Assembly (NCBI RefSeq): GCF_002278925.1
Contig: NZ_NCJH01000002.1
Coordinates: 186,001 to 250,000 of the forward strand
Direction: 5' to 3'
Origin: Polaromonas sp. 39-63-25
GTDB lineage: Bacteria > Pseudomonadota > Gammaproteobacteria > Burkholderiales > Burkholderiaceae_C
DNA: 64,000 nucleotides
A model generated the notes under the pieces. That model had not been told where the DNA came from and did not search any database. It saw only the letters and a program-made list of their open reading frames with translations. A program made the position numbers and the translations under genes. Positions 1-64,000 of the stretch are shown here, one piece after another; positions within the stretch are counted from its first letter, which is position 1, and each line of letters opens with the position of its first letter.

Positions 1-461
1 GACATCGGAAAGTTCGAGGGCGACCACATGTCCAGCCACTGGCGGGTGGTGAATGCCGCCACGTCTTCGTGGTGCCGGGAGACGCCGCGCACACCTGTCA
101 TGGCCCCGTTCCACCACTGCTCCTGCAGCAGGAAGGCCTGAGCCATGGCGCTGAACGGCAGCATGTTCCACTCCTGCGGCGAGAAGCGTTTGTCCTGGGG
201 GACAGGCTCCACGCAGCGCACACAGTCGCCCCGCCAGGCCTGCGGCGCATACTGCGCCCACAGCAGACCCTTGCGCAGCGCGTCGGCAACCAATTCGGCC
301 TGCCGGGAAGGCGACACGAGCAGGTGCGTGAACCAGTCGGCATACGCCCCAGCGACAGAGGCAGGTGAGACGCCGTGCGTGAGCCGGGCCAGCCCGGCCT
401 TGAGTGGAAGGTCCATCGGAGCCGGCGTGTGCCCGTGCGGGCGGGAGTCAGAAAGTGCCAT
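1..461 (-). CDS. PHA synthase-like protein, N-terminal part (truncated by window edge)
   Basis: Only the first ~153 codons lie in the window; the gene runs off the left edge. Reading the minus strand, the early residues KAGLARLTHGVSPA and GAYADWFTHLLVSP match the PHBC_N region, and LLQEQWWNGAMTGV, HH and DMWSPSNFP match the PhaC N-terminal domain of poly(3-hydroxyalkanoate) synthases and their paralogues. The catalytic alpha/beta-hydrolase part is outside the window, so polymerase activity cannot be judged; the protein could be one of the shorter PhaC paralogues that accompany stress genes. An in-frame ATG at 509 would add 16 residues, but a candidate FNR-type promoter (box at 539-552) would start transcription near 504, which favours the ATG at 461. 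No strong Shine-Dalgarno sequence is visible for either start. Confidence 0.8.
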   Translation of the reverse strand, partial: MALSDSRPHGHTPAPMDLPLKAGLARLTHGVSPASVAGAYADWFTHLLVSPSRQAELVADALRKGLLWAQYAPQAWRGDCVRCVEPVPQDKRFSPQEWNMLPFSAMAQAFLLQEQWWNGAMTGVRGVSRHHEDVAAFTTRQWLDMWSPSNFPM

Positions 462-538
462 GAAAAAGTCCGGCGCCACTATGCCGCGCCTCCAGTCAGT
501 CAAAAGCATGATCGTCCCGTAGCAGCGCCACCCCGCAT

Positions 539-552
539 TTGCGCAAGGTCAA
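539..552 (-). promoter_or_regulatory. Candidate degenerate FNR box for the PHA-synthase-like gene
   Basis: Read on the minus strand the sequence is TTGACCTTGCGCAA: one perfect half site (TTGAC) and a second half (CGCAA) that differs at two positions from the symmetrical form. A GACGAT hexamer follows 22 nt downstream, the same spacing as in the stronger boxes elsewhere in the window, and the start at 461 would have a leader of about 43 nt. Confidence 0.4.
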
Positions 553-721
553 CGAAACCCCTGAATCCCGGTCCACAACCTCGCCAGCTGCGTACCATGC
601 CCGCAAGTCGCCCGAGGCCATGCTCGCGATGACCGTCGACCCCTCCAGTGCGAAATTGCAGCCTCATCGAAACCTGTGCCGCAGGCGCCGCGTCCCTGCG
701 TGAGCCGGGTTCCGCGCCGAC

Positions 722-735
722 TTGCGCCATGTCAA
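722..735 (+). promoter_or_regulatory. Candidate degenerate FNR box for the BON gene
   Basis: The sequence is TTGCGCCATGTCAA, with a perfect GTCAA right half and an imperfect left half. TAGATT, a plausible -10 hexamer, follows 21 nt downstream, and the BON start codon lies 87 nt from the end of the box. It would place BON, hsp20 and possibly the following genes under FNR control. Confidence 0.4.
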
Positions 736-822
736 TGCATGCCGCGCAAAGAGGAATAGATTGAGCGTCTTGGCAGTGCCATACCGCCGCATTCAGATTC
801 CAACAGCCATCAGGAGAGTTCC

Positions 823-1476
823 ATGAAAACGGATGCCCACATCAAGGCCGACGTCGTTGACGAGCTCGCGTGGGATCCCGCCGTCAATGCCACCGGCATT
901 GGCGTGGCGGTCAGGGAGGGTGTGGTGACCCTGACCGGCCACCTCGACAGCTATGCCGAAAAGCATGCGGTGGAGCGGGCTGTGCACCGTGTGGCCGGCG
1001 TGCGCGGCATCGCGGTGGAGCTTGATGTCAGGCTGGCCGCCGAACACAAACGCAGCGATTCCGACATCGCGCAGGCAGCGGCCACAGCCCTGCAGCTGAA
1101 CTCCCTGGTGCCGGACGAGAAGATCCAGGTCCTGGTCGAAAACGGCCGGGTCACCCTCACCGGCGAAGTCGACTGGAGCTACCAGCTGGCCAGCGCCGAA
1201 CAGTGTGTGCGGCCGCTGGCCGGCGTGCGCGGCCTGTCCAACCGCATCACCATCAAGTCCCGCGCAAGCAGCAAGGACGTCGGCGCCCAGATCACCGCGG
1301 CCCTGACGCGGCAGGCCGCGCGGGAGGCCAAACACATCACCGTGGAGGTTGAAGGCAGCGTCGTCACCCTCTGGGGGAAAGTGCATTCACTGGCGGAGCG
1401 CGAAGCGGCCGTAGGTGCTGCGTTCTCGGCGCGCGGTGTTTCGCGCGTTGTGGACAAACTCGAGGTCGGTGCCTGA
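823..1476 (+). CDS. Triple BON-domain protein (OsmY-like)
   Basis: 217 residues made almost entirely of three BON domains (about residues 5-72, 75-143 and 148-216), each with the typical pattern of a short helix, then VVTLTGHL / RVTLTGEV / VVTLWGKV and a closing hydrophobic repeat ending in GVRGI, GVRGL or GVSRV. BON domains are thought to bind phospholipid or other hydrophobic ligands and occur in osmotic-stress proteins. No signal peptide is seen at the N-terminus (MKTDAHIKADVVDEL), so unlike OsmY it is probably cytoplasmic. AGGAGAG lies 5 nt before the ATG. It is followed closely by hsp20 and may share its transcript. Confidence 0.9.
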   Translation: MKTDAHIKADVVDELAWDPAVNATGIGVAVREGVVTLTGHLDSYAEKHAVERAVHRVAGVRGIAVELDVRLAAEHKRSDSDIAQAAATALQLNSLVPDEKIQVLVENGRVTLTGEVDWSYQLASAEQCVRPLAGVRGLSNRITIKSRASSKDVGAQITAALTRQAAREAKHITVEVEGSVVTLWGKVHSLAEREAAVGAAFSARGVSRVVDKLEVGA

Positions 1477-1529
1477 CCTGGAAGGTACGGTTTTTCATTA
1501 TTTTTTTAATCATTCAAGGAGTGTCAATC

Positions 1530-1958
1530 ATGAGCAATCTTCGTGTCCTGGACCCCACCTTCACCGATTCCTTCGAGTCGGCCATGCGCCGCTTCTTCTC
1601 GCCCACAGTTTTCGAGACGGAAACGCCGGCGCTGAAAATGCGCATTGATGTCTCGGAAAAGGACGACGCCTACCAGGTCAAGGCCGACATCCCCGGCGTG
1701 AAGAAGGAAGACATCAACGTGCGCATCGACGGCAATGTGGTGCAGATCGACGCCGAGGTCAAGCGCGAAAAAGAGACCAAGGGCAATGGTGACAAGGTTC
1801 TGCGCAGCGAGCGCTACTGGGGCAATATCTCGCGCACCTTCAGCCTGGCCCAGGACGTGGACGACGGCAAGGTCCAGGCCAGGTACGCCGACGGCGTGTT
1901 GACGCTGGAACTGCCGAAGAAGGCTACGGCAGCGACCAAGAAAATCACAGTGCAATAG
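1530..1958 (+). CDS. Hsp20/alpha-crystallin family small heat-shock protein
   Basis: 142 residues. The central alpha-crystallin domain (about residues 35-140) shows MRIDVSEKDDAYQVKADIPGVKKEDI, a conserved VQIDAEVKREKE segment, and the C-terminal hallmark RYADGVLTLELPKK, followed by a short KKITVQ tail. Such proteins form oligomers that hold unfolding proteins for refolding by DnaK. The ATG at 1530 is chosen because AAGGA at 1516-1520 lies 9 nt upstream; a GTG at 1521 is in frame but too close to that site. The stop is 12 nt before the ABC ATPase start. Confidence 0.95.
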   Translation: MSNLRVLDPTFTDSFESAMRRFFSPTVFETETPALKMRIDVSEKDDAYQVKADIPGVKKEDINVRIDGNVVQIDAEVKREKETKGNGDKVLRSERYWGNISRTFSLAQDVDDGKVQARYADGVLTLELPKKATAATKKITVQ

Positions 1959-1970
1959 GCTCCTGCACGC

Positions 1971-2696
1971 ATGACCACGGCGCAGCAGCCGGACGCCCCG
2001 GTGCTGCGCATCCGGTCGCTGTCCAAGATCTATGGCAGTGGTGAAACCGCGGTACATGCCCTGCGCGACGTGGATCTCGAGGTGCGGGCGGGCGAATTTC
2101 TGGTGCTGCTGGGCGCCTCGGGTAGCGGCAAGTCCACGCTGCTGAACATTTTGGGCGGACTGGACCGGCCGAGCACCGGTGAGGTGGAGTTCCTCGACCA
2201 CCGCCTGACCGATGCGCCCGATGAGGAGTTGACGCGTTACCGGCGCGAACACGTAGGCTTCGTGTTCCAGTTCTACAACCTCATTCCCAGCCTGACCGTT
2301 CGCGAGAACGTGGCACTGGTCACCGACATCGCCAGCGACCCCATGCCGGTGGACGAAGCGCTGGCACTGGTCGCGCTGACGCCGCGACAGGACCACTTTC
2401 CTTCCCAACTGTCCGGCGGCGAGCAGCAGCGCGTGGCCATTGCGCGGGCCATCGTCAAGCGCCCGCAACTGTTGCTGTGCGACGAGCCGACCGGCGCGCT
2501 GGACTATGCCACCGGCAAGCTGGTGCTCGAAGTGATCGCCCGCATCAACCAGGAACTGGGCACCACGGCCATTGTCATCACGCACAATGCCGCCATTGCC
2601 GGCATGGCCGATCGCGTCATCCGCCTGGCGGACGGACGCATCGCCAGCATTGAAGTTCCGTCGCGGCGCCTCACCCCCGCAGAATTGTCATGGTGA
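1971..2696 (+). CDS. ABC transporter ATP-binding protein (MacB/LolD type)
   Basis: 241 residues with a complete nucleotide-binding domain: Walker [10 protein letters not shown] at 48-56, Q-loop near Q100, signature [14 protein letters not shown] from 147, Walker B LLLCDEP at 167-173 and H-loop histidine H205. The family (COG1136) pairs with FtsX-type permeases. The next gene encodes such a permease 4 nt downstream and a HlyD-type adaptor follows, so the three probably form an inner-membrane export or lipid/peptide extraction machine of the MacAB class. The substrate cannot be read from sequence. Confidence 0.93.
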
Positions 2697-2700
2697 AGCC

Positions 2701-5082
2701 GTGAAAGCACTGGACCGGAAGTTGCTGAGGGACCTGCGGCTGCTGTGGAGCCAGGGCCTGACCATCGCACTGGTGGTGGCCAGCGGCATAGGCGGCTTCA
2801 TCACCAGCCTGAGCGCGGTGGACTCGCTGGGCCTGGCACGCGAACGTTTTTATGCCGAGGCACATTTTGCCGATGTGTTCGCCACGGTCAAACGCGCCCC
2901 GAACGCGTTGATGGAGACACTTCGGGAGGTGCCCGGCGTGGCCGACGTGCAGACCACCATCGAGCAGGTGGTCCGCATAGCGGCTCCGGGGGTGAGTGAC
3001 CCCATCCTCGGCCAGCTGATCGGCGTGGACCGCAAACAGCTGCCGCGCATGAATCAGGTGAGCGTTTCTCGCGGCCGGGCACTTGACCACGCGGGACTCT
3101 CCTCCGGCGCACGCAGCGACGGCCGCATCGAGGTGCTGGTCTCGGCCGGCTTCGCGACATCGCGGGGCGTCAAACCGGGCGACATCTTCACCGCGCTGAT
3201 CAACGGGAAACAACGCACACTCCTGATCGCCGGCATCGCGCTGTCGCCGGAGTATATTTTTGCCGGCCTGGGCGGCAGCCCCGACCAGCGCGGCTTCGGG
3301 GTGTTCTGGATGGACCGCGATACCCTGGCCGCGGCCTACGACATGCAGGGCGCCTTCAACCGCGTGAGTATCAAGCTTGCCCCCGGGGCATCGCAGCGCG
3401 ACGTGATTGCCCGCATGAGCCGGGTGCTGGCACGTTACGGCGCGGGAGAAGCCTATGGCCGCGAAGACCAGACATCACACGCCATGCTCGACGCCGAGAT
3501 CAAGGAGCAGCAGGTGCTGGGCACGGTGCTGCCTTCCATCTTTCTCGGCGTGGCAGCCTTCCTTTTGCATGTGGTGGTGTCGCGGCTGGTATCTACACAG
3601 CGGGAACAGATTGCAGCCCTGAAGGCGCTGGGTTACGCCAACCGCAGCATAGGCGCGCACTATCTCAAGCTGGTGCTGGTGATCGTCATCCTGGGGCTCT
3701 TGCTGGGTATCTGGCTCGGCGACTGGCTGGGGGGCGCCTTCACGCGGCTGTATGCCGACTTCTTCTACTTTCCGGCTTTCGAGCACCACCTTGCGCCGTG
3801 GCTGCTGGTGGTGGGCGCGGGCCTGACGCTGGCGACCGCCGTGGTCGGCACACTCAGTGCCATCGGCGCCACCGTTCGCCTGGCACCGGCTGAGGCCATG
3901 CGTCCGCCCGCGCCGGGGCACTTTCGGCGCACGCTGCTGGAGCGCCTGGGTGTCAAGGGGGTCAAACCGGCCCTGCAGATGATCCTGCGCAACATGGAGC
4001 GCCGACCGCTGCGCACCGGACTGTCCATTGCCGGGGTGGCCGCAGCCGTGGCCATTGTGGTGATGGGCAATTTCATACGCGACGCGATCGACCATATTGT
4101 GGACACCCAGTTCTCCCTGGCCATGCGCAGCGACGTGATCCTGTGGATGAGCGACCCCATTGGCAATGAGGCCCGCCATGAGGTGGCGCGCATGCCCGGG
4201 GTGATCGCGGTGGAGGCAACCCGCGACGTTCCGGTTCGCTTCGTCAACGGCGCAGTCAGCGAGCGCGGCCTCATCCAGGGTTATGCAGAAAGCCCCGAGC
4301 TGCGGCGCATCATCGACATCCGCGGCCAGGAAGTGCCTCTGCCCGAGGGCGGCCTGGTGATGACCGACCGCCTGGCCAGCAAGCTGGGCCTGCGCGTGGG
4401 TGACACCGTGCGTACCGAAGTGCTCGAAGGACGCCGCGAGACGCTGCAGCTGACACTGGCAGCTACCGCACAGGAAATGATGGGGCTGAACGCCTACATG
4501 GAGCGCCGCGCGCTGAACCGGCTGATGCGCGAGGGCGACGTGGCCTCGCAGTATGCGGTGGCGTTGCAGCGCGGCAGCGAAGCCGCCTTCCTGGCCGCCA
4601 GCCAGGGCCTGCCGCGCGTCGCGGGTACTTTCAGCAAAGCCAACCTGCTGCGCAACATGCAGGAAGTCAGCGCTCGCAATGTCCGCCTCATGAGCCTGGT
4701 TCTCACCGTGTTTGCCAGCGTGATTGCCGTGGGTGTGGTGTACAACAATGCACGTATTGCGCTGTCGGAGCGAACGTGGGAGCTGGCCAGCCTGCGGGTG
4801 CTGGGCTTCACACGCGCTGAAGTCTCGGTCTTGCTGCTCGGTGAACTGGCCATCAGCATCGCCATTGCACTGCCACTGGGCATGCTGATGGGCTGGGGCC
4901 TGGTACACCTGATCGCGGAACTGCTCCAATCCGACCAGTTCCAGTTTCCAGTGGTGATCCAGCCGCGAACCTATGCCTGGGCGGCCATCTGCGTGGTCGC
5001 CGCCGGCGTGGCCAGCGCCCTGGTGGTGCGACGGCGGATCGACCGGCTCGACATGGTGGCTGCGCTCAAGACCAGGGAATAA
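2701..5082 (+). CDS. FtsX-type ABC transporter permease, duplicated
   Basis: About 793 residues starting at GTG 2701, which begins the matching VKALDRKLLRDLRLLWSQGL; the longer upstream frame only overlaps the ATPase gene. A membrane helix (TIALVVASGIGGFITSLSAV) is followed by an extracytoplasmic MacB_PCD-like domain, a first FtsX block of three to four helices (about residues 265-410), then a second copy of the same layout: helix TGLSIAGVAAAVAIVVMGNF, periplasmic domain and final FtsX block (about 660-785). This eight-helix tandem arrangement is typical of COG0577/LolE-like permeases that work with a single ATPase. Partner genes lie directly up- and downstream. Confidence 0.9.
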   Translation: MKALDRKLLRDLRLLWSQGLTIALVVASGIGGFITSLSAVDSLGLARERFYAEAHFADVFATVKRAPNALMETLREVPGVADVQTTIEQVVRIAAPGVSDPILGQLIGVDRKQLPRMNQVSVSRGRALDHAGLSSGARSDGRIEVLVSAGFATSRGVKPGDIFTALINGKQRTLLIAGIALSPEYIFAGLGGSPDQRGFGVFWMDRDTLAAAYDMQGAFNRVSIKLAPGASQRDVIARMSRVLARYGAGEAYGREDQTSHAMLDAEIKEQQVLGTVLPSIFLGVAAFLLHVVVSRLVSTQREQIAALKALGYANRSIGAHYLKLVLVIVILGLLLGIWLGDWLGGAFTRLYADFFYFPAFEHHLAPWLLVVGAGLTLATAVVGTLSAIGATVRLAPAEAMRPPAPGHFRRTLLERLGVKGVKPALQMILRNMERRPLRTGLSIAGVAAAVAIVVMGNFIRDAIDHIVDTQFSLAMRSDVILWMSDPIGNEARHEVARMPGVIAVEATRDVPVRFVNGAVSERGLIQGYAESPELRRIIDIRGQEVPLPEGGLVMTDRLASKLGLRVGDTVRTEVLEGRRETLQLTLAATAQEMMGLNAYMERRALNRLMREGDVASQYAVALQRGSEAAFLAASQGLPRVAGTFSKANLLRNMQEVSARNVRLMSLVLTVFASVIAVGVVYNNARIALSERTWELASLRVLGFTRAEVSVLLLGELAISIAIALPLGMLMGWGLVHLIAELLQSDQFQFPVVIQPRTYAWAAICVVAAGVASALVVRRRIDRLDMVAALKTRE

Positions 5083-5101
5083 GGAACAGGGGAAACAGGG
5101 A

Positions 5102-6304
5102 ATGAATGTGCTGAAACTGAAAAAGACAACCTGGCTATGGATAGCGGCAGGCGTCGCCGTGCTTGCGGCGCTGGTCTGGGCCTTTTCGCCGCGACCCGTC
5201 GAAGTCGAAACCGCTGTAATCAAACAGGGGCATTTCGAGCAGTCGATCGAGGAGGATGGACGCACCCGGATCAAGGACCGCTACACCGTCTCGGCGCCGG
5301 TGGCCGCACGCGTGGCACGCATGGTGCTGCGCGAGGGTGACCCTGTGGCCGCTGGCGACGTCGTGGCCGTGCTGACGCCGGTCATGTCATCGATGGTCGA
5401 TGAACGCAGCGTGCGCGAAGCGACAGCGCGGCTGAAAGCGGCCGCTGCCGGGGTGGAGCGCGCCTCGGCCCGCGTGGCGCGCGCCAGAATTTCCCTGCAG
5501 GAGGCTCAACTGGAAAAGGAGCGCACCGAGAAACTCGCCGGTGAAGGATTCCTGTCGGCCTCGAAGCTCGATGCGGTCCGGCTGGCCCAGTCGGGCGCCC
5601 GCCGCGAACTGGAGGTGGCGGACGCGGAGCGTGAAATGGCGGTGCAGGAAAAGGCCCAGGCCGCGGCGGCGCTGCAACCGGCCGCTGCCGGCAGCAGCAG
5701 CACCCGGCCGCTGAGCGTGCGTTCGCCGGTCAGCGGGGTGGTGCTGCGCGTGCCGCAGCCCAGCGAGGCCACCCTTGCCGCCGGTGCCGCCTTGCTGGAC
5801 ATAGGCGACCCCCAGCGGATGGAGGTGATCAGCGAACTGTTGACCACCGACGCCGTGCAGGCCACGGCCGGGCGCCGCGTGGTGATCGAGCGCTGGGGCG
5901 GGCCGCCCGTCGAGGGCGTGGTGCGCCGCGTGGAACCGGCGGCCTTCACCAAGGTCTCTGCGCTGGGCATCGAAGAGCAGCGCGTCAATGTACTGATCGA
6001 CGTCAGCAACCCGCCCGAAGCATGGCGCAGCATGGGCGACGGCTTCCGGGTATCGGTGCGGATCATTACGGCCAGTGTCGAGCAGGCCGTGCTCGCGCCT
6101 CTGGGGGCGCTGTTCCCCCACGGCAAGGGCATGGCGGTCTACCGGCTGGACGGTCGTGAAGCGCGGCTGCAGCCGGTCGAGGTCGGCGCGCGCAACAACA
6201 ACGAGGCCTGGCTGCGCAGCGGCCTGACCGAAGGCCAGACCGTGATTGTTTACCCGCCCGCCACACTGCGTGACGGCAGCAGGGTACAAGTACGCAAGCC
6301 CTGA
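5102..6304 (+). CDS. HlyD/MacA-family periplasmic adaptor
   Basis: 400 residues. A single N-terminal membrane anchor (TTWLWIAAGVAVLAALVWAF, residues 10-28) is followed by a lipoyl-like half (YTVSAPVAARVARMVLREGD), a predicted alpha-helical hairpin rich in Ala, Arg and Glu (about 95-200), the second lipoyl half (RPLSVRSPVSGVVLRV) and beta-barrel domains. This is the membrane-fusion protein of the ABC system encoded immediately upstream (19-nt gap). No outer-membrane channel gene lies nearby, so a TolC-like partner elsewhere would be needed for full efflux. The ATG at 5102 is used; a longer open frame upstream lies within the permease gene. Confidence 0.9.
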   Translation: MNVLKLKKTTWLWIAAGVAVLAALVWAFSPRPVEVETAVIKQGHFEQSIEEDGRTRIKDRYTVSAPVAARVARMVLREGDPVAAGDVVAVLTPVMSSMVDERSVREATARLKAAAAGVERASARVARARISLQEAQLEKERTEKLAGEGFLSASKLDAVRLAQSGARRELEVADAEREMAVQEKAQAAAALQPAAAGSSSTRPLSVRSPVSGVVLRVPQPSEATLAAGAALLDIGDPQRMEVISELLTTDAVQATAGRRVVIERWGGPPVEGVVRRVEPAAFTKVSALGIEEQRVNVLIDVSNPPEAWRSMGDGFRVSVRIITASVEQAVLAPLGALFPHGKGMAVYRLDGREARLQPVEVGARNNNEAWLRSGLTEGQTVIVYPPATLRDGSRVQVRKP

Positions 6305-6323
6305 CCGTGATACCGATCGCACC

Positions 6324-7793
6324 ATGCCGACTTCCAACGCTGCGCTGAACGCCGCCCACGCCCTGGTCACCACGCTGGCCGGCGCCTTGCACGCCGAATT
6401 GATCGAGACCCATATTTCGTGGGTGCTGCTGGCCGCGGACACCGCGTACAAGATCAAGAAGCCGGTGCACCTGCCCTTCGTCGACTACAGCAGCCTGCAA
6501 GCCCGGCGCCATTTCTGCGAGGAAGAGGTCCGGCTGAACCGGCGGCTGGCGCCCGGGCTGTACCTGGGCGTCACAGCCATCACCGGCGGGCCCGCGTCGC
6601 CCAACATCGACGGTGCCGGGACGGTGCTGGAATACGCGGTGCGCATGCGCCGCTTTCCCCCGGGAGCGCTCTTCAGCGAAAGAATCGCCGCAGGCACCCT
6701 GGACAACAAGGACGTCGATCAGCTGGCCGCCTTGCTGGCCGATTTTCATGAAAATGCGCCGCGTGCCACTGCCGCGGATGATTTTTCCGGCGCCGACCAG
6801 CGCCGGGGCATCGCGCTGGCCGCGCTCGAAGGCGCGCGGCCGCTGGCTGACGAAGCCGCGCTGTCGGCGCTGCAAACCTGGCTGACGGCGGAGGCCGACG
6901 CACTGGCGCCCTTGTGGAGCTCCCGCCAGGCGGACGGGCATGTGCGCGAATGCCATGGCGACCTGCATCTGGCGAACGTGGTGCGTCTTGAAGACCATGT
7001 CGCGGCCTTCGATGGCATCGAGTTCGACCCGGCACTGCGCTGGATCGACATTCTCGACGATGCGGCCTTCGTGGTGATGGACCTTGCTGCCCACCAGCGG
7101 CAGGACCTGTGTTTTCGCTTCCTCAATGCCTGGCTGGACCGGACGGGCGACCACGCCGGCCTGCCTGCACTGCGCTTTTCCGTGGTTTACCGGGCGTTGG
7201 TCCGCGCCCAGGTGGAGCACCTGCGCAGCGCCGGGAGCGACGCAGCCCGCCGCTACCTGGCGACGGCGCTGGCCTGGGCCCGGCCGGGCAAGGCCGGGCT
7301 GTCCATCATGCACGGCCTGCCGGGGTCGGGAAAAACCTGGGTCTCGCAGCGCCTTCTAGAGCAGGAGGGCGCGATCCGTCTGCGCTCGGACGTGGAGCGC
7401 AAGCGCCTGTACGGCCTGGGCATGCTGGAGGATTCGCGAGCCCGGGGGCTGGACCTGTACAACGCGGACACCACTGCGCGCACTTATGCGCAGCTGTTCG
7501 GCCTGGCGCGCACGGCATTGCAGGCCGGTTATCCGGTGATCCTCGACGCGGCTTTCCCGCGTCGCACCGAACGGGACCAGGCGCACGCACTGGCACAAAA
7601 CCTGGGTGTGCCGTTTTCCATCGTGCACTGCGAGGCGCCCTTGCCCGTGCTGCGTGAACGCCTGCTGGCCCGCCGCGGCGATGCCTCGGAGGCCAACGTG
7701 ACGGTGCTTGAACACGTGCGGGAAGTCGTGGAACCCCTGTCGGGGGACGAGCTTTCTTTTGTGCGCCCTATGGCACCAGACAAACCCGCGTGA
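6324..7793 (+). CDS. Fused APH-like kinase and P-loop ATPase
   Basis: 489 residues in two parts. Residues ~1-325 resemble the aminoglycoside phosphotransferase/choline kinase fold, with the catalytic-loop motif CHGDLHLANVV near 215 and a downstream metal-site-like DGIEFDPALRWIDILDD. Residues ~325-489 form an AAA_33-type P-loop kinase with GLPGSGKT near 335-342. This two-domain architecture (COG2187 plus COG0645) is recurrent in proteobacterial stress clusters with universal stress proteins and PHA genes; its substrate is not known to me. It should not be read as an antibiotic-resistance gene. It starts 19 nt after the adaptor stop. Confidence 0.85.
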   Translation: MPTSNAALNAAHALVTTLAGALHAELIETHISWVLLAADTAYKIKKPVHLPFVDYSSLQARRHFCEEEVRLNRRLAPGLYLGVTAITGGPASPNIDGAGTVLEYAVRMRRFPPGALFSERIAAGTLDNKDVDQLAALLADFHENAPRATAADDFSGADQRRGIALAALEGARPLADEAALSALQTWLTAEADALAPLWSSRQADGHVRECHGDLHLANVVRLEDHVAAFDGIEFDPALRWIDILDDAAFVVMDLAAHQRQDLCFRFLNAWLDRTGDHAGLPALRFSVVYRALVRAQVEHLRSAGSDAARRYLATALAWARPGKAGLSIMHGLPGSGKTWVSQRLLEQEGAIRLRSDVERKRLYGLGMLEDSRARGLDLYNADTTARTYAQLFGLARTALQAGYPVILDAAFPRRTERDQAHALAQNLGVPFSIVHCEAPLPVLRERLLARRGDASEANVTVLEHVREVVEPLSGDELSFVRPMAPDKPA

Positions 7794-7887
7794 TCTTCCA
7801 CCGGTGAGCCCCCGGCACGGAAGCCGGACTTGCGTTTTATCAAGGCCAGCGATACTCGCCTTGCCTACAGTGGCGCGAAGGATCTCC

Positions 7888-9420
7888 ATGCAAGCAACAC
7901 CGTCCCCTGCCCCTCCCGCTGTCAACCGGCTGCGGCTGCGCAGGTTGGGCATCGACACCTACCAGGAACCGGTGCTCTACATGCACCGCGACTGTCCCAT
8001 CTGCCACTCGGAAGGCTTCGAGGCACGGTCGCGTGTGGAACTGCGGCTCAATGGCTACACCATCGTGGCCACGCTCAATGTGGTGACCGGAGACTTTCTC
8101 GCGGTCGACGAAGCCGGCCTGTCCGAAGCGGCCTGGCGCCTGCTTCATGCGCAGCCGGGGGAAGAAATCTCCCTGCACCATCCCGCACCGCTCGAATCGC
8201 TGAGCCATGTGCGCGCCAAGGTCTACGGCCGCCGCCTCGGCCAGGTCGCCATCGACGCGGTAATCGCGGACGTGGCAGCCGGGCGTTACTCGGACCTGCA
8301 GCTCGCGGCCTTCGTCACCGCCTGCGCCGGCGACCATCTGGACACGGAGGAAACCATCGCGCTGACCCGCGCCATGGTCAACGTGGGCGAGCGCATCCAT
8401 TGGGGCAAGGGCCTGGTCATGGACAAACACTGCGTGGGCGGCTTGCCCGGCAACCGCACCACCATGATCATCGTGCCCATCATCGCGGCCTGCGGGCTGC
8501 GCATGCCCAAGACCTCCTCACGCGCCATCACCTCGCCTGCAGGCACCGCCGACACCATGGAGACGCTGGCGCCGGTGGACCTGGACGTGGCACAGATCCG
8601 GCGCGTGGTCGACCGCACCGGCGGCTGCATTGTCTGGGGCGGAGCCGTGCGGCTCAGCCCCGCGGACGACATCCTGATTCGCGTCGAGCGCCCGCTGGAC
8701 CTGGACAGCCAGGGGCAACTCGTCGCCTCGGTCCTGTCCAAGAAAGCCGCGGCCGGCGCCACCCATGTGCTGATCGACATGCCGGTCGGGCTGACGGCCA
8801 AGGTTCGCAGCGCGCACGCGGCCCACCTGCTGGGGCAGCAGCTCGAGCAGGTCGGTCAGGCACTGGGCATGCAGGTGCGTGTGGTGCAGACCGACGGCGT
8901 GGCCCCGGTGGGCCGCGGCATCGGCCCCGCGCTGGAGGCGCGCGACGTGCTGGCCGTGTTGCGCCGCGAAACGCGGGCTCCGGCCGACCTGGCGCTGCGT
9001 GCGCTGCAGCTGGCCGGGCAGATTCTCGAGTTCGGTGGCGCGGCACCCGCCGGGGCCGGCCTGGCCCAGGCCACCGCAGTACTGGAAGACGGCCGCGCCT
9101 GGCAAAAATTCCAGGAGATCTGCGAGGCGCAGGGCGGCCTGCGCGAGCCACCGGTGGCCACCCACCAGCAAGCCGTGCGGGCCCGGCATGGCGGCACCGT
9201 GATCGCCATCGACAACCGGCGCCTGGCGCGCATCGCCAAACTGGCCGGCGCCCCTTCGGCGGCGTGTGCGGGCATCGACATGAATGTGCAGCTCGGCACG
9301 GTGGTCGAGCGCGGCCAGCCGCTGTTCACGCTGCATGCGGCAACGCCGGGCGAACTCGCCTATGCCCTGGAGTACGCCACCTCCCAGGCCGAAGCGGTGC
9401 ATGTGATGGAAGAGGCCTGA
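7888..9420 (+). CDS. Thymidine phosphorylase family protein, AMP-phosphorylase-like
   Basis: 510 residues, longer than classical DeoA (~440) because of an N-terminal domain of ~100 residues, as in archaeal AMP phosphorylases. The nucleoside phosphorylase core carries DKHCVGGLPGNRT (179-191) and the diagnostic KTSSRAITSPAGTADTME (208-225). Archaeal homologues split AMP, CMP or UMP with phosphate into base and ribose-1,5-bisphosphate; bacterial members of this subfamily are annotated only as putative thymidine phosphorylases. The N-terminal domain has a CPIC pair (residues 36-39). The start is set by AAGGA at 7878-7882. The stop codon overlaps the next start (ATGA-type), coupling it to a PRPP-synthase-like gene. 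Confidence 0.85.
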   Translation: MQATPSPAPPAVNRLRLRRLGIDTYQEPVLYMHRDCPICHSEGFEARSRVELRLNGYTIVATLNVVTGDFLAVDEAGLSEAAWRLLHAQPGEEISLHHPAPLESLSHVRAKVYGRRLGQVAIDAVIADVAAGRYSDLQLAAFVTACAGDHLDTEETIALTRAMVNVGERIHWGKGLVMDKHCVGGLPGNRTTMIIVPIIAACGLRMPKTSSRAITSPAGTADTMETLAPVDLDVAQIRRVVDRTGGCIVWGGAVRLSPADDILIRVERPLDLDSQGQLVASVLSKKAAAGATHVLIDMPVGLTAKVRSAHAAHLLGQQLEQVGQALGMQVRVVQTDGVAPVGRGIGPALEARDVLAVLRRETRAPADLALRALQLAGQILEFGGAAPAGAGLAQATAVLEDGRAWQKFQEICEAQGGLREPPVATHQQAVRARHGGTVIAIDNRRLARIAKLAGAPSAACAGIDMNVQLGTVVERGQPLFTLHAATPGELAYALEYATSQAEAVHVMEEA

Positions 9421-10322
9421 TGCTGGTCCTGGCCATCCCCGGTGGTGAGCAGCTCGCGGCCGGCCTCGCCAGCCGCCTGCGCTGCGACTACGCCAGCCTG
9501 CAACTGCACCGGTTTCCCGACGGCGAAACCGGGGTGCGTATCGATGCGCCGGTCAAAGGCCGCTGCGTGGTGCTGGCCGGCAGCCTGGACCAGCCCGATG
9601 GCAAGACCCTGCCGCTGATTTTTGCCGCCGACGCGGCGCGTGAGCTGGGCGCCCGGCAGGTCGGACTGGTCGCGCCCTACCTGGCCTACATGCGACAGGA
9701 CAAACGTTTCAAGCCTGGCGAAGCGGTGACCTCCCACAGCTATGCCCGGCTGCTGTCCGCTTCGCTGGACTTTCTGGTCACCGTGGACCCGCACCTGCAC
9801 CGCATCCACAGCCTGGGCGAGGTGTACAGCATCCGCACGCAGGTCATCCCGGCCGCACCGTTGATTGCGCGCTGGCTGCGCAGCCACGTGGAAGCGCCCT
9901 GGCTGATCGGACCCGACCAGGAAAGCGAACAATGGGTCGCCGAAGTGGCAGGCTTGGCCGGCGCCCCCTGGACCGTGCTGGCCAAGACACGGCGGGGCGA
10001 CCGCGATGTGGGTGTCCGGCTGGCCGGCCGCGAACGCTGGCCGGGACGGACCCCGGTGCTGCTCGACGACATCATTTCTACCGGGCAAACCATGCTGGCC
10101 GCCACGCGGCTCCTTAAAAAAGCCGGCTTGGGTGCGCCGCTGTGCATAGGTGTGCATGCGCTCTTCGACGCCGAGGCTCAACGCCAGCTGCTCGAAGCAG
10201 GCGTCACGCGTGTGCTGACCTGCGACACCATCACGCACCCTTCCAACGCGATACGCATGGCCCCGCTGCTGGCCCGCGCCGTGCGCGCGCTCTGCGCCGA
10301 CAAAAAGGATGCCAAACAATGA
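9420..10322 (+). CDS. Ribose-phosphate pyrophosphokinase (PRPP synthase) family protein
   Basis: 300 residues, near the usual ~315. The signature motifs are present in order: HRFPDGE (30-36), the MRQDKRFKPGE ATP-site segment (91-101), DPHLHR (123-128) and the PRPP-binding loop LLDDIISTGQTM (214-225). Housekeeping PRPP synthases make PRPP from ribose-5-phosphate and ATP. This looks like the divergent paralogue found beside AMP-phosphorylase-like genes, so it may act in nucleotide recycling or work on a related phosphoribosyl substrate. Start and stop overlap both neighbours by a few bases, which implies translational coupling of the three genes. Confidence 0.88.
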   Translation: MLVLAIPGGEQLAAGLASRLRCDYASLQLHRFPDGETGVRIDAPVKGRCVVLAGSLDQPDGKTLPLIFAADAARELGARQVGLVAPYLAYMRQDKRFKPGEAVTSHSYARLLSASLDFLVTVDPHLHRIHSLGEVYSIRTQVIPAAPLIARWLRSHVEAPWLIGPDQESEQWVAEVAGLAGAPWTVLAKTRRGDRDVGVRLAGRERWPGRTPVLLDDIISTGQTMLAATRLLKKAGLGAPLCIGVHALFDAEAQRQLLEAGVTRVLTCDTITHPSNAIRMAPLLARAVRALCADKKDAKQ

Positions 10323-10912
10323 CAGCGAAACGCATCGCTCTGATCCAGGGCCATCCCGATTCCACCATGCCCCACCTGTGCCACGCGCTGGCGGCCGCCT
10401 ATGCCGAGGGCGCGAAAGAAGCGGGACATACCGTGCGTGTCATCCAGGTTGCCGAACTCGATTTCCCGCTGCTGCGCAGCCAGCAGGCCTGGGAGGAAGA
10501 CCCGCTGCCCGCCGGCTTGAAGCAGGCGCAGGTGGACATCCGATGGGCCGAACACATCGTGCTGTTCTTTCCTCTCTGGCTGGGCGGCATGCCGGCCCTG
10601 CTCAAGGGTTTTCTGGAGCAGGTCGCCAGGCCCGGTTTTGCCTTCGAGCACGATACGGGCCACGCGACCTTCACCAAAAAAGGGCTGACAGGCCGTTCGG
10701 CCCGTGTTGTCGTGACCATGGGCATGCCGGCCCTGGTGTACCGCTGGTATTTCCGCGCGCACAGCGTCAAGTCACTGGAGCGCAACATCCTCGGCTTCGT
10801 CGGCATTGCCCCCGTGCATGAAACGCTGATCGGCATGGCCGGCAACTTCAAGGCGAACGACGCCGGCCGCTGGCTGGCCAAACTGCGGCGGCTCGGACAA
10901 CGCGCTCAATAA
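10319..10912 (+). CDS. Flavodoxin-fold NAD(P)H-dependent oxidoreductase
   Basis: 197 residues with the flavodoxin_2/NQO1-like fold: N-terminal FMN-site segment RIALIQGHPD, a middle strand IVLFFPLWLGGMPALLKGFLEQV typical of KefF/MdaB-like quinone reductases, and VVTMGMP before the C-terminal helices. It probably reduces quinones or other electrophiles with NAD(P)H using bound flavin. Its ATG overlaps the stop of the PRPP-synthase-like gene (ATGA at 10319-10322), so it belongs to the same translational unit. Confidence 0.88.
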   Translation: MTAKRIALIQGHPDSTMPHLCHALAAAYAEGAKEAGHTVRVIQVAELDFPLLRSQQAWEEDPLPAGLKQAQVDIRWAEHIVLFFPLWLGGMPALLKGFLEQVARPGFAFEHDTGHATFTKKGLTGRSARVVVTMGMPALVYRWYFRAHSVKSLERNILGFVGIAPVHETLIGMAGNFKANDAGRWLAKLRRLGQRAQ

Positions 10913-10966
10913 GATCAACAAGGGATGAATGGCCAACCCCACTCCATCCACTCAGGAAAGACCCCC

Positions 10967-12505
10967 ATGAACCCTGCACCCATGGCGCCACCCCTTGCGC
11001 CCCCCATCACTCCCGCGCCCGGCAAGCCCGGCAGCGACATCGTCAAGCGGGTCGGCCTGGTCGCCGCCCTGGCGGCCCTGCTGGCCATCGTCTGGATGCC
11101 GGCACTGCAGGGCCTGCCCGCGGCCGGGCAGGTGATGCTGGCCATCCTGGCCTTTGCCGTGATTGTCTGGATGACCGAGGCGCTCGACTACGCCGTGAGC
11201 TCGGTGGTCATAGGCGCGCTCATGATTTTCCTGCTGGCCTATGCACCCGATGCGGCCAGGCCCGCCGGCCCCGACATGGGCACCGGCGCCGCGCTCGGCC
11301 TGGCCCTGTCCGGGTTTTCCAACAGCGCCGTGGCGCTGGTAGCTGCGGCCTGTTTCATTGCCGCGGCGATGTCTGCCACCGGGCTGGACCGGCGCATCGC
11401 GCTCAAGGTTCTGTCGAAAGTGGACGCGGGTACCAACCACATCGTGATCGGCGCCATGGTGACGGGTTTCCTGCTCTCCTTCATCGTGCCCAGCACCACG
11501 GCGCGTGTCGCCTGCCTGGTGCCCATCATGATGGGCTTCATCCTGGCTTTCAAGGTCGACAGGCGCAGCCGTTTTGCCGGCCTGCTGGTGATCACCGCGG
11601 CGCAAACCGCCAGCGTCTGGAACATCGGCATCAAGACGGCGGCGGCACAAAACATGGTGGCCATCGGTTTCATCGAGAAGCAGTTCGGCACCAGTATCAG
11701 CTGGACCGAGTGGTTTATTGCCGGTGCGCCCTTTTCGGCCGTGCTGAGCGTGGCGGTGTATTTCATCATGACCCGCCTGATGAAACCGGAGATGAAGGAA
11801 ATTGCAGGTGGCCAGGCCACCATCCGGCAACAACTCGAAGCGATCGGGCCGATGACGCTGCGGCAATGGAAGCTGCTGGTCATCGTGCTGGTGCTGCTGG
11901 GCTTCTGGGCCACCGAAAAAGTACTGCACAACTTCGACACCTCCTCGACCACCATCGCGGCCATTGCCCTGATGCTGGTGCCGCGCCTGGGCGTGATGGA
12001 CTGGAAGGAGTCGCAGCGCGGCTTCCCCTGGGGCACGGTGATCCTGTTTGCCGTCGGCATCAGCGTGGGCACCGCGCTGCTGAAAACAAGCGCGGCCGGC
12101 TGGCTGGCCAACCTGATCGTCCAGCACCTGGGGCTGCAGCAGGCCAGCGCGTTTGCGATCCTGATGCTGCTGTCGCTGTTCCTGATCGTGATCCACCTCG
12201 GCTTTGCCAGCGCCACGGCGCTGGCCTCGACCATGATCCCCATCATCATCAGCGTGCTGACGGCGGTCCAGACGCCGGGCATCAACGTGATCGGCATGAC
12301 CATGCTGCTGCAGTTCGTGGTGAGTTTCGGCTTCATCCTGCCAGTCAACGCGCCGCAGAACATGATCGCCTACGGCACGGACACCTTCGACGCACGCGAC
12401 TTCGTGCGCACCGGCCTGGTGATCACGCTGGCCGCCATGGCGCTGCTGGTCATCTTCGCGCTGACCTACTGGCCGTGGATGGGCTACATGACCAAAGCGG
12501 TTTAG
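10967..12505 (+). CDS. SLC13/DASS-family anion permease
   Basis: About 512 residues with roughly 11-12 membrane helices. A proline-rich cytoplasmic start is followed by hydrophobic segments from VGLVAALAALLAIVW onward; the serine/threonine-rich re-entrant motifs typical of the family appear as VPSTTARVACLVPIM and, in the second half, LGFASATALASTMIPI plus LPVNAPQN. Members take up sulfate, tartrate, succinate or other dicarboxylates with sodium. The substrate is not resolved. The ATG at 10967 is preferred because AGGAAAG lies about 7 nt upstream; an in-frame ATG at 10925 lacks a suitably spaced site. Confidence 0.88.
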   Translation: MNPAPMAPPLAPPITPAPGKPGSDIVKRVGLVAALAALLAIVWMPALQGLPAAGQVMLAILAFAVIVWMTEALDYAVSSVVIGALMIFLLAYAPDAARPAGPDMGTGAALGLALSGFSNSAVALVAAACFIAAAMSATGLDRRIALKVLSKVDAGTNHIVIGAMVTGFLLSFIVPSTTARVACLVPIMMGFILAFKVDRRSRFAGLLVITAAQTASVWNIGIKTAAAQNMVAIGFIEKQFGTSISWTEWFIAGAPFSAVLSVAVYFIMTRLMKPEMKEIAGGQATIRQQLEAIGPMTLRQWKLLVIVLVLLGFWATEKVLHNFDTSSTTIAAIALMLVPRLGVMDWKESQRGFPWGTVILFAVGISVGTALLKTSAAGWLANLIVQHLGLQQASAFAILMLLSLFLIVIHLGFASATALASTMIPIIISVLTAVQTPGINVIGMTMLLQFVVSFGFILPVNAPQNMIAYGTDTFDARDFVRTGLVITLAAMALLVIFALTYWPWMGYMTKAV

Positions 12506-12532
12506 GCAGAAACAGACACAAGGAGCAACGAC

Positions 12533-13183
12533 ATGACCACCCTGACCAAGCTCGCCCTCGGCATGATGGGCAAACTGCGACCGCAGCCGGCCTTGGGCAA
12601 CGCGGCGGCCCAGATCAGCCTGCCGCCGCCCGACCGGCAGGCCGGGCTGCCGTTGATGCAGGCCCTGGCCCAGCGCCAGTCGCGCCGCGACTACAAGCCT
12701 GACCCGCTGCCGCTCGAGTTGCTGTCGGGCCTGCTCTGGGCCGCCTGCGGCGTCAACCGGACCGATGGCGGACGCACCGCGCCGTCGGCCCTCAACGCGC
12801 AGGAAATCGACATTTATGTGGCCTTGCCTGAAGGCACCTATTTCTACGACGCCGCCGGGCATCAACTGCAGCTGGTCGCCGGCGCCGACCTGCGGCGTGT
12901 GACCGGCTACCAGGATTTCGTGGATGAGGCGCCCATGGACCTGGTCTACGTCGCCAACCACCCGCGCATGTCGCTGGTGCCGGCCGGGCAGCGCGAGGCC
13001 TACGCCCATGTCGCCGCCGGCGCCATCACGCAGAACGTCTACCTGTTTGCGGCCAGCAGCGGCCTGGCCACGGTGATACGCGCCTGGATAGACCGCGCCG
13101 CCATCGCCGACGCGCTGGGCCTGAGCCATGACCAGCAGGTCCTGCTGTCGCAGACGGTCGGTTATCCGGCTGCTGCTCCCTGA
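12533..13183 (+). CDS. SagB/ThcOx-type nitroreductase family protein
   Basis: 216 residues. The FMN-binding nitroreductase fold is seen from QRQSRRDYKPDPLPLELLSGLLWAACGVNR through TAPSALNAQE and VAAGAITQNVYLFAASSGLATV to the end. SagB-type enzymes oxidise azoline rings in peptide natural products, but no cyclodehydratase or precursor peptide gene is nearby, so a general flavin oxidoreductase role is more likely. AAGGAG lies 8 nt before the start. Only 27 nt separate it from the permease gene, suggesting one transcript. Confidence 0.85.
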   Translation: MTTLTKLALGMMGKLRPQPALGNAAAQISLPPPDRQAGLPLMQALAQRQSRRDYKPDPLPLELLSGLLWAACGVNRTDGGRTAPSALNAQEIDIYVALPEGTYFYDAAGHQLQLVAGADLRRVTGYQDFVDEAPMDLVYVANHPRMSLVPAGQREAYAHVAAGAITQNVYLFAASSGLATVIRAWIDRAAIADALGLSHDQQVLLSQTVGYPAAAP

Positions 13184-13212
13184 AAGCGCGGCGAGGAGCT
13201 CCGCGAACGCTC

Positions 13213-13263
13213 CTGTTTTTATAGCGTCAGCGTAATATCCACGGTCGCCAGGGCCGATTTTGA
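13213..13263 (+). repeat. Possible degenerate copy of the ~65-nt interspersed repeat
   Basis: Between convergent genes, the stretch contains TTTTTATAGC near its start and AGGGCCGATTTTGAC at its end, the two best conserved ends of the repeat family seen at 60213 and 48504. The middle is divergent and the assignment is weak. Confidence 0.3.
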
Positions 13264-13268
13264 CTGAA

Positions 13269-13916
13269 TCAGGCCGAACCGCTACTGTCTTCACCGATCA
13301 GCAGCTTGCCGTCAGCGATGTATCGGTGCGGCGGCACTTCCAGGTTGGTGGGCGCCGGCTTGTTCCTGAACACCCGCCCGGCCAGGTCAAAGGTTGAGCC
13401 ATGGCAGGGGCAGAAAAATCCGCCTGCCCAGTCCGCACCCAGGCTGGGGTTGCCGGCGCCGGCGGGCACCTGGTTGGGCGAACAACCCAGGTGGGTGCAT
13501 ATGCCCACACCCACAAACACCTCGGGTCGGATGGAGCGCTGCGGGTTGCGCGCGTAGTCGGGCTGCTGGGCTTTTCTGGAGCCGGGATCGGCCAGGCTGG
13601 CATCGAGCAAGGGCAGGCTCGCCAGCATCTCGGGCGTGCGGCGCATGATCCACACCGGCTTGCCGCGCCACTCCACGGTCTTGATGCCGCCGGGCGGTAT
13701 GTCGGAAATATCGACTTCCACGCTGGCACCCATGGCTCGCGCACGCTCACTGGGCGCGAAACTCGAGACAAAAGGGACAGCGACGGCCGCCATGCCCACA
13801 CCCGCCACCGCTGCGGCAAGCAGCACCACCTGGCGGCGCTCCGCATCGTGGGCAGGCATGTCGCCGGCAGGGGCCGGGCTGGCTGGTAGTTCAGGAAAGG
13901 TGAAAGCCGGTGTCAT
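13269..13916 (-). CDS. Rieske [2Fe-2S] protein, bc1-type (orphan PetA)
   Basis: 215 residues. An N-terminal twin-part leader with a hydrophobic helix (QVVLLAAAVAGVGMAAVAVPFV, about 29-50) anchors the protein, followed by the Rieske domain with CTHLGC (140-145) and CPCHGS (169-174), supplying the two Cys and two His cluster ligands. This is the layout of ubiquinol:cytochrome c reductase iron-sulfur subunits. No cytochrome b or c1 gene is adjacent, so it is a stand-alone copy. The ATG at 13916 is chosen for AGAGGA about 5 nt upstream. It is divergent from a sigma-54 activator and has a sigma-54-like sequence about 67 nt upstream. Confidence 0.88.
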   Translation of the reverse strand: MTPAFTFPELPASPAPAGDMPAHDAERRQVVLLAAAVAGVGMAAVAVPFVSSFAPSERARAMGASVEVDISDIPPGGIKTVEWRGKPVWIMRRTPEMLASLPLLDASLADPGSRKAQQPDYARNPQRSIRPEVFVGVGICTHLGCSPNQVPAGAGNPSLGADWAGGFFCPCHGSTFDLAGRVFRNKPAPTNLEVPPHRYIADGKLLIGEDSSGSA

Positions 13917-13982
13917 GATGTTCCTCTGCCGTGTCACGGTGAAGGCACTGCGCTTTCGCCGTGTTTGGCCATCACCCTGTTC

Positions 13983-13996
13983 TCAAGAAACGTGCC
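13983..13996 (-). promoter_or_regulatory. Candidate sigma-54 (-24/-12) promoter for the orphan Rieske gene
   Basis: On the minus strand the sequence is GGCACGTTTCTTGA, which equals the consensus GGCACG-N4-TTGC except for the last base. It lies 67 nt before the Rieske start and about 85-135 nt from the TGGCAG elements, a usual enhancer distance. The changed last base of the -12 element is a real weakness. Confidence 0.4.
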
Positions 13997-14080
13997 GCCC
14001 CGGCTCTGGGGAAAAAAGCCAATTCAATCAAGGGCTGCTGCTTGTTCACCGAATGTCCGGCTCCGTCACGACTGTCATTT

Positions 14081-14129
14081 TTGGCAGTTTCTGGCAGTTT
14101 CTGGCAGCCGGCAGTACACTGCTGGCAGC
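14081..14129. repeat. Helically phased TGGCAG elements (candidate activator binding sites)
   Basis: TGGCAG occurs at 14082, 14092, 14102 and 14123; the first three are in exact 10-bp register as decamers of the form YTGGCAGTTT. A short inverted repeat GCAGTACACTGC (14111-14122) lies between the third and fourth. The array abuts the ATG of the sigma-54 activator gene at 14130 and lies upstream of the divergent Rieske gene. Confidence 0.6.
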
Positions 14130-15494
14130 ATGAAAAACCTCGCCGCGCAACCCCTGCCGGAACTGGCGTCCTACCTCGAAGGCCTGGCCGAACCTCACAT
14201 CCTGCTCGACGCGCAGTACCGCATCCTTGCGGCCAATGCCGCCTACCGCCGCCAGTTCAGCGCCGGGCGCGAGGTCGCGGGCCAGCTCTGCCATGAGGTC
14301 TCGCACCACTTCAGCGTTCCTTGCGACCAGGCCGGCGAGTCCTGTCCGCTGGCCCAGTCGCGCGAATCCGGGCAGCGTGAGCGGGTGCTGCACCTGCATC
14401 ACACGCCACGGGGCGAGGAGTACGTCAACATCGAGCTCGCGCCGCTGCGAGACCACAAGGGCCGGCAAACTTTTTTTGTCGAGAAAATCGCGACGCAGCG
14501 CGCGGCGCAGGGCCAGCCTGCGGCCCAGGGCCTGATCGGGCGCGCGCCGGCCTTCCAGCACATGCTGGCGCTGGTCGCGCGGGTTGCACCGTCGCAGGCC
14601 ACAGTGCTGCTGCTCGGGGAATCAGGCACGGGCAAGGAACTGGTGGCCCGGGCGGTGCATGAGACCAGTCCGCGCGCCCAGCGGGCCCTGGTGGCGGTGG
14701 ACTGTGCCAGCCTGCCCGACAACCTGTTTGAGTCCGAGTTGTTCGGCCACGAACGGGGTGCCTTCACCGGCGCAAACACAGCCCGAGCCGGCCTGGTGGA
14801 AGCCGCCAGCGGCGGCACGCTGTTTCTCGATGAGGTCGGCGACATACCGCTGACCATGCAGGTCAAGCTGCTGCGCCTGCTGGAGACCGGCACCTACCGC
14901 CGCGTCGGCAGCACCGAGCTGCGCCATGCCGACATCCGCGTGGTCGCCGCCACCCACCGCGACCTGGAGCGCATGGTGGCCGAGGGACGTTTCCGTGAAG
15001 ACCTCTACTACCGGCTGAGCATTTTCCCCATCCACCTGCCCGCCCTGCGCGAGCGGCGCGAGGACATTGGCCTGTTGGCAGCGGCCCTGCTGGCGCGCGT
15101 GGCGCCACAGCGCAAGCTGCAGATCAGCGAACCTGCCCTGCATTTGCTGCAAGTGCAGGACTTCCCCGGCAATGTACGTGAGTTGAGAAACCTTCTGGAG
15201 CGGGCGGCCTTGCTATGTGATGGCGATACGCTGGAGGTCGCTCATGTTGAGCAGGCGCTGATGTCGGGCCGGCGCCCGGTCAACGCACTGCAGCGCCAGC
15301 CGCAAGTCCCCGCCGCCGACACTGACGCCCGCGGCCTGGCGCACGCCACCTTGGCAACTGGCTCGCTCAAGACCATCGAGCGCAAGGCTCTGCATCAGTT
15401 GGTGGCCAGCCATCGCGGCAGTCGCGCGGAGCTGGCACAGAAGCTGGGCATCAGCGAGCGCTCGCTCTACCGCAAGCTCAAGGCACTTGAGTAG
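14130..15494 (+). CDS. Sigma-54-dependent activator with cysteine-bearing PAS domain
   Basis: 454 residues. Residues ~10-115 form a PAS-like sensor with three cysteines, C54, C65 and C72 (the latter two in CDQAGESC), a pattern suited to redox or metal sensing. The AAA+ domain follows: Walker A GESGTGKE (163-170), the sigma-54-contacting GAFTGA loop (210-215) and Walker B LFLDE (231-235). A Fis-type helix-turn-helix closes the protein (RAELAQKLGISERSLYRKL). It should activate RNA polymerase-sigma54 from upstream sites. The start is the ATG at 14130; the longer open frame has no better start. Sigma-54-like promoters lie before both the divergent Rieske gene and the downstream DUF4395 gene. Confidence 0.92.
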   Translation: MKNLAAQPLPELASYLEGLAEPHILLDAQYRILAANAAYRRQFSAGREVAGQLCHEVSHHFSVPCDQAGESCPLAQSRESGQRERVLHLHHTPRGEEYVNIELAPLRDHKGRQTFFVEKIATQRAAQGQPAAQGLIGRAPAFQHMLALVARVAPSQATVLLLGESGTGKELVARAVHETSPRAQRALVAVDCASLPDNLFESELFGHERGAFTGANTARAGLVEAASGGTLFLDEVGDIPLTMQVKLLRLLETGTYRRVGSTELRHADIRVVAATHRDLERMVAEGRFREDLYYRLSIFPIHLPALRERREDIGLLAAALLARVAPQRKLQISEPALHLLQVQDFPGNVRELRNLLERAALLCDGDTLEVAHVEQALMSGRRPVNALQRQPQVPAADTDARGLAHATLATGSLKTIERKALHQLVASHRGSRAELAQKLGISERSLYRKLKALE

Positions 15495-15528
15495 CGTTGG
15501 ACAAAGCTGTGGGTTCCCCAGAGATTTG

Positions 15529-15542
15529 GGCCCGGATTCAGC
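15529..15542 (+). promoter_or_regulatory. Candidate sigma-54 promoter for the DUF4395 gene
   Basis: GGCCCGGATTCAGC has the invariant GG and GC exactly 10 nt apart, with CCCG in place of CACG and CA in place of TT. It lies 34 nt before the start codon at 15577, in the gap behind a sigma-54 activator gene. Confidence 0.4.
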
Positions 15543-15576
15543 AATAATTAAGAAATTGCTTATGAATTGAGATTCC

Positions 15577-16335
15577 ATGAAACAAGCCATATTCCAGTTT
15601 GGACAGGACCACCCGGACTACCTGGTGCCCGTTCTCAACGAGCGGGCCGTGCGTGCCAGCGCCGGCATTTTTTTCTTCTTTGCCATGATTGCATTCATGA
15701 ACGCCTGGCTACTGGGGAACTTTCTGCCCACGCGGGTTTTTGTAGTGGTTTTTTTGATGGACTTCAGCATACGGATCTTCATCAATCCAATCCACGCGCC
15801 CAGCCTCATCCTGGGGCAATGGGCCGTGCGCAAGCAACAACCAGAATGGGTGGGCGCGCCGCAAAAGCGCTTTGCGTGGGCCATCGGTTTTGTGCTGGCG
15901 CTGGTCATGTTGTACCTGATGGTGCTTAACAGCGTGGTGGGGCCCATCAACCTGCTGGTCTGCGGTGCTTGTCTCACTCTGATGTTTTTTGAATCGGCGT
16001 TCGGTATCTGCATCGGGTGCAAGCTTTACAACGTGTTCAACAAAGACAAGGCCCAGCTCTGCCCCGGTGGTGTGTGCGAGATTCCCGCTGGCACTGGCTC
16101 AAAAGTCAGCTTGGCCCAAGTGGCGGTGGTGGTGGTGTTTGCCGGGCTGACCGCAACCGTGGCACAGGCGGTGTACCGCACCGGCGGGCCGCCATCGCAA
16201 CACGCCGCGCCTGCTAACCCGGCCTCGCCCACCGAATCAGACAACCCGGCCGATGCGCAGCGCTGCAAGGTGCCGGAGTTCGCCAAAGCCATCGGGCACG
16301 AGGAAAAATGGAAACTCCACAACAACTGCCAATGA
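15577..16335 (+). CDS. DUF4395 family membrane protein with cysteine motifs
   Basis: 252 residues. DUF4395 domain: four hydrophobic segments (about 29-50, 53-70, 101-121 and 124-144), then CIGC (145-148) and LCPGGVC (C162, C167), a further helix (VALAQVAVVVVFAGLTATVAQAV region, ~178-197) and a polar tail. Members often occur with rhodanese or thiol-redox proteins, and the four cysteines could take part in sulfur transfer or disulfide chemistry, but the function is unknown. The gene follows the cysteine-PAS sigma-54 activator and has a candidate sigma-54 promoter. Its sequence is more T-rich than its neighbours. Confidence 0.8.
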   Translation: MKQAIFQFGQDHPDYLVPVLNERAVRASAGIFFFFAMIAFMNAWLLGNFLPTRVFVVVFLMDFSIRIFINPIHAPSLILGQWAVRKQQPEWVGAPQKRFAWAIGFVLALVMLYLMVLNSVVGPINLLVCGACLTLMFFESAFGICIGCKLYNVFNKDKAQLCPGGVCEIPAGTGSKVSLAQVAVVVVFAGLTATVAQAVYRTGGPPSQHAAPANPASPTESDNPADAQRCKVPEFAKAIGHEEKWKLHNNCQ

Positions 16336-16360
16336 CAACCTGCGTGGAAACAGGCATTCG

Positions 16361-16425
16361 TTTGCTACTCTTAATATAGCTATATAACCAATAAACACGA
16401 GCGCTAGATCCATATTTTTCACAAA
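16361..16425 (+). repeat. Probable diverged copy of the ~65-nt interspersed repeat
   Basis: Starts TTTGCTACTCTTAATATAGC and ends with a GCGCTAG and a TTTTTCA run, matching both ends of the repeat family described at 60213 and 48504. It accounts for the AT-rich gap between the DUF4395 and methyltransferase genes. Confidence 0.45.
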
Positions 16426-16482
16426 CTTCATGTCATTTGCCTGCAAACTCCGGGTCCAATCGATTCATCACGACTTCACTGC

Positions 16483-17175
16483 ATGAACACACCACTGATC
16501 ACCGACGAACTCGACTTGCTGCAATCGCTGGTCGACCTGAACCAGCACCCGCAGATCATCGAACTGGGCTGCGGTGCCGCACACCTGTCGCGCCAGTTGC
16601 TGGCTCGATGGCCAAGGTGCGAAGTCACAGGGCTGGAGGTGGACGAGCGCCAACACGCCAAGAACCTGCTCAACCCGCAGCAGCGCCTGCAATTCGTTCA
16701 GGCGGGTGCGCAGGCCATTCCCTTTGAGGCGCAAGGTTTCGATCTGGCGCTGATGCTGAAATCCTTGCACCATGTCCCGCTGGATCAGCTGCGCCAAGCG
16801 CTGGCGGAAGTGCACCGTGTGCTGCGACCGGAAGGCCTGCTCTATATTTCAGAACCGGTGTTTTCCGGAGCGCTGAACGAGGTCATTCGCCTGTTCCACG
16901 ATGAGGAGCAGGTGCGTGCCGCAGCGTTGCGCGCAGTGCGCGAAGCGGTGGCTTCAGGCGCATGGGAGCAAGTGACCGAAACCTTCTTCGACATGCCGGT
17001 GCACTACCGCGACTTTGCCGAGTTCGAACAGCGCATGATCGGCGTGACATTCGTCGATCACCGGCTGGACGCCCCTACCTTGCAGGCTGTACGTGAACGC
17101 TTTGAGTCGCACATGACAGCGGACGGGGCACACTTCGCGCGCCCGATGCGTGTCACCCTGCTACGCAAGTGCTGA
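16483..17175 (+). CDS. Class I SAM-dependent methyltransferase
   Basis: 230 residues. The SAM-binding motif I is IIELGCGAAHLS (residues 19-30), followed by an acidic motif II (VTGLEVDE) and motif IV FDLALMLKSLHHVPLDQLRQAL, then HRVLRPEGLLYISEPV, the usual order in UbiE/Methyltransf_11 proteins. The acceptor is unknown. It ends 16 nt from the stop of the convergent hydrolase gene. Confidence 0.85.
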   Translation: MNTPLITDELDLLQSLVDLNQHPQIIELGCGAAHLSRQLLARWPRCEVTGLEVDERQHAKNLLNPQQRLQFVQAGAQAIPFEAQGFDLALMLKSLHHVPLDQLRQALAEVHRVLRPEGLLYISEPVFSGALNEVIRLFHDEEQVRAAALRAVREAVASGAWEQVTETFFDMPVHYRDFAEFEQRMIGVTFVDHRLDAPTLQAVRERFESHMTADGAHFARPMRVTLLRKC

Positions 17176-17191
17176 TCTCGTCCCAGCCGTG

Positions 17192-18118
17192 CTAAAGCCC
17201 TGGCGAATCGGTGTAGTTGGCAACCAATGCAGCGGGCGGCCCGGGTAGGGCTCCTGAAATGGCCTGCCGCAAAAACCCGATCAGTGCCGGCAGATGCACC
17301 GCCAGCGCGGTGCTGGGATCATGCCCGCCGGTGACAGCCAGGAACTGCACCTGGCCGGGCGACCCGGCAGCCTGCAGCCGCTGGGCATCGCCAAAGGGCA
17401 CCACGGCGTCGTCAGTGCCATGCACCAGCAACACCGGGCAACGCAGGCGGGCCATGCTGGCCAGTGGGGCAATGTCATCAAAGCGCGCGCCAATCACCGC
17501 CTGCACATGGCGCATCACGTACCAGCCCAGCACGGGGTAAGGAATACGCGCCTCTGCCAGTAGCGAGCGCATGATGTCGCGGGGGTGGGCGAAGGCACTC
17601 AGGCTTACCACAGCCTGCACATCCGGTCGCCGCGTTGCACACAGCAGGGCGGCTCCGGCGCCCACCGAGTGGCCCATGACAGCCAGGCGCCTCTTGTCAA
17701 TGTGCGCTTGCTGGTGCAGCCAGTCCAGACCGGCTTCAATGTCTTCCGCAAACCGGGGCAGCGAGGTAAACGTTGCGTCGTCACTCTGGCCGTGGCAGCG
17801 GGCGTCGACCAGCAGCACGGCAAAACCGGCAGCGTGCAGTGGCGCCAACGCTGGCAACATCAGGCTGGCGTTGGCGCCCCAGCCGTGCATCACCACCACC
17901 GCCGGGCTTGGCGTCTGGCCGGGTACCGGCACAAACCAGGCAAACAGCGTTTTGCCCTGCGCCGTGGGCAAGCGCACCACCTCGGCGGCCAGCCCCACAT
18001 CACCCGGCGTGCGTTGGTGCGCCAGCCGTGGCGCCCGCAGCCCGCGCAAGATGAGCGCGTGGGCACCGCGGCGCAGCGCCAGCGCGCTGATCAATGCGAT
18101 GGCGCTTGTGAGGAGCAT
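17192..18118 (-). CDS. Alpha/beta hydrolase with N-terminal membrane segment
   Basis: 308 residues. A hydrophobic N-terminus (LLTSAIALISALAL) precedes an alpha/beta-hydrolase domain: oxyanion-region VVVMHGWGANAS, the nucleophile elbow GHSVGAG (Ser near residue 149) and the late acid/base residues in LLVHGTDDAVVPFGD and TGGHDPS. It resembles membrane-anchored esterases/peptidases of the BAAT/Hydrolase_4 type; substrate unknown. The ATG at 18118 overlaps the stop of a small upstream ORF (TGATG), which suggests translational coupling. Confidence 0.85.
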   Translation of the reverse strand: MLLTSAIALISALALRRGAHALILRGLRAPRLAHQRTPGDVGLAAEVVRLPTAQGKTLFAWFVPVPGQTPSPAVVVMHGWGANASLMLPALAPLHAAGFAVLLVDARCHGQSDDATFTSLPRFAEDIEAGLDWLHQQAHIDKRRLAVMGHSVGAGAALLCATRRPDVQAVVSLSAFAHPRDIMRSLLAEARIPYPVLGWYVMRHVQAVIGARFDDIAPLASMARLRCPVLLVHGTDDAVVPFGDAQRLQAAGSPGQVQFLAVTGGHDPSTALAVHLPALIGFLRQAISGALPGPPAALVANYTDSPGL

Positions 18119-18258
18119 CAAGGAAAAAGGGCCAGGGCCTGGCGCAGTTGAGCTTCGGTCCGCAGGTACTGCACTTGAATCACCTGGCCGTTGTCAAGCG
18201 TCCATGCGGCGGCGGCGCCAGCAATGGCGGCAGTCCATGGGGTCAACTGGATCTTCAT
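18118..18258 (-). CDS. Small ORF coupled to the hydrolase gene (46 aa, hypothetical)
   Basis: Reads MKIQLTPWTAAIAGAAAAW and ends RQALALFP. Its TGA (18118-18120) overlaps the hydrolase ATG. I do not recognise it. No clear Shine-Dalgarno sequence is visible. It may be a short leader/partner peptide or a remnant; the overlap is the main support. Confidence 0.35.
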   Translation of the reverse strand: MKIQLTPWTAAIAGAAAAWTLDNGQVIQVQYLRTEAQLRQALALFP

Positions 18259-20867
<2,609 letters not shown>

Positions 20868-20881
20868 GCTCTGGTCGACAT

Positions 20882-20911
20882 CCCCACGCCGTGCATCAAG
20901 GTGGCGTGGGG
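20882..20911 (+). terminator. Stem-loop after katG (possible terminator)
   Basis: CCCCACGCC and GGCGTGGGG form a 9-bp GC-rich stem with a 12-nt loop, 15 nt after the katG stop. No T-run follows, so it may act as an RNA-stabilising hairpin or a weak terminator. Confidence 0.4.
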
Positions 20912-21041
20912 GCCATCCGGCCCCTTCGAGCGCCATGGCACCCGGATCTGCTGCGGTCGCGCCCTGCACCGTCCCAGCCTCTGCCAAGGCCATGGTCCGT
21001 GAGGGAACGTGGCAGTGGCACAAGCACTTCCTGTGACCAGA

Positions 21042-21102
21042 ATTTGCTATCTATTAGATAGCTACTGGCGCAATACAGGCAAGGTCTGAAGGCACTTTTC
21101 AT
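21042..21102 (+). repeat. Copy of the ~65-nt interspersed repeat
   Basis: Starts TTTGCTATCTATTAGATAGC, continues with a CTACTGGCGC core and AAGGTCTGAAGGC, and ends ACTTTTCATCA. The same order of blocks is present at 23832, 48504 and 60213. It sits downstream of the membrane protein gene at 21131-21370, in the katG/21131 convergent gap. Confidence 0.5.
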
Positions 21103-21130
21103 CACAATCAGGACACCTGCCGCGGCAGGC

Positions 21131-21370
21131 TCAGGGCTCCCGTGCGCCAGCGCGTGCGGCGGTCACCCTGCGCCAGAGTCGCAGAACCAACAGCACCAGG
21201 GGCATGGCGTGAATGAACAGGTCGAAGATGTCCAGGGGTCGGGACAGCGTGCCCTGGCCCAGCATCCGCAATTTTTCAATCAGGTGCGGTTCGGGCGTGA
21301 TCGGCGCCACGGCCATCCAGAGCGCCAGGACGACCAGCCAGACCAGTGGAATGCGGTCCAGCCACCTCAT
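21131..21370 (-). CDS. Small membrane protein, hypothetical (79 aa)
   Basis: Begins MRWLDRIPLVWLVVLALWMA (first helix), has an amphipathic middle ending in DIFDLFIHAMP and a second helix LVLLVLRLWRR. Proteins of this type often sit with RND-transporter or sulfur-detoxification genes, but I do not assign a function. AGGGAG lies 7 nt before the ATG at 21370, which is preferred over the longer frame. It lies 51 nt downstream of the rhodanese gene and may be its last operon partner. Confidence 0.7.
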   Translation of the reverse strand: MRWLDRIPLVWLVVLALWMAVAPITPEPHLIEKLRMLGQGTLSRPLDIFDLFIHAMPLVLLVLRLWRRVTAARAGAREP

Positions 21371-21421
21371 GACCAGACTCCCTGCGGCCGCTGCGGGCCA
21401 CGCGGGCAAACGTGCAGGACA

Positions 21422-21802
21422 TCATTCAAAGGACGGTGCCTCCGGCTTGACCACCGGCTTGCCGGCCGCCACCCAGCCATCGAAGCCGCCGGCAATCGAC
21501 TGCACGTTCAGGTAACCCATCTCGTGCAGGGCCGCGCCGCACAGGGCGGCGCGTCCGCTGGTCTTGCAGTACAGCACGATCTTCAGGTCGCGCGGTTGCA
21601 GCGCCGGGGTGCTGCTGAACTTGAACTCGAGCAGGCCGCGCGGGACGAGGACCGCACCGGCCAGGTGGCCGGCGGCGTATTCATCGGCTTCGCGCACGTC
21701 CACCAGCACGTCGGCATCGCGCAGGGCGGTTTCAGCGTCTGACACGGTAATTTCCTGCACGCGGGTTTTGGCGGCGGCGACGAGATCATGGGCGGTTTTC
21801 AT
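21422..21802 (-). CDS. Single-domain rhodanese-like protein
   Basis: 126 residues. Rhodanese fold with LVDVREADEYAAGHLAGAVLVPRG and the active-site loop YCKTSGRA with catalytic Cys79, followed by AGGFDGW. The cysteine can carry a persulfide, so the enzyme would move sulfane sulfur between thiols or to cyanide/sulfite. CAGGAG precedes the ATG. It lies near SQR and persulfide dioxygenase-like genes on the same strand, consistent with a role in sulfide handling. Confidence 0.92.
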   Translation of the reverse strand: MKTAHDLVAAAKTRVQEITVSDAETALRDADVLVDVREADEYAAGHLAGAVLVPRGLLEFKFSSTPALQPRDLKIVLYCKTSGRAALCGAALHEMGYLNVQSIAGGFDGWVAAGKPVVKPEAPSFE

Positions 21803-21879
21803 GGGTAGCTCCTGGCTTCAAGTGAATAAAAAAATTGGGCTCTGTTTCGCACGCACCCCTTGCGGGGGTGCAGAAAATT

Positions 21880-22482
21880 TCATCTCAGACGCTGGCCAAC
21901 CCAGCGCGTGACATGGGCCGGGCCCTGATGGCCCGGGCCTTCGGACAGGGCAGTGTCGCCCTCCCATGACAGCACCGGAGCCAGCAGGCCGGCAAAATCG
22001 CCGGCCAGCATCTCGGGGGTGTAAAGCATGTCGGGGTCTTTGGGGCCCCCGCTGGTGTGCGCCAGTTGTGCGGGATGAAAGGCCTCCAGCACCAGCCAGC
22101 CGCCGGGGCGCAGGCCCAGCGCCAAGCGGCGGTGGGCTGCGCAACGGATGGCGCCCGGCAGGTGGGTGTAAATCAGCACCACGGCGTCAAAGGCAGCCGG
22201 TGGGGGCGACCACTCACCCAGGTCGGCCAGTATGGTGGTCAGCGCGACACCGTGGCTGGCTGCCAGTTCGCGCGCCTTCTTCAGGCCGACCTCCGAATAG
22301 TCCACCGCCGTCACGCGGTGCCCCTGCCGGGCCAGCCAGACGCCATTGCGTCCTTCGCCATCACCCGGCACCAGCACGTCGGCGGGCGGCGTCAGGCGGT
22401 CGGCCTGCTCACGCAGAAAGGTATTGGGGCTGGTGCCGTATTTGTAGTCCGGACCGGAATAACGCTGATCCCAGAAGTTCAT
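21880..22482 (-). CDS. SAM-dependent methyltransferase, TehB/TPMT-like
   Basis: 200 residues starting MNFWDQRYSGPDYKYGTSPN, a start typical of small methyltransferases that act on tellurite, thiols or halides. SAM-site VLVPGDGEGRNGVWLARQG, acidic VDYSEVG and AFDAVVLIYTHLP follow. The ATG overlaps the stop of the DUF3422 gene (ATGA at 22479-22482), so the two are coupled. Acting on sulfide or thiol compounds would suit the neighbourhood, but this is inference. Confidence 0.85.
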   Translation of the reverse strand: MNFWDQRYSGPDYKYGTSPNTFLREQADRLTPPADVLVPGDGEGRNGVWLARQGHRVTAVDYSEVGLKKARELAASHGVALTTILADLGEWSPPPAAFDAVVLIYTHLPGAIRCAAHRRLALGLRPGGWLVLEAFHPAQLAHTSGGPKDPDMLYTPEMLAGDFAGLLAPVLSWEGDTALSEGPGHQGPAHVTRWVGQRLR

Positions 22483-23825
22483 GGTGCGCGAATTTTTTCG
22501 TGGATGCGGCGCGTGGTGCGCCACACGCCCCACAAGACCAGCGGAATCAGGGCGCCGGCGGCGATCTCAGGGTTGATGGGCGCACCGGCAGCCTTGAACG
22601 CCTTGCCCACATACAGCAACAGGCTCACCACGTAATACGAGATGGCGGCAATCGACAAGCCCTCCACCGTGGATTGCAGGCGCAATTGCAGTTCCTGCCC
22701 GCGCGTGAGTTTTTCCAGCAGTTGCTGGTTCTGCACCTCGGTGGCAATGTCCACGCGCGTACGCAGCAGCGCGCTGGTGCGCGACACCCGCTCGGACAGG
22801 GAAGCCAGCCGCTGTGCCGTGGCCTCTACCGTGGCCATGGCCGGCGACAGGCGGCGCTGCATGAATTCACCCAGGAGCTGGGTGCCGGAAATGGGTTTCT
22901 CGCGCAGCTCCGCGATGCGCTGGCCGACCAGCGCGCTGTAGGCGCGCGTGGCCGAGAAGCGGTAGCTGTGCTCGGCCGTGGCGCGCTCCACCCGGGCCGC
23001 CAGCGACACCAGGGTGTCCAGCAGCTCCTGGTCGGAGGCCGATTTGTTTTCGAGCCGCGCCGTGATGTCGGCCAGTTGCCCTTCGGCCTCGGCCAGCATG
23101 GGGCCCAGCGCCTTGGCCACGGGCAGGCCGCGCAGCGCCATCAGGCGGTAGGTTTCGAGTTCCAGCAGGCGCTGGGAGATGCGGCCGGCACGCATGTCGG
23201 TCATGACCGGCGGGGCGATCACCAACATGCGCTCGAAACCGTCGACGCCCAGGTGAAATGCGGTCAGCGCCCACGAGTGTCCGTTGCCCAGCTGCGAAGC
23301 CACCACGGCACGGCCTCCGAACCAGGCCAGCGCCTGTGCCATCAGGGCCCCCTCGCCGGACAGATCGCCATGAACCATGGCCAGTTGGATGGCGGCCACC
23401 GTTTTCCCGGGAATGCCAGGCAGCCAGCCCGGCGCGACCACCGGGGCCGACAGCAGGGGCGGCTCGGTGGCACCCAACAGCGCGCTGGCGGGCAGCGACT
23501 GCACGATGGCGTAACGCGTGAACTCGGTGTGCCGCTCCCACTGGACGAGGTAACCCTCGCAGCGCAGGCTCAGGAAGTTGCCCTGCAGGCTGTCCAGCGG
23601 CAAATCCTGCTGGCCCGGCAGGCGGCGCAGGTGCGCGCACTCCTGCTCGCGCGTCACGCCGGCATTGAGCACCGCCACGTAGATGATGAGCGCCGGCAGC
23701 CGCACGCGGGCCGAGGGTCGCGCATGCAGTTCGTTGTGCAACACGGCACGCTGCGCATCGTCGGGCGGCAACAAGGCGAAAGATGCAGCGAAGGAAGCCG
23801 CAGAAGAAGGCAGGCTGGAAGTCAT
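22479..23825 (-). CDS. DUF3422 family protein with C-terminal membrane helices
   Basis: 448 residues matching the DUF3422 (COG4949) family: LHNELHARPSARVRLPALI near residue 30-48, a long helical middle region rich in Ala, Leu and Glu (about 230-390), and two C-terminal hydrophobic segments (ISYYVVSLLLYVGKAF and GALIPLVLWGVW). The family is widespread in alpha- and betaproteobacteria and uncharacterised. Translation of the following methyltransferase is coupled to it. A repeat copy lies just upstream of its start. Confidence 0.88.
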   Translation of the reverse strand: MTSSLPSSAASFAASFALLPPDDAQRAVLHNELHARPSARVRLPALIIYVAVLNAGVTREQECAHLRRLPGQQDLPLDSLQGNFLSLRCEGYLVQWERHTEFTRYAIVQSLPASALLGATEPPLLSAPVVAPGWLPGIPGKTVAAIQLAMVHGDLSGEGALMAQALAWFGGRAVVASQLGNGHSWALTAFHLGVDGFERMLVIAPPVMTDMRAGRISQRLLELETYRLMALRGLPVAKALGPMLAEAEGQLADITARLENKSASDQELLDTLVSLAARVERATAEHSYRFSATRAYSALVGQRIAELREKPISGTQLLGEFMQRRLSPAMATVEATAQRLASLSERVSRTSALLRTRVDIATEVQNQQLLEKLTRGQELQLRLQSTVEGLSIAAISYYVVSLLLYVGKAFKAAGAPINPEIAAGALIPLVLWGVWRTTRRIHEKIRAP

Positions 23826-23831
23826 CGCCTG

Positions 23832-23893
23832 ATGCTACTGTTTTGATAGCAGCCTGCGCTTTCCCGGCAAGGGATGATGCCTCTTTTCATGAA
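23832..23893 (+). repeat. Copy of the ~65-nt interspersed repeat
   Basis: Begins GCTACTGTTTTGATAGCAGC, contains TGCGCTTTCCCGG and AAGGGATGATGCC and ends CTCTTTTCATGAA. Block order matches the copies at 48504 and 21042. It lies in the gap between the DUF3422 start and the OsmC stop. Confidence 0.55.
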
Positions 23894-23940
23894 GAATCCC
23901 CCTGTGCCTGGAAGCGGAAGGTGTGGAAGACCGGCACGAT

Positions 23941-24387
23941 TTATTTCAGGCGCTGACCGGTACTGTCGGAAATCTCGATGGTGATCGGAATGCCCTGTCC
24001 CACACTCTGGGTGACGGTGCAGAACGCCTCGAACTGCTCGAGCACGCGGTCCAGGTGCTGCAGCGAGGCAGCCGGCACACCCAGCGTCATCTGCGCTGTC
24101 ATGGCCAGCACCCGCAGGCGCCCTTCCGGGTTGCGGCCCACCTGCGAGGTGATGTCGCAGCGCATCGGCTCCGGGGCCTGCTTGAACTTGCGCAGCGCAA
24201 ACAGCAGCGAATCGCTCAGGCAGTTGCCGACGGCGGCGCTGAGCAGCTGCACCGGCGAGGGCCCGAGACCCGTCCCCAGGGGCGCCGGTTCATCGCCGGT
24301 CAGCACCGGAATGGCTCCGCCAAACTGGATGTCAAAGCGGTAGTCGTGCTGCTGAACCAGGCTGACCTGGACGAGGGTGTCGCTCAT
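23941..24387 (-). CDS. OsmC family protein
   Basis: 148 residues. OsmC/Ohr fold with the two family cysteines: C56 in SAAVGNCLSDSLLF and C123 in FEAFCTVTQSV. Such proteins reduce organic hydroperoxides or act on sulfane sulfur/persulfides through the cysteine pair. The ATG at 24387 begins MSDTLVQVSL; the longer frame overlaps the DUF2892 gene. Position two genes after SQR suggests a role in persulfide or oxidant defence. Confidence 0.88.
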   Translation of the reverse strand: MSDTLVQVSLVQQHDYRFDIQFGGAIPVLTGDEPAPLGTGLGPSPVQLLSAAVGNCLSDSLLFALRKFKQAPEPMRCDITSQVGRNPEGRLRVLAMTAQMTLGVPAASLQHLDRVLEQFEAFCTVTQSVGQGIPITIEISDSTGQRLK

Positions 24388-24415
24388 GGCGCCTCCGGGT
24401 TGAAGATGAACAGGA

Positions 24416-24640
24416 TCAGGTACCGCAGGAAAACTTGGACTCGGGCACGCCCAGTTTCTTGAGGATGAAGCCGAGCGGGCACATGTTGGTGAACCCGAAC
24501 TGGAACAGGTTGAAGCCCACAAAGGCGGTAAAGGCCAGGGCCCACTTGCTCACAAACAGCGGGCTGCCCTCGATGCCGAGTGCGAGCGAAGCCAGGATGA
24601 AGAGGCCGGCAATGATGCGGATGTAACGTTCGACGGTCAT
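24416..24640 (-). CDS. DUF2892 (YgaP-type) inner-membrane protein
   Basis: 74 residues with two helices (IIAGLFILASLALGI and ALAFTAFVGFNLFQFGF) and the family signature TNMCPLGFILKKLG; a second cysteine lies in the C-terminal KFSCGT. In YgaP this domain is fused to a rhodanese, and here it stands alone between SQR and OsmC with a rhodanese gene further downstream. GGAGA precedes the ATG. Confidence 0.92.
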   Translation of the reverse strand: MTVERYIRIIAGLFILASLALGIEGSPLFVSKWALAFTAFVGFNLFQFGFTNMCPLGFILKKLGVPESKFSCGT

Positions 24641-24679
24641 GAAATTCTCCAGAGAGTTAAAAAAACAAAAAAACGGTTT

Positions 24680-29289
<4,610 letters not shown>

Positions 29290-29296
29290 GACCACC

Positions 29297-30367
29297 TCAG
29301 CGCGCAGCGGTCTGCGGACGGGCACCGGACAGGCCGGCGCGAACCGGGTCCAGCGCCACACTGTCACCGGCGGACAGGCCTGCCAGGACTTCCACGCCAG
29401 CCGTTCCATGGTCGGCGCCCAGCCGTACCGCCCTGAGCGAGAAACCCTGCCCGGCCACAACATACACCGCCGTCAGCTCACCGCGCCGGACCACGGCCGA
29501 GGCCGGCAGCACCATGCGCTCGGACGCGCCGCCGACAAAACGCACACGGACCTGCTGGCCGGGCACCAACCCACCCGCGCCGGCAGTCGGCAGCTCCAGC
29601 CGCCACTCGATGGTCTGCGATACCGGGTCCGCCGAGGGCAGCACGCTGCGCGCCACCGGCACCAGCCACTGCGGGCCGGCCTTGCCGGCCGGACCCTGGA
29701 CTTCCACCTGACTGGCCGACCGGGCGATGTCGCCCAGCGACGCCGGCACCTGCACCACGGCGCGCAAGGGCAGCGGCGCATACAGCGTCAGCAGGGGCGT
29801 CCCCGGCATGGCCAGGTCGCCCGCTTCGCTCAGGGTCTGCAACACCCAGCCGTCATACGGTGCGGTCACGCGCGTGAAGCCCTGCGCCAGTGCCGACTGG
29901 CGGGAACCCGCCGCAGCCTGGTCGCGCCCGGCCTGGGCGGCGTTGAGCTGCGTATTGGCGGTGTCAAGTGCGGCCTTGCTGACAAAACCCATGGCCTGCA
30001 ACTCACGCGAACGCTCGGCGTTCGCCCGCGCATTGCGCAACTCGGCCTCGGCCTGCGCCACCTGCGCCTGGCTGCGCTGCACACCGGTCTGGGTCTCGCG
30101 ATCATCAATGGTGGCCAGCAACTGCCCGGCACGCACGCGGTCACCCGCCTTCACCAGCAGGGACGCCACACGTCCCGACGCCTGCGCCGACAAGGTGCTT
30201 TGCTGCACCGGCTGGACCACACCGTCGAGCTCGAAGCCCGTGGGCACCGCCTTCGCCCGGATCTGCACCACCGGCACCTCGACGGCTGTGACGGCGCGCG
30301 CCGAACCTGCGCTGAGCGCCAAGCCCAGCACCAAGGCCTGGAAAACGGGAAACTGCAATTTTTTCAT
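29297..30367 (-). CDS. RND efflux periplasmic adaptor subunit
   Basis: 356 residues with a cleavable-looking signal peptide (MKKLQFPVFQALVLGLALSAGSARA), then a lipoyl half (LSAQASGRVASLLVKAGDRV), an alpha-hairpin of alternating Ala/Glu/Arg (about 75-135), the second lipoyl half (VTAPYDGWVLQTLSEAGD) and beta-barrel/MP domains. It is the membrane-fusion protein of the RND pump that follows. AAAGGA lies 6 nt before the ATG at 30367; an ATG directly before it (30370) is also possible, whereas the ORF start at 30469 lacks a signal-peptide character. Confidence 0.9.
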   Translation of the reverse strand: MKKLQFPVFQALVLGLALSAGSARAVTAVEVPVVQIRAKAVPTGFELDGVVQPVQQSTLSAQASGRVASLLVKAGDRVRAGQLLATIDDRETQTGVQRSQAQVAQAEAELRNARANAERSRELQAMGFVSKAALDTANTQLNAAQAGRDQAAAGSRQSALAQGFTRVTAPYDGWVLQTLSEAGDLAMPGTPLLTLYAPLPLRAVVQVPASLGDIARSASQVEVQGPAGKAGPQWLVPVARSVLPSADPVSQTIEWRLELPTAGAGGLVPGQQVRVRFVGGASERMVLPASAVVRRGELTAVYVVAGQGFSLRAVRLGADHGTAGVEVLAGLSAGDSVALDPVRAGLSGARPQTAAR

Positions 30368-30532
30368 CATCTGTCCTTTGTCATGCCCGGGGCTGCTAAG
30401 CGTCGTCGTCCGGACCCGCAGCCTGTTTTTCCATATTGGGTCCAGGGGCTGTTTCTGCACTTGCTTCATATCAATCTCCCGCTGCTTTTCCGGCGGGCGC
30501 CGCTCCGTCCCGGATGAAAAACCGGCCCCCGA

Positions 30533-31393
30533 TCACAGCGCATTGAGCGGGATCTTGAGATAGGACACCCCGTTGCCCTCGGCCGGCGGCATCTCGCCGG
30601 CGCGAATGTTGACCTGCACCGACGGCAGGATCAAGTTGGGCATGGCCAGCGTGGCATCCCGGGCGGTGCGCATCTTCACGAACTCGGCCTCGCTGACGCC
30701 GTCATGGACATGGATATTTTTGGCGCGCTGTTCGGCGACCGTGGTTTCCCAGACGGGGGACCGGCCCTCAGGCGGGTAATCGTGGCACATGAACAGGCGG
30801 GTTTCAGGCGGCAGACCCAGCAGCCTGTGCACCGACCGGTAGAGGGCGGCGGCGTCCCCGCCGGGAAAGTCGCAACGCGCCGTGCCGACATCGGGCATGA
30901 ACAGGGTGTCGCCGACAAACACGGCATCACCGACGAGGTAGGCCATGCAGGCCGGCGTATGGCCGGGCACGGACAAAGCCCGGACCTGGAGCGCCCCGAT
31001 GGCCAGGGTCTCGCCGTCCTGCAACAGGCGGTCGAACTGGCGGCCGTCGGTCTGGAACCCGGGCTCGAGGTTGAAGATGCGCTTGAAGGTGGTCTGCACC
31101 TGCGTGATGGCCGCACCGATGGCGATTTTTCCGCCCAGCTTCCCGCGCAGATAGTGTGCCGCCGACAGGTGATCCGCATGGGCATGGGTTTCCAGGATCC
31201 ATGCTACCTGGAGCTTGTTTTGCTGCACGAAAGCCGCCAGCTTGTCGGCGGAAGTGGTCCGGGTGCGGCCGGACCTGGCGTCATAGTCGAGCACGGCATC
31301 GACGATGGCGCAGGCACCGCCTTCCTTCTCATGGACCACATGGCTGACGGTCCAGGTGTCGGGGTCAAAAAAGCTTGTGACGATGGGTGTCAT
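30533..31393 (-). CDS. MBL-fold hydrolase, persulfide dioxygenase-like
   Basis: 286 residues. Metal ligands are H70-x-H72-x-D74-H75 in ETHAHADHLSAAHYL, H145 in SVPGHTPACM, D162 in VGDTLF and H204 in FMCHDYPPEG. ETHE1/Blh persulfide dioxygenases use the related single-iron arrangement to oxidise glutathione persulfide to sulfite; the DARSGRTRTTSADKL region and the CHDY motif fit the Blh type. It is the first gene of the minus-strand sulfur block, divergent from an SqrR/BigR-like regulator and separated from it by a palindromic operator candidate. Confidence 0.88.
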   Translation of the reverse strand: MTPIVTSFFDPDTWTVSHVVHEKEGGACAIVDAVLDYDARSGRTRTTSADKLAAFVQQNKLQVAWILETHAHADHLSAAHYLRGKLGGKIAIGAAITQVQTTFKRIFNLEPGFQTDGRQFDRLLQDGETLAIGALQVRALSVPGHTPACMAYLVGDAVFVGDTLFMPDVGTARCDFPGGDAAALYRSVHRLLGLPPETRLFMCHDYPPEGRSPVWETTVAEQRAKNIHVHDGVSEAEFVKMRTARDATLAMPNLILPSVQVNIRAGEMPPAEGNGVSYLKIPLNAL

Positions 31394-31444
31394 GTCTTGT
31401 TTTCCGGCTTGCTCAGTTTCGATTCTGACATTCTATTTACATAC

Positions 31445-31464
31445 ATTATATTTGTCAATATAAT
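31445..31464. promoter_or_regulatory. Candidate SqrR/BigR-type operator
   Basis: ATTATATTTGTCAATATAAT is a perfect inverted repeat with 8-bp arms and a TGTC centre. It lies in the AT-rich gap between the divergent persulfide-dioxygenase-like gene and the arsR-family gene, where it can overlap both promoters. AT-rich ATATT/AATAT palindromes of this size are the known targets of BigR and its relatives. Confidence 0.75.
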
Positions 31465-31496
31465 ATCATTGTCGCAAATCAAAAGGAGTACCTCCC

Positions 31497-31829
31497 ATGC
31501 CCGCAGACACTGTGATGGATCTCGGTAGCCTGCGCAATTCTGCCGATGCTGCCTGCCGCCTGATGAAAGTGCTTTCCAATCCGGATCGCCTGCTCTTGTT
31601 GTGCCAGCTGGCACAGGGCGAAATGCGCGTGGGTGAGCTGGAGGAATCGGTCGGCATCCTGCAGCCCACGCTGTCGCAGCAACTTGGCGTGTTGCGCGAC
31701 GAGGGCTTGGTCAGCACACGCCGTGACGGCAAGGCCATTTATTACCGCATCGACAGCCCCCAGGCGCTGGACGTGATGAAAGTTCTCTACGACCAGTTTT
31801 GCAGCGTTCCCGGGAAAAAAGAGCGCTGA
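31497..31829 (+). CDS. ArsR/SmtB-family regulator, SqrR/BigR-like persulfide sensor
   Basis: 110 residues. Winged helix-turn-helix with VGELEESVGILQPTLSQQLGVLRDEGLVSTRRDGKAIYYRI. Cysteines C36 (LLLLCQLAQGE, helix 2 region) and C102 (YDQFCSVPG, last helix) match the two-cysteine arrangement of SqrR (Cys41/Cys107) and BigR, which form a tetrasulfide bridge with reactive sulfur and then leave the operator; an extra C20 is present. It probably represses the divergent sulfide-oxidation/efflux block and itself. AAGGAG lies about 8 nt before the ATG at 31497. Confidence 0.92.
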   Translation: MPADTVMDLGSLRNSADAACRLMKVLSNPDRLLLLCQLAQGEMRVGELEESVGILQPTLSQQLGVLRDEGLVSTRRDGKAIYYRIDSPQALDVMKVLYDQFCSVPGKKER

Positions 31830-31830
31830 T

Positions 31831-32169
31831 CTAGCGCCGTTCCACAGGCGTGTTGCCGGGCAGGTGCGCCTGCAAGGACCGGACCTGCCGCTCCAGTCCC
31901 TCGATACGGTTCAGATAGCCCAGCAGGAGCCCAACCGTGAACAGGTCCAGGTCGAAATCCTGGCGCAGCTTGCCGGCCGTGCGCAGCGGCATCACACATT
32001 CGGCGCTGAACAGGCGCTCCTGCCGGACGTCCTGCACCGGCACCAGGGCGCCATAGTCCATCAGTTCATCCAGTTCGTCCACGCTCAGGGCACAGATTTG
32101 TGCGAGTTCAGCCAGGGTCACGGCCTCGTGTGCGTCGAGCCACGCGACGTCAAGCAGCTGTTGTTCCAT
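31831..32169 (-). CDS. cbpM: Chaperone modulator CbpM
   Basis: 112 residues. MerR-like start (TLAELAQICALSVDELDELMDYGALVP), middle region RLFSAECVMPLRTAGKLRQDFDLDL and a C-terminal coiled-coil-like YLNRIEGLERQVRSLQAHL are characteristic of CbpM, which binds the J-domain of CbpA and inhibits its co-chaperone and DNA-binding functions. It overlaps the end of cbpA by 20 nt, the normal cbpA-cbpM order. Its stop is 1 nt from the stop of the convergent arsR-family gene. Confidence 0.93.
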   Translation of the reverse strand: MEQQLLDVAWLDAHEAVTLAELAQICALSVDELDELMDYGALVPVQDVRQERLFSAECVMPLRTAGKLRQDFDLDLFTVGLLLGYLNRIEGLERQVRSLQAHLPGNTPVERR

Positions 32170-33076
32170 GAAACTTCTCCTTGTCCGCGGGCGCGCGCGG
32201 GTTGAAACGCGAGACCTTCGCCAGTTCCCCGAAGAGCTCGCGCTCCCGCTCGGTCAGGATGGCAGGCACGTCGATCTGCACGGCCGCGTAAAGGTCACCG
32301 CGGCCGCCCCTGCCATTGGCCAGGCCCCTGCCCCGCAGGCGCAGCTTGCGACCCGAATGTGTCCCCGGCGGCACGGTGAGCACCACCGGACCGTCCAGCG
32401 TTGGCACCTCCACATCGGCGCCCAACGCCGCTTCCCAAGGCGCCAGCGCCAGGTCAAAGTACAAGTCGTGGCGGTCGGCCCGAAACACCCGGTGCGGCGC
32501 GAGCGTGATGTGAAGGTAAATGTCGCCATCGGCCCCGCCGTTGCGGCCCTTTCCACCCTTGCCGCGCAGCCGCAGCTTCTGGCCTTCGGTCACACCCGCA
32601 GGAATGGTGACTTCCAGCGTGCGACCGCCTTCCTCATCGGCCAGATCGAGCTTGACGCTTGCCCCATGATGCGCGTCTTCCAGCTTGATGCGGACGCTGG
32701 TTTCGTAGTCCCGACCATGCATCGGCACCGGCCCCCCGGATGACCTGCGCCCCCGCCCCATGGCAGCCAGCAGGTCGGCCAGATCAACACCCTCAAATCC
32801 CTGGGCGTCCGCACCGAAATCCTGGCGCCACTGGGGCGGCGGTGCGAACTCCTCCCCGGCAGGGCGGCGGCCCAACTGGTCGTAGGCCGCACGCTTTTCG
32901 GGGTCCTTCAGCGTCGCGTAGGCCTCCCCCGCTTCCTTGAAGCGGGCCTCTGCATCGGGCGCCTTGGACACATCGGGATGGTGCTGGCGCGCGAGCTTGC
33001 GGTAGGCCTTCTTGATCTGCTCGACGTCCGCATCACGCGGCACACCCAGCGCGGCGTAATAGTCCTTGTACTTCAT
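32150..33076 (-). CDS. cbpA: DnaJ-like co-chaperone CbpA
   Basis: 308 residues. J-domain at 4-70 with the HPD motif (QHHPDVSK), a short Gly/Pro-rich linker, and the C-terminal substrate-binding domains (LDLADEEGGRTLEVTIPAGVTEG and GADVEVPTLDGPVVLTVPPGTHSG). The zinc-finger of DnaJ is absent, as in CbpA. It delivers substrates to DnaK and can bind curved DNA in stationary phase. It lies 26 nt after the fnr stop in the same orientation and may be cotranscribed. Confidence 0.95.
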   Translation of the reverse strand: MKYKDYYAALGVPRDADVEQIKKAYRKLARQHHPDVSKAPDAEARFKEAGEAYATLKDPEKRAAYDQLGRRPAGEEFAPPPQWRQDFGADAQGFEGVDLADLLAAMGRGRRSSGGPVPMHGRDYETSVRIKLEDAHHGASVKLDLADEEGGRTLEVTIPAGVTEGQKLRLRGKGGKGRNGGADGDIYLHITLAPHRVFRADRHDLYFDLALAPWEAALGADVEVPTLDGPVVLTVPPGTHSGRKLRLRGRGLANGRGGRGDLYAAVQIDVPAILTERERELFGELAKVSRFNPRAPADKEKFHGTTAA

Positions 33077-33102
33077 GACAGGATTCGCCGCTCAACACGC
33101 GT

Positions 33103-33891
33103 TCAGTGCACGCGCGTCTCGAAAGCACGGGTCAAGCCGTCCAGGTCGGTGATGCGGATGTGGCGTTTGTCCACCTCCAGCAGGCGCTGTTGCTGGAAGG
33201 CTGAAAAGGTCCGGCTCACCGTTTCAAGCGTCATGCCGAGGTAGCTGCCGATCTCGGCACGCGACATCCGCAGGTGGAACTCGCTGGCCGAATACCCGCG
33301 CGCCTTCATGCGCTGCGACAGGTTCAGCAAGAATGCCGCCAGCCTCTCCTCGGCATTCATGCTCCCCAGCAACACCATGAGGCTGTGTTCGCGCACGATC
33401 TCGCGGCTCATCAAGCGGGTGACCACGTGCTGCATGCCCGGGTTGCCAGCCGCCACTTCAGCGAAATGGGTGAAGGGAATGGCGCACACTTCGGTGTCTT
33501 CCAGCGCGGTGGTGCTGCTGGCATGCGCGCCATTGGCGACACCGTCCAGACCCATCAGTTCACCTGCCATGTAAAACCCGCCCACCTGCTCGCGGCCATC
33601 GGCCAGCGTCAGGCTGGACTTGAAGGTGCCGCTACGCACGGCATAGATGAACTGGAAACGATCCCCTTCACGGTACAGCGTCTGGGCCGCTTTCACCTTG
33701 CGCCGGCTGAACATCAGGCTGTCGAGCCGCTCCACGTCGCTGCCCGTCATGCCGCAGGGCAGGCACAGGTCGCGCAGGTGGCAGGTGGAGCAATGCGTCA
33801 TGAGGGGCGCGACCGCTGCGGTTGCGGGAGCGGCTTGGCGGGACACGATGCGGATGGGGGCGGCGACGGCTTCGAGGGTGGCTGCAGACAT
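33103..33891 (-). CDS. fnr: FNR-type oxygen-sensing transcription regulator
   Basis: 262 residues. The cluster ligands C34, C37, C43 (HCSTCHLRDLC) and C136 (EDTEVCAIPF) reproduce the spacing of E. coli FNR (20, 23, 29, 122), so an oxygen-labile [4Fe-4S] cluster is expected; C46 is additional. A cyclic-nucleotide-binding-like fold and dimer helix lead to the helix-turn-helix SRAEIGSYLGMTLETVSRTF, whose E--SR recognition residues specify TTGAT-type half sites. The start is the ATG at 33891, 6 nt after AAGGAG. Several matching boxes occur in this window. It follows a receiver-domain gene by 26 nt. Confidence 0.95.
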   Translation of the reverse strand: MSAATLEAVAAPIRIVSRQAAPATAAVAPLMTHCSTCHLRDLCLPCGMTGSDVERLDSLMFSRRKVKAAQTLYREGDRFQFIYAVRSGTFKSSLTLADGREQVGGFYMAGELMGLDGVANGAHASSTTALEDTEVCAIPFTHFAEVAAGNPGMQHVVTRLMSREIVREHSLMVLLGSMNAEERLAAFLLNLSQRMKARGYSASEFHLRMSRAEIGSYLGMTLETVSRTFSAFQQQRLLEVDKRHIRITDLDGLTRAFETRVH

Positions 33892-33917
33892 GGGTTTCTC
33901 CTTGGGTGATTCAGGCG

Positions 33918-34307
33918 TCAACATGCAACATACCGCGAGGCTTTCGCCACGGTCTGAACGAGCTGATCGAATTCGGTGCTTTTGTCGAGGAAAGCTTCGG
34001 CGCCCTCCCCGAAATAACGTTTACGGTAGGCGGGGCCGGAATTGCTGCTGAACACCACAAAGGCGATATCTGGTGCGGCCGGGTGGACGGCGCGCAGAAC
34101 TTGCAGACCGGAGCCGCCTTCAAGCTGGACGTCCAGCACCACCACATCGGGCGACGCTGCCAGGATGCCGTCAATGGCGTCCTGCGGCGTGGCGGCCCGT
34201 CCAACGACGCTGATCGCGCTGGCTTCGAGCATGGCGGCGACGCGGTCGCGGATCAGGACCGAGTCATCAACGATAAAAACTTTGAGAGGGGCTTGGCGGG
34301 AAGGCAT
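33918..34307 (-). CDS. Single-domain response regulator
   Basis: 129 residues consisting only of a receiver domain: acidic pair in FIVDDS, phosphoacceptor Asp in VVVLDVQLEGGSG (near residue 54), conserved Ser in VVFSSN and Lys in AFLDKS. No output domain, so it would act by protein contact. It is directly upstream of fnr in the same orientation, which suggests a link to oxygen or redox signalling. The ATG at 34307 (MPSRQAPLK) is preferred over a longer frame. Confidence 0.88.
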   Translation of the reverse strand: MPSRQAPLKVFIVDDSVLIRDRVAAMLEASAISVVGRAATPQDAIDGILAASPDVVVLDVQLEGGSGLQVLRAVHPAAPDIAFVVFSSNSGPAYRKRYFGEGAEAFLDKSTEFDQLVQTVAKASRYVAC

Positions 34308-34477
34308 GGCTCTACTGTGGCCGCAACCGGGCCCTGCGGCCATAGGCAGCGGCTGAATGCATCCCTCGGAGAAATCCGGATTCAGAAGACTTGAGCGCCT
34401 ACCCCGTCTAGGAATAATCCGAGCGCAAGGACGCCCCGGGCATGGCCGGTTTCAAGCGCCCTGCTGTGACCGCGCCG

Positions 34478-35314
34478 TCAGTGCGCCATGAGCACCGGCA
34501 GGGTCATGGACCGCAACACCGTGCGGGACGTGCCGCCCAGCACCCACTCCCGCGCGCGGCTGTGGCCGTAGCAGCCCATCACCAGCAGGTCGGCCTCGAG
34601 GTCGAAGGCGCGCGAGAGCAGCAACTCACCGAGCAACTCGGGCTCCCCCGTCTCGCGGTGCCAGGTCGCCTCGACCCCGTGCAGTTTGAGATAACTGTCC
34701 AGGTCCAGCAGCTGGCCGCTCACCGCCTCGTCCGCGCCTGACCAGGACAGGACATGCACGCGCCTGGCCCGCTGCAGCATGGGCAGCGCAGCACTGACCG
34801 CCCGGGCCGCCTCGCGCGTCGGCTTCCAGGCAAGCACCACGGTGTCGCCGATGGACGATGCACCGATATAAGGCAGGATCAGGGCCGGTTTGCCGCTGGC
34901 GACCATCACGGACTCGGCAAAATCGACTGGCACGCCAGTCGCCGGTGTACTGGCCGGATCGTGCTGGCCGAGCACCAGCAGGTCCGCGTACAGGGCCTGC
35001 TGGGCAAAAACGCCCATGATGGGATCGTCGCCCACCTCGGCCCAGGCGGCCTGCATGCCAGGCTTCGCCAGCACGCGGTCAAACGTTGCGCGGGCACGCG
35101 TGCGCAACTCGTCATCAATCTCGCGCAGGGCCGCTGCCACGCCCGGACCAACCTCGGGTGCGAAGGGCAGCGCGACGAAACTGGGTGTCACGGCGTAAAG
35201 GCCGGTCACGGCAGCACCGTGGGCCTGGCCAATGCGGCACGCCGCCTCAAGACGTTGCGCGGCCTGCGGCGAAGCGTCCAGATGAACGAGCAGCTGCGTG
35301 AGGGTGGTTTTCAT
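34478..35314 (-). CDS. Universal stress protein, tandem-type
   Basis: 278 residues, about twice a single Usp domain. The N-terminal half is degenerate; the C-terminal half ends in DLLVMGCYGHSRAREWVLGGTSRTVL, which keeps the G-x2-G-x9-G-S/T style ATP-binding motif, and LPVLMAH. A perfect FNR-type palindrome is centred 66 nt upstream of the ATG. AAGGAG occurs a few bases before the start. It is one of four usp genes in the window. Confidence 0.92.
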   Translation of the reverse strand: MKTTLTQLLVHLDASPQAAQRLEAACRIGQAHGAAVTGLYAVTPSFVALPFAPEVGPGVAAALREIDDELRTRARATFDRVLAKPGMQAAWAEVGDDPIMGVFAQQALYADLLVLGQHDPASTPATGVPVDFAESVMVASGKPALILPYIGASSIGDTVVLAWKPTREAARAVSAALPMLQRARRVHVLSWSGADEAVSGQLLDLDSYLKLHGVEATWHRETGEPELLGELLLSRAFDLEADLLVMGCYGHSRAREWVLGGTSRTVLRSMTLPVLMAH

Positions 35315-35373
35315 GGGCCGGCTCCTTGGTCATTGCGATCCCGCCACCTTAGGGGACAGGCGCCGGATGCAGC

Positions 35374-35387
35374 TTGACGAAGGTCAA
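35374..35387 (-). promoter_or_regulatory. FNR box upstream of usp (34478-35314)
   Basis: TTGACGAAGGTCAA (plus-strand reading) is a perfect TTGAC-N4-GTCAA palindrome. On the minus strand a TAAGGT hexamer follows exactly 22 nt downstream, giving a class II arrangement with a leader of about 25 nt to the usp start. Confidence 0.8.
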
Positions 35388-35406
35388 GCGCCGGTCACGA
35401 CCGGGC

Positions 35407-36051
35407 TCAGGGTTCCAGCGGCTCCGACACCCCGTTTTTGATGGCGTAGCGGATCAGTTCGCTCTGGTTTTGCAGGCCCATCTTCTGCATCAGGTTGGCC
35501 TTGTGGGTGCTGATGGTCTTGACTGAAAGTTTCAGGCGCGTGGCAATGTCCGTCACGGAAACACCGGCAGCAATCAGGCGAAACACCTCGAATTCGCGGT
35601 TCGACAGCGACTCGTGCGGCGCCGAGGTTCCGCCCGGCATGGCACTCAGGGCGAGCTGCTCGGCGACTTCTGCACTGATGAACGCGCCGCCGGTGGCGAT
35701 CTTGCGGATGGCCTGCTCCAGTTGCCCCGGCGCACTCTCCTTGGTCAGGTAGCCGCTGGCGCCGGACTTGATGGCGCGCACGGCATACTGAAGCTCCTGG
35801 TGCATGCTGAGCACGAGAATCCGCACTTTCGGTTTTTCGCTGCGCACCAGCTTGATCAGTTCCATGCCGCTGCGGCCCGGCATGGACAGGTCCAGCACCA
35901 GCACATCCAGCTCGGATTCGCGCACACGCTGCAGCACCTCGTTTCCGTTGGCCGCCTCAGCCACCACCTGCAGGTCATCTGCCGATGAAACGATGCGTTT
36001 GAGACCTTCGCGAACAATGGCGTGGTCGTCGGCGATCACGATCCGGATCAC
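35407..36051 (-). CDS. NarL/FixJ-family response regulator
   Basis: 214 residues from a GTG start at 36051 (VIRIVIADDHAIVREGLKRIV). Receiver domain with phosphoacceptor Asp in LDVLVLDLSMPGRSG, conserved Lys in GYLTKESAPG, then a LuxR-type helix-turn-helix (LSNREFEVFRLIAAGVSVTDIATRLKLSVKTISTHK). The GTG overlaps the TGA of the kinase gene (GTGA), so kinase and regulator are translationally coupled. The ORF that starts further upstream only reads through the kinase gene in another frame. Confidence 0.93.
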   Translation of the reverse strand: MIRIVIADDHAIVREGLKRIVSSADDLQVVAEAANGNEVLQRVRESELDVLVLDLSMPGRSGMELIKLVRSEKPKVRILVLSMHQELQYAVRAIKSGASGYLTKESAPGQLEQAIRKIATGGAFISAEVAEQLALSAMPGGTSAPHESLSNREFEVFRLIAAGVSVTDIATRLKLSVKTISTHKANLMQKMGLQNQSELIRYAIKNGVSEPLEP

Positions 36052-37517
36052 GGGGCGGCCTCCTCTTCGGGCAGCGGAATGGTCACGCCGACGCGCGTGC
36101 CCTGCCCCAGCGCACTGTCGATGCTGACGCATCCGTTGAGCAGTTGCGCCCGCTCGTGCAAACCCATCAGCCCCAGCGACTGCCGCTTGCGCGGCATCCC
36201 GGTCACAAAACCCCTGCCGTTGTCGCGCACCGACAGCGTGATCTCGCCCGGCAGGCTGCCGATAACCACGGCAACTTCGGTCGCGCCGGCGTGTTTGGCG
36301 ACGTTGGCCAGCGCCTCCTGAACGATGCGGAACACGGCAGTGGCATAGGGCTCCTGCAGCTCCAGGTCCTCGTCGGCCAAAAGCGTGCAAGTCACGCCTG
36401 TACGCTGGCTGAAGTTGTGGACCAGCCACTCGATGGTGGCCAGCAGGCCCAGATCGTCCAGCAACAGTGGCCGCAGGTCCGCCGCGATGCGGCGCGTGGA
36501 AGCCACCATGCCATCCACCATCGTCAGCATATCTGTCAGTTTGGCCGCCGCAACGTCAGGCGCCGCACGGGTGTTGTCGCGCACCCAGAGGGTGTCCATC
36601 TTCAGCGCCGTCAGCGACTGCGCCAGCTCGTCGTGCAGCTCGCGGGCCACCCGGGTCTTTTCTTCCTCACGCGCAGCATTCACAGCAGCCGCAAAGGCAC
36701 TTCGCTCCTCCTGGGCCCGGACCCGCTCGGTCACATCGCGCAGGATGACGGTATAGAGTTTTCCGTCGGCCATGTCGAGCTGTGAGATCGAGGCGTCCAT
36801 CGGGAATTCCTCCCCGCTGGCGCGCAAGCCGTAAATGACGGAGCCGTCGCCCATGCGTCGGGAGGTGACACCAGTTGCCGAAAACCGGCTGATGTGTTCA
36901 GCGTGGCCGGCGCGAAAGCGTTCGGGAATCAACTCGCCCAGAGGCTGACCCAGGGCCTGCCCATCCGGCCAACCGAAGATTTTTTCAGCCGCGCGGTTAA
37001 ACATCACGATGTGCTGCTTCTCGTCCACGGTGATGATCCCGTCCATGGCAGAGTCCAGCAGGGCCGCGAGCCGCGCGTGCTCGTCTTCCGCCAGCAAGCG
37101 GCCGGTGATGTCGCGCAGGATCACCGTGAACCACTTCCCGCCCGGCGTATCAAGCTGCGAAATCGACGCATCCAGAGGGAACTCCTCCCCATTGGCGCGC
37201 AGGCCATGAACCACATTGCGCGTGCCCATGCGCCGCGAGGTCACACCCATGGTTCCGAAGCGGTCGACATGCCCGGCATGCTCTTGCCGGAAACGGCCAG
37301 GAATCAACCTCTGCAGGGACTGGTGCATGACCTCCTGCTGTGGCCATCCGAAGATTTTTTCAGCCGCGCGGTTGTACAGAATGATCTTTTGCTGCTCATC
37401 CACCGTGATGATGGCATCCATGGCCGAGTCCAGCACCCCCGCCAGCAACGCTGCTACGCTGCCGGGGTTGTCAGCCAGAGAGGCTGCATCCAGGCCGCTG
37501 ATAGGAGAATAATCCAT
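36048..37517 (-). CDS. Histidine kinase with two near-identical PAS domains
   Basis: 489 residues. Two PAS domains (about 20-140 and 145-265) are strikingly alike (both contain NRAAEKIFGWP, VTSRRMG, GEEFP and DASISQLD), then a HisKA_3 dimerisation helix with phosphoacceptor His in ARELHDELAQSLTALKMD and an HATPase_c domain (DNGRGFVTG). No transmembrane segment is seen, so it is a cytoplasmic sensor. The partner is the coupled NarL-type regulator. The layout recalls oxygen/redox kinases of the FixL/DevS type, but no ligand-specific residue can be shown here. Start ATG at 37517. Confidence 0.92.
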   Translation of the reverse strand: MDYSPISGLDAASLADNPGSVAALLAGVLDSAMDAIITVDEQQKIILYNRAAEKIFGWPQQEVMHQSLQRLIPGRFRQEHAGHVDRFGTMGVTSRRMGTRNVVHGLRANGEEFPLDASISQLDTPGGKWFTVILRDITGRLLAEDEHARLAALLDSAMDGIITVDEKQHIVMFNRAAEKIFGWPDGQALGQPLGELIPERFRAGHAEHISRFSATGVTSRRMGDGSVIYGLRASGEEFPMDASISQLDMADGKLYTVILRDVTERVRAQEERSAFAAAVNAAREEEKTRVARELHDELAQSLTALKMDTLWVRDNTRAAPDVAAAKLTDMLTMVDGMVASTRRIAADLRPLLLDDLGLLATIEWLVHNFSQRTGVTCTLLADEDLELQEPYATAVFRIVQEALANVAKHAGATEVAVVIGSLPGEITLSVRDNGRGFVTGMPRKRQSLGLMGLHERAQLLNGCVSIDSALGQGTRVGVTIPLPEEEAAP

Positions 37518-37630
37518 ACCCCAGTGTAGCAATTATCAAAAGTATTCATCACCATAGGCCATGACCGTGTGTCGGAGACTTTTTACCAAGCCCTCTTATC
37601 CTACATACCCGGCCCCGGCAATCCATGCCG

Positions 37631-37644
37631 TTGACCCATGTCAA
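37631..37644 (+). promoter_or_regulatory. FNR box upstream of usp (37707-38183)
   Basis: TTGACCCATGTCAA is a perfect TTGAC-N4-GTCAA palindrome, centred 69 nt before the usp start. A CACACT hexamer lies 22 nt downstream in the -10 position. Confidence 0.8.
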
Positions 37645-37706
37645 TGGCCTTGCACTGCGCCCACTTCACACTGAATCCAACTACGACAGCCTTCAAGGAA
37701 TCGACC

Positions 37707-38183
37707 ATGTACCAGCGCATACTTGTTCCCGTCGACGGGAGCGATACATCCAACAAAGCCCTGACTGCGGCGTTGCAGCTCGCCAGGGATGCTGGCGGCA
37801 GGGTACGGCTTGTTCATGTGCTGGAAGAACTGACCCACCTGACCGGGTATGAACAGTTTGGCGGCTATGCGGGCGATCTGACCCGGATCATGCGCGACTC
37901 CGGGATGCAGATCCTCAATGACGCCATGGCCATCGCCAAGGCCGCTGGCGTGGAGGTGGATACGGTGCTTTTCGACAACCTGGGGGAGCGCCTCGCCGAG
38001 GCGGTGGCCGAGGCCGCCAGGCAGTGGAAAGCTGACCTGGTGGTCGTCGGCACCCATGGTCGACGCGGGGTCGGGCGCATGTTGCTGGGCAGCGGTGCCG
38101 AGCAGGTCATCCGGCTCGCCCCGGTGCCGGTGCTGGTGATCCGCTCGGAGATGGAAAGGGAAAGCAAGCCAGGCGCTCACTGA
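37707..38183 (+). CDS. Universal stress protein UspA family
   Basis: 158 residues, one complete Usp domain: YQRILVPVDGSDTSNKAL at the start and the nucleotide-binding signature VVGTHGRRGVGRMLLGSGAEQVI near 115-137, ending VPVLVIRSE. ATP-binding Usp proteins accumulate under growth arrest or oxygen limitation. AAGGA at 37695-37699 fixes the ATG at 37707; the longer frame upstream runs through the promoter. It is preceded by a perfect FNR box. Confidence 0.95.
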   Translation: MYQRILVPVDGSDTSNKALTAALQLARDAGGRVRLVHVLEELTHLTGYEQFGGYAGDLTRIMRDSGMQILNDAMAIAKAAGVEVDTVLFDNLGERLAEAVAEAARQWKADLVVVGTHGRRGVGRMLLGSGAEQVIRLAPVPVLVIRSEMERESKPGAH

Positions 38184-38222
38184 AGCAGGGCGGCAATACC
38201 AGGCTGGCGCGGCAGAGCGTCC

Positions 38223-38861
38223 TCAGGACGCAGCCAGCAGCCTGCGTACCTGCTCGTCGCCCACCGGTCCGAAGTCGCGGTAACAGTTTCCGACACCACA
38301 GAAGTCCGGCGGACTCAGGGCGCAGACAAACTCATCGGCCGCCGTGCCGATCCACTCCTGCGCACCCGGGGGCGCGACCGGCACGGCCACCACGATCCAC
38401 GCGGGCTTGGCCCCTCGCAAGGCCATCAGTGCGGCACACATCGAGGCGCCGGTGGCCACACCGTCGTCAACCACAATGACCGTGCGACCTTCGATGCGTG
38501 CAGCTTCCCGCGACCCACGGTAAAGCGTCTCGCTCCGCGCCAGTTCACGGCTCTCGGTCGCGATGATCTCTTCGAGCTGCTGCGGACTCACCCCGCTGGC
38601 AGCCAAAGCCTTGGGATCAATGTACCTTGCGCCGCCGCTGGCAATGGCGCCCAGGGCCAGATCGGGCCGGCCTGGCACACCCAGCTTTCGCACAACCAGC
38701 AAGTCCAGTTCAGCAACCAGCGCCCGGGCCACTTCCCACGCAACCGGTACACCGCCGCGTGCCAAGGCCAGCACGACCACATCGTCGCGTCCTGCATATG
38801 CCGGCAGATGACCGGACAAGGCACGACCGGCGGCAGCGCGGTCTTTGAACTGGGTGGTCAT
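38223..38861 (-). CDS. Phosphoribosyltransferase-domain protein
   Basis: About 212 residues. The type I phosphoribosyltransferase motif VIVVDDGVATGASM (near 123-136) binds PRPP, with GGVPVAWEVARAL and KLGVPGRPDLALGAIA upstream, the layout of COG1926 proteins. These accompany universal stress proteins and hydrolases in low-oxygen clusters, and their substrate is not known. The ATG at 38861 (MTTQF) or 38867 (two codons earlier) is the start. It is convergent with the usp gene. Confidence 0.88.
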   Translation of the reverse strand: MTTQFKDRAAAGRALSGHLPAYAGRDDVVVLALARGGVPVAWEVARALVAELDLLVVRKLGVPGRPDLALGAIASGGARYIDPKALAASGVSPQQLEEIIATESRELARSETLYRGSREAARIEGRTVIVVDDGVATGASMCAALMALRGAKPAWIVVAVPVAPPGAQEWIGTAADEFVCALSPPDFCGVGNCYRDFGPVGDEQVRRLLAAS

Positions 38862-38904
38862 GACCATACCGTGCAGAGGCCTGCCAAGGCAACCTCGCTT
38901 CGTG

Positions 38905-39186
38905 TTATTGCGGGCGGCAGCTGTCAGGGCGCTCGCCTGTGGGGACAGGACAGCGGTTGACCTCGGCGGACGACATGCCCAGCAGAGCGGTCAATGCGCT
39001 CGACACCATGCACACCATCCAGAACACAAAAAAGGCCGCGGTGTACACGCCCTGCCGCGAAAGGCCCAGCGGCTGGCCAGACCAGAGCAGGTCCCCCGGA
39101 TCGACCACGGCAAAGACAAGCAACTCAAGCGCGCACGCCCCCAGGAACGCGGGCCACGCGATCCACATCAGTTTCTGGTTCCACAT
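38905..39186 (-). CDS. Small membrane protein at the end of the cco operon, hypothetical
   Basis: 93 residues with two helices (LMWIAWPAFLGACALELLVFAVV and GVYTAAFFVFWMVCMVSSALTALL) and a polar C-terminus with two cysteines (NRCPVPTGERPDSCRPQ). I do not recognise a named family. It lies 23 nt after ccoH on the same strand, so it is probably the last gene of the cbb3 oxidase operon. Confidence 0.75.
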   Translation of the reverse strand: MWNQKLMWIAWPAFLGACALELLVFAVVDPGDLLWSGQPLGLSRQGVYTAAFFVFWMVCMVSSALTALLGMSSAEVNRCPVPTGERPDSCRPQ

Positions 39187-39209
39187 GGCTGTCTCCGTCG
39201 TTATAGTAG

Positions 39210-39530
39210 TTAGCGCTGTCCGGCAGGCGCCAGCGTGGCACCAGGCGGCGTGGCTGCATGATTTCGGCCCTGCACGGCCGGCAAGAGGGATTTTTCCCTC
39301 TCGGCAGCGAGCGTCTTGTTGATCTCCAGGCCCTGCCGGTAATAGTCCTCGGCCACCAGTGATTCCGGGTTGGCCAGGGCAAGCCAGAGCGTGGTAAAAC
39401 CGGCCACCACCACGACAGCGGGGCCCGCAATCACCAGCCAGACATAGCCGAATTTCCACCAGGGCGCGGGTGCCGCTTGCGGTGCCTGGGCAGTACTCAT
39501 GTAGTTTTCCTTCATGTTGCTCTCCCTCAT
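39210..39530 (-). CDS. ccoH: FixH/CcoH family cbb3 oxidase assembly protein
   Basis: Up to 106 residues. A single helix in WWKFGYVWLVIAGPAVVVVAGFTTLWLAL followed by EDYYRQGLEINKTLAAEREKS is the FixH pattern. CcoH stays associated with the oxidase and supports its assembly. Three in-frame ATGs are possible: 39530 (overlapping the ccoG stop as ATGA), 39515 (GGGAG 6 nt upstream) and 39500 (AAGGA 7 nt upstream); the coupled start is listed. Confidence 0.9.
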   Translation of the reverse strand: MRESNMKENYMSTAQAPQAAPAPWWKFGYVWLVIAGPAVVVVAGFTTLWLALANPESLVAEDYYRQGLEINKTLAAEREKSLLPAVQGRNHAATPPGATLAPAGQR

Positions 39531-40945
39531 CGTGGAACAAGGAAAATCGACTTCTCGTTCACATGGCTCTCGCCGGCAATGTCGCTGACGTTGAACGCGA
39601 TCGCGTGTGATCCGGGAGCAGCCGACCCGTAGCCGATCTGCAAGCGCACCGGCACCCAGCGCGATTCGGCGGGGCCGATATCGAATTCGGACTCCGAAGC
39701 CAGCACCAGACCTTCCAGACCGGACGCCGTGATGCGGTAACGCTGCGGCTGCTCGGTGGCATTCATGATCTGCAGCCGATACACATTCTCCAGCTTGCCG
39801 CCGGCGACGATGCGCGACAGTGCTGCGCGGTCCCTCACCACATTTACTTTCAGCGGCGTACGCTCAAGCAGGCTCCACATGATGCCGACGCAAAGCGCCA
39901 GGAGGATCGCACTGTAGACCAGCACCCGCGGGCGCCGCACCCTGCGCCACAGCTGGGAATTGCTCCACTGGCCGGCCATGGCGTTCTGGGTGCTGAAGCG
40001 GATCAGGCCGCGCGGGTAATTCATCTTGTCCATCACCGTGTCGCACACGTCGACGCAGGCGGCGCAGCCAATGCATTCGTACTGCAGTCCCTCGCGGATA
40101 TCGATACCCGTGGGGCAGACCTGCACACACAGGGTGCAATCCACACAGGCCCCCAACGCCAGCGTGGACAGGTCGGCCTTGCGCGAGCGGGCGCCGCGCG
40201 GCTCGCCGCGAGCCGCGTCATAACTCACGATCAAGGTGTCGCGGTCAAACATGGCGCTCTGGAAACGCGCATAGGGACACATGTATTTGCACACCTGCTC
40301 GCGCATGAAGCCGGCGTTGCCATAGGTGGCGATGGCGTAGAAGTTCACCCAGAACCATTCCCAGGGGCCGAACGACAGCGTGAAGGCCTCGGCCCACAAA
40401 GTCTGGATCGGCGTGAAGTAGCCCACGAAGGTGAAGCCGGTCCACAGCGACAGGACAATCCACAGGAAGTGTTTGGTCCCCTTTTTCAGCAGTTTGCGCG
40501 CCGATGCGGGCTCCGCATCCAGCCGCATGCGCGCGCTACGATCACCCTCGACCTTGCGCTCGATCCACAGAAAGATCTCGGTATAGACGGTCTGCGGGCA
40601 GGTAAAGCCGCACCACAGCCGGCCCGCCACCGCCGTGAACAGGAACAGCGACAGCGCGCTGATCACCAGCAGACCCGTCAGGTAAATGAAGTCCTGCGGG
40701 TACAGCACGACGCCGAACAGGTAGAAGCGGCGTGCACCCAGGTCGAACAACACGGCCTGCCGCTGGCCCCATTCCAGCCAGGGCAGGCCATAAAACACCA
40801 GCTGCGTCAGGAACACGAAGCCCCAGCGCCAGCGGGCGAACAGCCCCGTCACCGACCGCGGATACAGCTTCTTCTGCGCCTCGTACAGCGATACCTCTTC
40901 CTCGGGAACGATGGGGATGATCTTGCGGACTGGCGTTTCCTGCAC
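39527..40945 (-). CDS. ccoG: Cytochrome c oxidase accessory protein CcoG
   Basis: 472 residues. Several membrane helices (about 40-60, 85-110, 160-185, 190-210, 335-355), the conserved GRLWCGFTCPQTV motif, two ferredoxin-like cysteine groups (CVDCTLCVQVCPTG and CIGCAACVDVCD) and a C-terminal immunoglobulin-like FixG_C domain. CcoG is a copper(II) reductase/assembly factor for cbb3 oxidase. Its stop overlaps the first ccoH start, and ccoP lies 20 nt upstream. Confidence 0.96.
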   Translation of the reverse strand: MQETPVRKIIPIVPEEEVSLYEAQKKLYPRSVTGLFARWRWGFVFLTQLVFYGLPWLEWGQRQAVLFDLGARRFYLFGVVLYPQDFIYLTGLLVISALSLFLFTAVAGRLWCGFTCPQTVYTEIFLWIERKVEGDRSARMRLDAEPASARKLLKKGTKHFLWIVLSLWTGFTFVGYFTPIQTLWAEAFTLSFGPWEWFWVNFYAIATYGNAGFMREQVCKYMCPYARFQSAMFDRDTLIVSYDAARGEPRGARSRKADLSTLALGACVDCTLCVQVCPTGIDIREGLQYECIGCAACVDVCDTVMDKMNYPRGLIRFSTQNAMAGQWSNSQLWRRVRRPRVLVYSAILLALCVGIMWSLLERTPLKVNVVRDRAALSRIVAGGKLENVYRLQIMNATEQPQRYRITASGLEGLVLASESEFDIGPAESRWVPVRLQIGYGSAAPGSHAIAFNVSDIAGESHVNEKSIFLVPR

Positions 40946-40965
40946 GGGGTGAACTCTTTCGGTGG

Positions 40966-41892
40966 TCAGGGGCGCGCGGTCGCGAGCGTCGCTGGTTTGT
41001 TGGACATACCCCAGACGTAGGCTGACAACACATGGATCTGCGCTTCGGTCAGTTTACCCGCCTGGCCCGGCATGACGTTGACCTTGCCGCTATTGACCAT
41101 GTTGACAATCGCCTGTTCGCCCCAGCCGTGCAACCAGATGTCGTCGGTGAGGTTGGGTGCACCCAGGGCCTGATTGCCCTTGCCGTCCATGCCATGACAG
41201 GCTGCACATGCCGTGAACTTGGCCTTGCCGAGCTGGGAACGCAACGAGTCGTGCGGACTGCCGGACAGGCTGAGCACGTAGTGGGCCACGTTTTTCACGT
41301 CGTCGGGTGTACCCACGGCTGCGGCCATGGGCGGCATGTTGCCCTGCCGGCCTTGAGTGATGGTTTCAACAAGCTTGGCAGGCGCACCGCCGTGCAGCCA
41401 GTCGCCATCGGTCAGATTGGGAAAACCCTTGCTGCCGCGTGCATCCGAACCGTGGCACTGGGCGCAGTTGTTCATGAACAGACGCTCGCCAACGGCCATG
41501 GCCGCAGGGTCGCCAGCCAGCTGCTCGGCCGGTTTCGCGGTGAACTGCGCATACAGCGGTGCCAGCTCCTTGTTGGCCTTTTCGACCTCGTCGGTGTATT
41601 CGCCGTGGGTGGTCCAGCCCAGTTGACCCTTGTAGCTGCCCAGGCCGGGATAAGCCGCCAGATACCCCAAACCAAAAATGACGGTCAGCACAAACAACCA
41701 CATCCACCATCGCGGCATGGGGTTGTTCATTTCACGCAGGTCTTCGTCCCAGACGTGGCCCGTGGTGTTGTCGGCGCTGGGGGTGACCTTCTTGCGCGCT
41801 GTGATCCAAAGCAGCAGCAGGCAGGCAAGGATACCGACCAGGGTGAAGACGGTTACATAGACCGACCAGAAATTACCGATGAAATCGCTCAT
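40966..41892 (-). CDS. ccoP: cbb3-type cytochrome c oxidase subunit III (dihaem)
   Basis: 308 residues. Two N-terminal helices (TVFTLVGILACLLLLWI and MWLFVLTVIFGLGYLAAY) are followed by two cytochrome c domains with haem motifs CAQCH (143-147) and CAACH (229-233) and methionine-containing MPP and MPGQ segments. It carries electrons from soluble cytochrome c to CcoO. The ATG at 41892 begins MSDFIGNFW and lies 2 nt after the ccoQ stop. Confidence 0.97.
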   Translation of the reverse strand: MSDFIGNFWSVYVTVFTLVGILACLLLLWITARKKVTPSADNTTGHVWDEDLREMNNPMPRWWMWLFVLTVIFGLGYLAAYPGLGSYKGQLGWTTHGEYTDEVEKANKELAPLYAQFTAKPAEQLAGDPAAMAVGERLFMNNCAQCHGSDARGSKGFPNLTDGDWLHGGAPAKLVETITQGRQGNMPPMAAAVGTPDDVKNVAHYVLSLSGSPHDSLRSQLGKAKFTACAACHGMDGKGNQALGAPNLTDDIWLHGWGEQAIVNMVNSGKVNVMPGQAGKLTEAQIHVLSAYVWGMSNKPATLATARP

Positions 41893-41894
41893 GA

Positions 41895-42032
41895 TCAATC
41901 CTGCTCAAACGGGATGCGCGCAGCTTCATCGAAGCGGTCACGGTTGTGGCGGGCGTAGGCCCACCAGGCAATGCCCAGAAAGGTGGCGAAGCTGGCCAGC
42001 GTGGCCAGAATACGCAAGGTGGTGATGTCCAT
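41895..42032 (-). CDS. ccoQ: cbb3-type cytochrome c oxidase subunit CcoQ
   Basis: 45 residues beginning MDITTLRILATLASFATFLG and ending RIPFEQD. One helix with the conserved WWAYARHNRDRFDEAA segment that marks CcoQ/FixQ, which stabilises the oxidase complex. It lies between ccoO (14-nt gap) and ccoP (2-nt gap). Confidence 0.92.
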   Translation of the reverse strand: MDITTLRILATLASFATFLGIAWWAYARHNRDRFDEAARIPFEQD

Positions 42033-42046
42033 TGGCGTGGCTCCTG

Positions 42047-42772
42047 TCAGTTGGCAGCGGGTGCTGCAGGTGCAGCCGGCGGGGCCGATGCGCCGGGTGC
42101 CCCGGTGGCCGCGCTACCCCCAACGGTCTTGCCGGCGAAGTTATTGGTCAGGGCCAGGCCCATGCCTTGCAGATAGGCGACCAAGGCGTCCATCTCGGTT
42201 TTGCCCTTGACGTCCTCGGCGGACTTGGCGATTTCGTCATCGGTGTAGGGCACGCCCACCATCCGCAGTGCCCGCATGCGCGGCGCCATGTCGGCGGCAT
42301 CGACCAGGTTCTTCTCGAGCCAGGGATAGGCGGGCATGTTGGATTCTGGAACCAGATCGCGCGGATTGTTCAGGTGGATGCGGTGCCATTCGTCGCTGTA
42401 CTTGGCGCCCACGCGATGCAAGTCAGGCCCGGTACGCTTGCTGCCCCACTGGAAGGGGTGGTCGTAGACGAATTCGCCGGCCACCGAATAATGGCCGTAG
42501 CGCAGCGTCTCGGCACGGAACGGCCGGATCATCTGCGAGTGGCAGTTGTAGCAACCCTCGCGGATGTAGACATCGCGCCCGGCCAGTTGCAGCGTGGTGT
42601 AGGGCTTGACACCGGTGACAGGCTCGGTGGTCGACTTCTGGAAGAACAGCGGCACGATCTCGACCAGGCCGCCGACGGCGACAACCAGCAGGATCAGCAC
42701 GATCATCAGGAAGTTGTTGGTTTCGACTTTCTCGTGCGAGAAGCCGGCGGTGGTATTTTTGTTATCGCTCAT
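42047..42772 (-). CDS. ccoO: cbb3-type cytochrome c oxidase subunit II (monohaem)
   Basis: 241 residues. N-terminal membrane anchor ([20 protein letters not shown]), haem-binding CYNCH at C74-C77-H78 ([14 protein letters not shown]), the conserved YGHYS and [14 protein letters not shown] segments and methionine ligand region [10 protein letters not shown]. The Ala/Pro-rich C-terminal tail is longer than usual. Start ATG at 42772 ([10 protein letters not shown]), 10 nt after the ccoN stop. Confidence 0.97.
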
Positions 42773-42782
42773 AGGTGTTTCC

Positions 42783-44216
42783 TCAGGCGGCTTGCGGCGC
42801 TGGCACGGCCACGGTGACGGAACGGCCACTGGCCACGGTCATCCAGGTGTTCCAGGCCATCACCGTCATGCCGAACAGGTAAAGCAGGCCGCCGAGCACG
42901 CGCACGACGTAGAAGGGATAGGTCGCCTTGACCGATTCGACGAAGGTGTAGGTGAGCGTGCCGTCGGCATTGAGGGCGCGCCACATCAGACCCTGCATCA
43001 CACCGGCGATCCACATCGCGGCAATATAAAACACGATACCAATGGTGGCAGTCCAGAAATGCACCTCGATCGCCTTGACCGAGTACATCTTCTTTTGCCC
43101 GAACATGCGCGGAATCAGGTAGTACAAGGAGCCCATCGTGATCAGCCCGACCCAACCCAGAGCGCCCGAGTGCACGTGGCCGACGGTCCAGTCCGTGTAA
43201 TGGCTCAGGGCATTGACGGTCTTGATGGACATCATGGGCCCTTCGAAGGTGCTCATGCCGTAGAAAGACAGCGACACGATCATGAAGCGCAGGATCGGGT
43301 CGTCGCGCAGCTTGTGCCAGGCACCCGACAGGGTCATGATGCCGTTGATCATGCCGCCCCAGCTGGGCGCCAGCAGGATCAGCGAGAACACCATGCCGAC
43401 CGACTGGGTCCAGTCCGGCAACGCCGTGTAGTGCAGGTGGTGCGGACCGGCCCACATGTAGGTGAAAATCAGCGCCCAGAAGTGGACGATGGACAGGCGG
43501 TAGCTGTAGACCGGCCGCTCGGCCTGCTTGGGAATGAAGTAGTACATCATTCCCAGGAAGCCGGTGGTCAAAAAGAAGCCCACCGCGTTGTGACCGTACC
43601 ACCACTGGATCATTGCATCCTGCACCCCGGCGTAGGCGGAGTAGGACTTCATCCAGCTATAAGGCACCTCGGCACTGTTGACCACATGCAGCAGGGCGAT
43701 GGCCAGAATGAAGGCACCAAAAAACCAGTTGGCCACATAGATGTGGCGCACCTTGCGGATGCCAATGGTGCCGAAGAAGACGATGGCGTAGGACACCCAC
43801 ACCAGCGTGATCAGGATGTCGATGGGCCATTCCAGTTCGGCGTACTCCTTGCCTGAGGTGTAACCCAAAGGCAGGCTGATCGCCGCCGCCACAATGACAA
43901 GTTGCCATCCCCAGAAGGTGAACGCGGCCAGTTTGGGGGCGAACAGCGGCACGCTGCAGGTGCGCTGCACCACGTAATAGCTGGTGGCGAACAGGCCGCA
44001 ACCACCGAACGCAAAAATCACCGCATTGGTATGCAGCGGCCTGAGGCGGCCATAGCTGAGCCAAGGAATACCGAAGTTAAGTTCGGGCCAGGCAAGCTGG
44101 GAGGCGATGATGACGCCGACCAGCATGCCGACGACGCCCCAGACCACGGCCATCAGGGAAAACTGCCGCACCACCGTGTCGTGGTAGTACGCAGTGCGAG
44201 CTTGTGGTTCGTTCAT
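42783..44216 (-). CDS. ccoN: cbb3-type cytochrome c oxidase subunit I
   Basis: 477 residues with about 12 membrane helices. Haem and CuB ligand regions are visible in [50 protein letters not shown] and [16 protein letters not shown]. This is the catalytic subunit that reduces oxygen with high affinity and pumps protons. It is first in the ccoNOQP-ccoGH operon, and an FNR box is centred about 61 nt upstream of its ATG, matching the expected induction by low oxygen. Confidence 0.98.
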
Positions 44217-44270
44217 GAGTCACCTATAGTCGAGATGTAAGTAGTGTCTCTTTTGGCATGCCGGCGGAAC

Positions 44271-44284
44271 TTGATGCAAGTCAA
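44271..44284 (-). promoter_or_regulatory. FNR box upstream of ccoN, overlapping the ccoS stop
   Basis: TTGATGCAAGTCAA (plus-strand reading) matches the FNR consensus closely. On the minus strand GACACT lies 22 nt downstream in the -10 position and the ccoN leader would be about 20 nt. The last four bases of the box overlap the end of ccoS. Confidence 0.82.
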
Positions 44285-44418
44285 TCCGATCGAAGAATGC
44301 GCTCACCTTCGGCTTCCACGGAGTCAAACTGGCCGCGCCAGACGGCCCAGGCCAGCGCAACAATAATCAGCAGCGCCAGTCCGACCGACAGGGGAATCAA
44401 GAGAAAAAGAATGTCCAT
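44281..44418 (-). CDS. ccoS: cbb3 oxidase maturation protein CcoS
   Basis: 45 residues beginning MDILFLLIPLSVGLALLIIV and continuing ALAWAVWRGQFDSVEAEGERIL, the typical FixS/CcoS helix and GQFD motif. CcoS is needed for insertion of haem b and copper into CcoN. It lies 12 nt after ccoI and directly before the ccoN promoter. Confidence 0.93.
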   Translation of the reverse strand: MDILFLLIPLSVGLALLIIVALAWAVWRGQFDSVEAEGERILRSD

Positions 44419-44430
44419 GGAGTAATTCTA

Positions 44431-46704
44431 TTATCCCGGCATACGGGCCAGCCGGGCTGAATTGAGTACAACCAGCAGCGAACTGGCGGCCATGCCCAGT
44501 CCGGCCAGCCAGGGCGGCATGAAGCCGAGAATGGCCAGAGGCACACACACGGCGTTGTAGAGGGCCGCCCACAACAGGTTCTGGCGCACGATGACGCGGG
44601 TACGGCGCGCATGCTGCAGCAATGCGGACACCCCAGCCAGCTGGCCACCCAGCACGATGAAGTCGGATTGGGCCTGCGCCAGCGGGACGGCCTGGCCCAT
44701 GGCGACCGACACATCGGCACAGGCCAGCACCGGCCCGTCGTTCATGCCGTCGCCAACCATGGCAACGCGCCGGCCCTGCTGCTGCAACTCGCGCACATGG
44801 GTCAGCTTGCCTTCCGGCGTACGCTGTCCGTACGCCTTGTCGATGCCCGCGCGCGCAGCCAGGCGCGTGACAGCGGCCATCAGGTCGCCGGAAAGCAGTT
44901 GCACCTGCAGGCCCAGAGCGTGCAGCGCTCCCACCGCCGGCCTGGCGTCTGGCCGCAGGGCCTCATCCATCTCAAAACTGGCAAGCCAGCCCTGTTCATC
45001 CGACAAATGCACCTGCGGGCCGCCCGCGGCCTGGACATCGGCCGGTGCCCCGCAAAATGCGGCCGACCCGAGGCGCATGGCGTACAGCTTCCCGCCAGCG
45101 CCGGCAGCGGCATGGCCCTGCAAACCCTGACCGGAAACTTCGGTGACATCCACAGCAGGCCCTGGCACGATCCCCGCCGCCTGGACAATGGCACGCGACA
45201 GTGGGTGCAGGGAATGCTGCGCCAGCGCCGCCGCCAGCGACAGGGCCTGCACGGCAGGGGTGCCCTCGCGAGTCCGGCTGACGGTCACCGCCATGCGGTC
45301 TTCAGTCAGCGTGCCGGTCTTGTCGAACACCACCGTGTCCACCATGGCGCAGCTCTCCAGCGCCTCCAGCCGGCGCACCAGCACACCGCGCCGCGCCAGG
45401 GCGCCGGCAGCAGCCAGCGTCGCCGCCGGCGTGGCGAGCGAGAGCGCGCAGGGACAGGTCACAATCAGCACCGCCACGGCCACGCTGATCGCATGCACCG
45501 GGTCGGATGGCCACCACCAGATCGCCGCACCAGCGCTGGCCAGCAAAACCAGCAGCACAAAAGGCCCGGCGATGCGGTCGGCGATTCGCGCCAGGCGCGG
45601 CTTCTGCACCGAGGCCTGCTCCATTAGCGCCACCATGGCGGCATAACGGGTCTCGCTGCCTGCGCGTTCCACCCGCACCAGCAGCATGCCGTTCAGGTTG
45701 TGGCTGCCGGCAATCACCGCGCTGCCAACGCGGCGTTGCAGCGGCGTGGACTCGCCGGTGAGCAGGGCTTCATCGACCTGGCTCTCGCCGGCCGTCACCG
45801 TGCCGTCGGCCGGGATCACGTCACCGGGCAGCAAGCGGATCAGGTCGCCCGGTACAAGGCGGCGCACGGCCACACGCTCGAAAGTGCCGTCCGCCCCCTG
45901 CCGCTCCACGCCGTCGGGCAGGCTGCGCATCAGCGCCTCGAGAGAGCCGGCGGTTCGGTCACGCAGGCGCTGCTCCAGCAGGCGTCCGGAGAGCAGGAAG
46001 AACACAAACATGGTGACCGAGTCGTACCAGACCTCTGCGCCCCAGCGCGAAGCCGGATCGAAGGTGGCGGCCGAGCTGGCACCGAACGCAATGAGAATGC
46101 CCAGTGCCACCGGCACGTCCATGCCGACACGCCGGTTGCGCAGATCACGCAGCGCTGAAGAGAAAAACGGCCAGCAGGAAAACAGCACGACCGGCAGGGT
46201 CAGCACCCAGGACGCCCAGCGCAGCAGGCTCTGGGCTTCGGATGAGATGTCGCCCGGCTCGGCGATGTAGGCCGGAAAGGCGTACATCATGACCTGCATC
46301 ATGCAAAAGCCCGCCACCAGCCAGCGCCAGAGCATCATGCGCTGGGCCTGGATACGCGGCGCCGCAGCCAGCATGTCGCCGGCGGGCAGCGCACCATAAC
46401 CGGCCCGCTGCAGCGCGGCCAGCCAGGCGGAGGGCCGGCCCTGGTCGGGCGCCCAGGCCACACGGGCCACCGCGCTGGCGCCGTTGACCTGCACGTTGTC
46501 CACGCCGGGAAGCTTTTGCAGCACCTCCTCCACCGTCAGCGAGCAGGCCGCGCAATGCATGCCCTCGATCGCGAGGTAGGACTCCCACAGGTCCGTGCGC
46601 CCAGGCAGCGGCCGGCTGAAGCCCTCCCATTCGGCGCGCTCGTCCAGAGCAGACCAGCGCAAGGCCTGTTGCGCGGCGCCGGAATCGAGGGTGGCAGTGT
46701 GCAT
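44431..46704 (-). CDS. ccoI: Copper-translocating P-type ATPase CcoI/FixI
   Basis: 757 residues. N-terminal heavy-metal-associated domain with GMHCAAC (C51, C54), eight helices, the transport motif VTCPCALSLATP, phosphorylation motif FDKTGTLTED and the hinge GDGMNDGPVLA. Clustering with ccoS and ccoNOQP identifies it as the exporter that supplies copper for cbb3 assembly rather than a detoxification pump. Its start faces a usp gene across an FNR box. Confidence 0.96.
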   Translation of the reverse strand: MHTATLDSGAAQQALRWSALDERAEWEGFSRPLPGRTDLWESYLAIEGMHCAACSLTVEEVLQKLPGVDNVQVNGASAVARVAWAPDQGRPSAWLAALQRAGYGALPAGDMLAAAPRIQAQRMMLWRWLVAGFCMMQVMMYAFPAYIAEPGDISSEAQSLLRWASWVLTLPVVLFSCWPFFSSALRDLRNRRVGMDVPVALGILIAFGASSAATFDPASRWGAEVWYDSVTMFVFFLLSGRLLEQRLRDRTAGSLEALMRSLPDGVERQGADGTFERVAVRRLVPGDLIRLLPGDVIPADGTVTAGESQVDEALLTGESTPLQRRVGSAVIAGSHNLNGMLLVRVERAGSETRYAAMVALMEQASVQKPRLARIADRIAGPFVLLVLLASAGAAIWWWPSDPVHAISVAVAVLIVTCPCALSLATPAATLAAAGALARRGVLVRRLEALESCAMVDTVVFDKTGTLTEDRMAVTVSRTREGTPAVQALSLAAALAQHSLHPLSRAIVQAAGIVPGPAVDVTEVSGQGLQGHAAAGAGGKLYAMRLGSAAFCGAPADVQAAGGPQVHLSDEQGWLASFEMDEALRPDARPAVGALHALGLQVQLLSGDLMAAVTRLAARAGIDKAYGQRTPEGKLTHVRELQQQGRRVAMVGDGMNDGPVLACADVSVAMGQAVPLAQAQSDFIVLGGQLAGVSALLQHARRTRVIVRQNLLWAALYNAVCVPLAILGFMPPWLAGLGMAASSLLVVLNSARLARMPG

Positions 46705-46737
46705 GGGGCAAGCCTACCCTGTCGCGGTGACACCCGC

Positions 46738-46751
46738 TTGACATGGATCAA
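46738..46751 (+). promoter_or_regulatory. FNR box between ccoI and usp
   Basis: TTGACATGGATCAA has both half sites intact (TTGAC and ATCAA). TAAGCT lies 22 nt downstream on the plus strand, so a class II promoter for the usp gene at 46814 with a ~28-nt leader is predicted. For ccoI (start 46704) the box is too near the start codon for class II use, but could still influence it. Confidence 0.8.
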
Positions 46752-46813
46752 GCGCACCGGACGGTCGCCAGCCTAAGCTGCAAACCTCGCATCAACCCTC
46801 AGGAGACCCCGCC

Positions 46814-47257
46814 ATGTATAAACGCATCCTCGTTGCCACCGATGGCTCCACCCTCTCGAAAAAAGCCGTGCGCAGCGCCATTGATCTGGCCGGCGTCGTC
46901 GGAGCCGAACTGGTCGCGCTTTATGTGGTGCCGCGTTACCCGGTCAGCTATTTCGAAGGCGGCATCACGATTTCGGCGCAGGACGTGGCCCGCACCGAAA
47001 AGCAATGGGCCGACAAAGGCCAGGCTGTGGTGGATGCGGTGCAACTGCAGGCACAGGCCGAAGGCCTCAAGGCCAAGGCTGTCGTCGCGCGTTCCGACCT
47101 GGTTGCCGAGTCCATCATCTCGGCCGCGAAAAAACACAAATGCGACCTCATCGTCATGGCCTCGCATGGCCGCAAGGGCATCAAACGCGTCCTGCTGGGC
47201 AGCGAAACCCAGCATGTGCTGACACACAGCAGTGTTCCCGTGCTGGTGTTGCGCTAA
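46814..47257 (+). CDS. Universal stress protein UspA family
   Basis: 147 residues: MYKRILVATDGSTLSKKAV at the start and VMASHGRKGIKRVLLGSETQHVL near 112-134, the ATP-binding signature, ending VPVLVLR. AGGAG lies 8 nt before the ATG. It is preceded by an FNR box and followed by another usp gene with a hairpin between them. Confidence 0.95.
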   Translation: MYKRILVATDGSTLSKKAVRSAIDLAGVVGAELVALYVVPRYPVSYFEGGITISAQDVARTEKQWADKGQAVVDAVQLQAQAEGLKAKAVVARSDLVAESIISAAKKHKCDLIVMASHGRKGIKRVLLGSETQHVLTHSSVPVLVLR

Positions 47258-47281
47258 ACTGGTTTTTCAAAACCGGTTTTT
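47258..47281 (+). terminator. Hairpin with T-run between two usp genes
   Basis: ACTGGTTTT pairs with AAAACCGGT (one G-T pair) around a TC loop and runs into TTTTT. It begins one base after the usp stop and may end or reduce transcription before the next usp gene. Confidence 0.6.
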
Positions 47282-47301
47282 ATCCAGCACAAGGAGAAAT
47301 A

Positions 47302-47724
47302 ATGAAAGTCCTGTTCGCCGCTGACGGCAGCAAATACACCAAAAAGGCCCTGGCTTTTCTCGTCACGCACGAAAGCCTGGCCGGCCCCGAGGATGAAGTG
47401 GTGGTGCTCAACGTCCAGCCGCCCGTTCCTCCGCGCGTCAAGGGCATGGTGGGTGCGAGCACCGTCAACGCCTACTATGAGGACGAAGCCAAGAAAGTGC
47501 TGGACCCCATCGAGCGTTTCCTCAAGCGCCACAAGCTGCAATACCGCACGATCTGGGTCGCCGGATCACCCGCAGCGGAAGTGGCGCGCGCCGCCAAGCG
47601 CGAAAAGGCGCACATGATTGTCATGGGCACCCACGGCCACGGCATTCTCGGCCGCGCCGTCATGGGCAGCGTGGCCCAGCGCGTGGTCACCGACAGCGAC
47701 ATTCCGGTGCTGCTGGTCAAATAG
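47302..47724 (+). CDS. Universal stress protein UspA family
   Basis: 140 residues beginning MKVLFAADGSKYTKKALAFL, with the Usp nucleotide-binding signature VMGTHGHGILGRAVMGSVAQRVV near 108-130 and end IPVLLVK. AAGGAG precedes the ATG at 47302; the longer frame merely crosses the previous gene. No FNR box lies directly before it, so it probably depends on read-through of the hairpin after the preceding usp gene. Confidence 0.94.
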   Translation: MKVLFAADGSKYTKKALAFLVTHESLAGPEDEVVVLNVQPPVPPRVKGMVGASTVNAYYEDEAKKVLDPIERFLKRHKLQYRTIWVAGSPAAEVARAAKREKAHMIVMGTHGHGILGRAVMGSVAQRVVTDSDIPVLLVK

Positions 47725-47759
47725 CCTGCAGCTGGTCAGGCGATAACGCGCCACCAGAC

Positions 47760-47788
47760 AAAAAAAGCTGACAACGTCAGCTTTTTTT
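47760..47788. terminator. Bidirectional intrinsic terminator
   Basis: AAAAAAA-GCTGAC-AAC-GTCAGC-TTTTTTT: a perfect 6-bp GC-rich stem extended by A:T pairs and followed by seven T on each strand. It can end transcription of the usp pair on the plus strand and of dcd on the minus strand. Confidence 0.9.
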
Positions 47789-47865
47789 CATTGATGCAAG
47801 CGCTTCCTGTTGGACAACCACCGGCGCGGTCATCACCACCCACATCCACGTCGGAGGGTATAGAA

Positions 47866-48438
47866 CTAGGCCTTGGGCAGGGTCACCCCGACCTGGCCCT
47901 GGTACTTCCCGCCGCGGTCCTTGTAGCTGACTTCGCAGACGTCGTCGGGATCGCTCTCGAAAAACAACACTTGCGCGCAGCCTTCGCCCGCGTAGATCCT
48001 CGCGGGTAGCGGCGTGGTGTTGGAGAACTCCAGCGTCACATAACCCTCCCATTCGGGCTCGAAGGGCGTGACGTTGACGATGATGCCGCAGCGCGCGTAG
48101 GTGCTTTTGCCCAGGCAGATGGTCAGCACGTTGCGCGGGATGCGAAAGTACTCCAGCGTGCGGGCCAGCGCGAAGCTGTTGGGCGGGATGATGCAGCTGT
48201 CGCCGTGAAAGTCGACAAAACTCTTTTCATCGAAGTTTTTCGGGTCGACCACCGTGCTGTGGATGTTGGTGAACACCTTGAACTCGGGCGCACAGCGGAT
48301 GTCGTAGCCGTAGCTGCTGGTGCCGTAGCTGATGATCTTCTTGCCTTCGCTTTCGCGGATCTGGCCCGGCTCGAAAGGTTCGATCATGCCGGTGGTCTCG
48401 GCCATGCGGCGTATCCATTTGTCGCTTTTGATGCTCAT
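47866..48438 (-). CDS. dcd: dCTP deaminase
   Basis: 190 residues starting [21 protein letters not shown]. Family hallmarks: [60 protein letters not shown] (with the catalytic Arg/Glu region) and [11 protein letters not shown]. It converts dCTP to dUTP for dTTP synthesis. The ATG at 48438 is preferred to a longer frame. The bidirectional terminator at 47760-47788 lies downstream. Confidence 0.96.
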
Positions 48439-48503
48439 TCGGAAGGTTCCTTGCGTTGCCGCCAATTGTAGGCAAGCTGCGGCAGGGACAGGTCGGCATC
48501 AGG

Positions 48504-48572
48504 TTTACTATAAATCTGATAGCTTCTTGCGCCCGTCCCGTATGGGCTGGAGGCTGATTTTTCTTGTAAAAC
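48504..48572 (+). repeat. Copy of the ~65-nt interspersed repeat (well conserved)
   Basis: Contains TTTACTATAAATCTGATAGC, CTTCTTGCGCCCGTCCCG, GGGCTGGAGGCTGATTTTTC and a TTGTAAA end. It matches the xdhA copy at 60213 in block order and spacing. It lies in the gap between dcd and the guanine deaminase gene. Confidence 0.7.
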
Positions 48573-48589
48573 GTCGAAAAAACTGAGGC

Positions 48590-49879
48590 TCAGGCCGCTT
48601 GCGCCTGCGAAATCACGGTTTGCTCGACCACGCGGTCGTCCCCCAGCACGATCAGCGCAAACAGCAGTTCGTCCAGACTGGCGGCCTGCGCCGTCTTGCG
48701 CGCCAGCAGCGGCGTAGCTTGCGGGTTGAGCACCAGAAAGTCGGCCTCGCAGCCGGGCAGCAGGTTGCCCACCACACCCTCCAGGCCCAGCGCCCGCGCC
48801 GCGCCGCCGGTGTGTTGCCACCACAACTGCTGCGGCTTGAGTGACACGCCGGGCTTGGTCTGCCCTTCCCGGCCCACGTAATACGCAGCGAGCATGGTGT
48901 GAAAGGGGCTGAAACTGGTGCCGCCGCCCACGTCGCTCGCCAGGCCATAGGGAAAACCAGCGCGGTCGGCGGCGGCGTAGTCAAAAAAGCCGCTGCCGAG
49001 AAACAGGTTGCTGGTCGGGCTGACGGCCGCGGCCGTGCCGGTGGCTCGCAGCAGCGCGCGGTCCTCGTCGTCGATGTGGATGCAGTGGGCGTACACAGCG
49101 CGCGGACGCAACAGGCCAAACTGTTCGTACACGCTGAGGTAGCTGCGCGCCTGCGGGTACAGTTCGCGCACCCAGGCAATTTCATCCTTGTTCTCGGCCA
49201 CATGCGACTGGATCCAGACATCGGCGTAGCGGGCGGCCAGCTCGCCGGCGCCGCGCAGCTGCGCTTCGCTGCAACTGGGCACAAAACGCGGCGTGATCGC
49301 GTAACCGAGCCGGTCCACGCCGTGCCAGCGCGTGATCAGCGCCTCGGTGTCAAGCAGGCTTTGTTGGGTAGCGTCGCGCACGCCATCCGGCGAGTTCTGG
49401 TCCTGCAACACCTTGCCGGCGATCATTCGCAAGCTGCGGCGCTGCGCTTCGCCAAGCAGGGCATCCACCGACTCGGGATGCGAGGTGGCAAAGGCCAGCG
49501 CCGTCGTCACGCCGTGGCGCAGCAGTTCATCCACAAAAAAATTGGCCGCTTCGCTGTTGTGCGCGGCATCCGAAAACCGGCTTTCATGCGGAAAGGTGTA
49601 GTTCTCAAGCCACGGCAACAGGCCTTCAGCGGGTGAGCCGATCACGTCGAGCTGCGGGTAGTGGATGTGCATGTCCACAAAACCGGGCGCAATGATGCGG
49701 CCCGGCAGGTGGGTGACGTCAAGTCCGGGAAAACGCGACGCCAGTTCGCTGTAGCTGCCCACGGCCAACACGACCTGACGGCCAACGGCGTCCGGACCGA
49801 CCACCAGCAGGCCGTCGGTTTCCAGCTGGGCCTGCGCCGGTGCGGGAAAATAAAGAAGGGAGGCGCGCCAGGCTTTCAT
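48590..49879 (-). CDS. guaD: Guanine deaminase
   Basis: 429 residues, an amidohydrolase. Zinc ligands start with DMHIHYPQLD (H71, H73); the HVAENKDEIAW, YAHCIHIDDEDRAL and SDVGGGTSFSPFHTM segments supply the remaining metal and substrate residues typical of GuaD. It deaminates guanine to xanthine, the substrate of the xanthine dehydrogenase encoded at the right end of the window. A BMP-type binding protein gene lies upstream on the same strand. Confidence 0.94.
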   Translation of the reverse strand: MKAWRASLLYFPAPAQAQLETDGLLVVGPDAVGRQVVLAVGSYSELASRFPGLDVTHLPGRIIAPGFVDMHIHYPQLDVIGSPAEGLLPWLENYTFPHESRFSDAAHNSEAANFFVDELLRHGVTTALAFATSHPESVDALLGEAQRRSLRMIAGKVLQDQNSPDGVRDATQQSLLDTEALITRWHGVDRLGYAITPRFVPSCSEAQLRGAGELAARYADVWIQSHVAENKDEIAWVRELYPQARSYLSVYEQFGLLRPRAVYAHCIHIDDEDRALLRATGTAAAVSPTSNLFLGSGFFDYAAADRAGFPYGLASDVGGGTSFSPFHTMLAAYYVGREGQTKPGVSLKPQQLWWQHTGGAARALGLEGVVGNLLPGCEADFLVLNPQATPLLARKTAQAASLDELLFALIVLGDDRVVEQTVISQAQAA

Positions 49880-49934
49880 CCAGGAAAGCTTACCGCAGCG
49901 GCGGGGTCCGCCGATATGCCGGCCCGCATAAGGT

Positions 49935-51017
49935 CTATTTGGCCAGCTTGCCCTGGACGCCCTGCACCAGGAAGTTCATGCCCAGGATCTGCTCGTCCGA
50001 CAGCGTCTTGCCGGCCGCCAGCACCTCGCGGCCCTCGTTGTCCAGCAGCGGCGTACGCGCCCGGAAAGGGTGCAGCTTGCCGGCAGCGATGTCCTTCTGC
50101 CGCGCGAGCACCTCCTCAACCACTTTTTTCGGCACCTTGGGGCCGAAGCTGTCGACGCGGATCATGCCCTCCTTCACGCCGCCCCACACCGCGCCGCTTT
50201 TCCAGCTGCCGTCGAGCACCGCCCGCGCACGGCGGGTGTAGTAGTCGCCCCACTGGTGCGTGACTGCCAGGACCTGTGCGTCGGGCGCCACCTTGCGCAT
50301 GTCCGAATGGTAGGCAATGGCCAGCTTGCCGCGCTCCTGGGCCGCGCTCATCACCGCAGTGGAGCCGGTGTGAAAAGCGATCACTTCCACACCCTGGTTG
50401 AACAGTGTCATCGCCGCTTCGCGTTCGCGCGGCGGGTCAAACCAGGCGCCCAGCCAGACCACCTTCACTTCGGCTTTCGGATTGACCGAACGCATGCCCA
50501 GCGTGAAGGCGTTGATGCCCTGGATCACCTCGGGAATGGCAAAACCCGCGACATAGCCGGCGCTGGATGCGAGACGGCCGGCAGCAATGCCGGCCAGGTA
50601 GCGGCCTTCGTAATAACGTGCATTGGCCACCGCAACGTTGGGGGCGGTCTTGTAGCCGGTGATGGACTCGAATTTCACGTCAGGAAAGTCCTTCGCCACC
50701 TTCAGCGTCGGCTCCATGTAGCCAAAGCTGGGCGTGAAGATGAGCCGGTGGCCCTGGCTGGCCAGGTCGCGGATCACGCGTTCGGCATCGGCCCCCTCGG
50801 GAACGTTTTCAACATAGGTGGTTTTGACCCGGTTGCCCAGCGCCGTCTCAACGGCCTTGCGGGCGTCATCATGCTGGCGCACCCAGCCGGCATCGGTCAG
50901 CGGCGCCACATAAACGAAGCCGATTTTCAAAGGCTCTTTGGCGGGCGCAGCGGGTTGGGAAAAAACGGGTGAAATAAAACAGGCGGCCGCGAGCGCGGCA
51001 GCGAGGTTTTTGTACAT
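49935..51017 (-). CDS. BMP-family substrate-binding protein (orphan)
   Basis: 360 residues. A signal peptide (MYKNLAAALAAACFISPVFS) leads to a Bmp/PnrA-like domain: IGFVYVAPLTDAGWVRQHDDARKAVE, RVIRDLASQGHRLIFTPSFGYMEP and YEGRYLAGIAAGRLA. Such proteins capture purine nucleosides or bases for an ABC importer. No permease gene is attached; it could share the transporter encoded at 55-58.6 kb, which has its own BMP protein. AGAGGA lies 6 nt before the ATG. It lies 55 nt upstream of guaD, which suggests a guanine/purine ligand. Confidence 0.92.
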   Translation of the reverse strand: MYKNLAAALAAACFISPVFSQPAAPAKEPLKIGFVYVAPLTDAGWVRQHDDARKAVETALGNRVKTTYVENVPEGADAERVIRDLASQGHRLIFTPSFGYMEPTLKVAKDFPDVKFESITGYKTAPNVAVANARYYEGRYLAGIAAGRLASSAGYVAGFAIPEVIQGINAFTLGMRSVNPKAEVKVVWLGAWFDPPREREAAMTLFNQGVEVIAFHTGSTAVMSAAQERGKLAIAYHSDMRKVAPDAQVLAVTHQWGDYYTRRARAVLDGSWKSGAVWGGVKEGMIRVDSFGPKVPKKVVEEVLARQKDIAAGKLHPFRARTPLLDNEGREVLAAGKTLSDEQILGMNFLVQGVQGKLAK

Positions 51018-51108
51018 GGTGGTCCTCTACATGGCCCCGGAAAATAAAAACACCAGCGCGCCGGGACAGCACGCGGGTGAATCGCTATTTTAACGGCTTG
51101 CGGGGCAT

Positions 51109-51134
51109 CCTTCGACAGGCTCAGGACGAACGGG
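51109..51134. repeat. Short dispersed repeat (CTTCGACAGGCTCAGGACGAAC type)
   Basis: The sequence from 51109 contains TTCGACAGGCTCAGGACGAA, a short palindromic motif that I recognise as a frequent intergenic repeat in betaproteobacterial genomes. One copy is seen in this window, in the gap upstream of the BMP gene. Confidence 0.5.
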
Positions 51135-51177
51135 GTAACAACAAGCGACTGCGGAAGGCATCTCTTTTCAAGCAGGG

Positions 51178-51264
51178 GCCGCGGAACCGGCTTCGCCGGG
51201 CCGCAGGCGCAGCGCCCCCTCGGGGGGCAGCGACCCACACGCAGTGGGGGAGCGTGGGGGCTCC
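51178..51264. repeat. GC-rich hairpin-forming intergenic repeat
   Basis: A run of palindromic GC-rich blocks (CCGGCTTCGCCGG, GCGCAGCGC, CCCCCTCGGGGGG, then CACACGCAGTGGGGGAGCGTGGGGG) lies just after the stop of the 51276-51662 gene on the minus strand. Elements with this text are common between genes in Comamonadaceae as I recall; it may also serve as a terminator or RNA-stability element. Confidence 0.5.
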
Positions 51265-51275
51265 ATATCCACGGG

Positions 51276-51662
51276 CTAGTAGGCCACGCAGGCAATGTCC
51301 CACAACGCATCCTGGAAGGAGCCGTCCCGCACGGCCTCCCATTTGCGCGGCAACGGGTCTTCGAAGACGGTCTGGCCAAGGCCCATGGGCTCGGACAGCA
51401 GCGCCACCGAGAGCACGCGCACGCGCTGACCCTTGCAGTCAAATTCGCTGTGGTGCAGGCGCGAGAAGTAGCCTTTTTCGTCGGTGATCTGCACCAGCTG
51501 GTAGTCCATCAGCCACCACATCCTGACCATGCCGCCCTTGCCGCGCAGGGTGGTGCGATCGATGTAGGTGACGACCGCGGGGTCGACCATGACCGGTGTC
51601 CATTGCGCGGCGGCGCCGGCGCTCAGGCACATCAGGGCAAGGACGGTAATCAGGCGTTTCAT
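51276..51662 (-). CDS. Surface-adhesin protein E-like secreted protein
   Basis: 128 residues with a signal peptide (MKRLITVLALMCLSAGAAA) and a small beta-rich domain: VVTYIDRTTLRG, MVRMWWLMDYQLVQ, SEFDCKGQRVRVLS and a second cysteine near the C-terminus (DIACVAY). This matches the adhesin E domain (PF16747 as I recall), whose members are mostly uncharacterised periplasmic proteins. The two cysteines may form a disulfide. The start is the ATG at 51662. Confidence 0.8.
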   Translation of the reverse strand: MKRLITVLALMCLSAGAAAQWTPVMVDPAVVTYIDRTTLRGKGGMVRMWWLMDYQLVQITDEKGYFSRLHHSEFDCKGQRVRVLSVALLSEPMGLGQTVFEDPLPRKWEAVRDGSFQDALWDIACVAY

Positions 51663-51833
51663 GGGTGCGGCTCTGTCGGTAGGACGGGTCCCGCCGCCAC
51701 GCGGCGGATTGTCCTGTACACACAGTAGCACACCGGGTCAGCCCGAGCCGGAGCCATGCGAGGATAATCGCCTGAAAAACATGACCCGCTTGCGGGGCTG
51801 CGGAGACCATGTACCCAAAGAAAGCCGGTAACC

Positions 51834-52646
51834 ATGCATGACAACGACGTTTACCAACTCACGCCCAAGGGCCAGCAGGAACTGCGAAGCGGCGCGACCA
51901 CGCTGCCGCCGGCCGAGATTGAGCTGCTGATCCGCATCGACGGCATCCTGAGCTTCGCGCAAATCAGTGCAGGCATGCCTGCTGTCCCCGTCGAAACACT
52001 CGCAGCAACCCTGCAGAGCCTGCTGATTCGCGGACTGCTGGCGCATGCGGAGAGCGACCCCTTTACCGAACAGTTCAACATCCAGCTCAACCAGCTCGCC
52101 CTGTCCAAGGCCGAAGCCGAGGCCGACTCGGGCGCTGCGTCCCTCAAGAAGGCCGGCTACTACGTCAGCATCGCGCGCGGCCGCGGACCAGCCCGCAAGC
52201 TGGCGCCCGGGGAGATACTGTCGGCCATCGTGGTGGACGACGAGCCCATGCTCGCCAAATTCATCCAGACCTATCTCTCCTTCGAAGGCTTCCAGGTCCG
52301 GCTGGCGGGCAACCGGGCAGAAGTGGTGGCCGAATTCCGCAAGCCCCCGATTCCCGACCTGATTCTTCTCGACGTGATGCTGCCCGACGCCGACGGTTTC
52401 GACATCCTGCTCCGGCTGCGCCAGCACCCGGCCCTGAAAAACGTCCCGGTCATCATGCTGACCGGCAAAGCCACACGTGAATCCGTGATCAAGGGCCTGG
52501 CCGGTGGCGCCGACGGTTATGTCACCAAACCTTTCGAGGCCGACGCGCTGATGCGGGCGGTCAGGACCGTGGTGGGTCTGCCGGAAGCCCCGGCCTCCCC
52601 CGGCGCAGCACCCGACCCCTGGGTCAACCGGGACGCCAAGTCCTGA
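51834..52646 (+). CDS. Response regulator with N-terminal helical domain and central receiver
   Basis: 270 residues. Residues 1-125 form a mainly helical region that starts YQLTPKGQQELRSGATTLPPAEIELLIRIDG, resembling the winged-helix-like module seen before some receivers; residues ~130-250 are a receiver with acidic pair VVDDEP, phosphoacceptor Asp in LILLDVMLPDADGF, Thr in MLTGKA and Lys in GYVTKPFEADALM. There is no C-terminal output domain, so output may lie in the N-terminal module. No kinase is adjacent. It is convergent with add. Confidence 0.85.
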   Translation: MHDNDVYQLTPKGQQELRSGATTLPPAEIELLIRIDGILSFAQISAGMPAVPVETLAATLQSLLIRGLLAHAESDPFTEQFNIQLNQLALSKAEAEADSGAASLKKAGYYVSIARGRGPARKLAPGEILSAIVVDDEPMLAKFIQTYLSFEGFQVRLAGNRAEVVAEFRKPPIPDLILLDVMLPDADGFDILLRLRQHPALKNVPVIMLTGKATRESVIKGLAGGADGYVTKPFEADALMRAVRTVVGLPEAPASPGAAPDPWVNRDAKS

Positions 52647-52659
52647 GCGTTGACAGGCC

Positions 52660-53748
<1,089 letters not shown>

Positions 53749-53798
53749 CTACTGCACGGTCAGCGGCCTGGCGCCGCCGTACCGCACGGTATCAGGCA

Positions 53799-54950
53799 TC
53801 AGTTGCCAGGGACTTTGCCTTCCACGCCCTTGACGTAGGTCTTCAGGCCGCCCAGGAATTTGTCGTCGGCCACGGCGTCCTTGGCCACCAGCTCCTTGCC
53901 GGTGTTGTCCATGATGGGGCCTTTCCAGATCGAGAAGCTGCCATCCTTGAGGCCGGCCTTGATCTCGTCGATGCGTTTCTTGGTGTCATCGGGCACGTCG
54001 GCGGCAATCGACACCATGTCGATGGCGCCTTCTTTCACGCCCCACCAGGTCTGGCCTGTCGCCCACTTGCCTTCAAGCGCGTCCTTGACGGCCTTGACGT
54101 AGTAAGGACCCCAGTTGATCACGGCCGAACCGAGGTGGGCCTTGGGACCGTAGGCGGTCATGTCCGAGTCCCAGCCGAAAGCGCGCTTGTTCATCTTCTC
54201 GGCGGTCTGCAGCACGGCCGACGAGTCGGTGTTCTGGAACAACACGTCCGCGCCGCCGTTGATCAGCGCGGTGGCGGCTTCGGTTTCTTTCGGCGGGTTG
54301 AACCACTCGTTGACCCAGACCACCTTGGTCTTGACCTTGGGGTTGACCGACTGCGCACCCAGCGTGAAGCTGTTGATGTTGCGCACCACCTCGGGGATCG
54401 GCACCGAGCCGACCACACCCAACGTGCCGGTCTTGCTCATCTTGCCGGCGATCACGCCGGCCATGTAGGCACCTTCGTAGGTGCGGCTGTCGTAGGTGCG
54501 CAGGTTGTCCGCGGTCTTGTAGCCGGTGGCGTGTTCGAACTTCACGTCCTTGAAGTCGGCGGCCACCTTGAGCATGGGCTCCATGTAGCCGAAGGTGGTG
54601 CCGAAGATCAGCTTGTTGCCCTGGCTGGCCATGTCGCGGATCACGCGTTCAGCATCGGCCGACTCGGGGACTTTTTCGACGAAGCTGGTGACCACCTTGT
54701 CGCCAAATTCCTTTTCGATTTCCTTGCGGCCGTTGTCGTGCGCAAAAGTCCAGCCACCGTCGCCAACCGGGCCGACATAGGCGAATGCAATCTTCAAAGG
54801 CTCCACTTTGGCCGGAGCCGGTGCGGCCACAGGCGCGGCGGCCGGAGGCGGTGCGGGCTCTTCCTTTTTGCCGCAACCGATAAGGGCCGCGGAAGCAACT
54901 GCGGAAAGGGCAGCCAGCTTGAGCAGTGAGCGTTTTTGTAAGTCAGTCAT
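53799..54950 (-). CDS. BMP-family lipoprotein, nucleoside ABC transporter binding protein
   Basis: 383 residues. A lipoprotein signal with lipobox ALIGC (Cys26) precedes a Pro/Ala linker and the Bmp/PnrA domain (IAFAYVGPVGDGGWTFAHDNGRKEIE, RVIRDMASQGNKLIFGTTFGYMEP, YEGAYMAGVIAGKMS). It is the purine nucleoside-binding component for the permeases and ATPase encoded directly upstream on the same strand. Similarity to the protein at 49935 indicates paralogy. A strong terminator follows. Confidence 0.94.
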   Translation of the reverse strand: MTDLQKRSLLKLAALSAVASAALIGCGKKEEPAPPPAAAPVAAPAPAKVEPLKIAFAYVGPVGDGGWTFAHDNGRKEIEKEFGDKVVTSFVEKVPESADAERVIRDMASQGNKLIFGTTFGYMEPMLKVAADFKDVKFEHATGYKTADNLRTYDSRTYEGAYMAGVIAGKMSKTGTLGVVGSVPIPEVVRNINSFTLGAQSVNPKVKTKVVWVNEWFNPPKETEAATALINGGADVLFQNTDSSAVLQTAEKMNKRAFGWDSDMTAYGPKAHLGSAVINWGPYYVKAVKDALEGKWATGQTWWGVKEGAIDMVSIAADVPDDTKKRIDEIKAGLKDGSFSIWKGPIMDNTGKELVAKDAVADDKFLGGLKTYVKGVEGKVPGN

Positions 54951-55034
54951 GTCATCTCCTGTAACGACGGTTGCGGTTAACGGTTGTGATTAACGGTTGG
55001 CGAGGTGGCAAACCCAGATTATGGGCCGGGAACA

Positions 55035-55955
55035 TCATGAACCGGGGTAGAAAGGCTTTCCAATCGATGTCGGCATGTTCAGCCTGATCCAGCGCGGGTT
55101 GCGCGAAATCAGCACCAGCACCACGATGGTCGCCAGGTAAGGCAGCATGGTCAGGAACTGGGGCGGCACATCCACGCCCAGCCCCTGCAGGTGAAACTGC
55201 AGCATGGTCACGCCACCGAACAGGTAAGCACCAAGCAACACCCGTGCCGGGCGCCAGGTGGCAAAGGTGGTCAGGGCCAGCGCAATCCAGCCCTTGCCGG
55301 CAATCATGCCTTCCACCCACAGCGGCGTGTAGACCACCGAGACATAGGCACCGGCCAGACCGCACAACGCGCCGCCGGCCACCACCGCCGCCAGGCGGAT
55401 GCGCCGCACCGGGTAACCGAGTGCATGCGCCGACTCCGGGCTTTCGCCGACCGAACGCAGCACCAGACCGGCGCGGGTGCGGTACAAAAACCAGATCAGT
55501 CCGACCGTCAGCGCCATGGCGATGTAAACCATGGGGTGCTGGCGAAACAGCGCCGGCCCGACAAAAGGCAGGTCACCGAGCCAGGGCAAGGCGTACTGGC
55601 CCTGCTCGGGGAGCTTCTCCTGCACGTACTTGATGCCGGCAAAGGCCGAGAAGCCCGCACCAAACAGGCTCAGCGCGAGCCCGGTCGCGTACTGGTTGGT
55701 ATTGAGCCAGATCACCAGCACACCGAAGATGGCCGCGAGCAAGGCGCCGGCCGCCATGCCGGCTGCAAAACCGAGCCAGATGTTGCCGCTGTGCACCACG
55801 GCGGCAAAGCCTGCAATCGCGGCGCACAACATCATGCCTTCGGCGCCCAGGTTGACGATGCCGGCTTTTTCATTGATCAGCAGGCCCAGCGAAGCAATCG
55901 CCAGCACGGTGCCGGCGCTCAGGGTCGCTGCCAGCAGCAAGGCGTAGGAGTCCAT
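55035..55955 (-). CDS. Nucleoside ABC transporter permease (second permease)
   Basis: 306 residues with about eight to ten helices; the BPD_transp_2 pattern NEKAGIVNLGAEGMMLCAAIAGF and GIKYVQEKLPEQGQYALP are typical of NupQ/YufQ-type permeases. The ATG at 55955 shares one base with the stop of the first permease (TGATG), so translation is coupled. The ORF that extends to 56408 is only the open frame inside the neighbour. Confidence 0.92.
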   Translation of the reverse strand: MDSYALLLAATLSAGTVLAIASLGLLINEKAGIVNLGAEGMMLCAAIAGFAAVVHSGNIWLGFAAGMAAGALLAAIFGVLVIWLNTNQYATGLALSLFGAGFSAFAGIKYVQEKLPEQGQYALPWLGDLPFVGPALFRQHPMVYIAMALTVGLIWFLYRTRAGLVLRSVGESPESAHALGYPVRRIRLAAVVAGGALCGLAGAYVSVVYTPLWVEGMIAGKGWIALALTTFATWRPARVLLGAYLFGGVTMLQFHLQGLGVDVPPQFLTMLPYLATIVVLVLISRNPRWIRLNMPTSIGKPFYPGS

Positions 55956-57040
55956 CAGCGGGCGCCTTTCATGACGGGTTTGGCGCGGCCCGTCCAGCGC
56001 ACGCGGTAGCTGATCAGCGTGTCGCAGGCCAGCAGGCTGAACAGCAGCAGGCCCTGGAACACCCCGGTCAACGACTTGGGCAGGCCCAGGCGCGACTGCG
56101 CCAGCTCTCCGCCGATGTAGAACATGCTCATCAGGATCGCCGAAAACACCATGCCGGCCGGGTGCAGGCGCCCGACAAAAGCCACGATGATCGCGGCAAA
56201 ACCGTAACCGGCCGGCACGTAGGGCGTGAGCTGGCCGATCGGGCCGGCCACCTCCAGCGCGCCAGCCAGACCGGCGGCACCGCCGGAGGTCAGCAGCGCC
56301 ACCCACAAGGCCTTGCGCGACGAAAAGCCGGCGTAACGCGCCGCGGCGGGCGCCAGGCCACCGACCTGCTGGGCAAAACCGGCGCGGGTGCGAAACAGGA
56401 AAAGCCACAAGGCCAGCGCGCCGGCCAGACCGATCAACAGGCCGATGCTGACGCGCGAGCCGGCCATCAGGCGCGGAATCTGCGTCACCGCCTCGAAGGT
56501 TTTGGTCTGCGGGAAGTTATAGCCCTGCGGGTCTTTCCAGGGGCCGAACACCAGGTAGCTGAGCACCATGTCGGCCACATAAACCAGCATCAGGCTGACC
56601 AGGATTTCATTGGCGTTGAAGCGGTCGCGCAGCAGTGCCGTGATGCCGGCCCAGGCCATGCCACCCAACACACCGGCCGCGATGATGGCGGGGACTATCC
56701 AGGGCCCGGTGGTTTTGTCGGCCAGCAGGGCCACGCCGCCGGCCGCCACCGCGCCGATGACAAACTGCCCCTCGGCGCCGATGTTCCAGACGTTGGAGCG
56801 AAAACACACGGCCAGGCCCAGCGCAATGATCAGCAGCGGGGTCGCCTTGACCATCAGCTCGCTCAGCGCATAGGGCGACTTGACCGGTTCCCAGAAAAAG
56901 ATCTGCAGGCCGCGCACCGGGTCCTTGCCCAGCGCCGCAAACAGCAACACGCCGATCACCACCGTGATCAGCAGCGCCAGCAGCGGCGAGCCGAGGCTCC
57001 ACCATTTCGAGGGCTGCGGCCGGGCTTCAAGCTTGAGCAT
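55955..57040 (-). CDS. Nucleoside ABC transporter permease (first permease)
   Basis: 361 residues of BPD_transp_2 type: helix LLALLITVVIGVLLFAALG, then FRSNVWNIGAEGQFVIGAVAAGG, the conserved cytoplasmic-loop motif of NupP/YufP permeases, and FNANEILVSLMLVYVAD. GGAGG lies 6 nt before the ATG at 57040, so this start is preferred to 57058. The start overlaps the ATPase stop by 14 nt. Confidence 0.92.
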   Translation of the reverse strand: MLKLEARPQPSKWWSLGSPLLALLITVVIGVLLFAALGKDPVRGLQIFFWEPVKSPYALSELMVKATPLLIIALGLAVCFRSNVWNIGAEGQFVIGAVAAGGVALLADKTTGPWIVPAIIAAGVLGGMAWAGITALLRDRFNANEILVSLMLVYVADMVLSYLVFGPWKDPQGYNFPQTKTFEAVTQIPRLMAGSRVSIGLLIGLAGALALWLFLFRTRAGFAQQVGGLAPAAARYAGFSSRKALWVALLTSGGAAGLAGALEVAGPIGQLTPYVPAGYGFAAIIVAFVGRLHPAGMVFSAILMSMFYIGGELAQSRLGLPKSLTGVFQGLLLFSLLACDTLISYRVRWTGRAKPVMKGAR

Positions 57041-58604
57041 GGGCACCCTCCACGGCATGGTCGTTCCACAACCCGCTCATCCACTGCCCGACCAGTTCCA
57101 CCGTCGCGTCGGCACGCGGCAAGGCCGGTGAGATCTGGCCCTTGGCCATCACGTAAAGGCGGTCGCAGATGTCAAACAGTTCTTCGAGCTCTTCGCTGAC
57201 CACCAGCACCGCGCAGCCCTTGTCGCGCAGCTTGAGCAGCTCGCCGCGGATTTGCGCCGAAGCGCCCACGTCCACCCCCCAGGTCGGTTGCGAAACAATC
57301 AGCAGGGTGGGTTGGGCCTCGATCTCGCGGCCGACCAGGAATTTTTGCAGGTTGCCGCCCGACAGCGACTGCGCCGCCGCCTGCGGGCCGCCGGCCTTGA
57401 CCTGGTAGCGTGCAATGATGCCGGCCGCCTGCGCCTGCAGGGCACCGAGCTTGAGCCAGCCGCCGCGGCCCACCGCATCGCTTCGGGTGAGCAGCAGGTT
57501 CTGCGCCAGGCTCAGCGTCGGCACGGCACCGCGCCCCAGCCGCTCTTCGGGCAGGAAATGCAGGCCCCGCGCACGACGCTGCATGGGGCCAAGCCGGCCC
57601 ACGCCCTGCCCCGCGACCTGGATGCTGTCGCCCGCCGCACGGATGTCTTCACCCGACAGCGCATACAGCAGCTCCTTCTGGCCGTTGCCCGAGACGCCGG
57701 CAATGCCGACCACCTCGCCGGCGCGTACCGTCAGCGCAATGTGCTGCAGGTCCACGCCGAACTGGTCTTCCCGCGCCAGGCTCAGGTCGCGCACTTCCAG
57801 CACCACGGCGCCGGCGGGCTGCTCGCGGTGCTCCAGGGCCGGCGGCTCCGCGCCAATCATCAGGCGGCTCAGCGAGGCGTTGGACTCCTCGCGCGGATCG
57901 CAGACGCCGGTGACCTTGCCGCCGCGCAGCACCGTGCAGGCCGTGCACAGCGCACGTATCTCGTGCAGCTTGTGGCTGATGTACAGAATGCTGCAGCCGC
58001 GCGCGGCCAGCTGGCGCAAGGTGACAAACAGGTTCTCCACCGCCTGCGGCGTCAGCACCGAGGTCGGTTCGTCAAGAATCAGGAGTTTGGGGTCGGTCAG
58101 CAGCGAACGGACAATCTCCACACGCTGGCGCTCGCCGACACCCAGCGTGTGCACCGGCCGCGTGGGTTCGAGCTGCAGGCCGTACTCCTGTGTGGTGGCG
58201 ATGATGCGGCGCGAGACTTCGCCCAGGCTCAGGCTCTTGCCCAGGCCGAGCCAGACGTTTTCCGCGACGGTCAAGGTGTCGAACAGGCTGAAATGCTGGA
58301 ACACCATGGCGATGCCCAGCGCCCGCGCCTCCTGCGGGTTGCGGATCACCACGCTGCGGCCATCGACCTCGACCCGGCCGGCGTCGGGCTTGACCGCGCC
58401 GTAGATGACTTTCATCAGCGTCGATTTGCCGGCGCCGTTTTCGCCGAGCACGGCGTGGATCTCGCCGGGCAACACCGTCAGCGACACATCGCTGTTGGCG
58501 ACCACCGCCGGGTAGGCCTTGGTGATGCCGGTCAGCCGCAGGCGCGGCGCCGCAGCGGACGGCGGGTCGGACGGTGGGTCGGAAGGAACAGTGGAAGCAG
58601 GCAT
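57027..58604 (-). CDS. Nucleoside ABC transporter ATP-binding protein (tandem NBD)
   Basis: 525 residues with two ABC domains. The first has Walker A GENGAGKST, signature-region LGVGERQRVEIVRSL and Walker B LLILDEPTS; the second keeps GVSGNGQKELL in place of a canonical Walker A and LSGGNLQKFLVGREI as signature, the known pattern of sugar/nucleoside (NupO/RbsA-like) ATPases. It energises import of purine nucleosides by the two permeases and the BMP lipoprotein downstream. Confidence 0.94.
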   Translation of the reverse strand: MPASTVPSDPPSDPPSAAAPRLRLTGITKAYPAVVANSDVSLTVLPGEIHAVLGENGAGKSTLMKVIYGAVKPDAGRVEVDGRSVVIRNPQEARALGIAMVFQHFSLFDTLTVAENVWLGLGKSLSLGEVSRRIIATTQEYGLQLEPTRPVHTLGVGERQRVEIVRSLLTDPKLLILDEPTSVLTPQAVENLFVTLRQLAARGCSILYISHKLHEIRALCTACTVLRGGKVTGVCDPREESNASLSRLMIGAEPPALEHREQPAGAVVLEVRDLSLAREDQFGVDLQHIALTVRAGEVVGIAGVSGNGQKELLYALSGEDIRAAGDSIQVAGQGVGRLGPMQRRARGLHFLPEERLGRGAVPTLSLAQNLLLTRSDAVGRGGWLKLGALQAQAAGIIARYQVKAGGPQAAAQSLSGGNLQKFLVGREIEAQPTLLIVSQPTWGVDVGASAQIRGELLKLRDKGCAVLVVSEELEELFDICDRLYVMAKGQISPALPRADATVELVGQWMSGLWNDHAVEGAHAQA

Positions 58605-58616
58605 TGTCTCTTGGTT

Positions 58617-58680
58617 CTTATATATGTTTTAGGGCCCTGGCCCTTGTGCAGAAAGCGCAAGCAGCTATTCTTTTCGTAGC
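58617..58680 (-). repeat. Copy of the ~65-nt interspersed repeat overlapping the LysR gene end
   Basis: On the minus strand it starts GCTACGAAAAGAATAGCTGC, continues TTGCGCTTTCTGCAC and AAGGGCCAGGGCCC. The TAG stop codon of the LysR-family gene (58665-58667) lies inside the repeat, so the last codons (ALRKE) are repeat-encoded. Confidence 0.6.
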
Positions 58681-59597
58681 GCCGAAGCCACCGTCTTGAC
58701 ACGGTCGCGCAGCCATTTGGCCGACGCCGAAGCATGGGTGCGCTCATGCCAGAGCTGGTAATACATCATGCGGGGGAAGTCTACCGGGCAGGGCAGGATC
58801 TTCAGCGGCAGGGCCCCGGTGTAACGCTCGCAGTACTGGCGGCCGGTGGTCAGCACCAGCAGGCTGGAGGCCACCATGGCGGGAATCAGGCCGAAATGCG
58901 GGCAGCGCACCGTGATGTTGCGCTGCAGGCCCAGCTTGTCCAGGTGTTCATCGATCACGCCCTTGGCGCCCGGGTGGGTGGGCGTCGGCGCCACGTGTTC
59001 GGCGGCCAGCCAGCTCGCGCTGTCCCAGCCGCGGCGTGCCGCCGGGTGGTCTTTGGCCACCAGGCACACCACTTCGTCGCCGAACAGGCGTGCCATGTGC
59101 AGGTCGCCGGGCGGCGCTGGCCAGTTGCCGACCACGATGTCGACCTCGCCCTGCGCCAGCCGGGTGCGGTAGTCCGACTCGCCCGACAGCGGATGAATGT
59201 CCACATGGCACAGCGGCGCCTGGTTCTTGATCTGCGCCACGAGCTGCGGCAAGAACAGCGGGTCCATGTAGTCGCTGCAGGCCAGGCTGAAGGTGCTGGT
59301 GGCGGTGGCCGGATCAAAGCCGCGTGCGTCGCTGAACAGCACCTCGGCCGCCCGGAGAATGCGCGCCGAGGGGTCGATCATGCGCAGGCCGGCGTCGGTG
59401 GGTACCATGCCGGCGCCCGAACGCACCAGCAGCGGGTCACCCGCCAGCTCGCGCAGGCGTTTGAGCGCCGCGCTGACGGCGGGTTGGTACATTCCAAGGC
59501 GGATGGCGGCGCGCGAAACGCTGCGTTCGGTCAGCACGGTGTTCAAGACCCTTATGAGATGGAGGTCTATCTTGTCGAATAAGGCCTGGTCTTTCAT
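58665..59597 (-). CDS. LysR-family transcription regulator
   Basis: 310 residues. N-terminal helix-turn-helix (LIRVLNTVLTERSVSRAAIRLGMYQPAVSAALKRLRELAGDPLLVRSG split over 15-62) and a substrate-binding effector domain (about 90-300). It faces xdhA across a 72-nt gap that contains twin palindromes, so it probably regulates xanthine dehydrogenase in response to a purine. The start ATG at 59597 gives the usual MKDQALFDKIDLHL beginning; a start at 59642 would overlap the candidate operators. Confidence 0.9.
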   Translation of the reverse strand: MKDQALFDKIDLHLIRVLNTVLTERSVSRAAIRLGMYQPAVSAALKRLRELAGDPLLVRSGAGMVPTDAGLRMIDPSARILRAAEVLFSDARGFDPATATSTFSLACSDYMDPLFLPQLVAQIKNQAPLCHVDIHPLSGESDYRTRLAQGEVDIVVGNWPAPPGDLHMARLFGDEVVCLVAKDHPAARRGWDSASWLAAEHVAPTPTHPGAKGVIDEHLDKLGLQRNITVRCPHFGLIPAMVASSLLVLTTGRQYCERYTGALPLKILPCPVDFPRMMYYQLWHERTHASASAKWLRDRVKTVASALRKE

Positions 59598-59628
59598 ACC
59601 TTTTTGTGCATCGGCTTGATATGGCGAT

Positions 59629-59661
59629 GGGTATACCCGCATCGCGCGATTGGGTTTACCC
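59629..59661. promoter_or_regulatory. Twin GGGTWTACCC palindromes between lysR and xdhA
   Basis: GGGTATACCC at 59629-59638 and GGGTTTACCC at 59652-59661 are 23 bp apart start to start, about two helical turns. A further inverted pair GCGATG/CATCGC flanks the first one. The second box ends 8 nt before the xdhA ATG. Position and spacing suit binding of a LysR tetramer. Confidence 0.6.
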
Positions 59662-59669
59662 TAGTAAAT

Positions 59670-61238
59670 ATGGACATTCAATCGCCTCTCAAAACCATTC
59701 AATTCATCCGGGGGGGCGAGGTGGTCGCGCTCGCCAATGTACCACCCAGCCGCACGCTGCTGGAGGTGCTGCGCGAGGACCTGGGGTGCACCGGCACCAA
59801 GGAAGGCTGCGGCGAAGGCGACTGCGGTGCCTGCACGGTGGTGGTCGGCGAGGCCGAAGGCGGACGTCTCCGTTACCGGGCGGTCAACAGCTGCATCAAG
59901 CTGGCGCATTCGATTGATGGCCAGGCACTGTGGACGGTGGAAGACCTGGCCGCCGCCGACGGCACGCTGCACCCGGCGCAGGAAGCGATGGTGCAGTGCC
60001 ACGGCTCCCAATGCGGCTTTTGCACCCCCGGTTTTGTCATGAGCCTGTTTGGCATGTACCAAAACCACGTTGCTTGCGGTACACCCATCACCCGCGAGCT
60101 GGCGCAGCAGGATCTGTCAGGCAACCTGTGCCGCTGTACCGGCTACCGGCCTATTTTTGACGCTGCGCAGCAGATGGCAACACTGCCCGCCGTGCAGGTC
60201 AACGAGGCCGAATTGCTATCAAAACTGGAGCTGCTTGCGCAGACCCGGAAAGGGCTGGAGGCCGATTTATCTTATAACGCGCCGCGGACCCTGGCGGAGC
60301 TGCTGGCCGCCCGCGCCGCCCACCCCGACGCCCAGCTCGTCGCCGGCTGCACCGACGTCGGACTCTGGGTGACCAAGATGCACATGCAGTTCGGCCAGGT
60401 GCTGGACGTGACACGGGTGGAGGAACTCCGGCGGGTCGAGCATTACGGCCACCACGTCGCCATCGGCGCGGCCGTCACGCTGGCCGACGCCTTTGCCGCG
60501 CTGGTGGCCGACCGGCCGCAGCTGCAGGCCTTTGCCCATCGTTTTGCCGGCCTGCCGGTGCGCAACGCCGGCACCCTGGGCGGCAACGTGGCCAACGGTT
60601 CGCCGATCGGCGACTCGATGCCGCTGCTGATCGCGCTCGGCGCGAATGTCGTGCTGATGAGCCTGCGCGGCCACCGCGAGCTGCCGCTGGAGCAGCTCTA
60701 CACCGGCTACCGCAAGAATGTGATGGCCAAAGACGAGGTGCTGGCCTGGATCAAGGTGCCGCGGCCGGTGCGCCCTCACCCCAGCCCTCTCCCGGCGGGA
60801 GAGGGAGGAAAACCAGGCGCTCCTGCTCCCTCGCCCCTCAGGGGAGAGGGCTGGGGTGAGGGGCAGGAGTTGCTCCGGGTCTACAAGATTTCCAAACGGT
60901 ATGACGACGACATCTCGGCCGTCTGCCTGGCACTGAACCTGCAGATCGAGGACGGCAAGGTGCTGAAAGCCTCTATAGGCGCCGGCGGCGTGGCGGCCAC
61001 GCCGGTGCGCGCGGTGCTCACTGAAGCCGACCTCACCAGCCGGCCCTGGACCAGCGCCACCGTGCAGCAGGCCATCACCACCCTGCGCGCCGAGTTTTCA
61101 CCGATCTCCGACATGCGCGCTTCCGGCGCCTACCGCAGCGAGGTGCTGGGCAACCTGCTGCAGCGCTTCTGGCTGGAGAGCCAGGGTTTGCAGCAGATCA
61201 ATCTGGAATCCTTTGTGCTCGTGGAGGAATCCGCATGA
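59670..61238 (+). CDS. xdhA: Xanthine dehydrogenase small subunit
   Basis: 522 residues. First [2Fe-2S] domain with CGEGDCGAC (C47, C52, C55) and C75; second cluster with CGFCTPG (C115, C118) and NLCRCTGYRP (C154, C156). A linker (about 181-203) is encoded by an interspersed repeat. The FAD domain follows (LVAGCTDVGLWVTK, GNVANGSPIGDS). Residues ~368-397 are an extra Pro/Gly-rich stretch (SPLPAGEGG, SPLRGEGWGEG) encoded by a perfect inverted repeat, just before YKISKRYDDDISAV. The subunit passes electrons from the molybdenum site to NAD. No clear ribosome site is seen before the ATG at 59670. Confidence 0.94.
   Translation: MDIQSPLKTIQFIRGGEVVALANVPPSRTLLEVLREDLGCTGTKEGCGEGDCGACTVVVGEAEGGRLRYRAVNSCIKLAHSIDGQALWTVEDLAAADGTLHPAQEAMVQCHGSQCGFCTPGFVMSLFGMYQNHVACGTPITRELAQQDLSGNLCRCTGYRPIFDAAQQMATLPAVQVNEAELLSKLELLAQTRKGLEADLSYNAPRTLAELLAARAAHPDAQLVAGCTDVGLWVTKMHMQFGQVLDVTRVEELRRVEHYGHHVAIGAAVTLADAFAALVADRPQLQAFAHRFAGLPVRNAGTLGGNVANGSPIGDSMPLLIALGANVVLMSLRGHRELPLEQLYTGYRKNVMAKDEVLAWIKVPRPVRPHPSPLPAGEGGKPGAPAPSPLRGEGWGEGQELLRVYKISKRYDDDISAVCLALNLQIEDGKVLKASIGAGGVAATPVRAVLTEADLTSRPWTSATVQQAITTLRAEFSPISDMRASGAYRSEVLGNLLQRFWLESQGLQQINLESFVLVEESA
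60213..60281 (+). repeat. In-frame copy of the ~65-nt interspersed repeat inside xdhA
   Basis: Starts TTGCTATCAAAACTGGAGCT, continues GCTTGCGCAGACCCGG and AAGGGCTGGAGGCCGATTTA, and ends TCTTATAA. It is read in frame as LLSKLELLAQTRKGLEADLS, in the linker between the second iron-sulfur domain and the FAD domain. Its first 21 bases are identical to the xdhB copy at 62549. Confidence 0.75.
60773..60862. repeat. Perfect 21-bp inverted repeat inserted in frame in xdhA
   Basis: Bases 60773-60793 (CCCTCACCCCAGCCCTCTCC plus one C) are the exact reverse complement of 60842-60862, around a 48-nt loop. The 90-nt unit is 30 codons without a stop. This palindrome is a type found in intergenic regions of many proteobacteria as I recall it, so it appears to be an insertion into the FAD-domain coding region. 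Confidence 0.85.
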
Positions 61239-63619
61239 ACGCGCGGGAAAAGAACCACAACGAAGGCCCGGTCAGCCGCGCCGACAACCCGGCTGTGCCC
61301 GTGGTCCCTGTGCCGACCGTGGCCGCCCCCGCCGCAGCGAACAGGCCCGCCCGTGGCGCCTCCGGCAAGTCGCACAAACACGAAAGCGCCCGCGCGCAGG
61401 TGGCAGGTGCCGCAACCTATGTGGACGACATCCTGGAGGCGCGCGGCACCCTGTACGCGGCGCCCATCCTCTCGACCGTCGCCCACGGCCGGCTGCGGGG
61501 CGTGGATGCCACGGCCGCGCTGGCCATGCCCGGCGTGCGCGGTGTCGTTCTGGCAGACGACATTCCGGGCGACCCGCTGCTGGCCACCTTTGTGCATGAC
61601 GAACCGGTGTTTGCCACCGATACCGTCGAGCACATCGGCCAGGTCATCGGCCTCGTGGTTGCCAGCTCGGTGATGCAGGCACGCCGCGCCGCGCGAAAGG
61701 TCAAACTCGAGATCGAGGAACTGCCGGCCATCCTGAAGGTGCGCGATGCGCTCAAGGCCGAAAACTATGTGTTGCCGCCGGTGTTTGTGAAACGCGGCGA
61801 CGCGGCGCAGGCGCTGGCCTCGGCCCCGCACACCCTGAGCGGTCAACTCGAGGTCGGTGGCCAGGAGCACTTCTACCTCGAAGGCCAGATCGCCTACGTG
61901 GTGCCGCAGGAGCAGAACCAGTGGCTGGTGTATTCCAGCACCCAGCACCCGGGCGAGGTGCAGCACTGGGTCTCGCACGCGCTGGGGACAGCCAACCACG
62001 CGGTGCGCGTCGAGTGCCGGCGCATGGGCGGCGGCTTCGGCGGCAAGGAAACGCAGGCCGGCCACCTCGCCGTGTGGGCCGCGATTGCCGCGAACAAATT
62101 CCAATGCCCCATCAAGCTGCGGCTGGACCGCGACGACGACTTTCTGGTCACCGGCAAGCGCCACCCCTTTGCCTACGACTACAGCGTGGGTTTTGACGAG
62201 ACCGGACGATTGCACGGCCTCAAACTTTTGATGACCGCCAACTGCGGCTTCAGCGCCGACCTGAGTGGCCCGGTGGCTGACCGCGCGATTTTCCACACCG
62301 ACAACGCCTATTTTCTGGAAGACGTGGAAATCGCGTCCTACCGCTGCAAGACGAACACGCAGAGCCACACCGCCTTCCGTGGCTTCGGCGGGCCGCAAGG
62401 CGTGGTGCTGATCGAGACCATCCTCGGCGACATCGCGCGGCATCTGGCCCTGGACCCGCTGGATGTGCGCATGCGCAACCTGTACGGCGTGGAAGACAGG
62501 AACACCACCCATTACCAGATGAAGGTCGAGGACAACATTCTCGATCCGTTGCTATCAAAACTGGAGCTGTCTGCGCAGTACCGGAGCCGGCGCAAGGCCA
62601 TTTCGGCATGGAACGCAAAAAGCCCGGTGATCAAGCGCGGCATCGCCATCACGCCGGTCAAGTTCGGCATCTCCTTCACCGCCACCTTGTTCAACCAGGC
62701 CGGCGCACTCGTGCATGTGTACACCGACGGCAGCGTGCAGGTGAACCACGGCGGCACCGAGATGGGCCAGGGGCTGAACACCAAGGTCGCGCAGATCGTC
62801 GCCGACGAACTCGGCGTGGCCTTTGACGACGTGCTGGCCACGGCCAGCGACACCAGCAAGATACCCAACGCCTCGGCCACCGCCGCCTCGGCCGGCACCG
62901 ACCTGAACGCGCGCGCCGCGCAGTATGCCGCGCGCAATGTGCGTGACAACCTGGCGCAGTTTGTGGCGGGCCTGGACGGCTGCGGCGCCGGCGCCGTGTC
63001 GTTTGCCGGTGGTGCCATCAGTTCGCCCAAAGGCAGCCGGTCCTTCCCGGAGGTGGTGCGTTTGGCCTACGCCAACCGCATCCAGCTCTGGAGCGACGGT
63101 TTTTATCGCACACCCAAGATCCACTACGACAAGACCACCCTCACCGGCCGGCCGTTTTACTACTTCGCCTACGGCGCCGCCTGCAGCGAGGTCGCCATCG
63201 ACACGCTGACCGGTGAAAGCCGCGTGCTCAAGGTCGACATCCTGCATGACGTGGGCACCAGCATCAACCCGGCGATCGACATCGGCCAGATCGAAGGCGG
63301 CTTTGTGCAGGGCATGGGCTGGCTCACGACGGAGCAGCTGGTGTGGAATGACAAGGGCCTGCTGAGCACCCACGCGCCCAGCACCTACAAGATCCCGGCG
63401 ACCGGCGACATCCCCGAACACTTCAAGGTGGATCTCTGGCCCGAGCCGAACCGCGAGGACAACGTGTTCGGCAGCAAGGCGGTCGGCGAACCGCCCTTCA
63501 TGCTGGCGATCAGCGTGCTGGAGGCGCTGAAGGACGCGGTGGCGGCAGCACGGCCGGGTGCGGTTCGGCTCGATGCGCCAGCTACTGCCGAGACTGTGCT
63601 GAGGGCGCTGAAGGCCTGA
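61235..63619 (+). CDS. xdhB: Xanthine dehydrogenase molybdopterin subunit
   Basis: 794 residues, normal for the large subunit. After a Pro/Ala-rich start, the Ald_Xan_dh domains show AGAATYVDDILE, the molybdopterin-site GGGFGGKETQ, FRGFGGPQG and QVNHGGTEMGQGLNTK, and the catalytic glutamate region KAVGEPPFMLA near the end. It hydroxylates hypoxanthine and xanthine to urate. The ATG overlaps the xdhA stop (ATGA). A repeat copy is read in frame as PLLSKLELSAQYRSRR (about 437-452). No xdhC gene follows within the window. Confidence 0.96.
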   Translation: MNAREKNHNEGPVSRADNPAVPVVPVPTVAAPAAANRPARGASGKSHKHESARAQVAGAATYVDDILEARGTLYAAPILSTVAHGRLRGVDATAALAMPGVRGVVLADDIPGDPLLATFVHDEPVFATDTVEHIGQVIGLVVASSVMQARRAARKVKLEIEELPAILKVRDALKAENYVLPPVFVKRGDAAQALASAPHTLSGQLEVGGQEHFYLEGQIAYVVPQEQNQWLVYSSTQHPGEVQHWVSHALGTANHAVRVECRRMGGGFGGKETQAGHLAVWAAIAANKFQCPIKLRLDRDDDFLVTGKRHPFAYDYSVGFDETGRLHGLKLLMTANCGFSADLSGPVADRAIFHTDNAYFLEDVEIASYRCKTNTQSHTAFRGFGGPQGVVLIETILGDIARHLALDPLDVRMRNLYGVEDRNTTHYQMKVEDNILDPLLSKLELSAQYRSRRKAISAWNAKSPVIKRGIAITPVKFGISFTATLFNQAGALVHVYTDGSVQVNHGGTEMGQGLNTKVAQIVADELGVAFDDVLATASDTSKIPNASATAASAGTDLNARAAQYAARNVRDNLAQFVAGLDGCGAGAVSFAGGAISSPKGSRSFPEVVRLAYANRIQLWSDGFYRTPKIHYDKTTLTGRPFYYFAYGAACSEVAIDTLTGESRVLKVDILHDVGTSINPAIDIGQIEGGFVQGMGWLTTEQLVWNDKGLLSTHAPSTYKIPATGDIPEHFKVDLWPEPNREDNVFGSKAVGEPPFMLAISVLEALKDAVAAARPGAVRLDAPATAETVLRALKA
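62549..62590 (+). repeat. Partial in-frame repeat copy inside xdhB
   Basis: The first 21 bases equal those of the xdhA copy at 60213 (TTGCTATCAAAACTGGAGCT plus G), followed by a TGCGCAG core and CCGGAG; similarity then fades. The reading frame relative to the repeat is the same as in xdhA (LLSKLEL in both). Confidence 0.65.
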
Positions 63620-63906
63620 CGCGTCATACGACAGGCCATGACGATCTCCAGGACTACGGGGCTACTGCCATTGCTGCAGCCTCCAAAGAGGCTCCCCTGG
63701 AGCTGGGCTATAGCAACAACCCCGGGCATCCTCTTTCCACGACGAGATCGAAACTCGGCAAGCTTCGGTCATGGCTGTTCAAGCCGCTTGGGCCCGAACG
63801 CGATTCTGCGGTTATCCTGTTGCAAGTATCTCCCCCCATGCTCATGCAAACTGGCATCGGGGCACGCGCTGAAAACCGATGCAAACAATTCGCAGGGGAA
63901 AAAACC
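63620..63906. other. Intergenic region before the last gene
   Basis: No recognisable gene. One plus-strand frame in phase with the next gene stays open through most of the gap (segments such as LGYSNNPGHPLSTTRSK and LGPERDSAVILLQVS), with in-frame ATGs near 63838 and 63844, but no family is recognised. AGGGGA precedes the ATG at 63907. Confidence 0.4.
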
Positions 63907-64000
63907 ATGTCACTCAATGAACTCCCTCGCGATGAAATGCCAGGCGTTATCGCACAACTCAAAGAAGCTCTCTACAACCACCAACAATGGCACAGTGCAT
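63907..64000 (+). CDS. N-terminal fragment, probable diguanylate cyclase with CZB-like sensor
   Basis: Only 31 codons are in the window: MSLNELPRDEMPGVIAQLKE, then ALYNHQQWHSA. The H-x3-W pattern of the last residues resembles the start of chemoreceptor zinc-binding (CZB) type sensor domains that often precede GGDEF domains in Burkholderiales. The catalytic part lies beyond the right edge, so the call is tentative. AGGGGA lies about 7 nt upstream of the ATG. Confidence 0.4.
   Translation, partial: MSLNELPRDEMPGVIAQLKEALYNHQQWHSA

Follow-up and report, generated by a model that had tools for sequence, protein, structure and literature searches.

Two bacterial families have established uptake sequences, DUS and USS, whose known cores measure 9-12 nt, and molecular drive has been proposed for the DUS of the Neisseriaceae and the USS of the Pasteurellaceae. 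DUS are abundant, are 10-12 nt long and have ComP as their receptor. They are reported to be depleted where DNA has been acquired or is diversifying and to differ between lineages (PMC2397512, PMC3630211), and for many of them an arrival by recombination has been argued (PMC2397512). USS are reported to be dispersed over coding and non-coding DNA, to occupy sites that are long stable and to carry a 9-bp core with a very strong consensus, and a gap test was used to show that they are born by substitution and are not insertions (PMC1626085); in H. influenzae their spacing is given as about 1,000 bp (PMC7811141). Dispersed repeats of other kinds are also described from coding sequence. The Rickettsia palindromic elements (RPE), insertions of about 150 bp that add peptide, are translated in frame in unrelated genes (PMC10969869), and the BRE, G+C-rich repeats of about 90 bp, are dispersed in Polaromonas, with some copies in coding sequence, and are reported to be most numerous in Polaromonas JS666, with 29 (PMC3110155).

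The subject of the present analysis is a repeat of about 53 nt in Polaromonas sp. 39-63-25, which was noticed in a stretch of 64,000 nt (hereafter the window) with copies inside both xdhA and xdhB. A preliminary description read it as a mobile or spreading element that adds tolerated peptide segments to two subunits of one enzyme. The insertion reading is replaced here by overwriting in place, at the DNA level, in many genes, and function as an uptake signal is the leading but unproven explanation. The motif shares with DUS and USS the presence of many dispersed copies far above chance and, for most of the tested in-gene copies, with the one in an aconitase gene as an exception, an origin in place. 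Like USS it is dispersed over coding and non-coding DNA, is substitution-born by the same gap test and occupies long-stable sites; like DUS it is abundant, while depletion in acquired regions and a difference between lineages are only hinted at here. It differs from USS in its length, its relaxed consensus and its density of about one copy per 7 kb, and from DUS, with their known receptor, in that its receptor is putative and that it has no short dominant core. As with RPE, the repeat is translated in frame in unrelated genes, but at most tested sites it replaces existing sequence without a change of length; of the features expected of RPE and MITEs, insertion with empty sites was not found among the tested in-gene copies (aconitase excepted), nor was an inverted repeat maintained by pairing found among 88 copies. 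Since the JS666 genome holds 29 BRE and two matches to the motif, BRE and the motif are most likely different; identity of the two is disfavoured by these counts, the separation being drawn from description and counts.

A search of the 4.83-Mb genome with the core pattern GATAGCTKCTTGCGC, allowing up to two mismatches, gave 282 matches, 24 of them exact, against 14 for the reversed pattern. An iterated profile, run over 464 kb made up of C31:1-400000 and the window, recovered 69 copies and none in the reversed control; in 680 kb of the contig C31 it gave 89 non-overlapping matches, again with none for the control. Extrapolation gives an estimate of about 630-720 copies for the whole genome, a density of about 130-150 per Mb. 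The genome search, profile and copy count proposed in the preliminary description have thus confirmed one dispersed repeat family, far above chance and abundant in this genome. Its consensus, approximately GCTATtaAATtaATAGCTGCTTGCGCCCGcccgacAAGGGCTGgAGGCCgaTT, carries about 46 bits across 53 positions, the position weight matrix having been built from 67 of the 69 copies after the xdhA copy and one gapped match were dropped. The left part of the motif is a palindrome, GCTAT..ATAGC, the arms of which show no covariation (positions 5 and 13 in 88 copies, Fisher p 1.0). The strong short core of DUS and USS was not found, 10-mers of the motif being absent from the 40 most over-represented 10-mers of the 680 kb.

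Four copies outside the xdh genes were detected in the window by a profile free of the xdh copies. Three are intergenic and on the plus strand, at 48505..48567 (E 1e-14, the top profile score of the window), 23832..23891 (E 1e-9) and 21044..21103 (E 1.4e-8). The fourth, at 58620..58682 on the minus strand (E 4.6e-12), shares the 3' end of an ORF at 58665..59642, also on the minus strand, the product of which we take from its sequence to be a LysR-type regulator. The related copies listed earlier at 48504, 58617 (minus), 23832 and 21042 are thereby confirmed. Two weaker ones listed with them, at 16361 and 13213, are not: only a match at 16397 with E 4.8 was obtained for the former, and none up to E 10 for the latter.

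The gene xdhA (59670..61238, plus strand, putative start codon) encodes the FeS/FAD subunit of xanthine dehydrogenase, as judged by its match to 1jro_A, and xdhB (61235..63619, plus strand) encodes the molybdopterin subunit, matching 1jro_B. The xdhA copy, LLSKLELLAQTRKGLEADLSYNA at 60213..60281 on the plus strand, is read in the frame xxG CTA TCA AAA, has E 5.8e-11 with the xdh-free profile and presumably sits between the stretches that match the 2Fe-2S and the FAD regions. The 21 identical bases TTGCTATCAAAACTGGAGCTG begin at 60213 and 62549 and are read as LLSKLEL in both genes, just as claimed. With up to two mismatches CTATCAAAANTGGAGCTG has 26 matches in the genome against 0 for the control, and it occurs exactly in three places, namely xdhA, xdhB and one other. 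That both genes carry copies was likewise correct, but the xdhB copy, LLSKLELSAQYRSRRKAISAW at 62549..62613 on the plus strand, had been called partial; though diverged, it aligns to the profile over the full length (E 8.5e-7 with a profile including the xdh copies) and is therefore not merely partial. With the xdh-free profile this site is not significant (E 3.4), and it is missing from the 69 profile matches. The xdhB copy is supported instead by its first rank when all 4,660 53-mers of xdhB, both strands included, are scored, by the synonymous-codon test, in which it scores 27.9 against a null of -17.1±10.7 with 0 of 5,000 shuffles as high, and by the matching pattern in relatives. The corresponding values for the xdhA copy are 55.8 and 6.5±9.9.

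The sequences of XdhA and XdhB were aligned with those of 80 loci to distinguish insertion from replacement, XdhB being readable in 71. The nearest xdhA relatives place the genome in Polaromonas. A gap at the xdhB motif site is present in none of the 71 aligned relatives, and the alignment with Rhodobacter capsulatus XdhB (1jro_B) is gap-free there. The XdhB rows of Ramlibacter and Caenimonas that lack the repeat read LMAQLERTSNYRQRRAAIA or similar, and a peptide identical or close to LLSKLELSAQYRRRREAIS, with repeat-like codons, is present in many rows of Polaromonas and Rhodoferax. The XdhA linker varies among relatives by a net -5 to +29 residues; 35 of the 39 rows with a motif score above 20 show no net length change, and the 33 rows scoring below -20 have a median of -1 residue. 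Motif-bearing XdhA rows are not about 18 residues longer than motif-free ones, contrary to what a 53-nt insertion would lead one to expect. The outcome of the alignment is replacement in place, and a mobile element adding peptide segments to the two subunits is not borne out; spreading in some sense stands, mobile insertion does not. It had also been argued that the same peptide segments encoded by unrelated codons in distant species would reflect protein conservation. This is half borne out: relatives that lack the repeat use unrelated codons for a similar XdhB peptide (LLxxLExTSxYRxRRxAI), but codon choice in repeat-rich genomes has converged on the repeat more closely than the protein demands.

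This convergence was examined in 49 genomes and the window (n=50), the genomes being drawn from 50 of the 80 loci, hand-picked near the window and mostly carrying both genes, with L105 left out. They were classed by their number of core matches as having at least 15 (26 genomes) or at most 6 (21 genomes), three with 7-14 standing outside the classes. For XdhA and XdhB each, the site exceeds the synonymous null (p<0.01) in all 26 genomes with at least 15 copies, and in all 26 the xdhB site is the top motif match of its gene; among those with at most 6 copies, 7 of 21 satisfy both the synonymous-null and the rank-1 criteria. Site score and genome core matches correlate with rho 0.84 for XdhA and 0.73 for XdhB (n=50), values that are uncorrected for kinship and, because the species are related, do not count as independent support. 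When the motif label (score above 0, 34 rows) is mapped on a 72-row XdhB tree, a minimum of 15 changes is required, six of them forced by starred branches. A phylogenetically independent test was not significant, its six pairs falling about four in the expected direction, none in the opposite one and about two equal (median p 0.125). Four low-copy genomes (L046, L070, L071 and L075, with at most 6 matches) still score above 0 at XdhB, and these motif-like sites are either relics or a variant missed by the core pattern. In the same tree L089 XdhB stands on a very long end branch (0.72), and its sequence is possibly that of a paralog.

The pattern extends to many genes besides xdhA and xdhB. According to gene calls made on C31 with a simple gene finder, 54 of the 89 copies in 680 kb are intergenic, 7 lie over gene ends and 28 are within genes. 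The 28 in-gene copies are limited to three of the six possible frames, 16 of them in antisense phase 1, 7 in sense phase 0 and 5 in sense phase 2, and although 53 nt is not a multiple of three, the frames of the host genes are intact. Ten motif-bearing proteins were scanned with Pfam, while aconitase and other products are named from their sequences. The motif is wholly enclosed by the matched domain of AroE, PdxJ, a hydroxyisobutyrate-dehydrogenase type protein and HemD, and partly by that of a MobA-like protein. In DapF it falls, by coordinates, in the gap between two matched stretches, in a LytTR response regulator in a linker, in MurJ and an HpcH-type protein past the matched domain, and in a transglycosylase/transpeptidase in a putative signal peptide and linker. 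Orthologs were taken from the motif-poor Polaromonas JS666, CF318 and G308 and also from G099 and G200, and were available for 14 in-gene sites, giving 35 site-species pairs in which the tblastn alignment spans the element. In 17 of the 35 the ortholog is motif-free (best score below 0), and 15 of these 17 have no indel inside the element, one of the 15 (173116 against G099) being poorly aligned. The two exceptions are aconitase (11 residues, G099) and DapF (2 residues, G308). At the LysR-type gene the left motif arm supplies the last codons and the TAG stop (CTA CGA AAA GAA TAG CTG...), and relatives without the motif also end in LRKE and a stop, with different codons. The gap-free sites, the synonymous excess, the indel-free orthologs and the restricted frames indicate that the motif arises in place, at the DNA level. 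Copies also persist: of 26 chosen sites 18 could be aligned, the others failing the projection filter, and for 16 of these 18 C31 sites the corresponding position in G099 or G200 also scores above 0, in several cases with diverged flanks, which suggests that the copies are maintained and are not decaying remnants of an old element.

Uptake-biased transformation appears to be the known process that fits these observations best, and it is the leading, though unproven, interpretation. The repeat would be a double-stranded DNA sequence signal and not an inserted element. It would build up through substitutions or recombination in existing sequence, both in intergenic DNA and within genes wherever the encoded protein tolerates the motif. 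The most likely driver would be biased natural transformation, in which a putative cell-surface DNA receptor favours fragments bearing the motif, so that better-matching alleles are taken up and recombined more often and molecular drive results; xdhA and xdhB would be two among many genes with codons pulled toward the motif. We infer the uptake function and the receptor, and the reading of the motif as a duplex signal of the DNA-uptake-sequence type, built in place and spreading by molecular drive, is our tentative preference, held at a little below even confidence. Several observations speak against it, namely the relaxed consensus, the lack of a dominant short core, the length of the motif, its low density and a spacing whose evenness in the first 400 kb is lost over 680 kb. 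The same holds for the competence genes, which do not discriminate, for the four low-copy genomes that score above 0 at XdhB, for the non-significant independent-pairs test and for the 11-residue indel at the aconitase copy. Modelling, as cited in PMC7811141, indicates that uptake bias alone accumulates uptake sequences. Sequence-specific transformation is reported in the Comamonadaceae: Acidovorax temperans yielded transformants with conspecific DNA alone, data that the source mentions without showing, and selective uptake was inferred for Verminephrobacter eiseniae (PMC4212676). Since the sequence behind this selectivity is not named in the relevant account of that source, the uptake idea is directly testable. 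The motif strings occur in none of the papers searched, and among those listed for uptake sequences in the Comamonadaceae, Burkholderiales or Polaromonas none describes the repeat in its title or the opening part of its abstract. The wider proposal, that the motif is a self-recognition signal of the Comamonadaceae, about 53 nt long, two-block and self-overwriting, which underlies the selectivity of Acidovorax and Verminephrobacter and has altered amino acids in many conserved enzymes including both xanthine dehydrogenase subunits, is plausible and is advanced a little more cautiously still.

If the uptake reading is true, the motif would be a third and much longer uptake signal, it would open the search for a new receptor-DNA pair and allow molecular drive to be tested, and a DNA-level pressure would be seen to reshape conserved proteins in environmental bacteria. 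Should the function turn out otherwise, the in-place origin of a 53-nt motif in many genes, among them genes for conserved enzymes, would still call for an explanation.

The competence-gene profile was considered as a discriminator and rejected, as ComEC and PilQ fail to separate motif-rich from motif-poor genomes. ComEC has matches in 294 of 299 genomes, 281 of them over the cut-off, and none of the five genomes without ComEC has at least 15 core matches. PilQ has matches in 49 of 49 genomes, 44 over the cut-off, and three of the other five (G313, G316 and G332) have at least 15 copies; the sub-cut-off PilQ in these motif-rich genomes may reflect incomplete assemblies or a real absence.

The alternative that survives best is a chromosome-wide site, selected and evolving in place by point mutation, for a candidate intracellular DNA-binding protein acting in organisation, segregation or repair. 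A relaxed consensus and a moderate density would suit such a site, as would a bipartite duplex motif whose arms do not covary, and the in-place origin is explained equally well. The strands are partially biased on one contig, with 45 copies to 19 in the first 400 kb of C31, but the following 280 kb hold 15 and 11, and in a sample from G226 the bias is reversed against GC skew (7 to 17), so that replication-strand polarity was discarded. Moreover, with the core GATAGCTGCTTGCGC and at most one mismatch, only two matches were found in the JS666 genome (locus L044) and three in CF318; the motif is not essential to the genus, since these same-genus genomes do without it. On this evidence we consider a binding site unlikely, though it is an alternative to be taken seriously. 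Even spacing is not consistent along the contig: it holds in the first 400 kb of C31 (CV 0.70, P 0.0013) and fails over 680 kb (CV 1.14), and gaps below 1 kb number 3 against 10.8 under a uniform null (P 0.0026) or 6.5 under a matched null (P 0.096).

As separate observations on strand and lineage, exact cores ATAGCTGCTNGCGC in G226:C1 lie on the plus strand in 27 of 36 cases, 17 of them consecutive between 1.02 and 2.96 Mb, and matches at up to one mismatch are balanced there between the strands (124 and 130); similar one-strand runs of exact ATAGCTGCTNGCGC cores are seen in G262:C1. In G287 the variant core GATAGCTGCTTGAGC occurs six times exactly and the usual CGC form not at all, counts that are too few but would be compatible with a possible lineage dialect.

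The distribution of the motif relative to acquired DNA was surveyed as well. The largest motif-free gap of the 680 kb, on this one contig, spans 63 kb (G000:C31:437359-500347) with a GC content of 0.568 against 0.635; its genes are presumably sugar-nucleotide and polysaccharide genes, and the region is a probable acquired cluster. An insensitive query, which recovers no more than 10-12 places from 400 kb of C31, gave no match in 50,697 phage records and matched 15 plasmid records, two from the Comamonadaceae and the rest weak and in unrelated genera.

Insertion in frame of a palindromic mobile element, similar to MITEs or to the Rickettsia palindromic elements, as the preliminary description proposed, would account for a dispersed family with a left palindrome and in-frame translated copies, and the net difference of 11 residues at the aconitase copy is in its favour. 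It is difficult to reconcile with an xdhB that has gained no residues relative to 71 relatives, with the 15 of 17 indel-free ortholog pairs and with a length that is no multiple of three in genes whose frames are intact. At the LysR-type gene the supposed left arm consists of codons already present as LRKE and stop in motif-free relatives, and the palindrome arms do not covary. The gap analysis rules out such insertion for most in-gene copies, aconitase excepted, and as a general account we regard it as improbable.

Ectopic conversion, in which donor copies or a putative single strand made by the cell would anneal to partial matches and overwrite them, accommodates overwriting without a change of length, tracts of motif length and the mosaic intermediates seen in XdhB. 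The copies, however, are diverged and mosaic and are not near-identical tracts, and the strand bias is inconsistent between samples; little probability is given to this process.

An element acting at the RNA level, such as a terminator or an mRNA hairpin, could draw on the position of the copies, since a location between convergent genes applies to 19 of the 47 copies outside genes but to 32 of the 210 intergenic regions of at least 50 bp, and on the predicted fold of a consensus-like sequence (-21.1 kcal/mol). An RNA hairpin, or an element transposed by way of a hairpin, is nevertheless unlikely because the arms show no covariation, 16 of the 28 in-gene copies lie in antisense orientation and the window contains no Rfam match above the gathering score; the RNA-level explanation as a whole is judged very improbable. 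That the xdhA and xdhB sites reflect nothing more than a conserved protein or a chance resemblance is scarcely credible. Species without the repeat do keep the XdhB backbone (LL, LE, Y, R, R, I), but the synonymous null is rejected for both genes in all 26 repeat-rich genomes; this explanation is refuted for xdhA, where an independent profile finds the copy, and unlikely for xdhB.

Other repeats were encountered in the course of these comparisons. The gene xdhA holds a second, G+C-rich repeat at 60777-60866, read as HPSPLPAGEGGKPGAPAPSPLRGEGWGEGQ. A segment of comparable length is present in 14 of the 81 spanning rows, the window included, though not all of these are this repeat, and it is a net addition relative to many relatives, 1jro_A being without it; judged from the alignment, it looks like a true in-frame insertion, unlike the main motif. 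A repeat of about 95 bp, possibly BRE, lies at L147:3465-3560 and also at L141:3333-3427 and has many copies in the relatives G200 and G099. A further repeat of about 210 bp (L153:11162-11378) is present in many copies, in both orientations, in Polaromonas JS666, CF318, G308 and G099.
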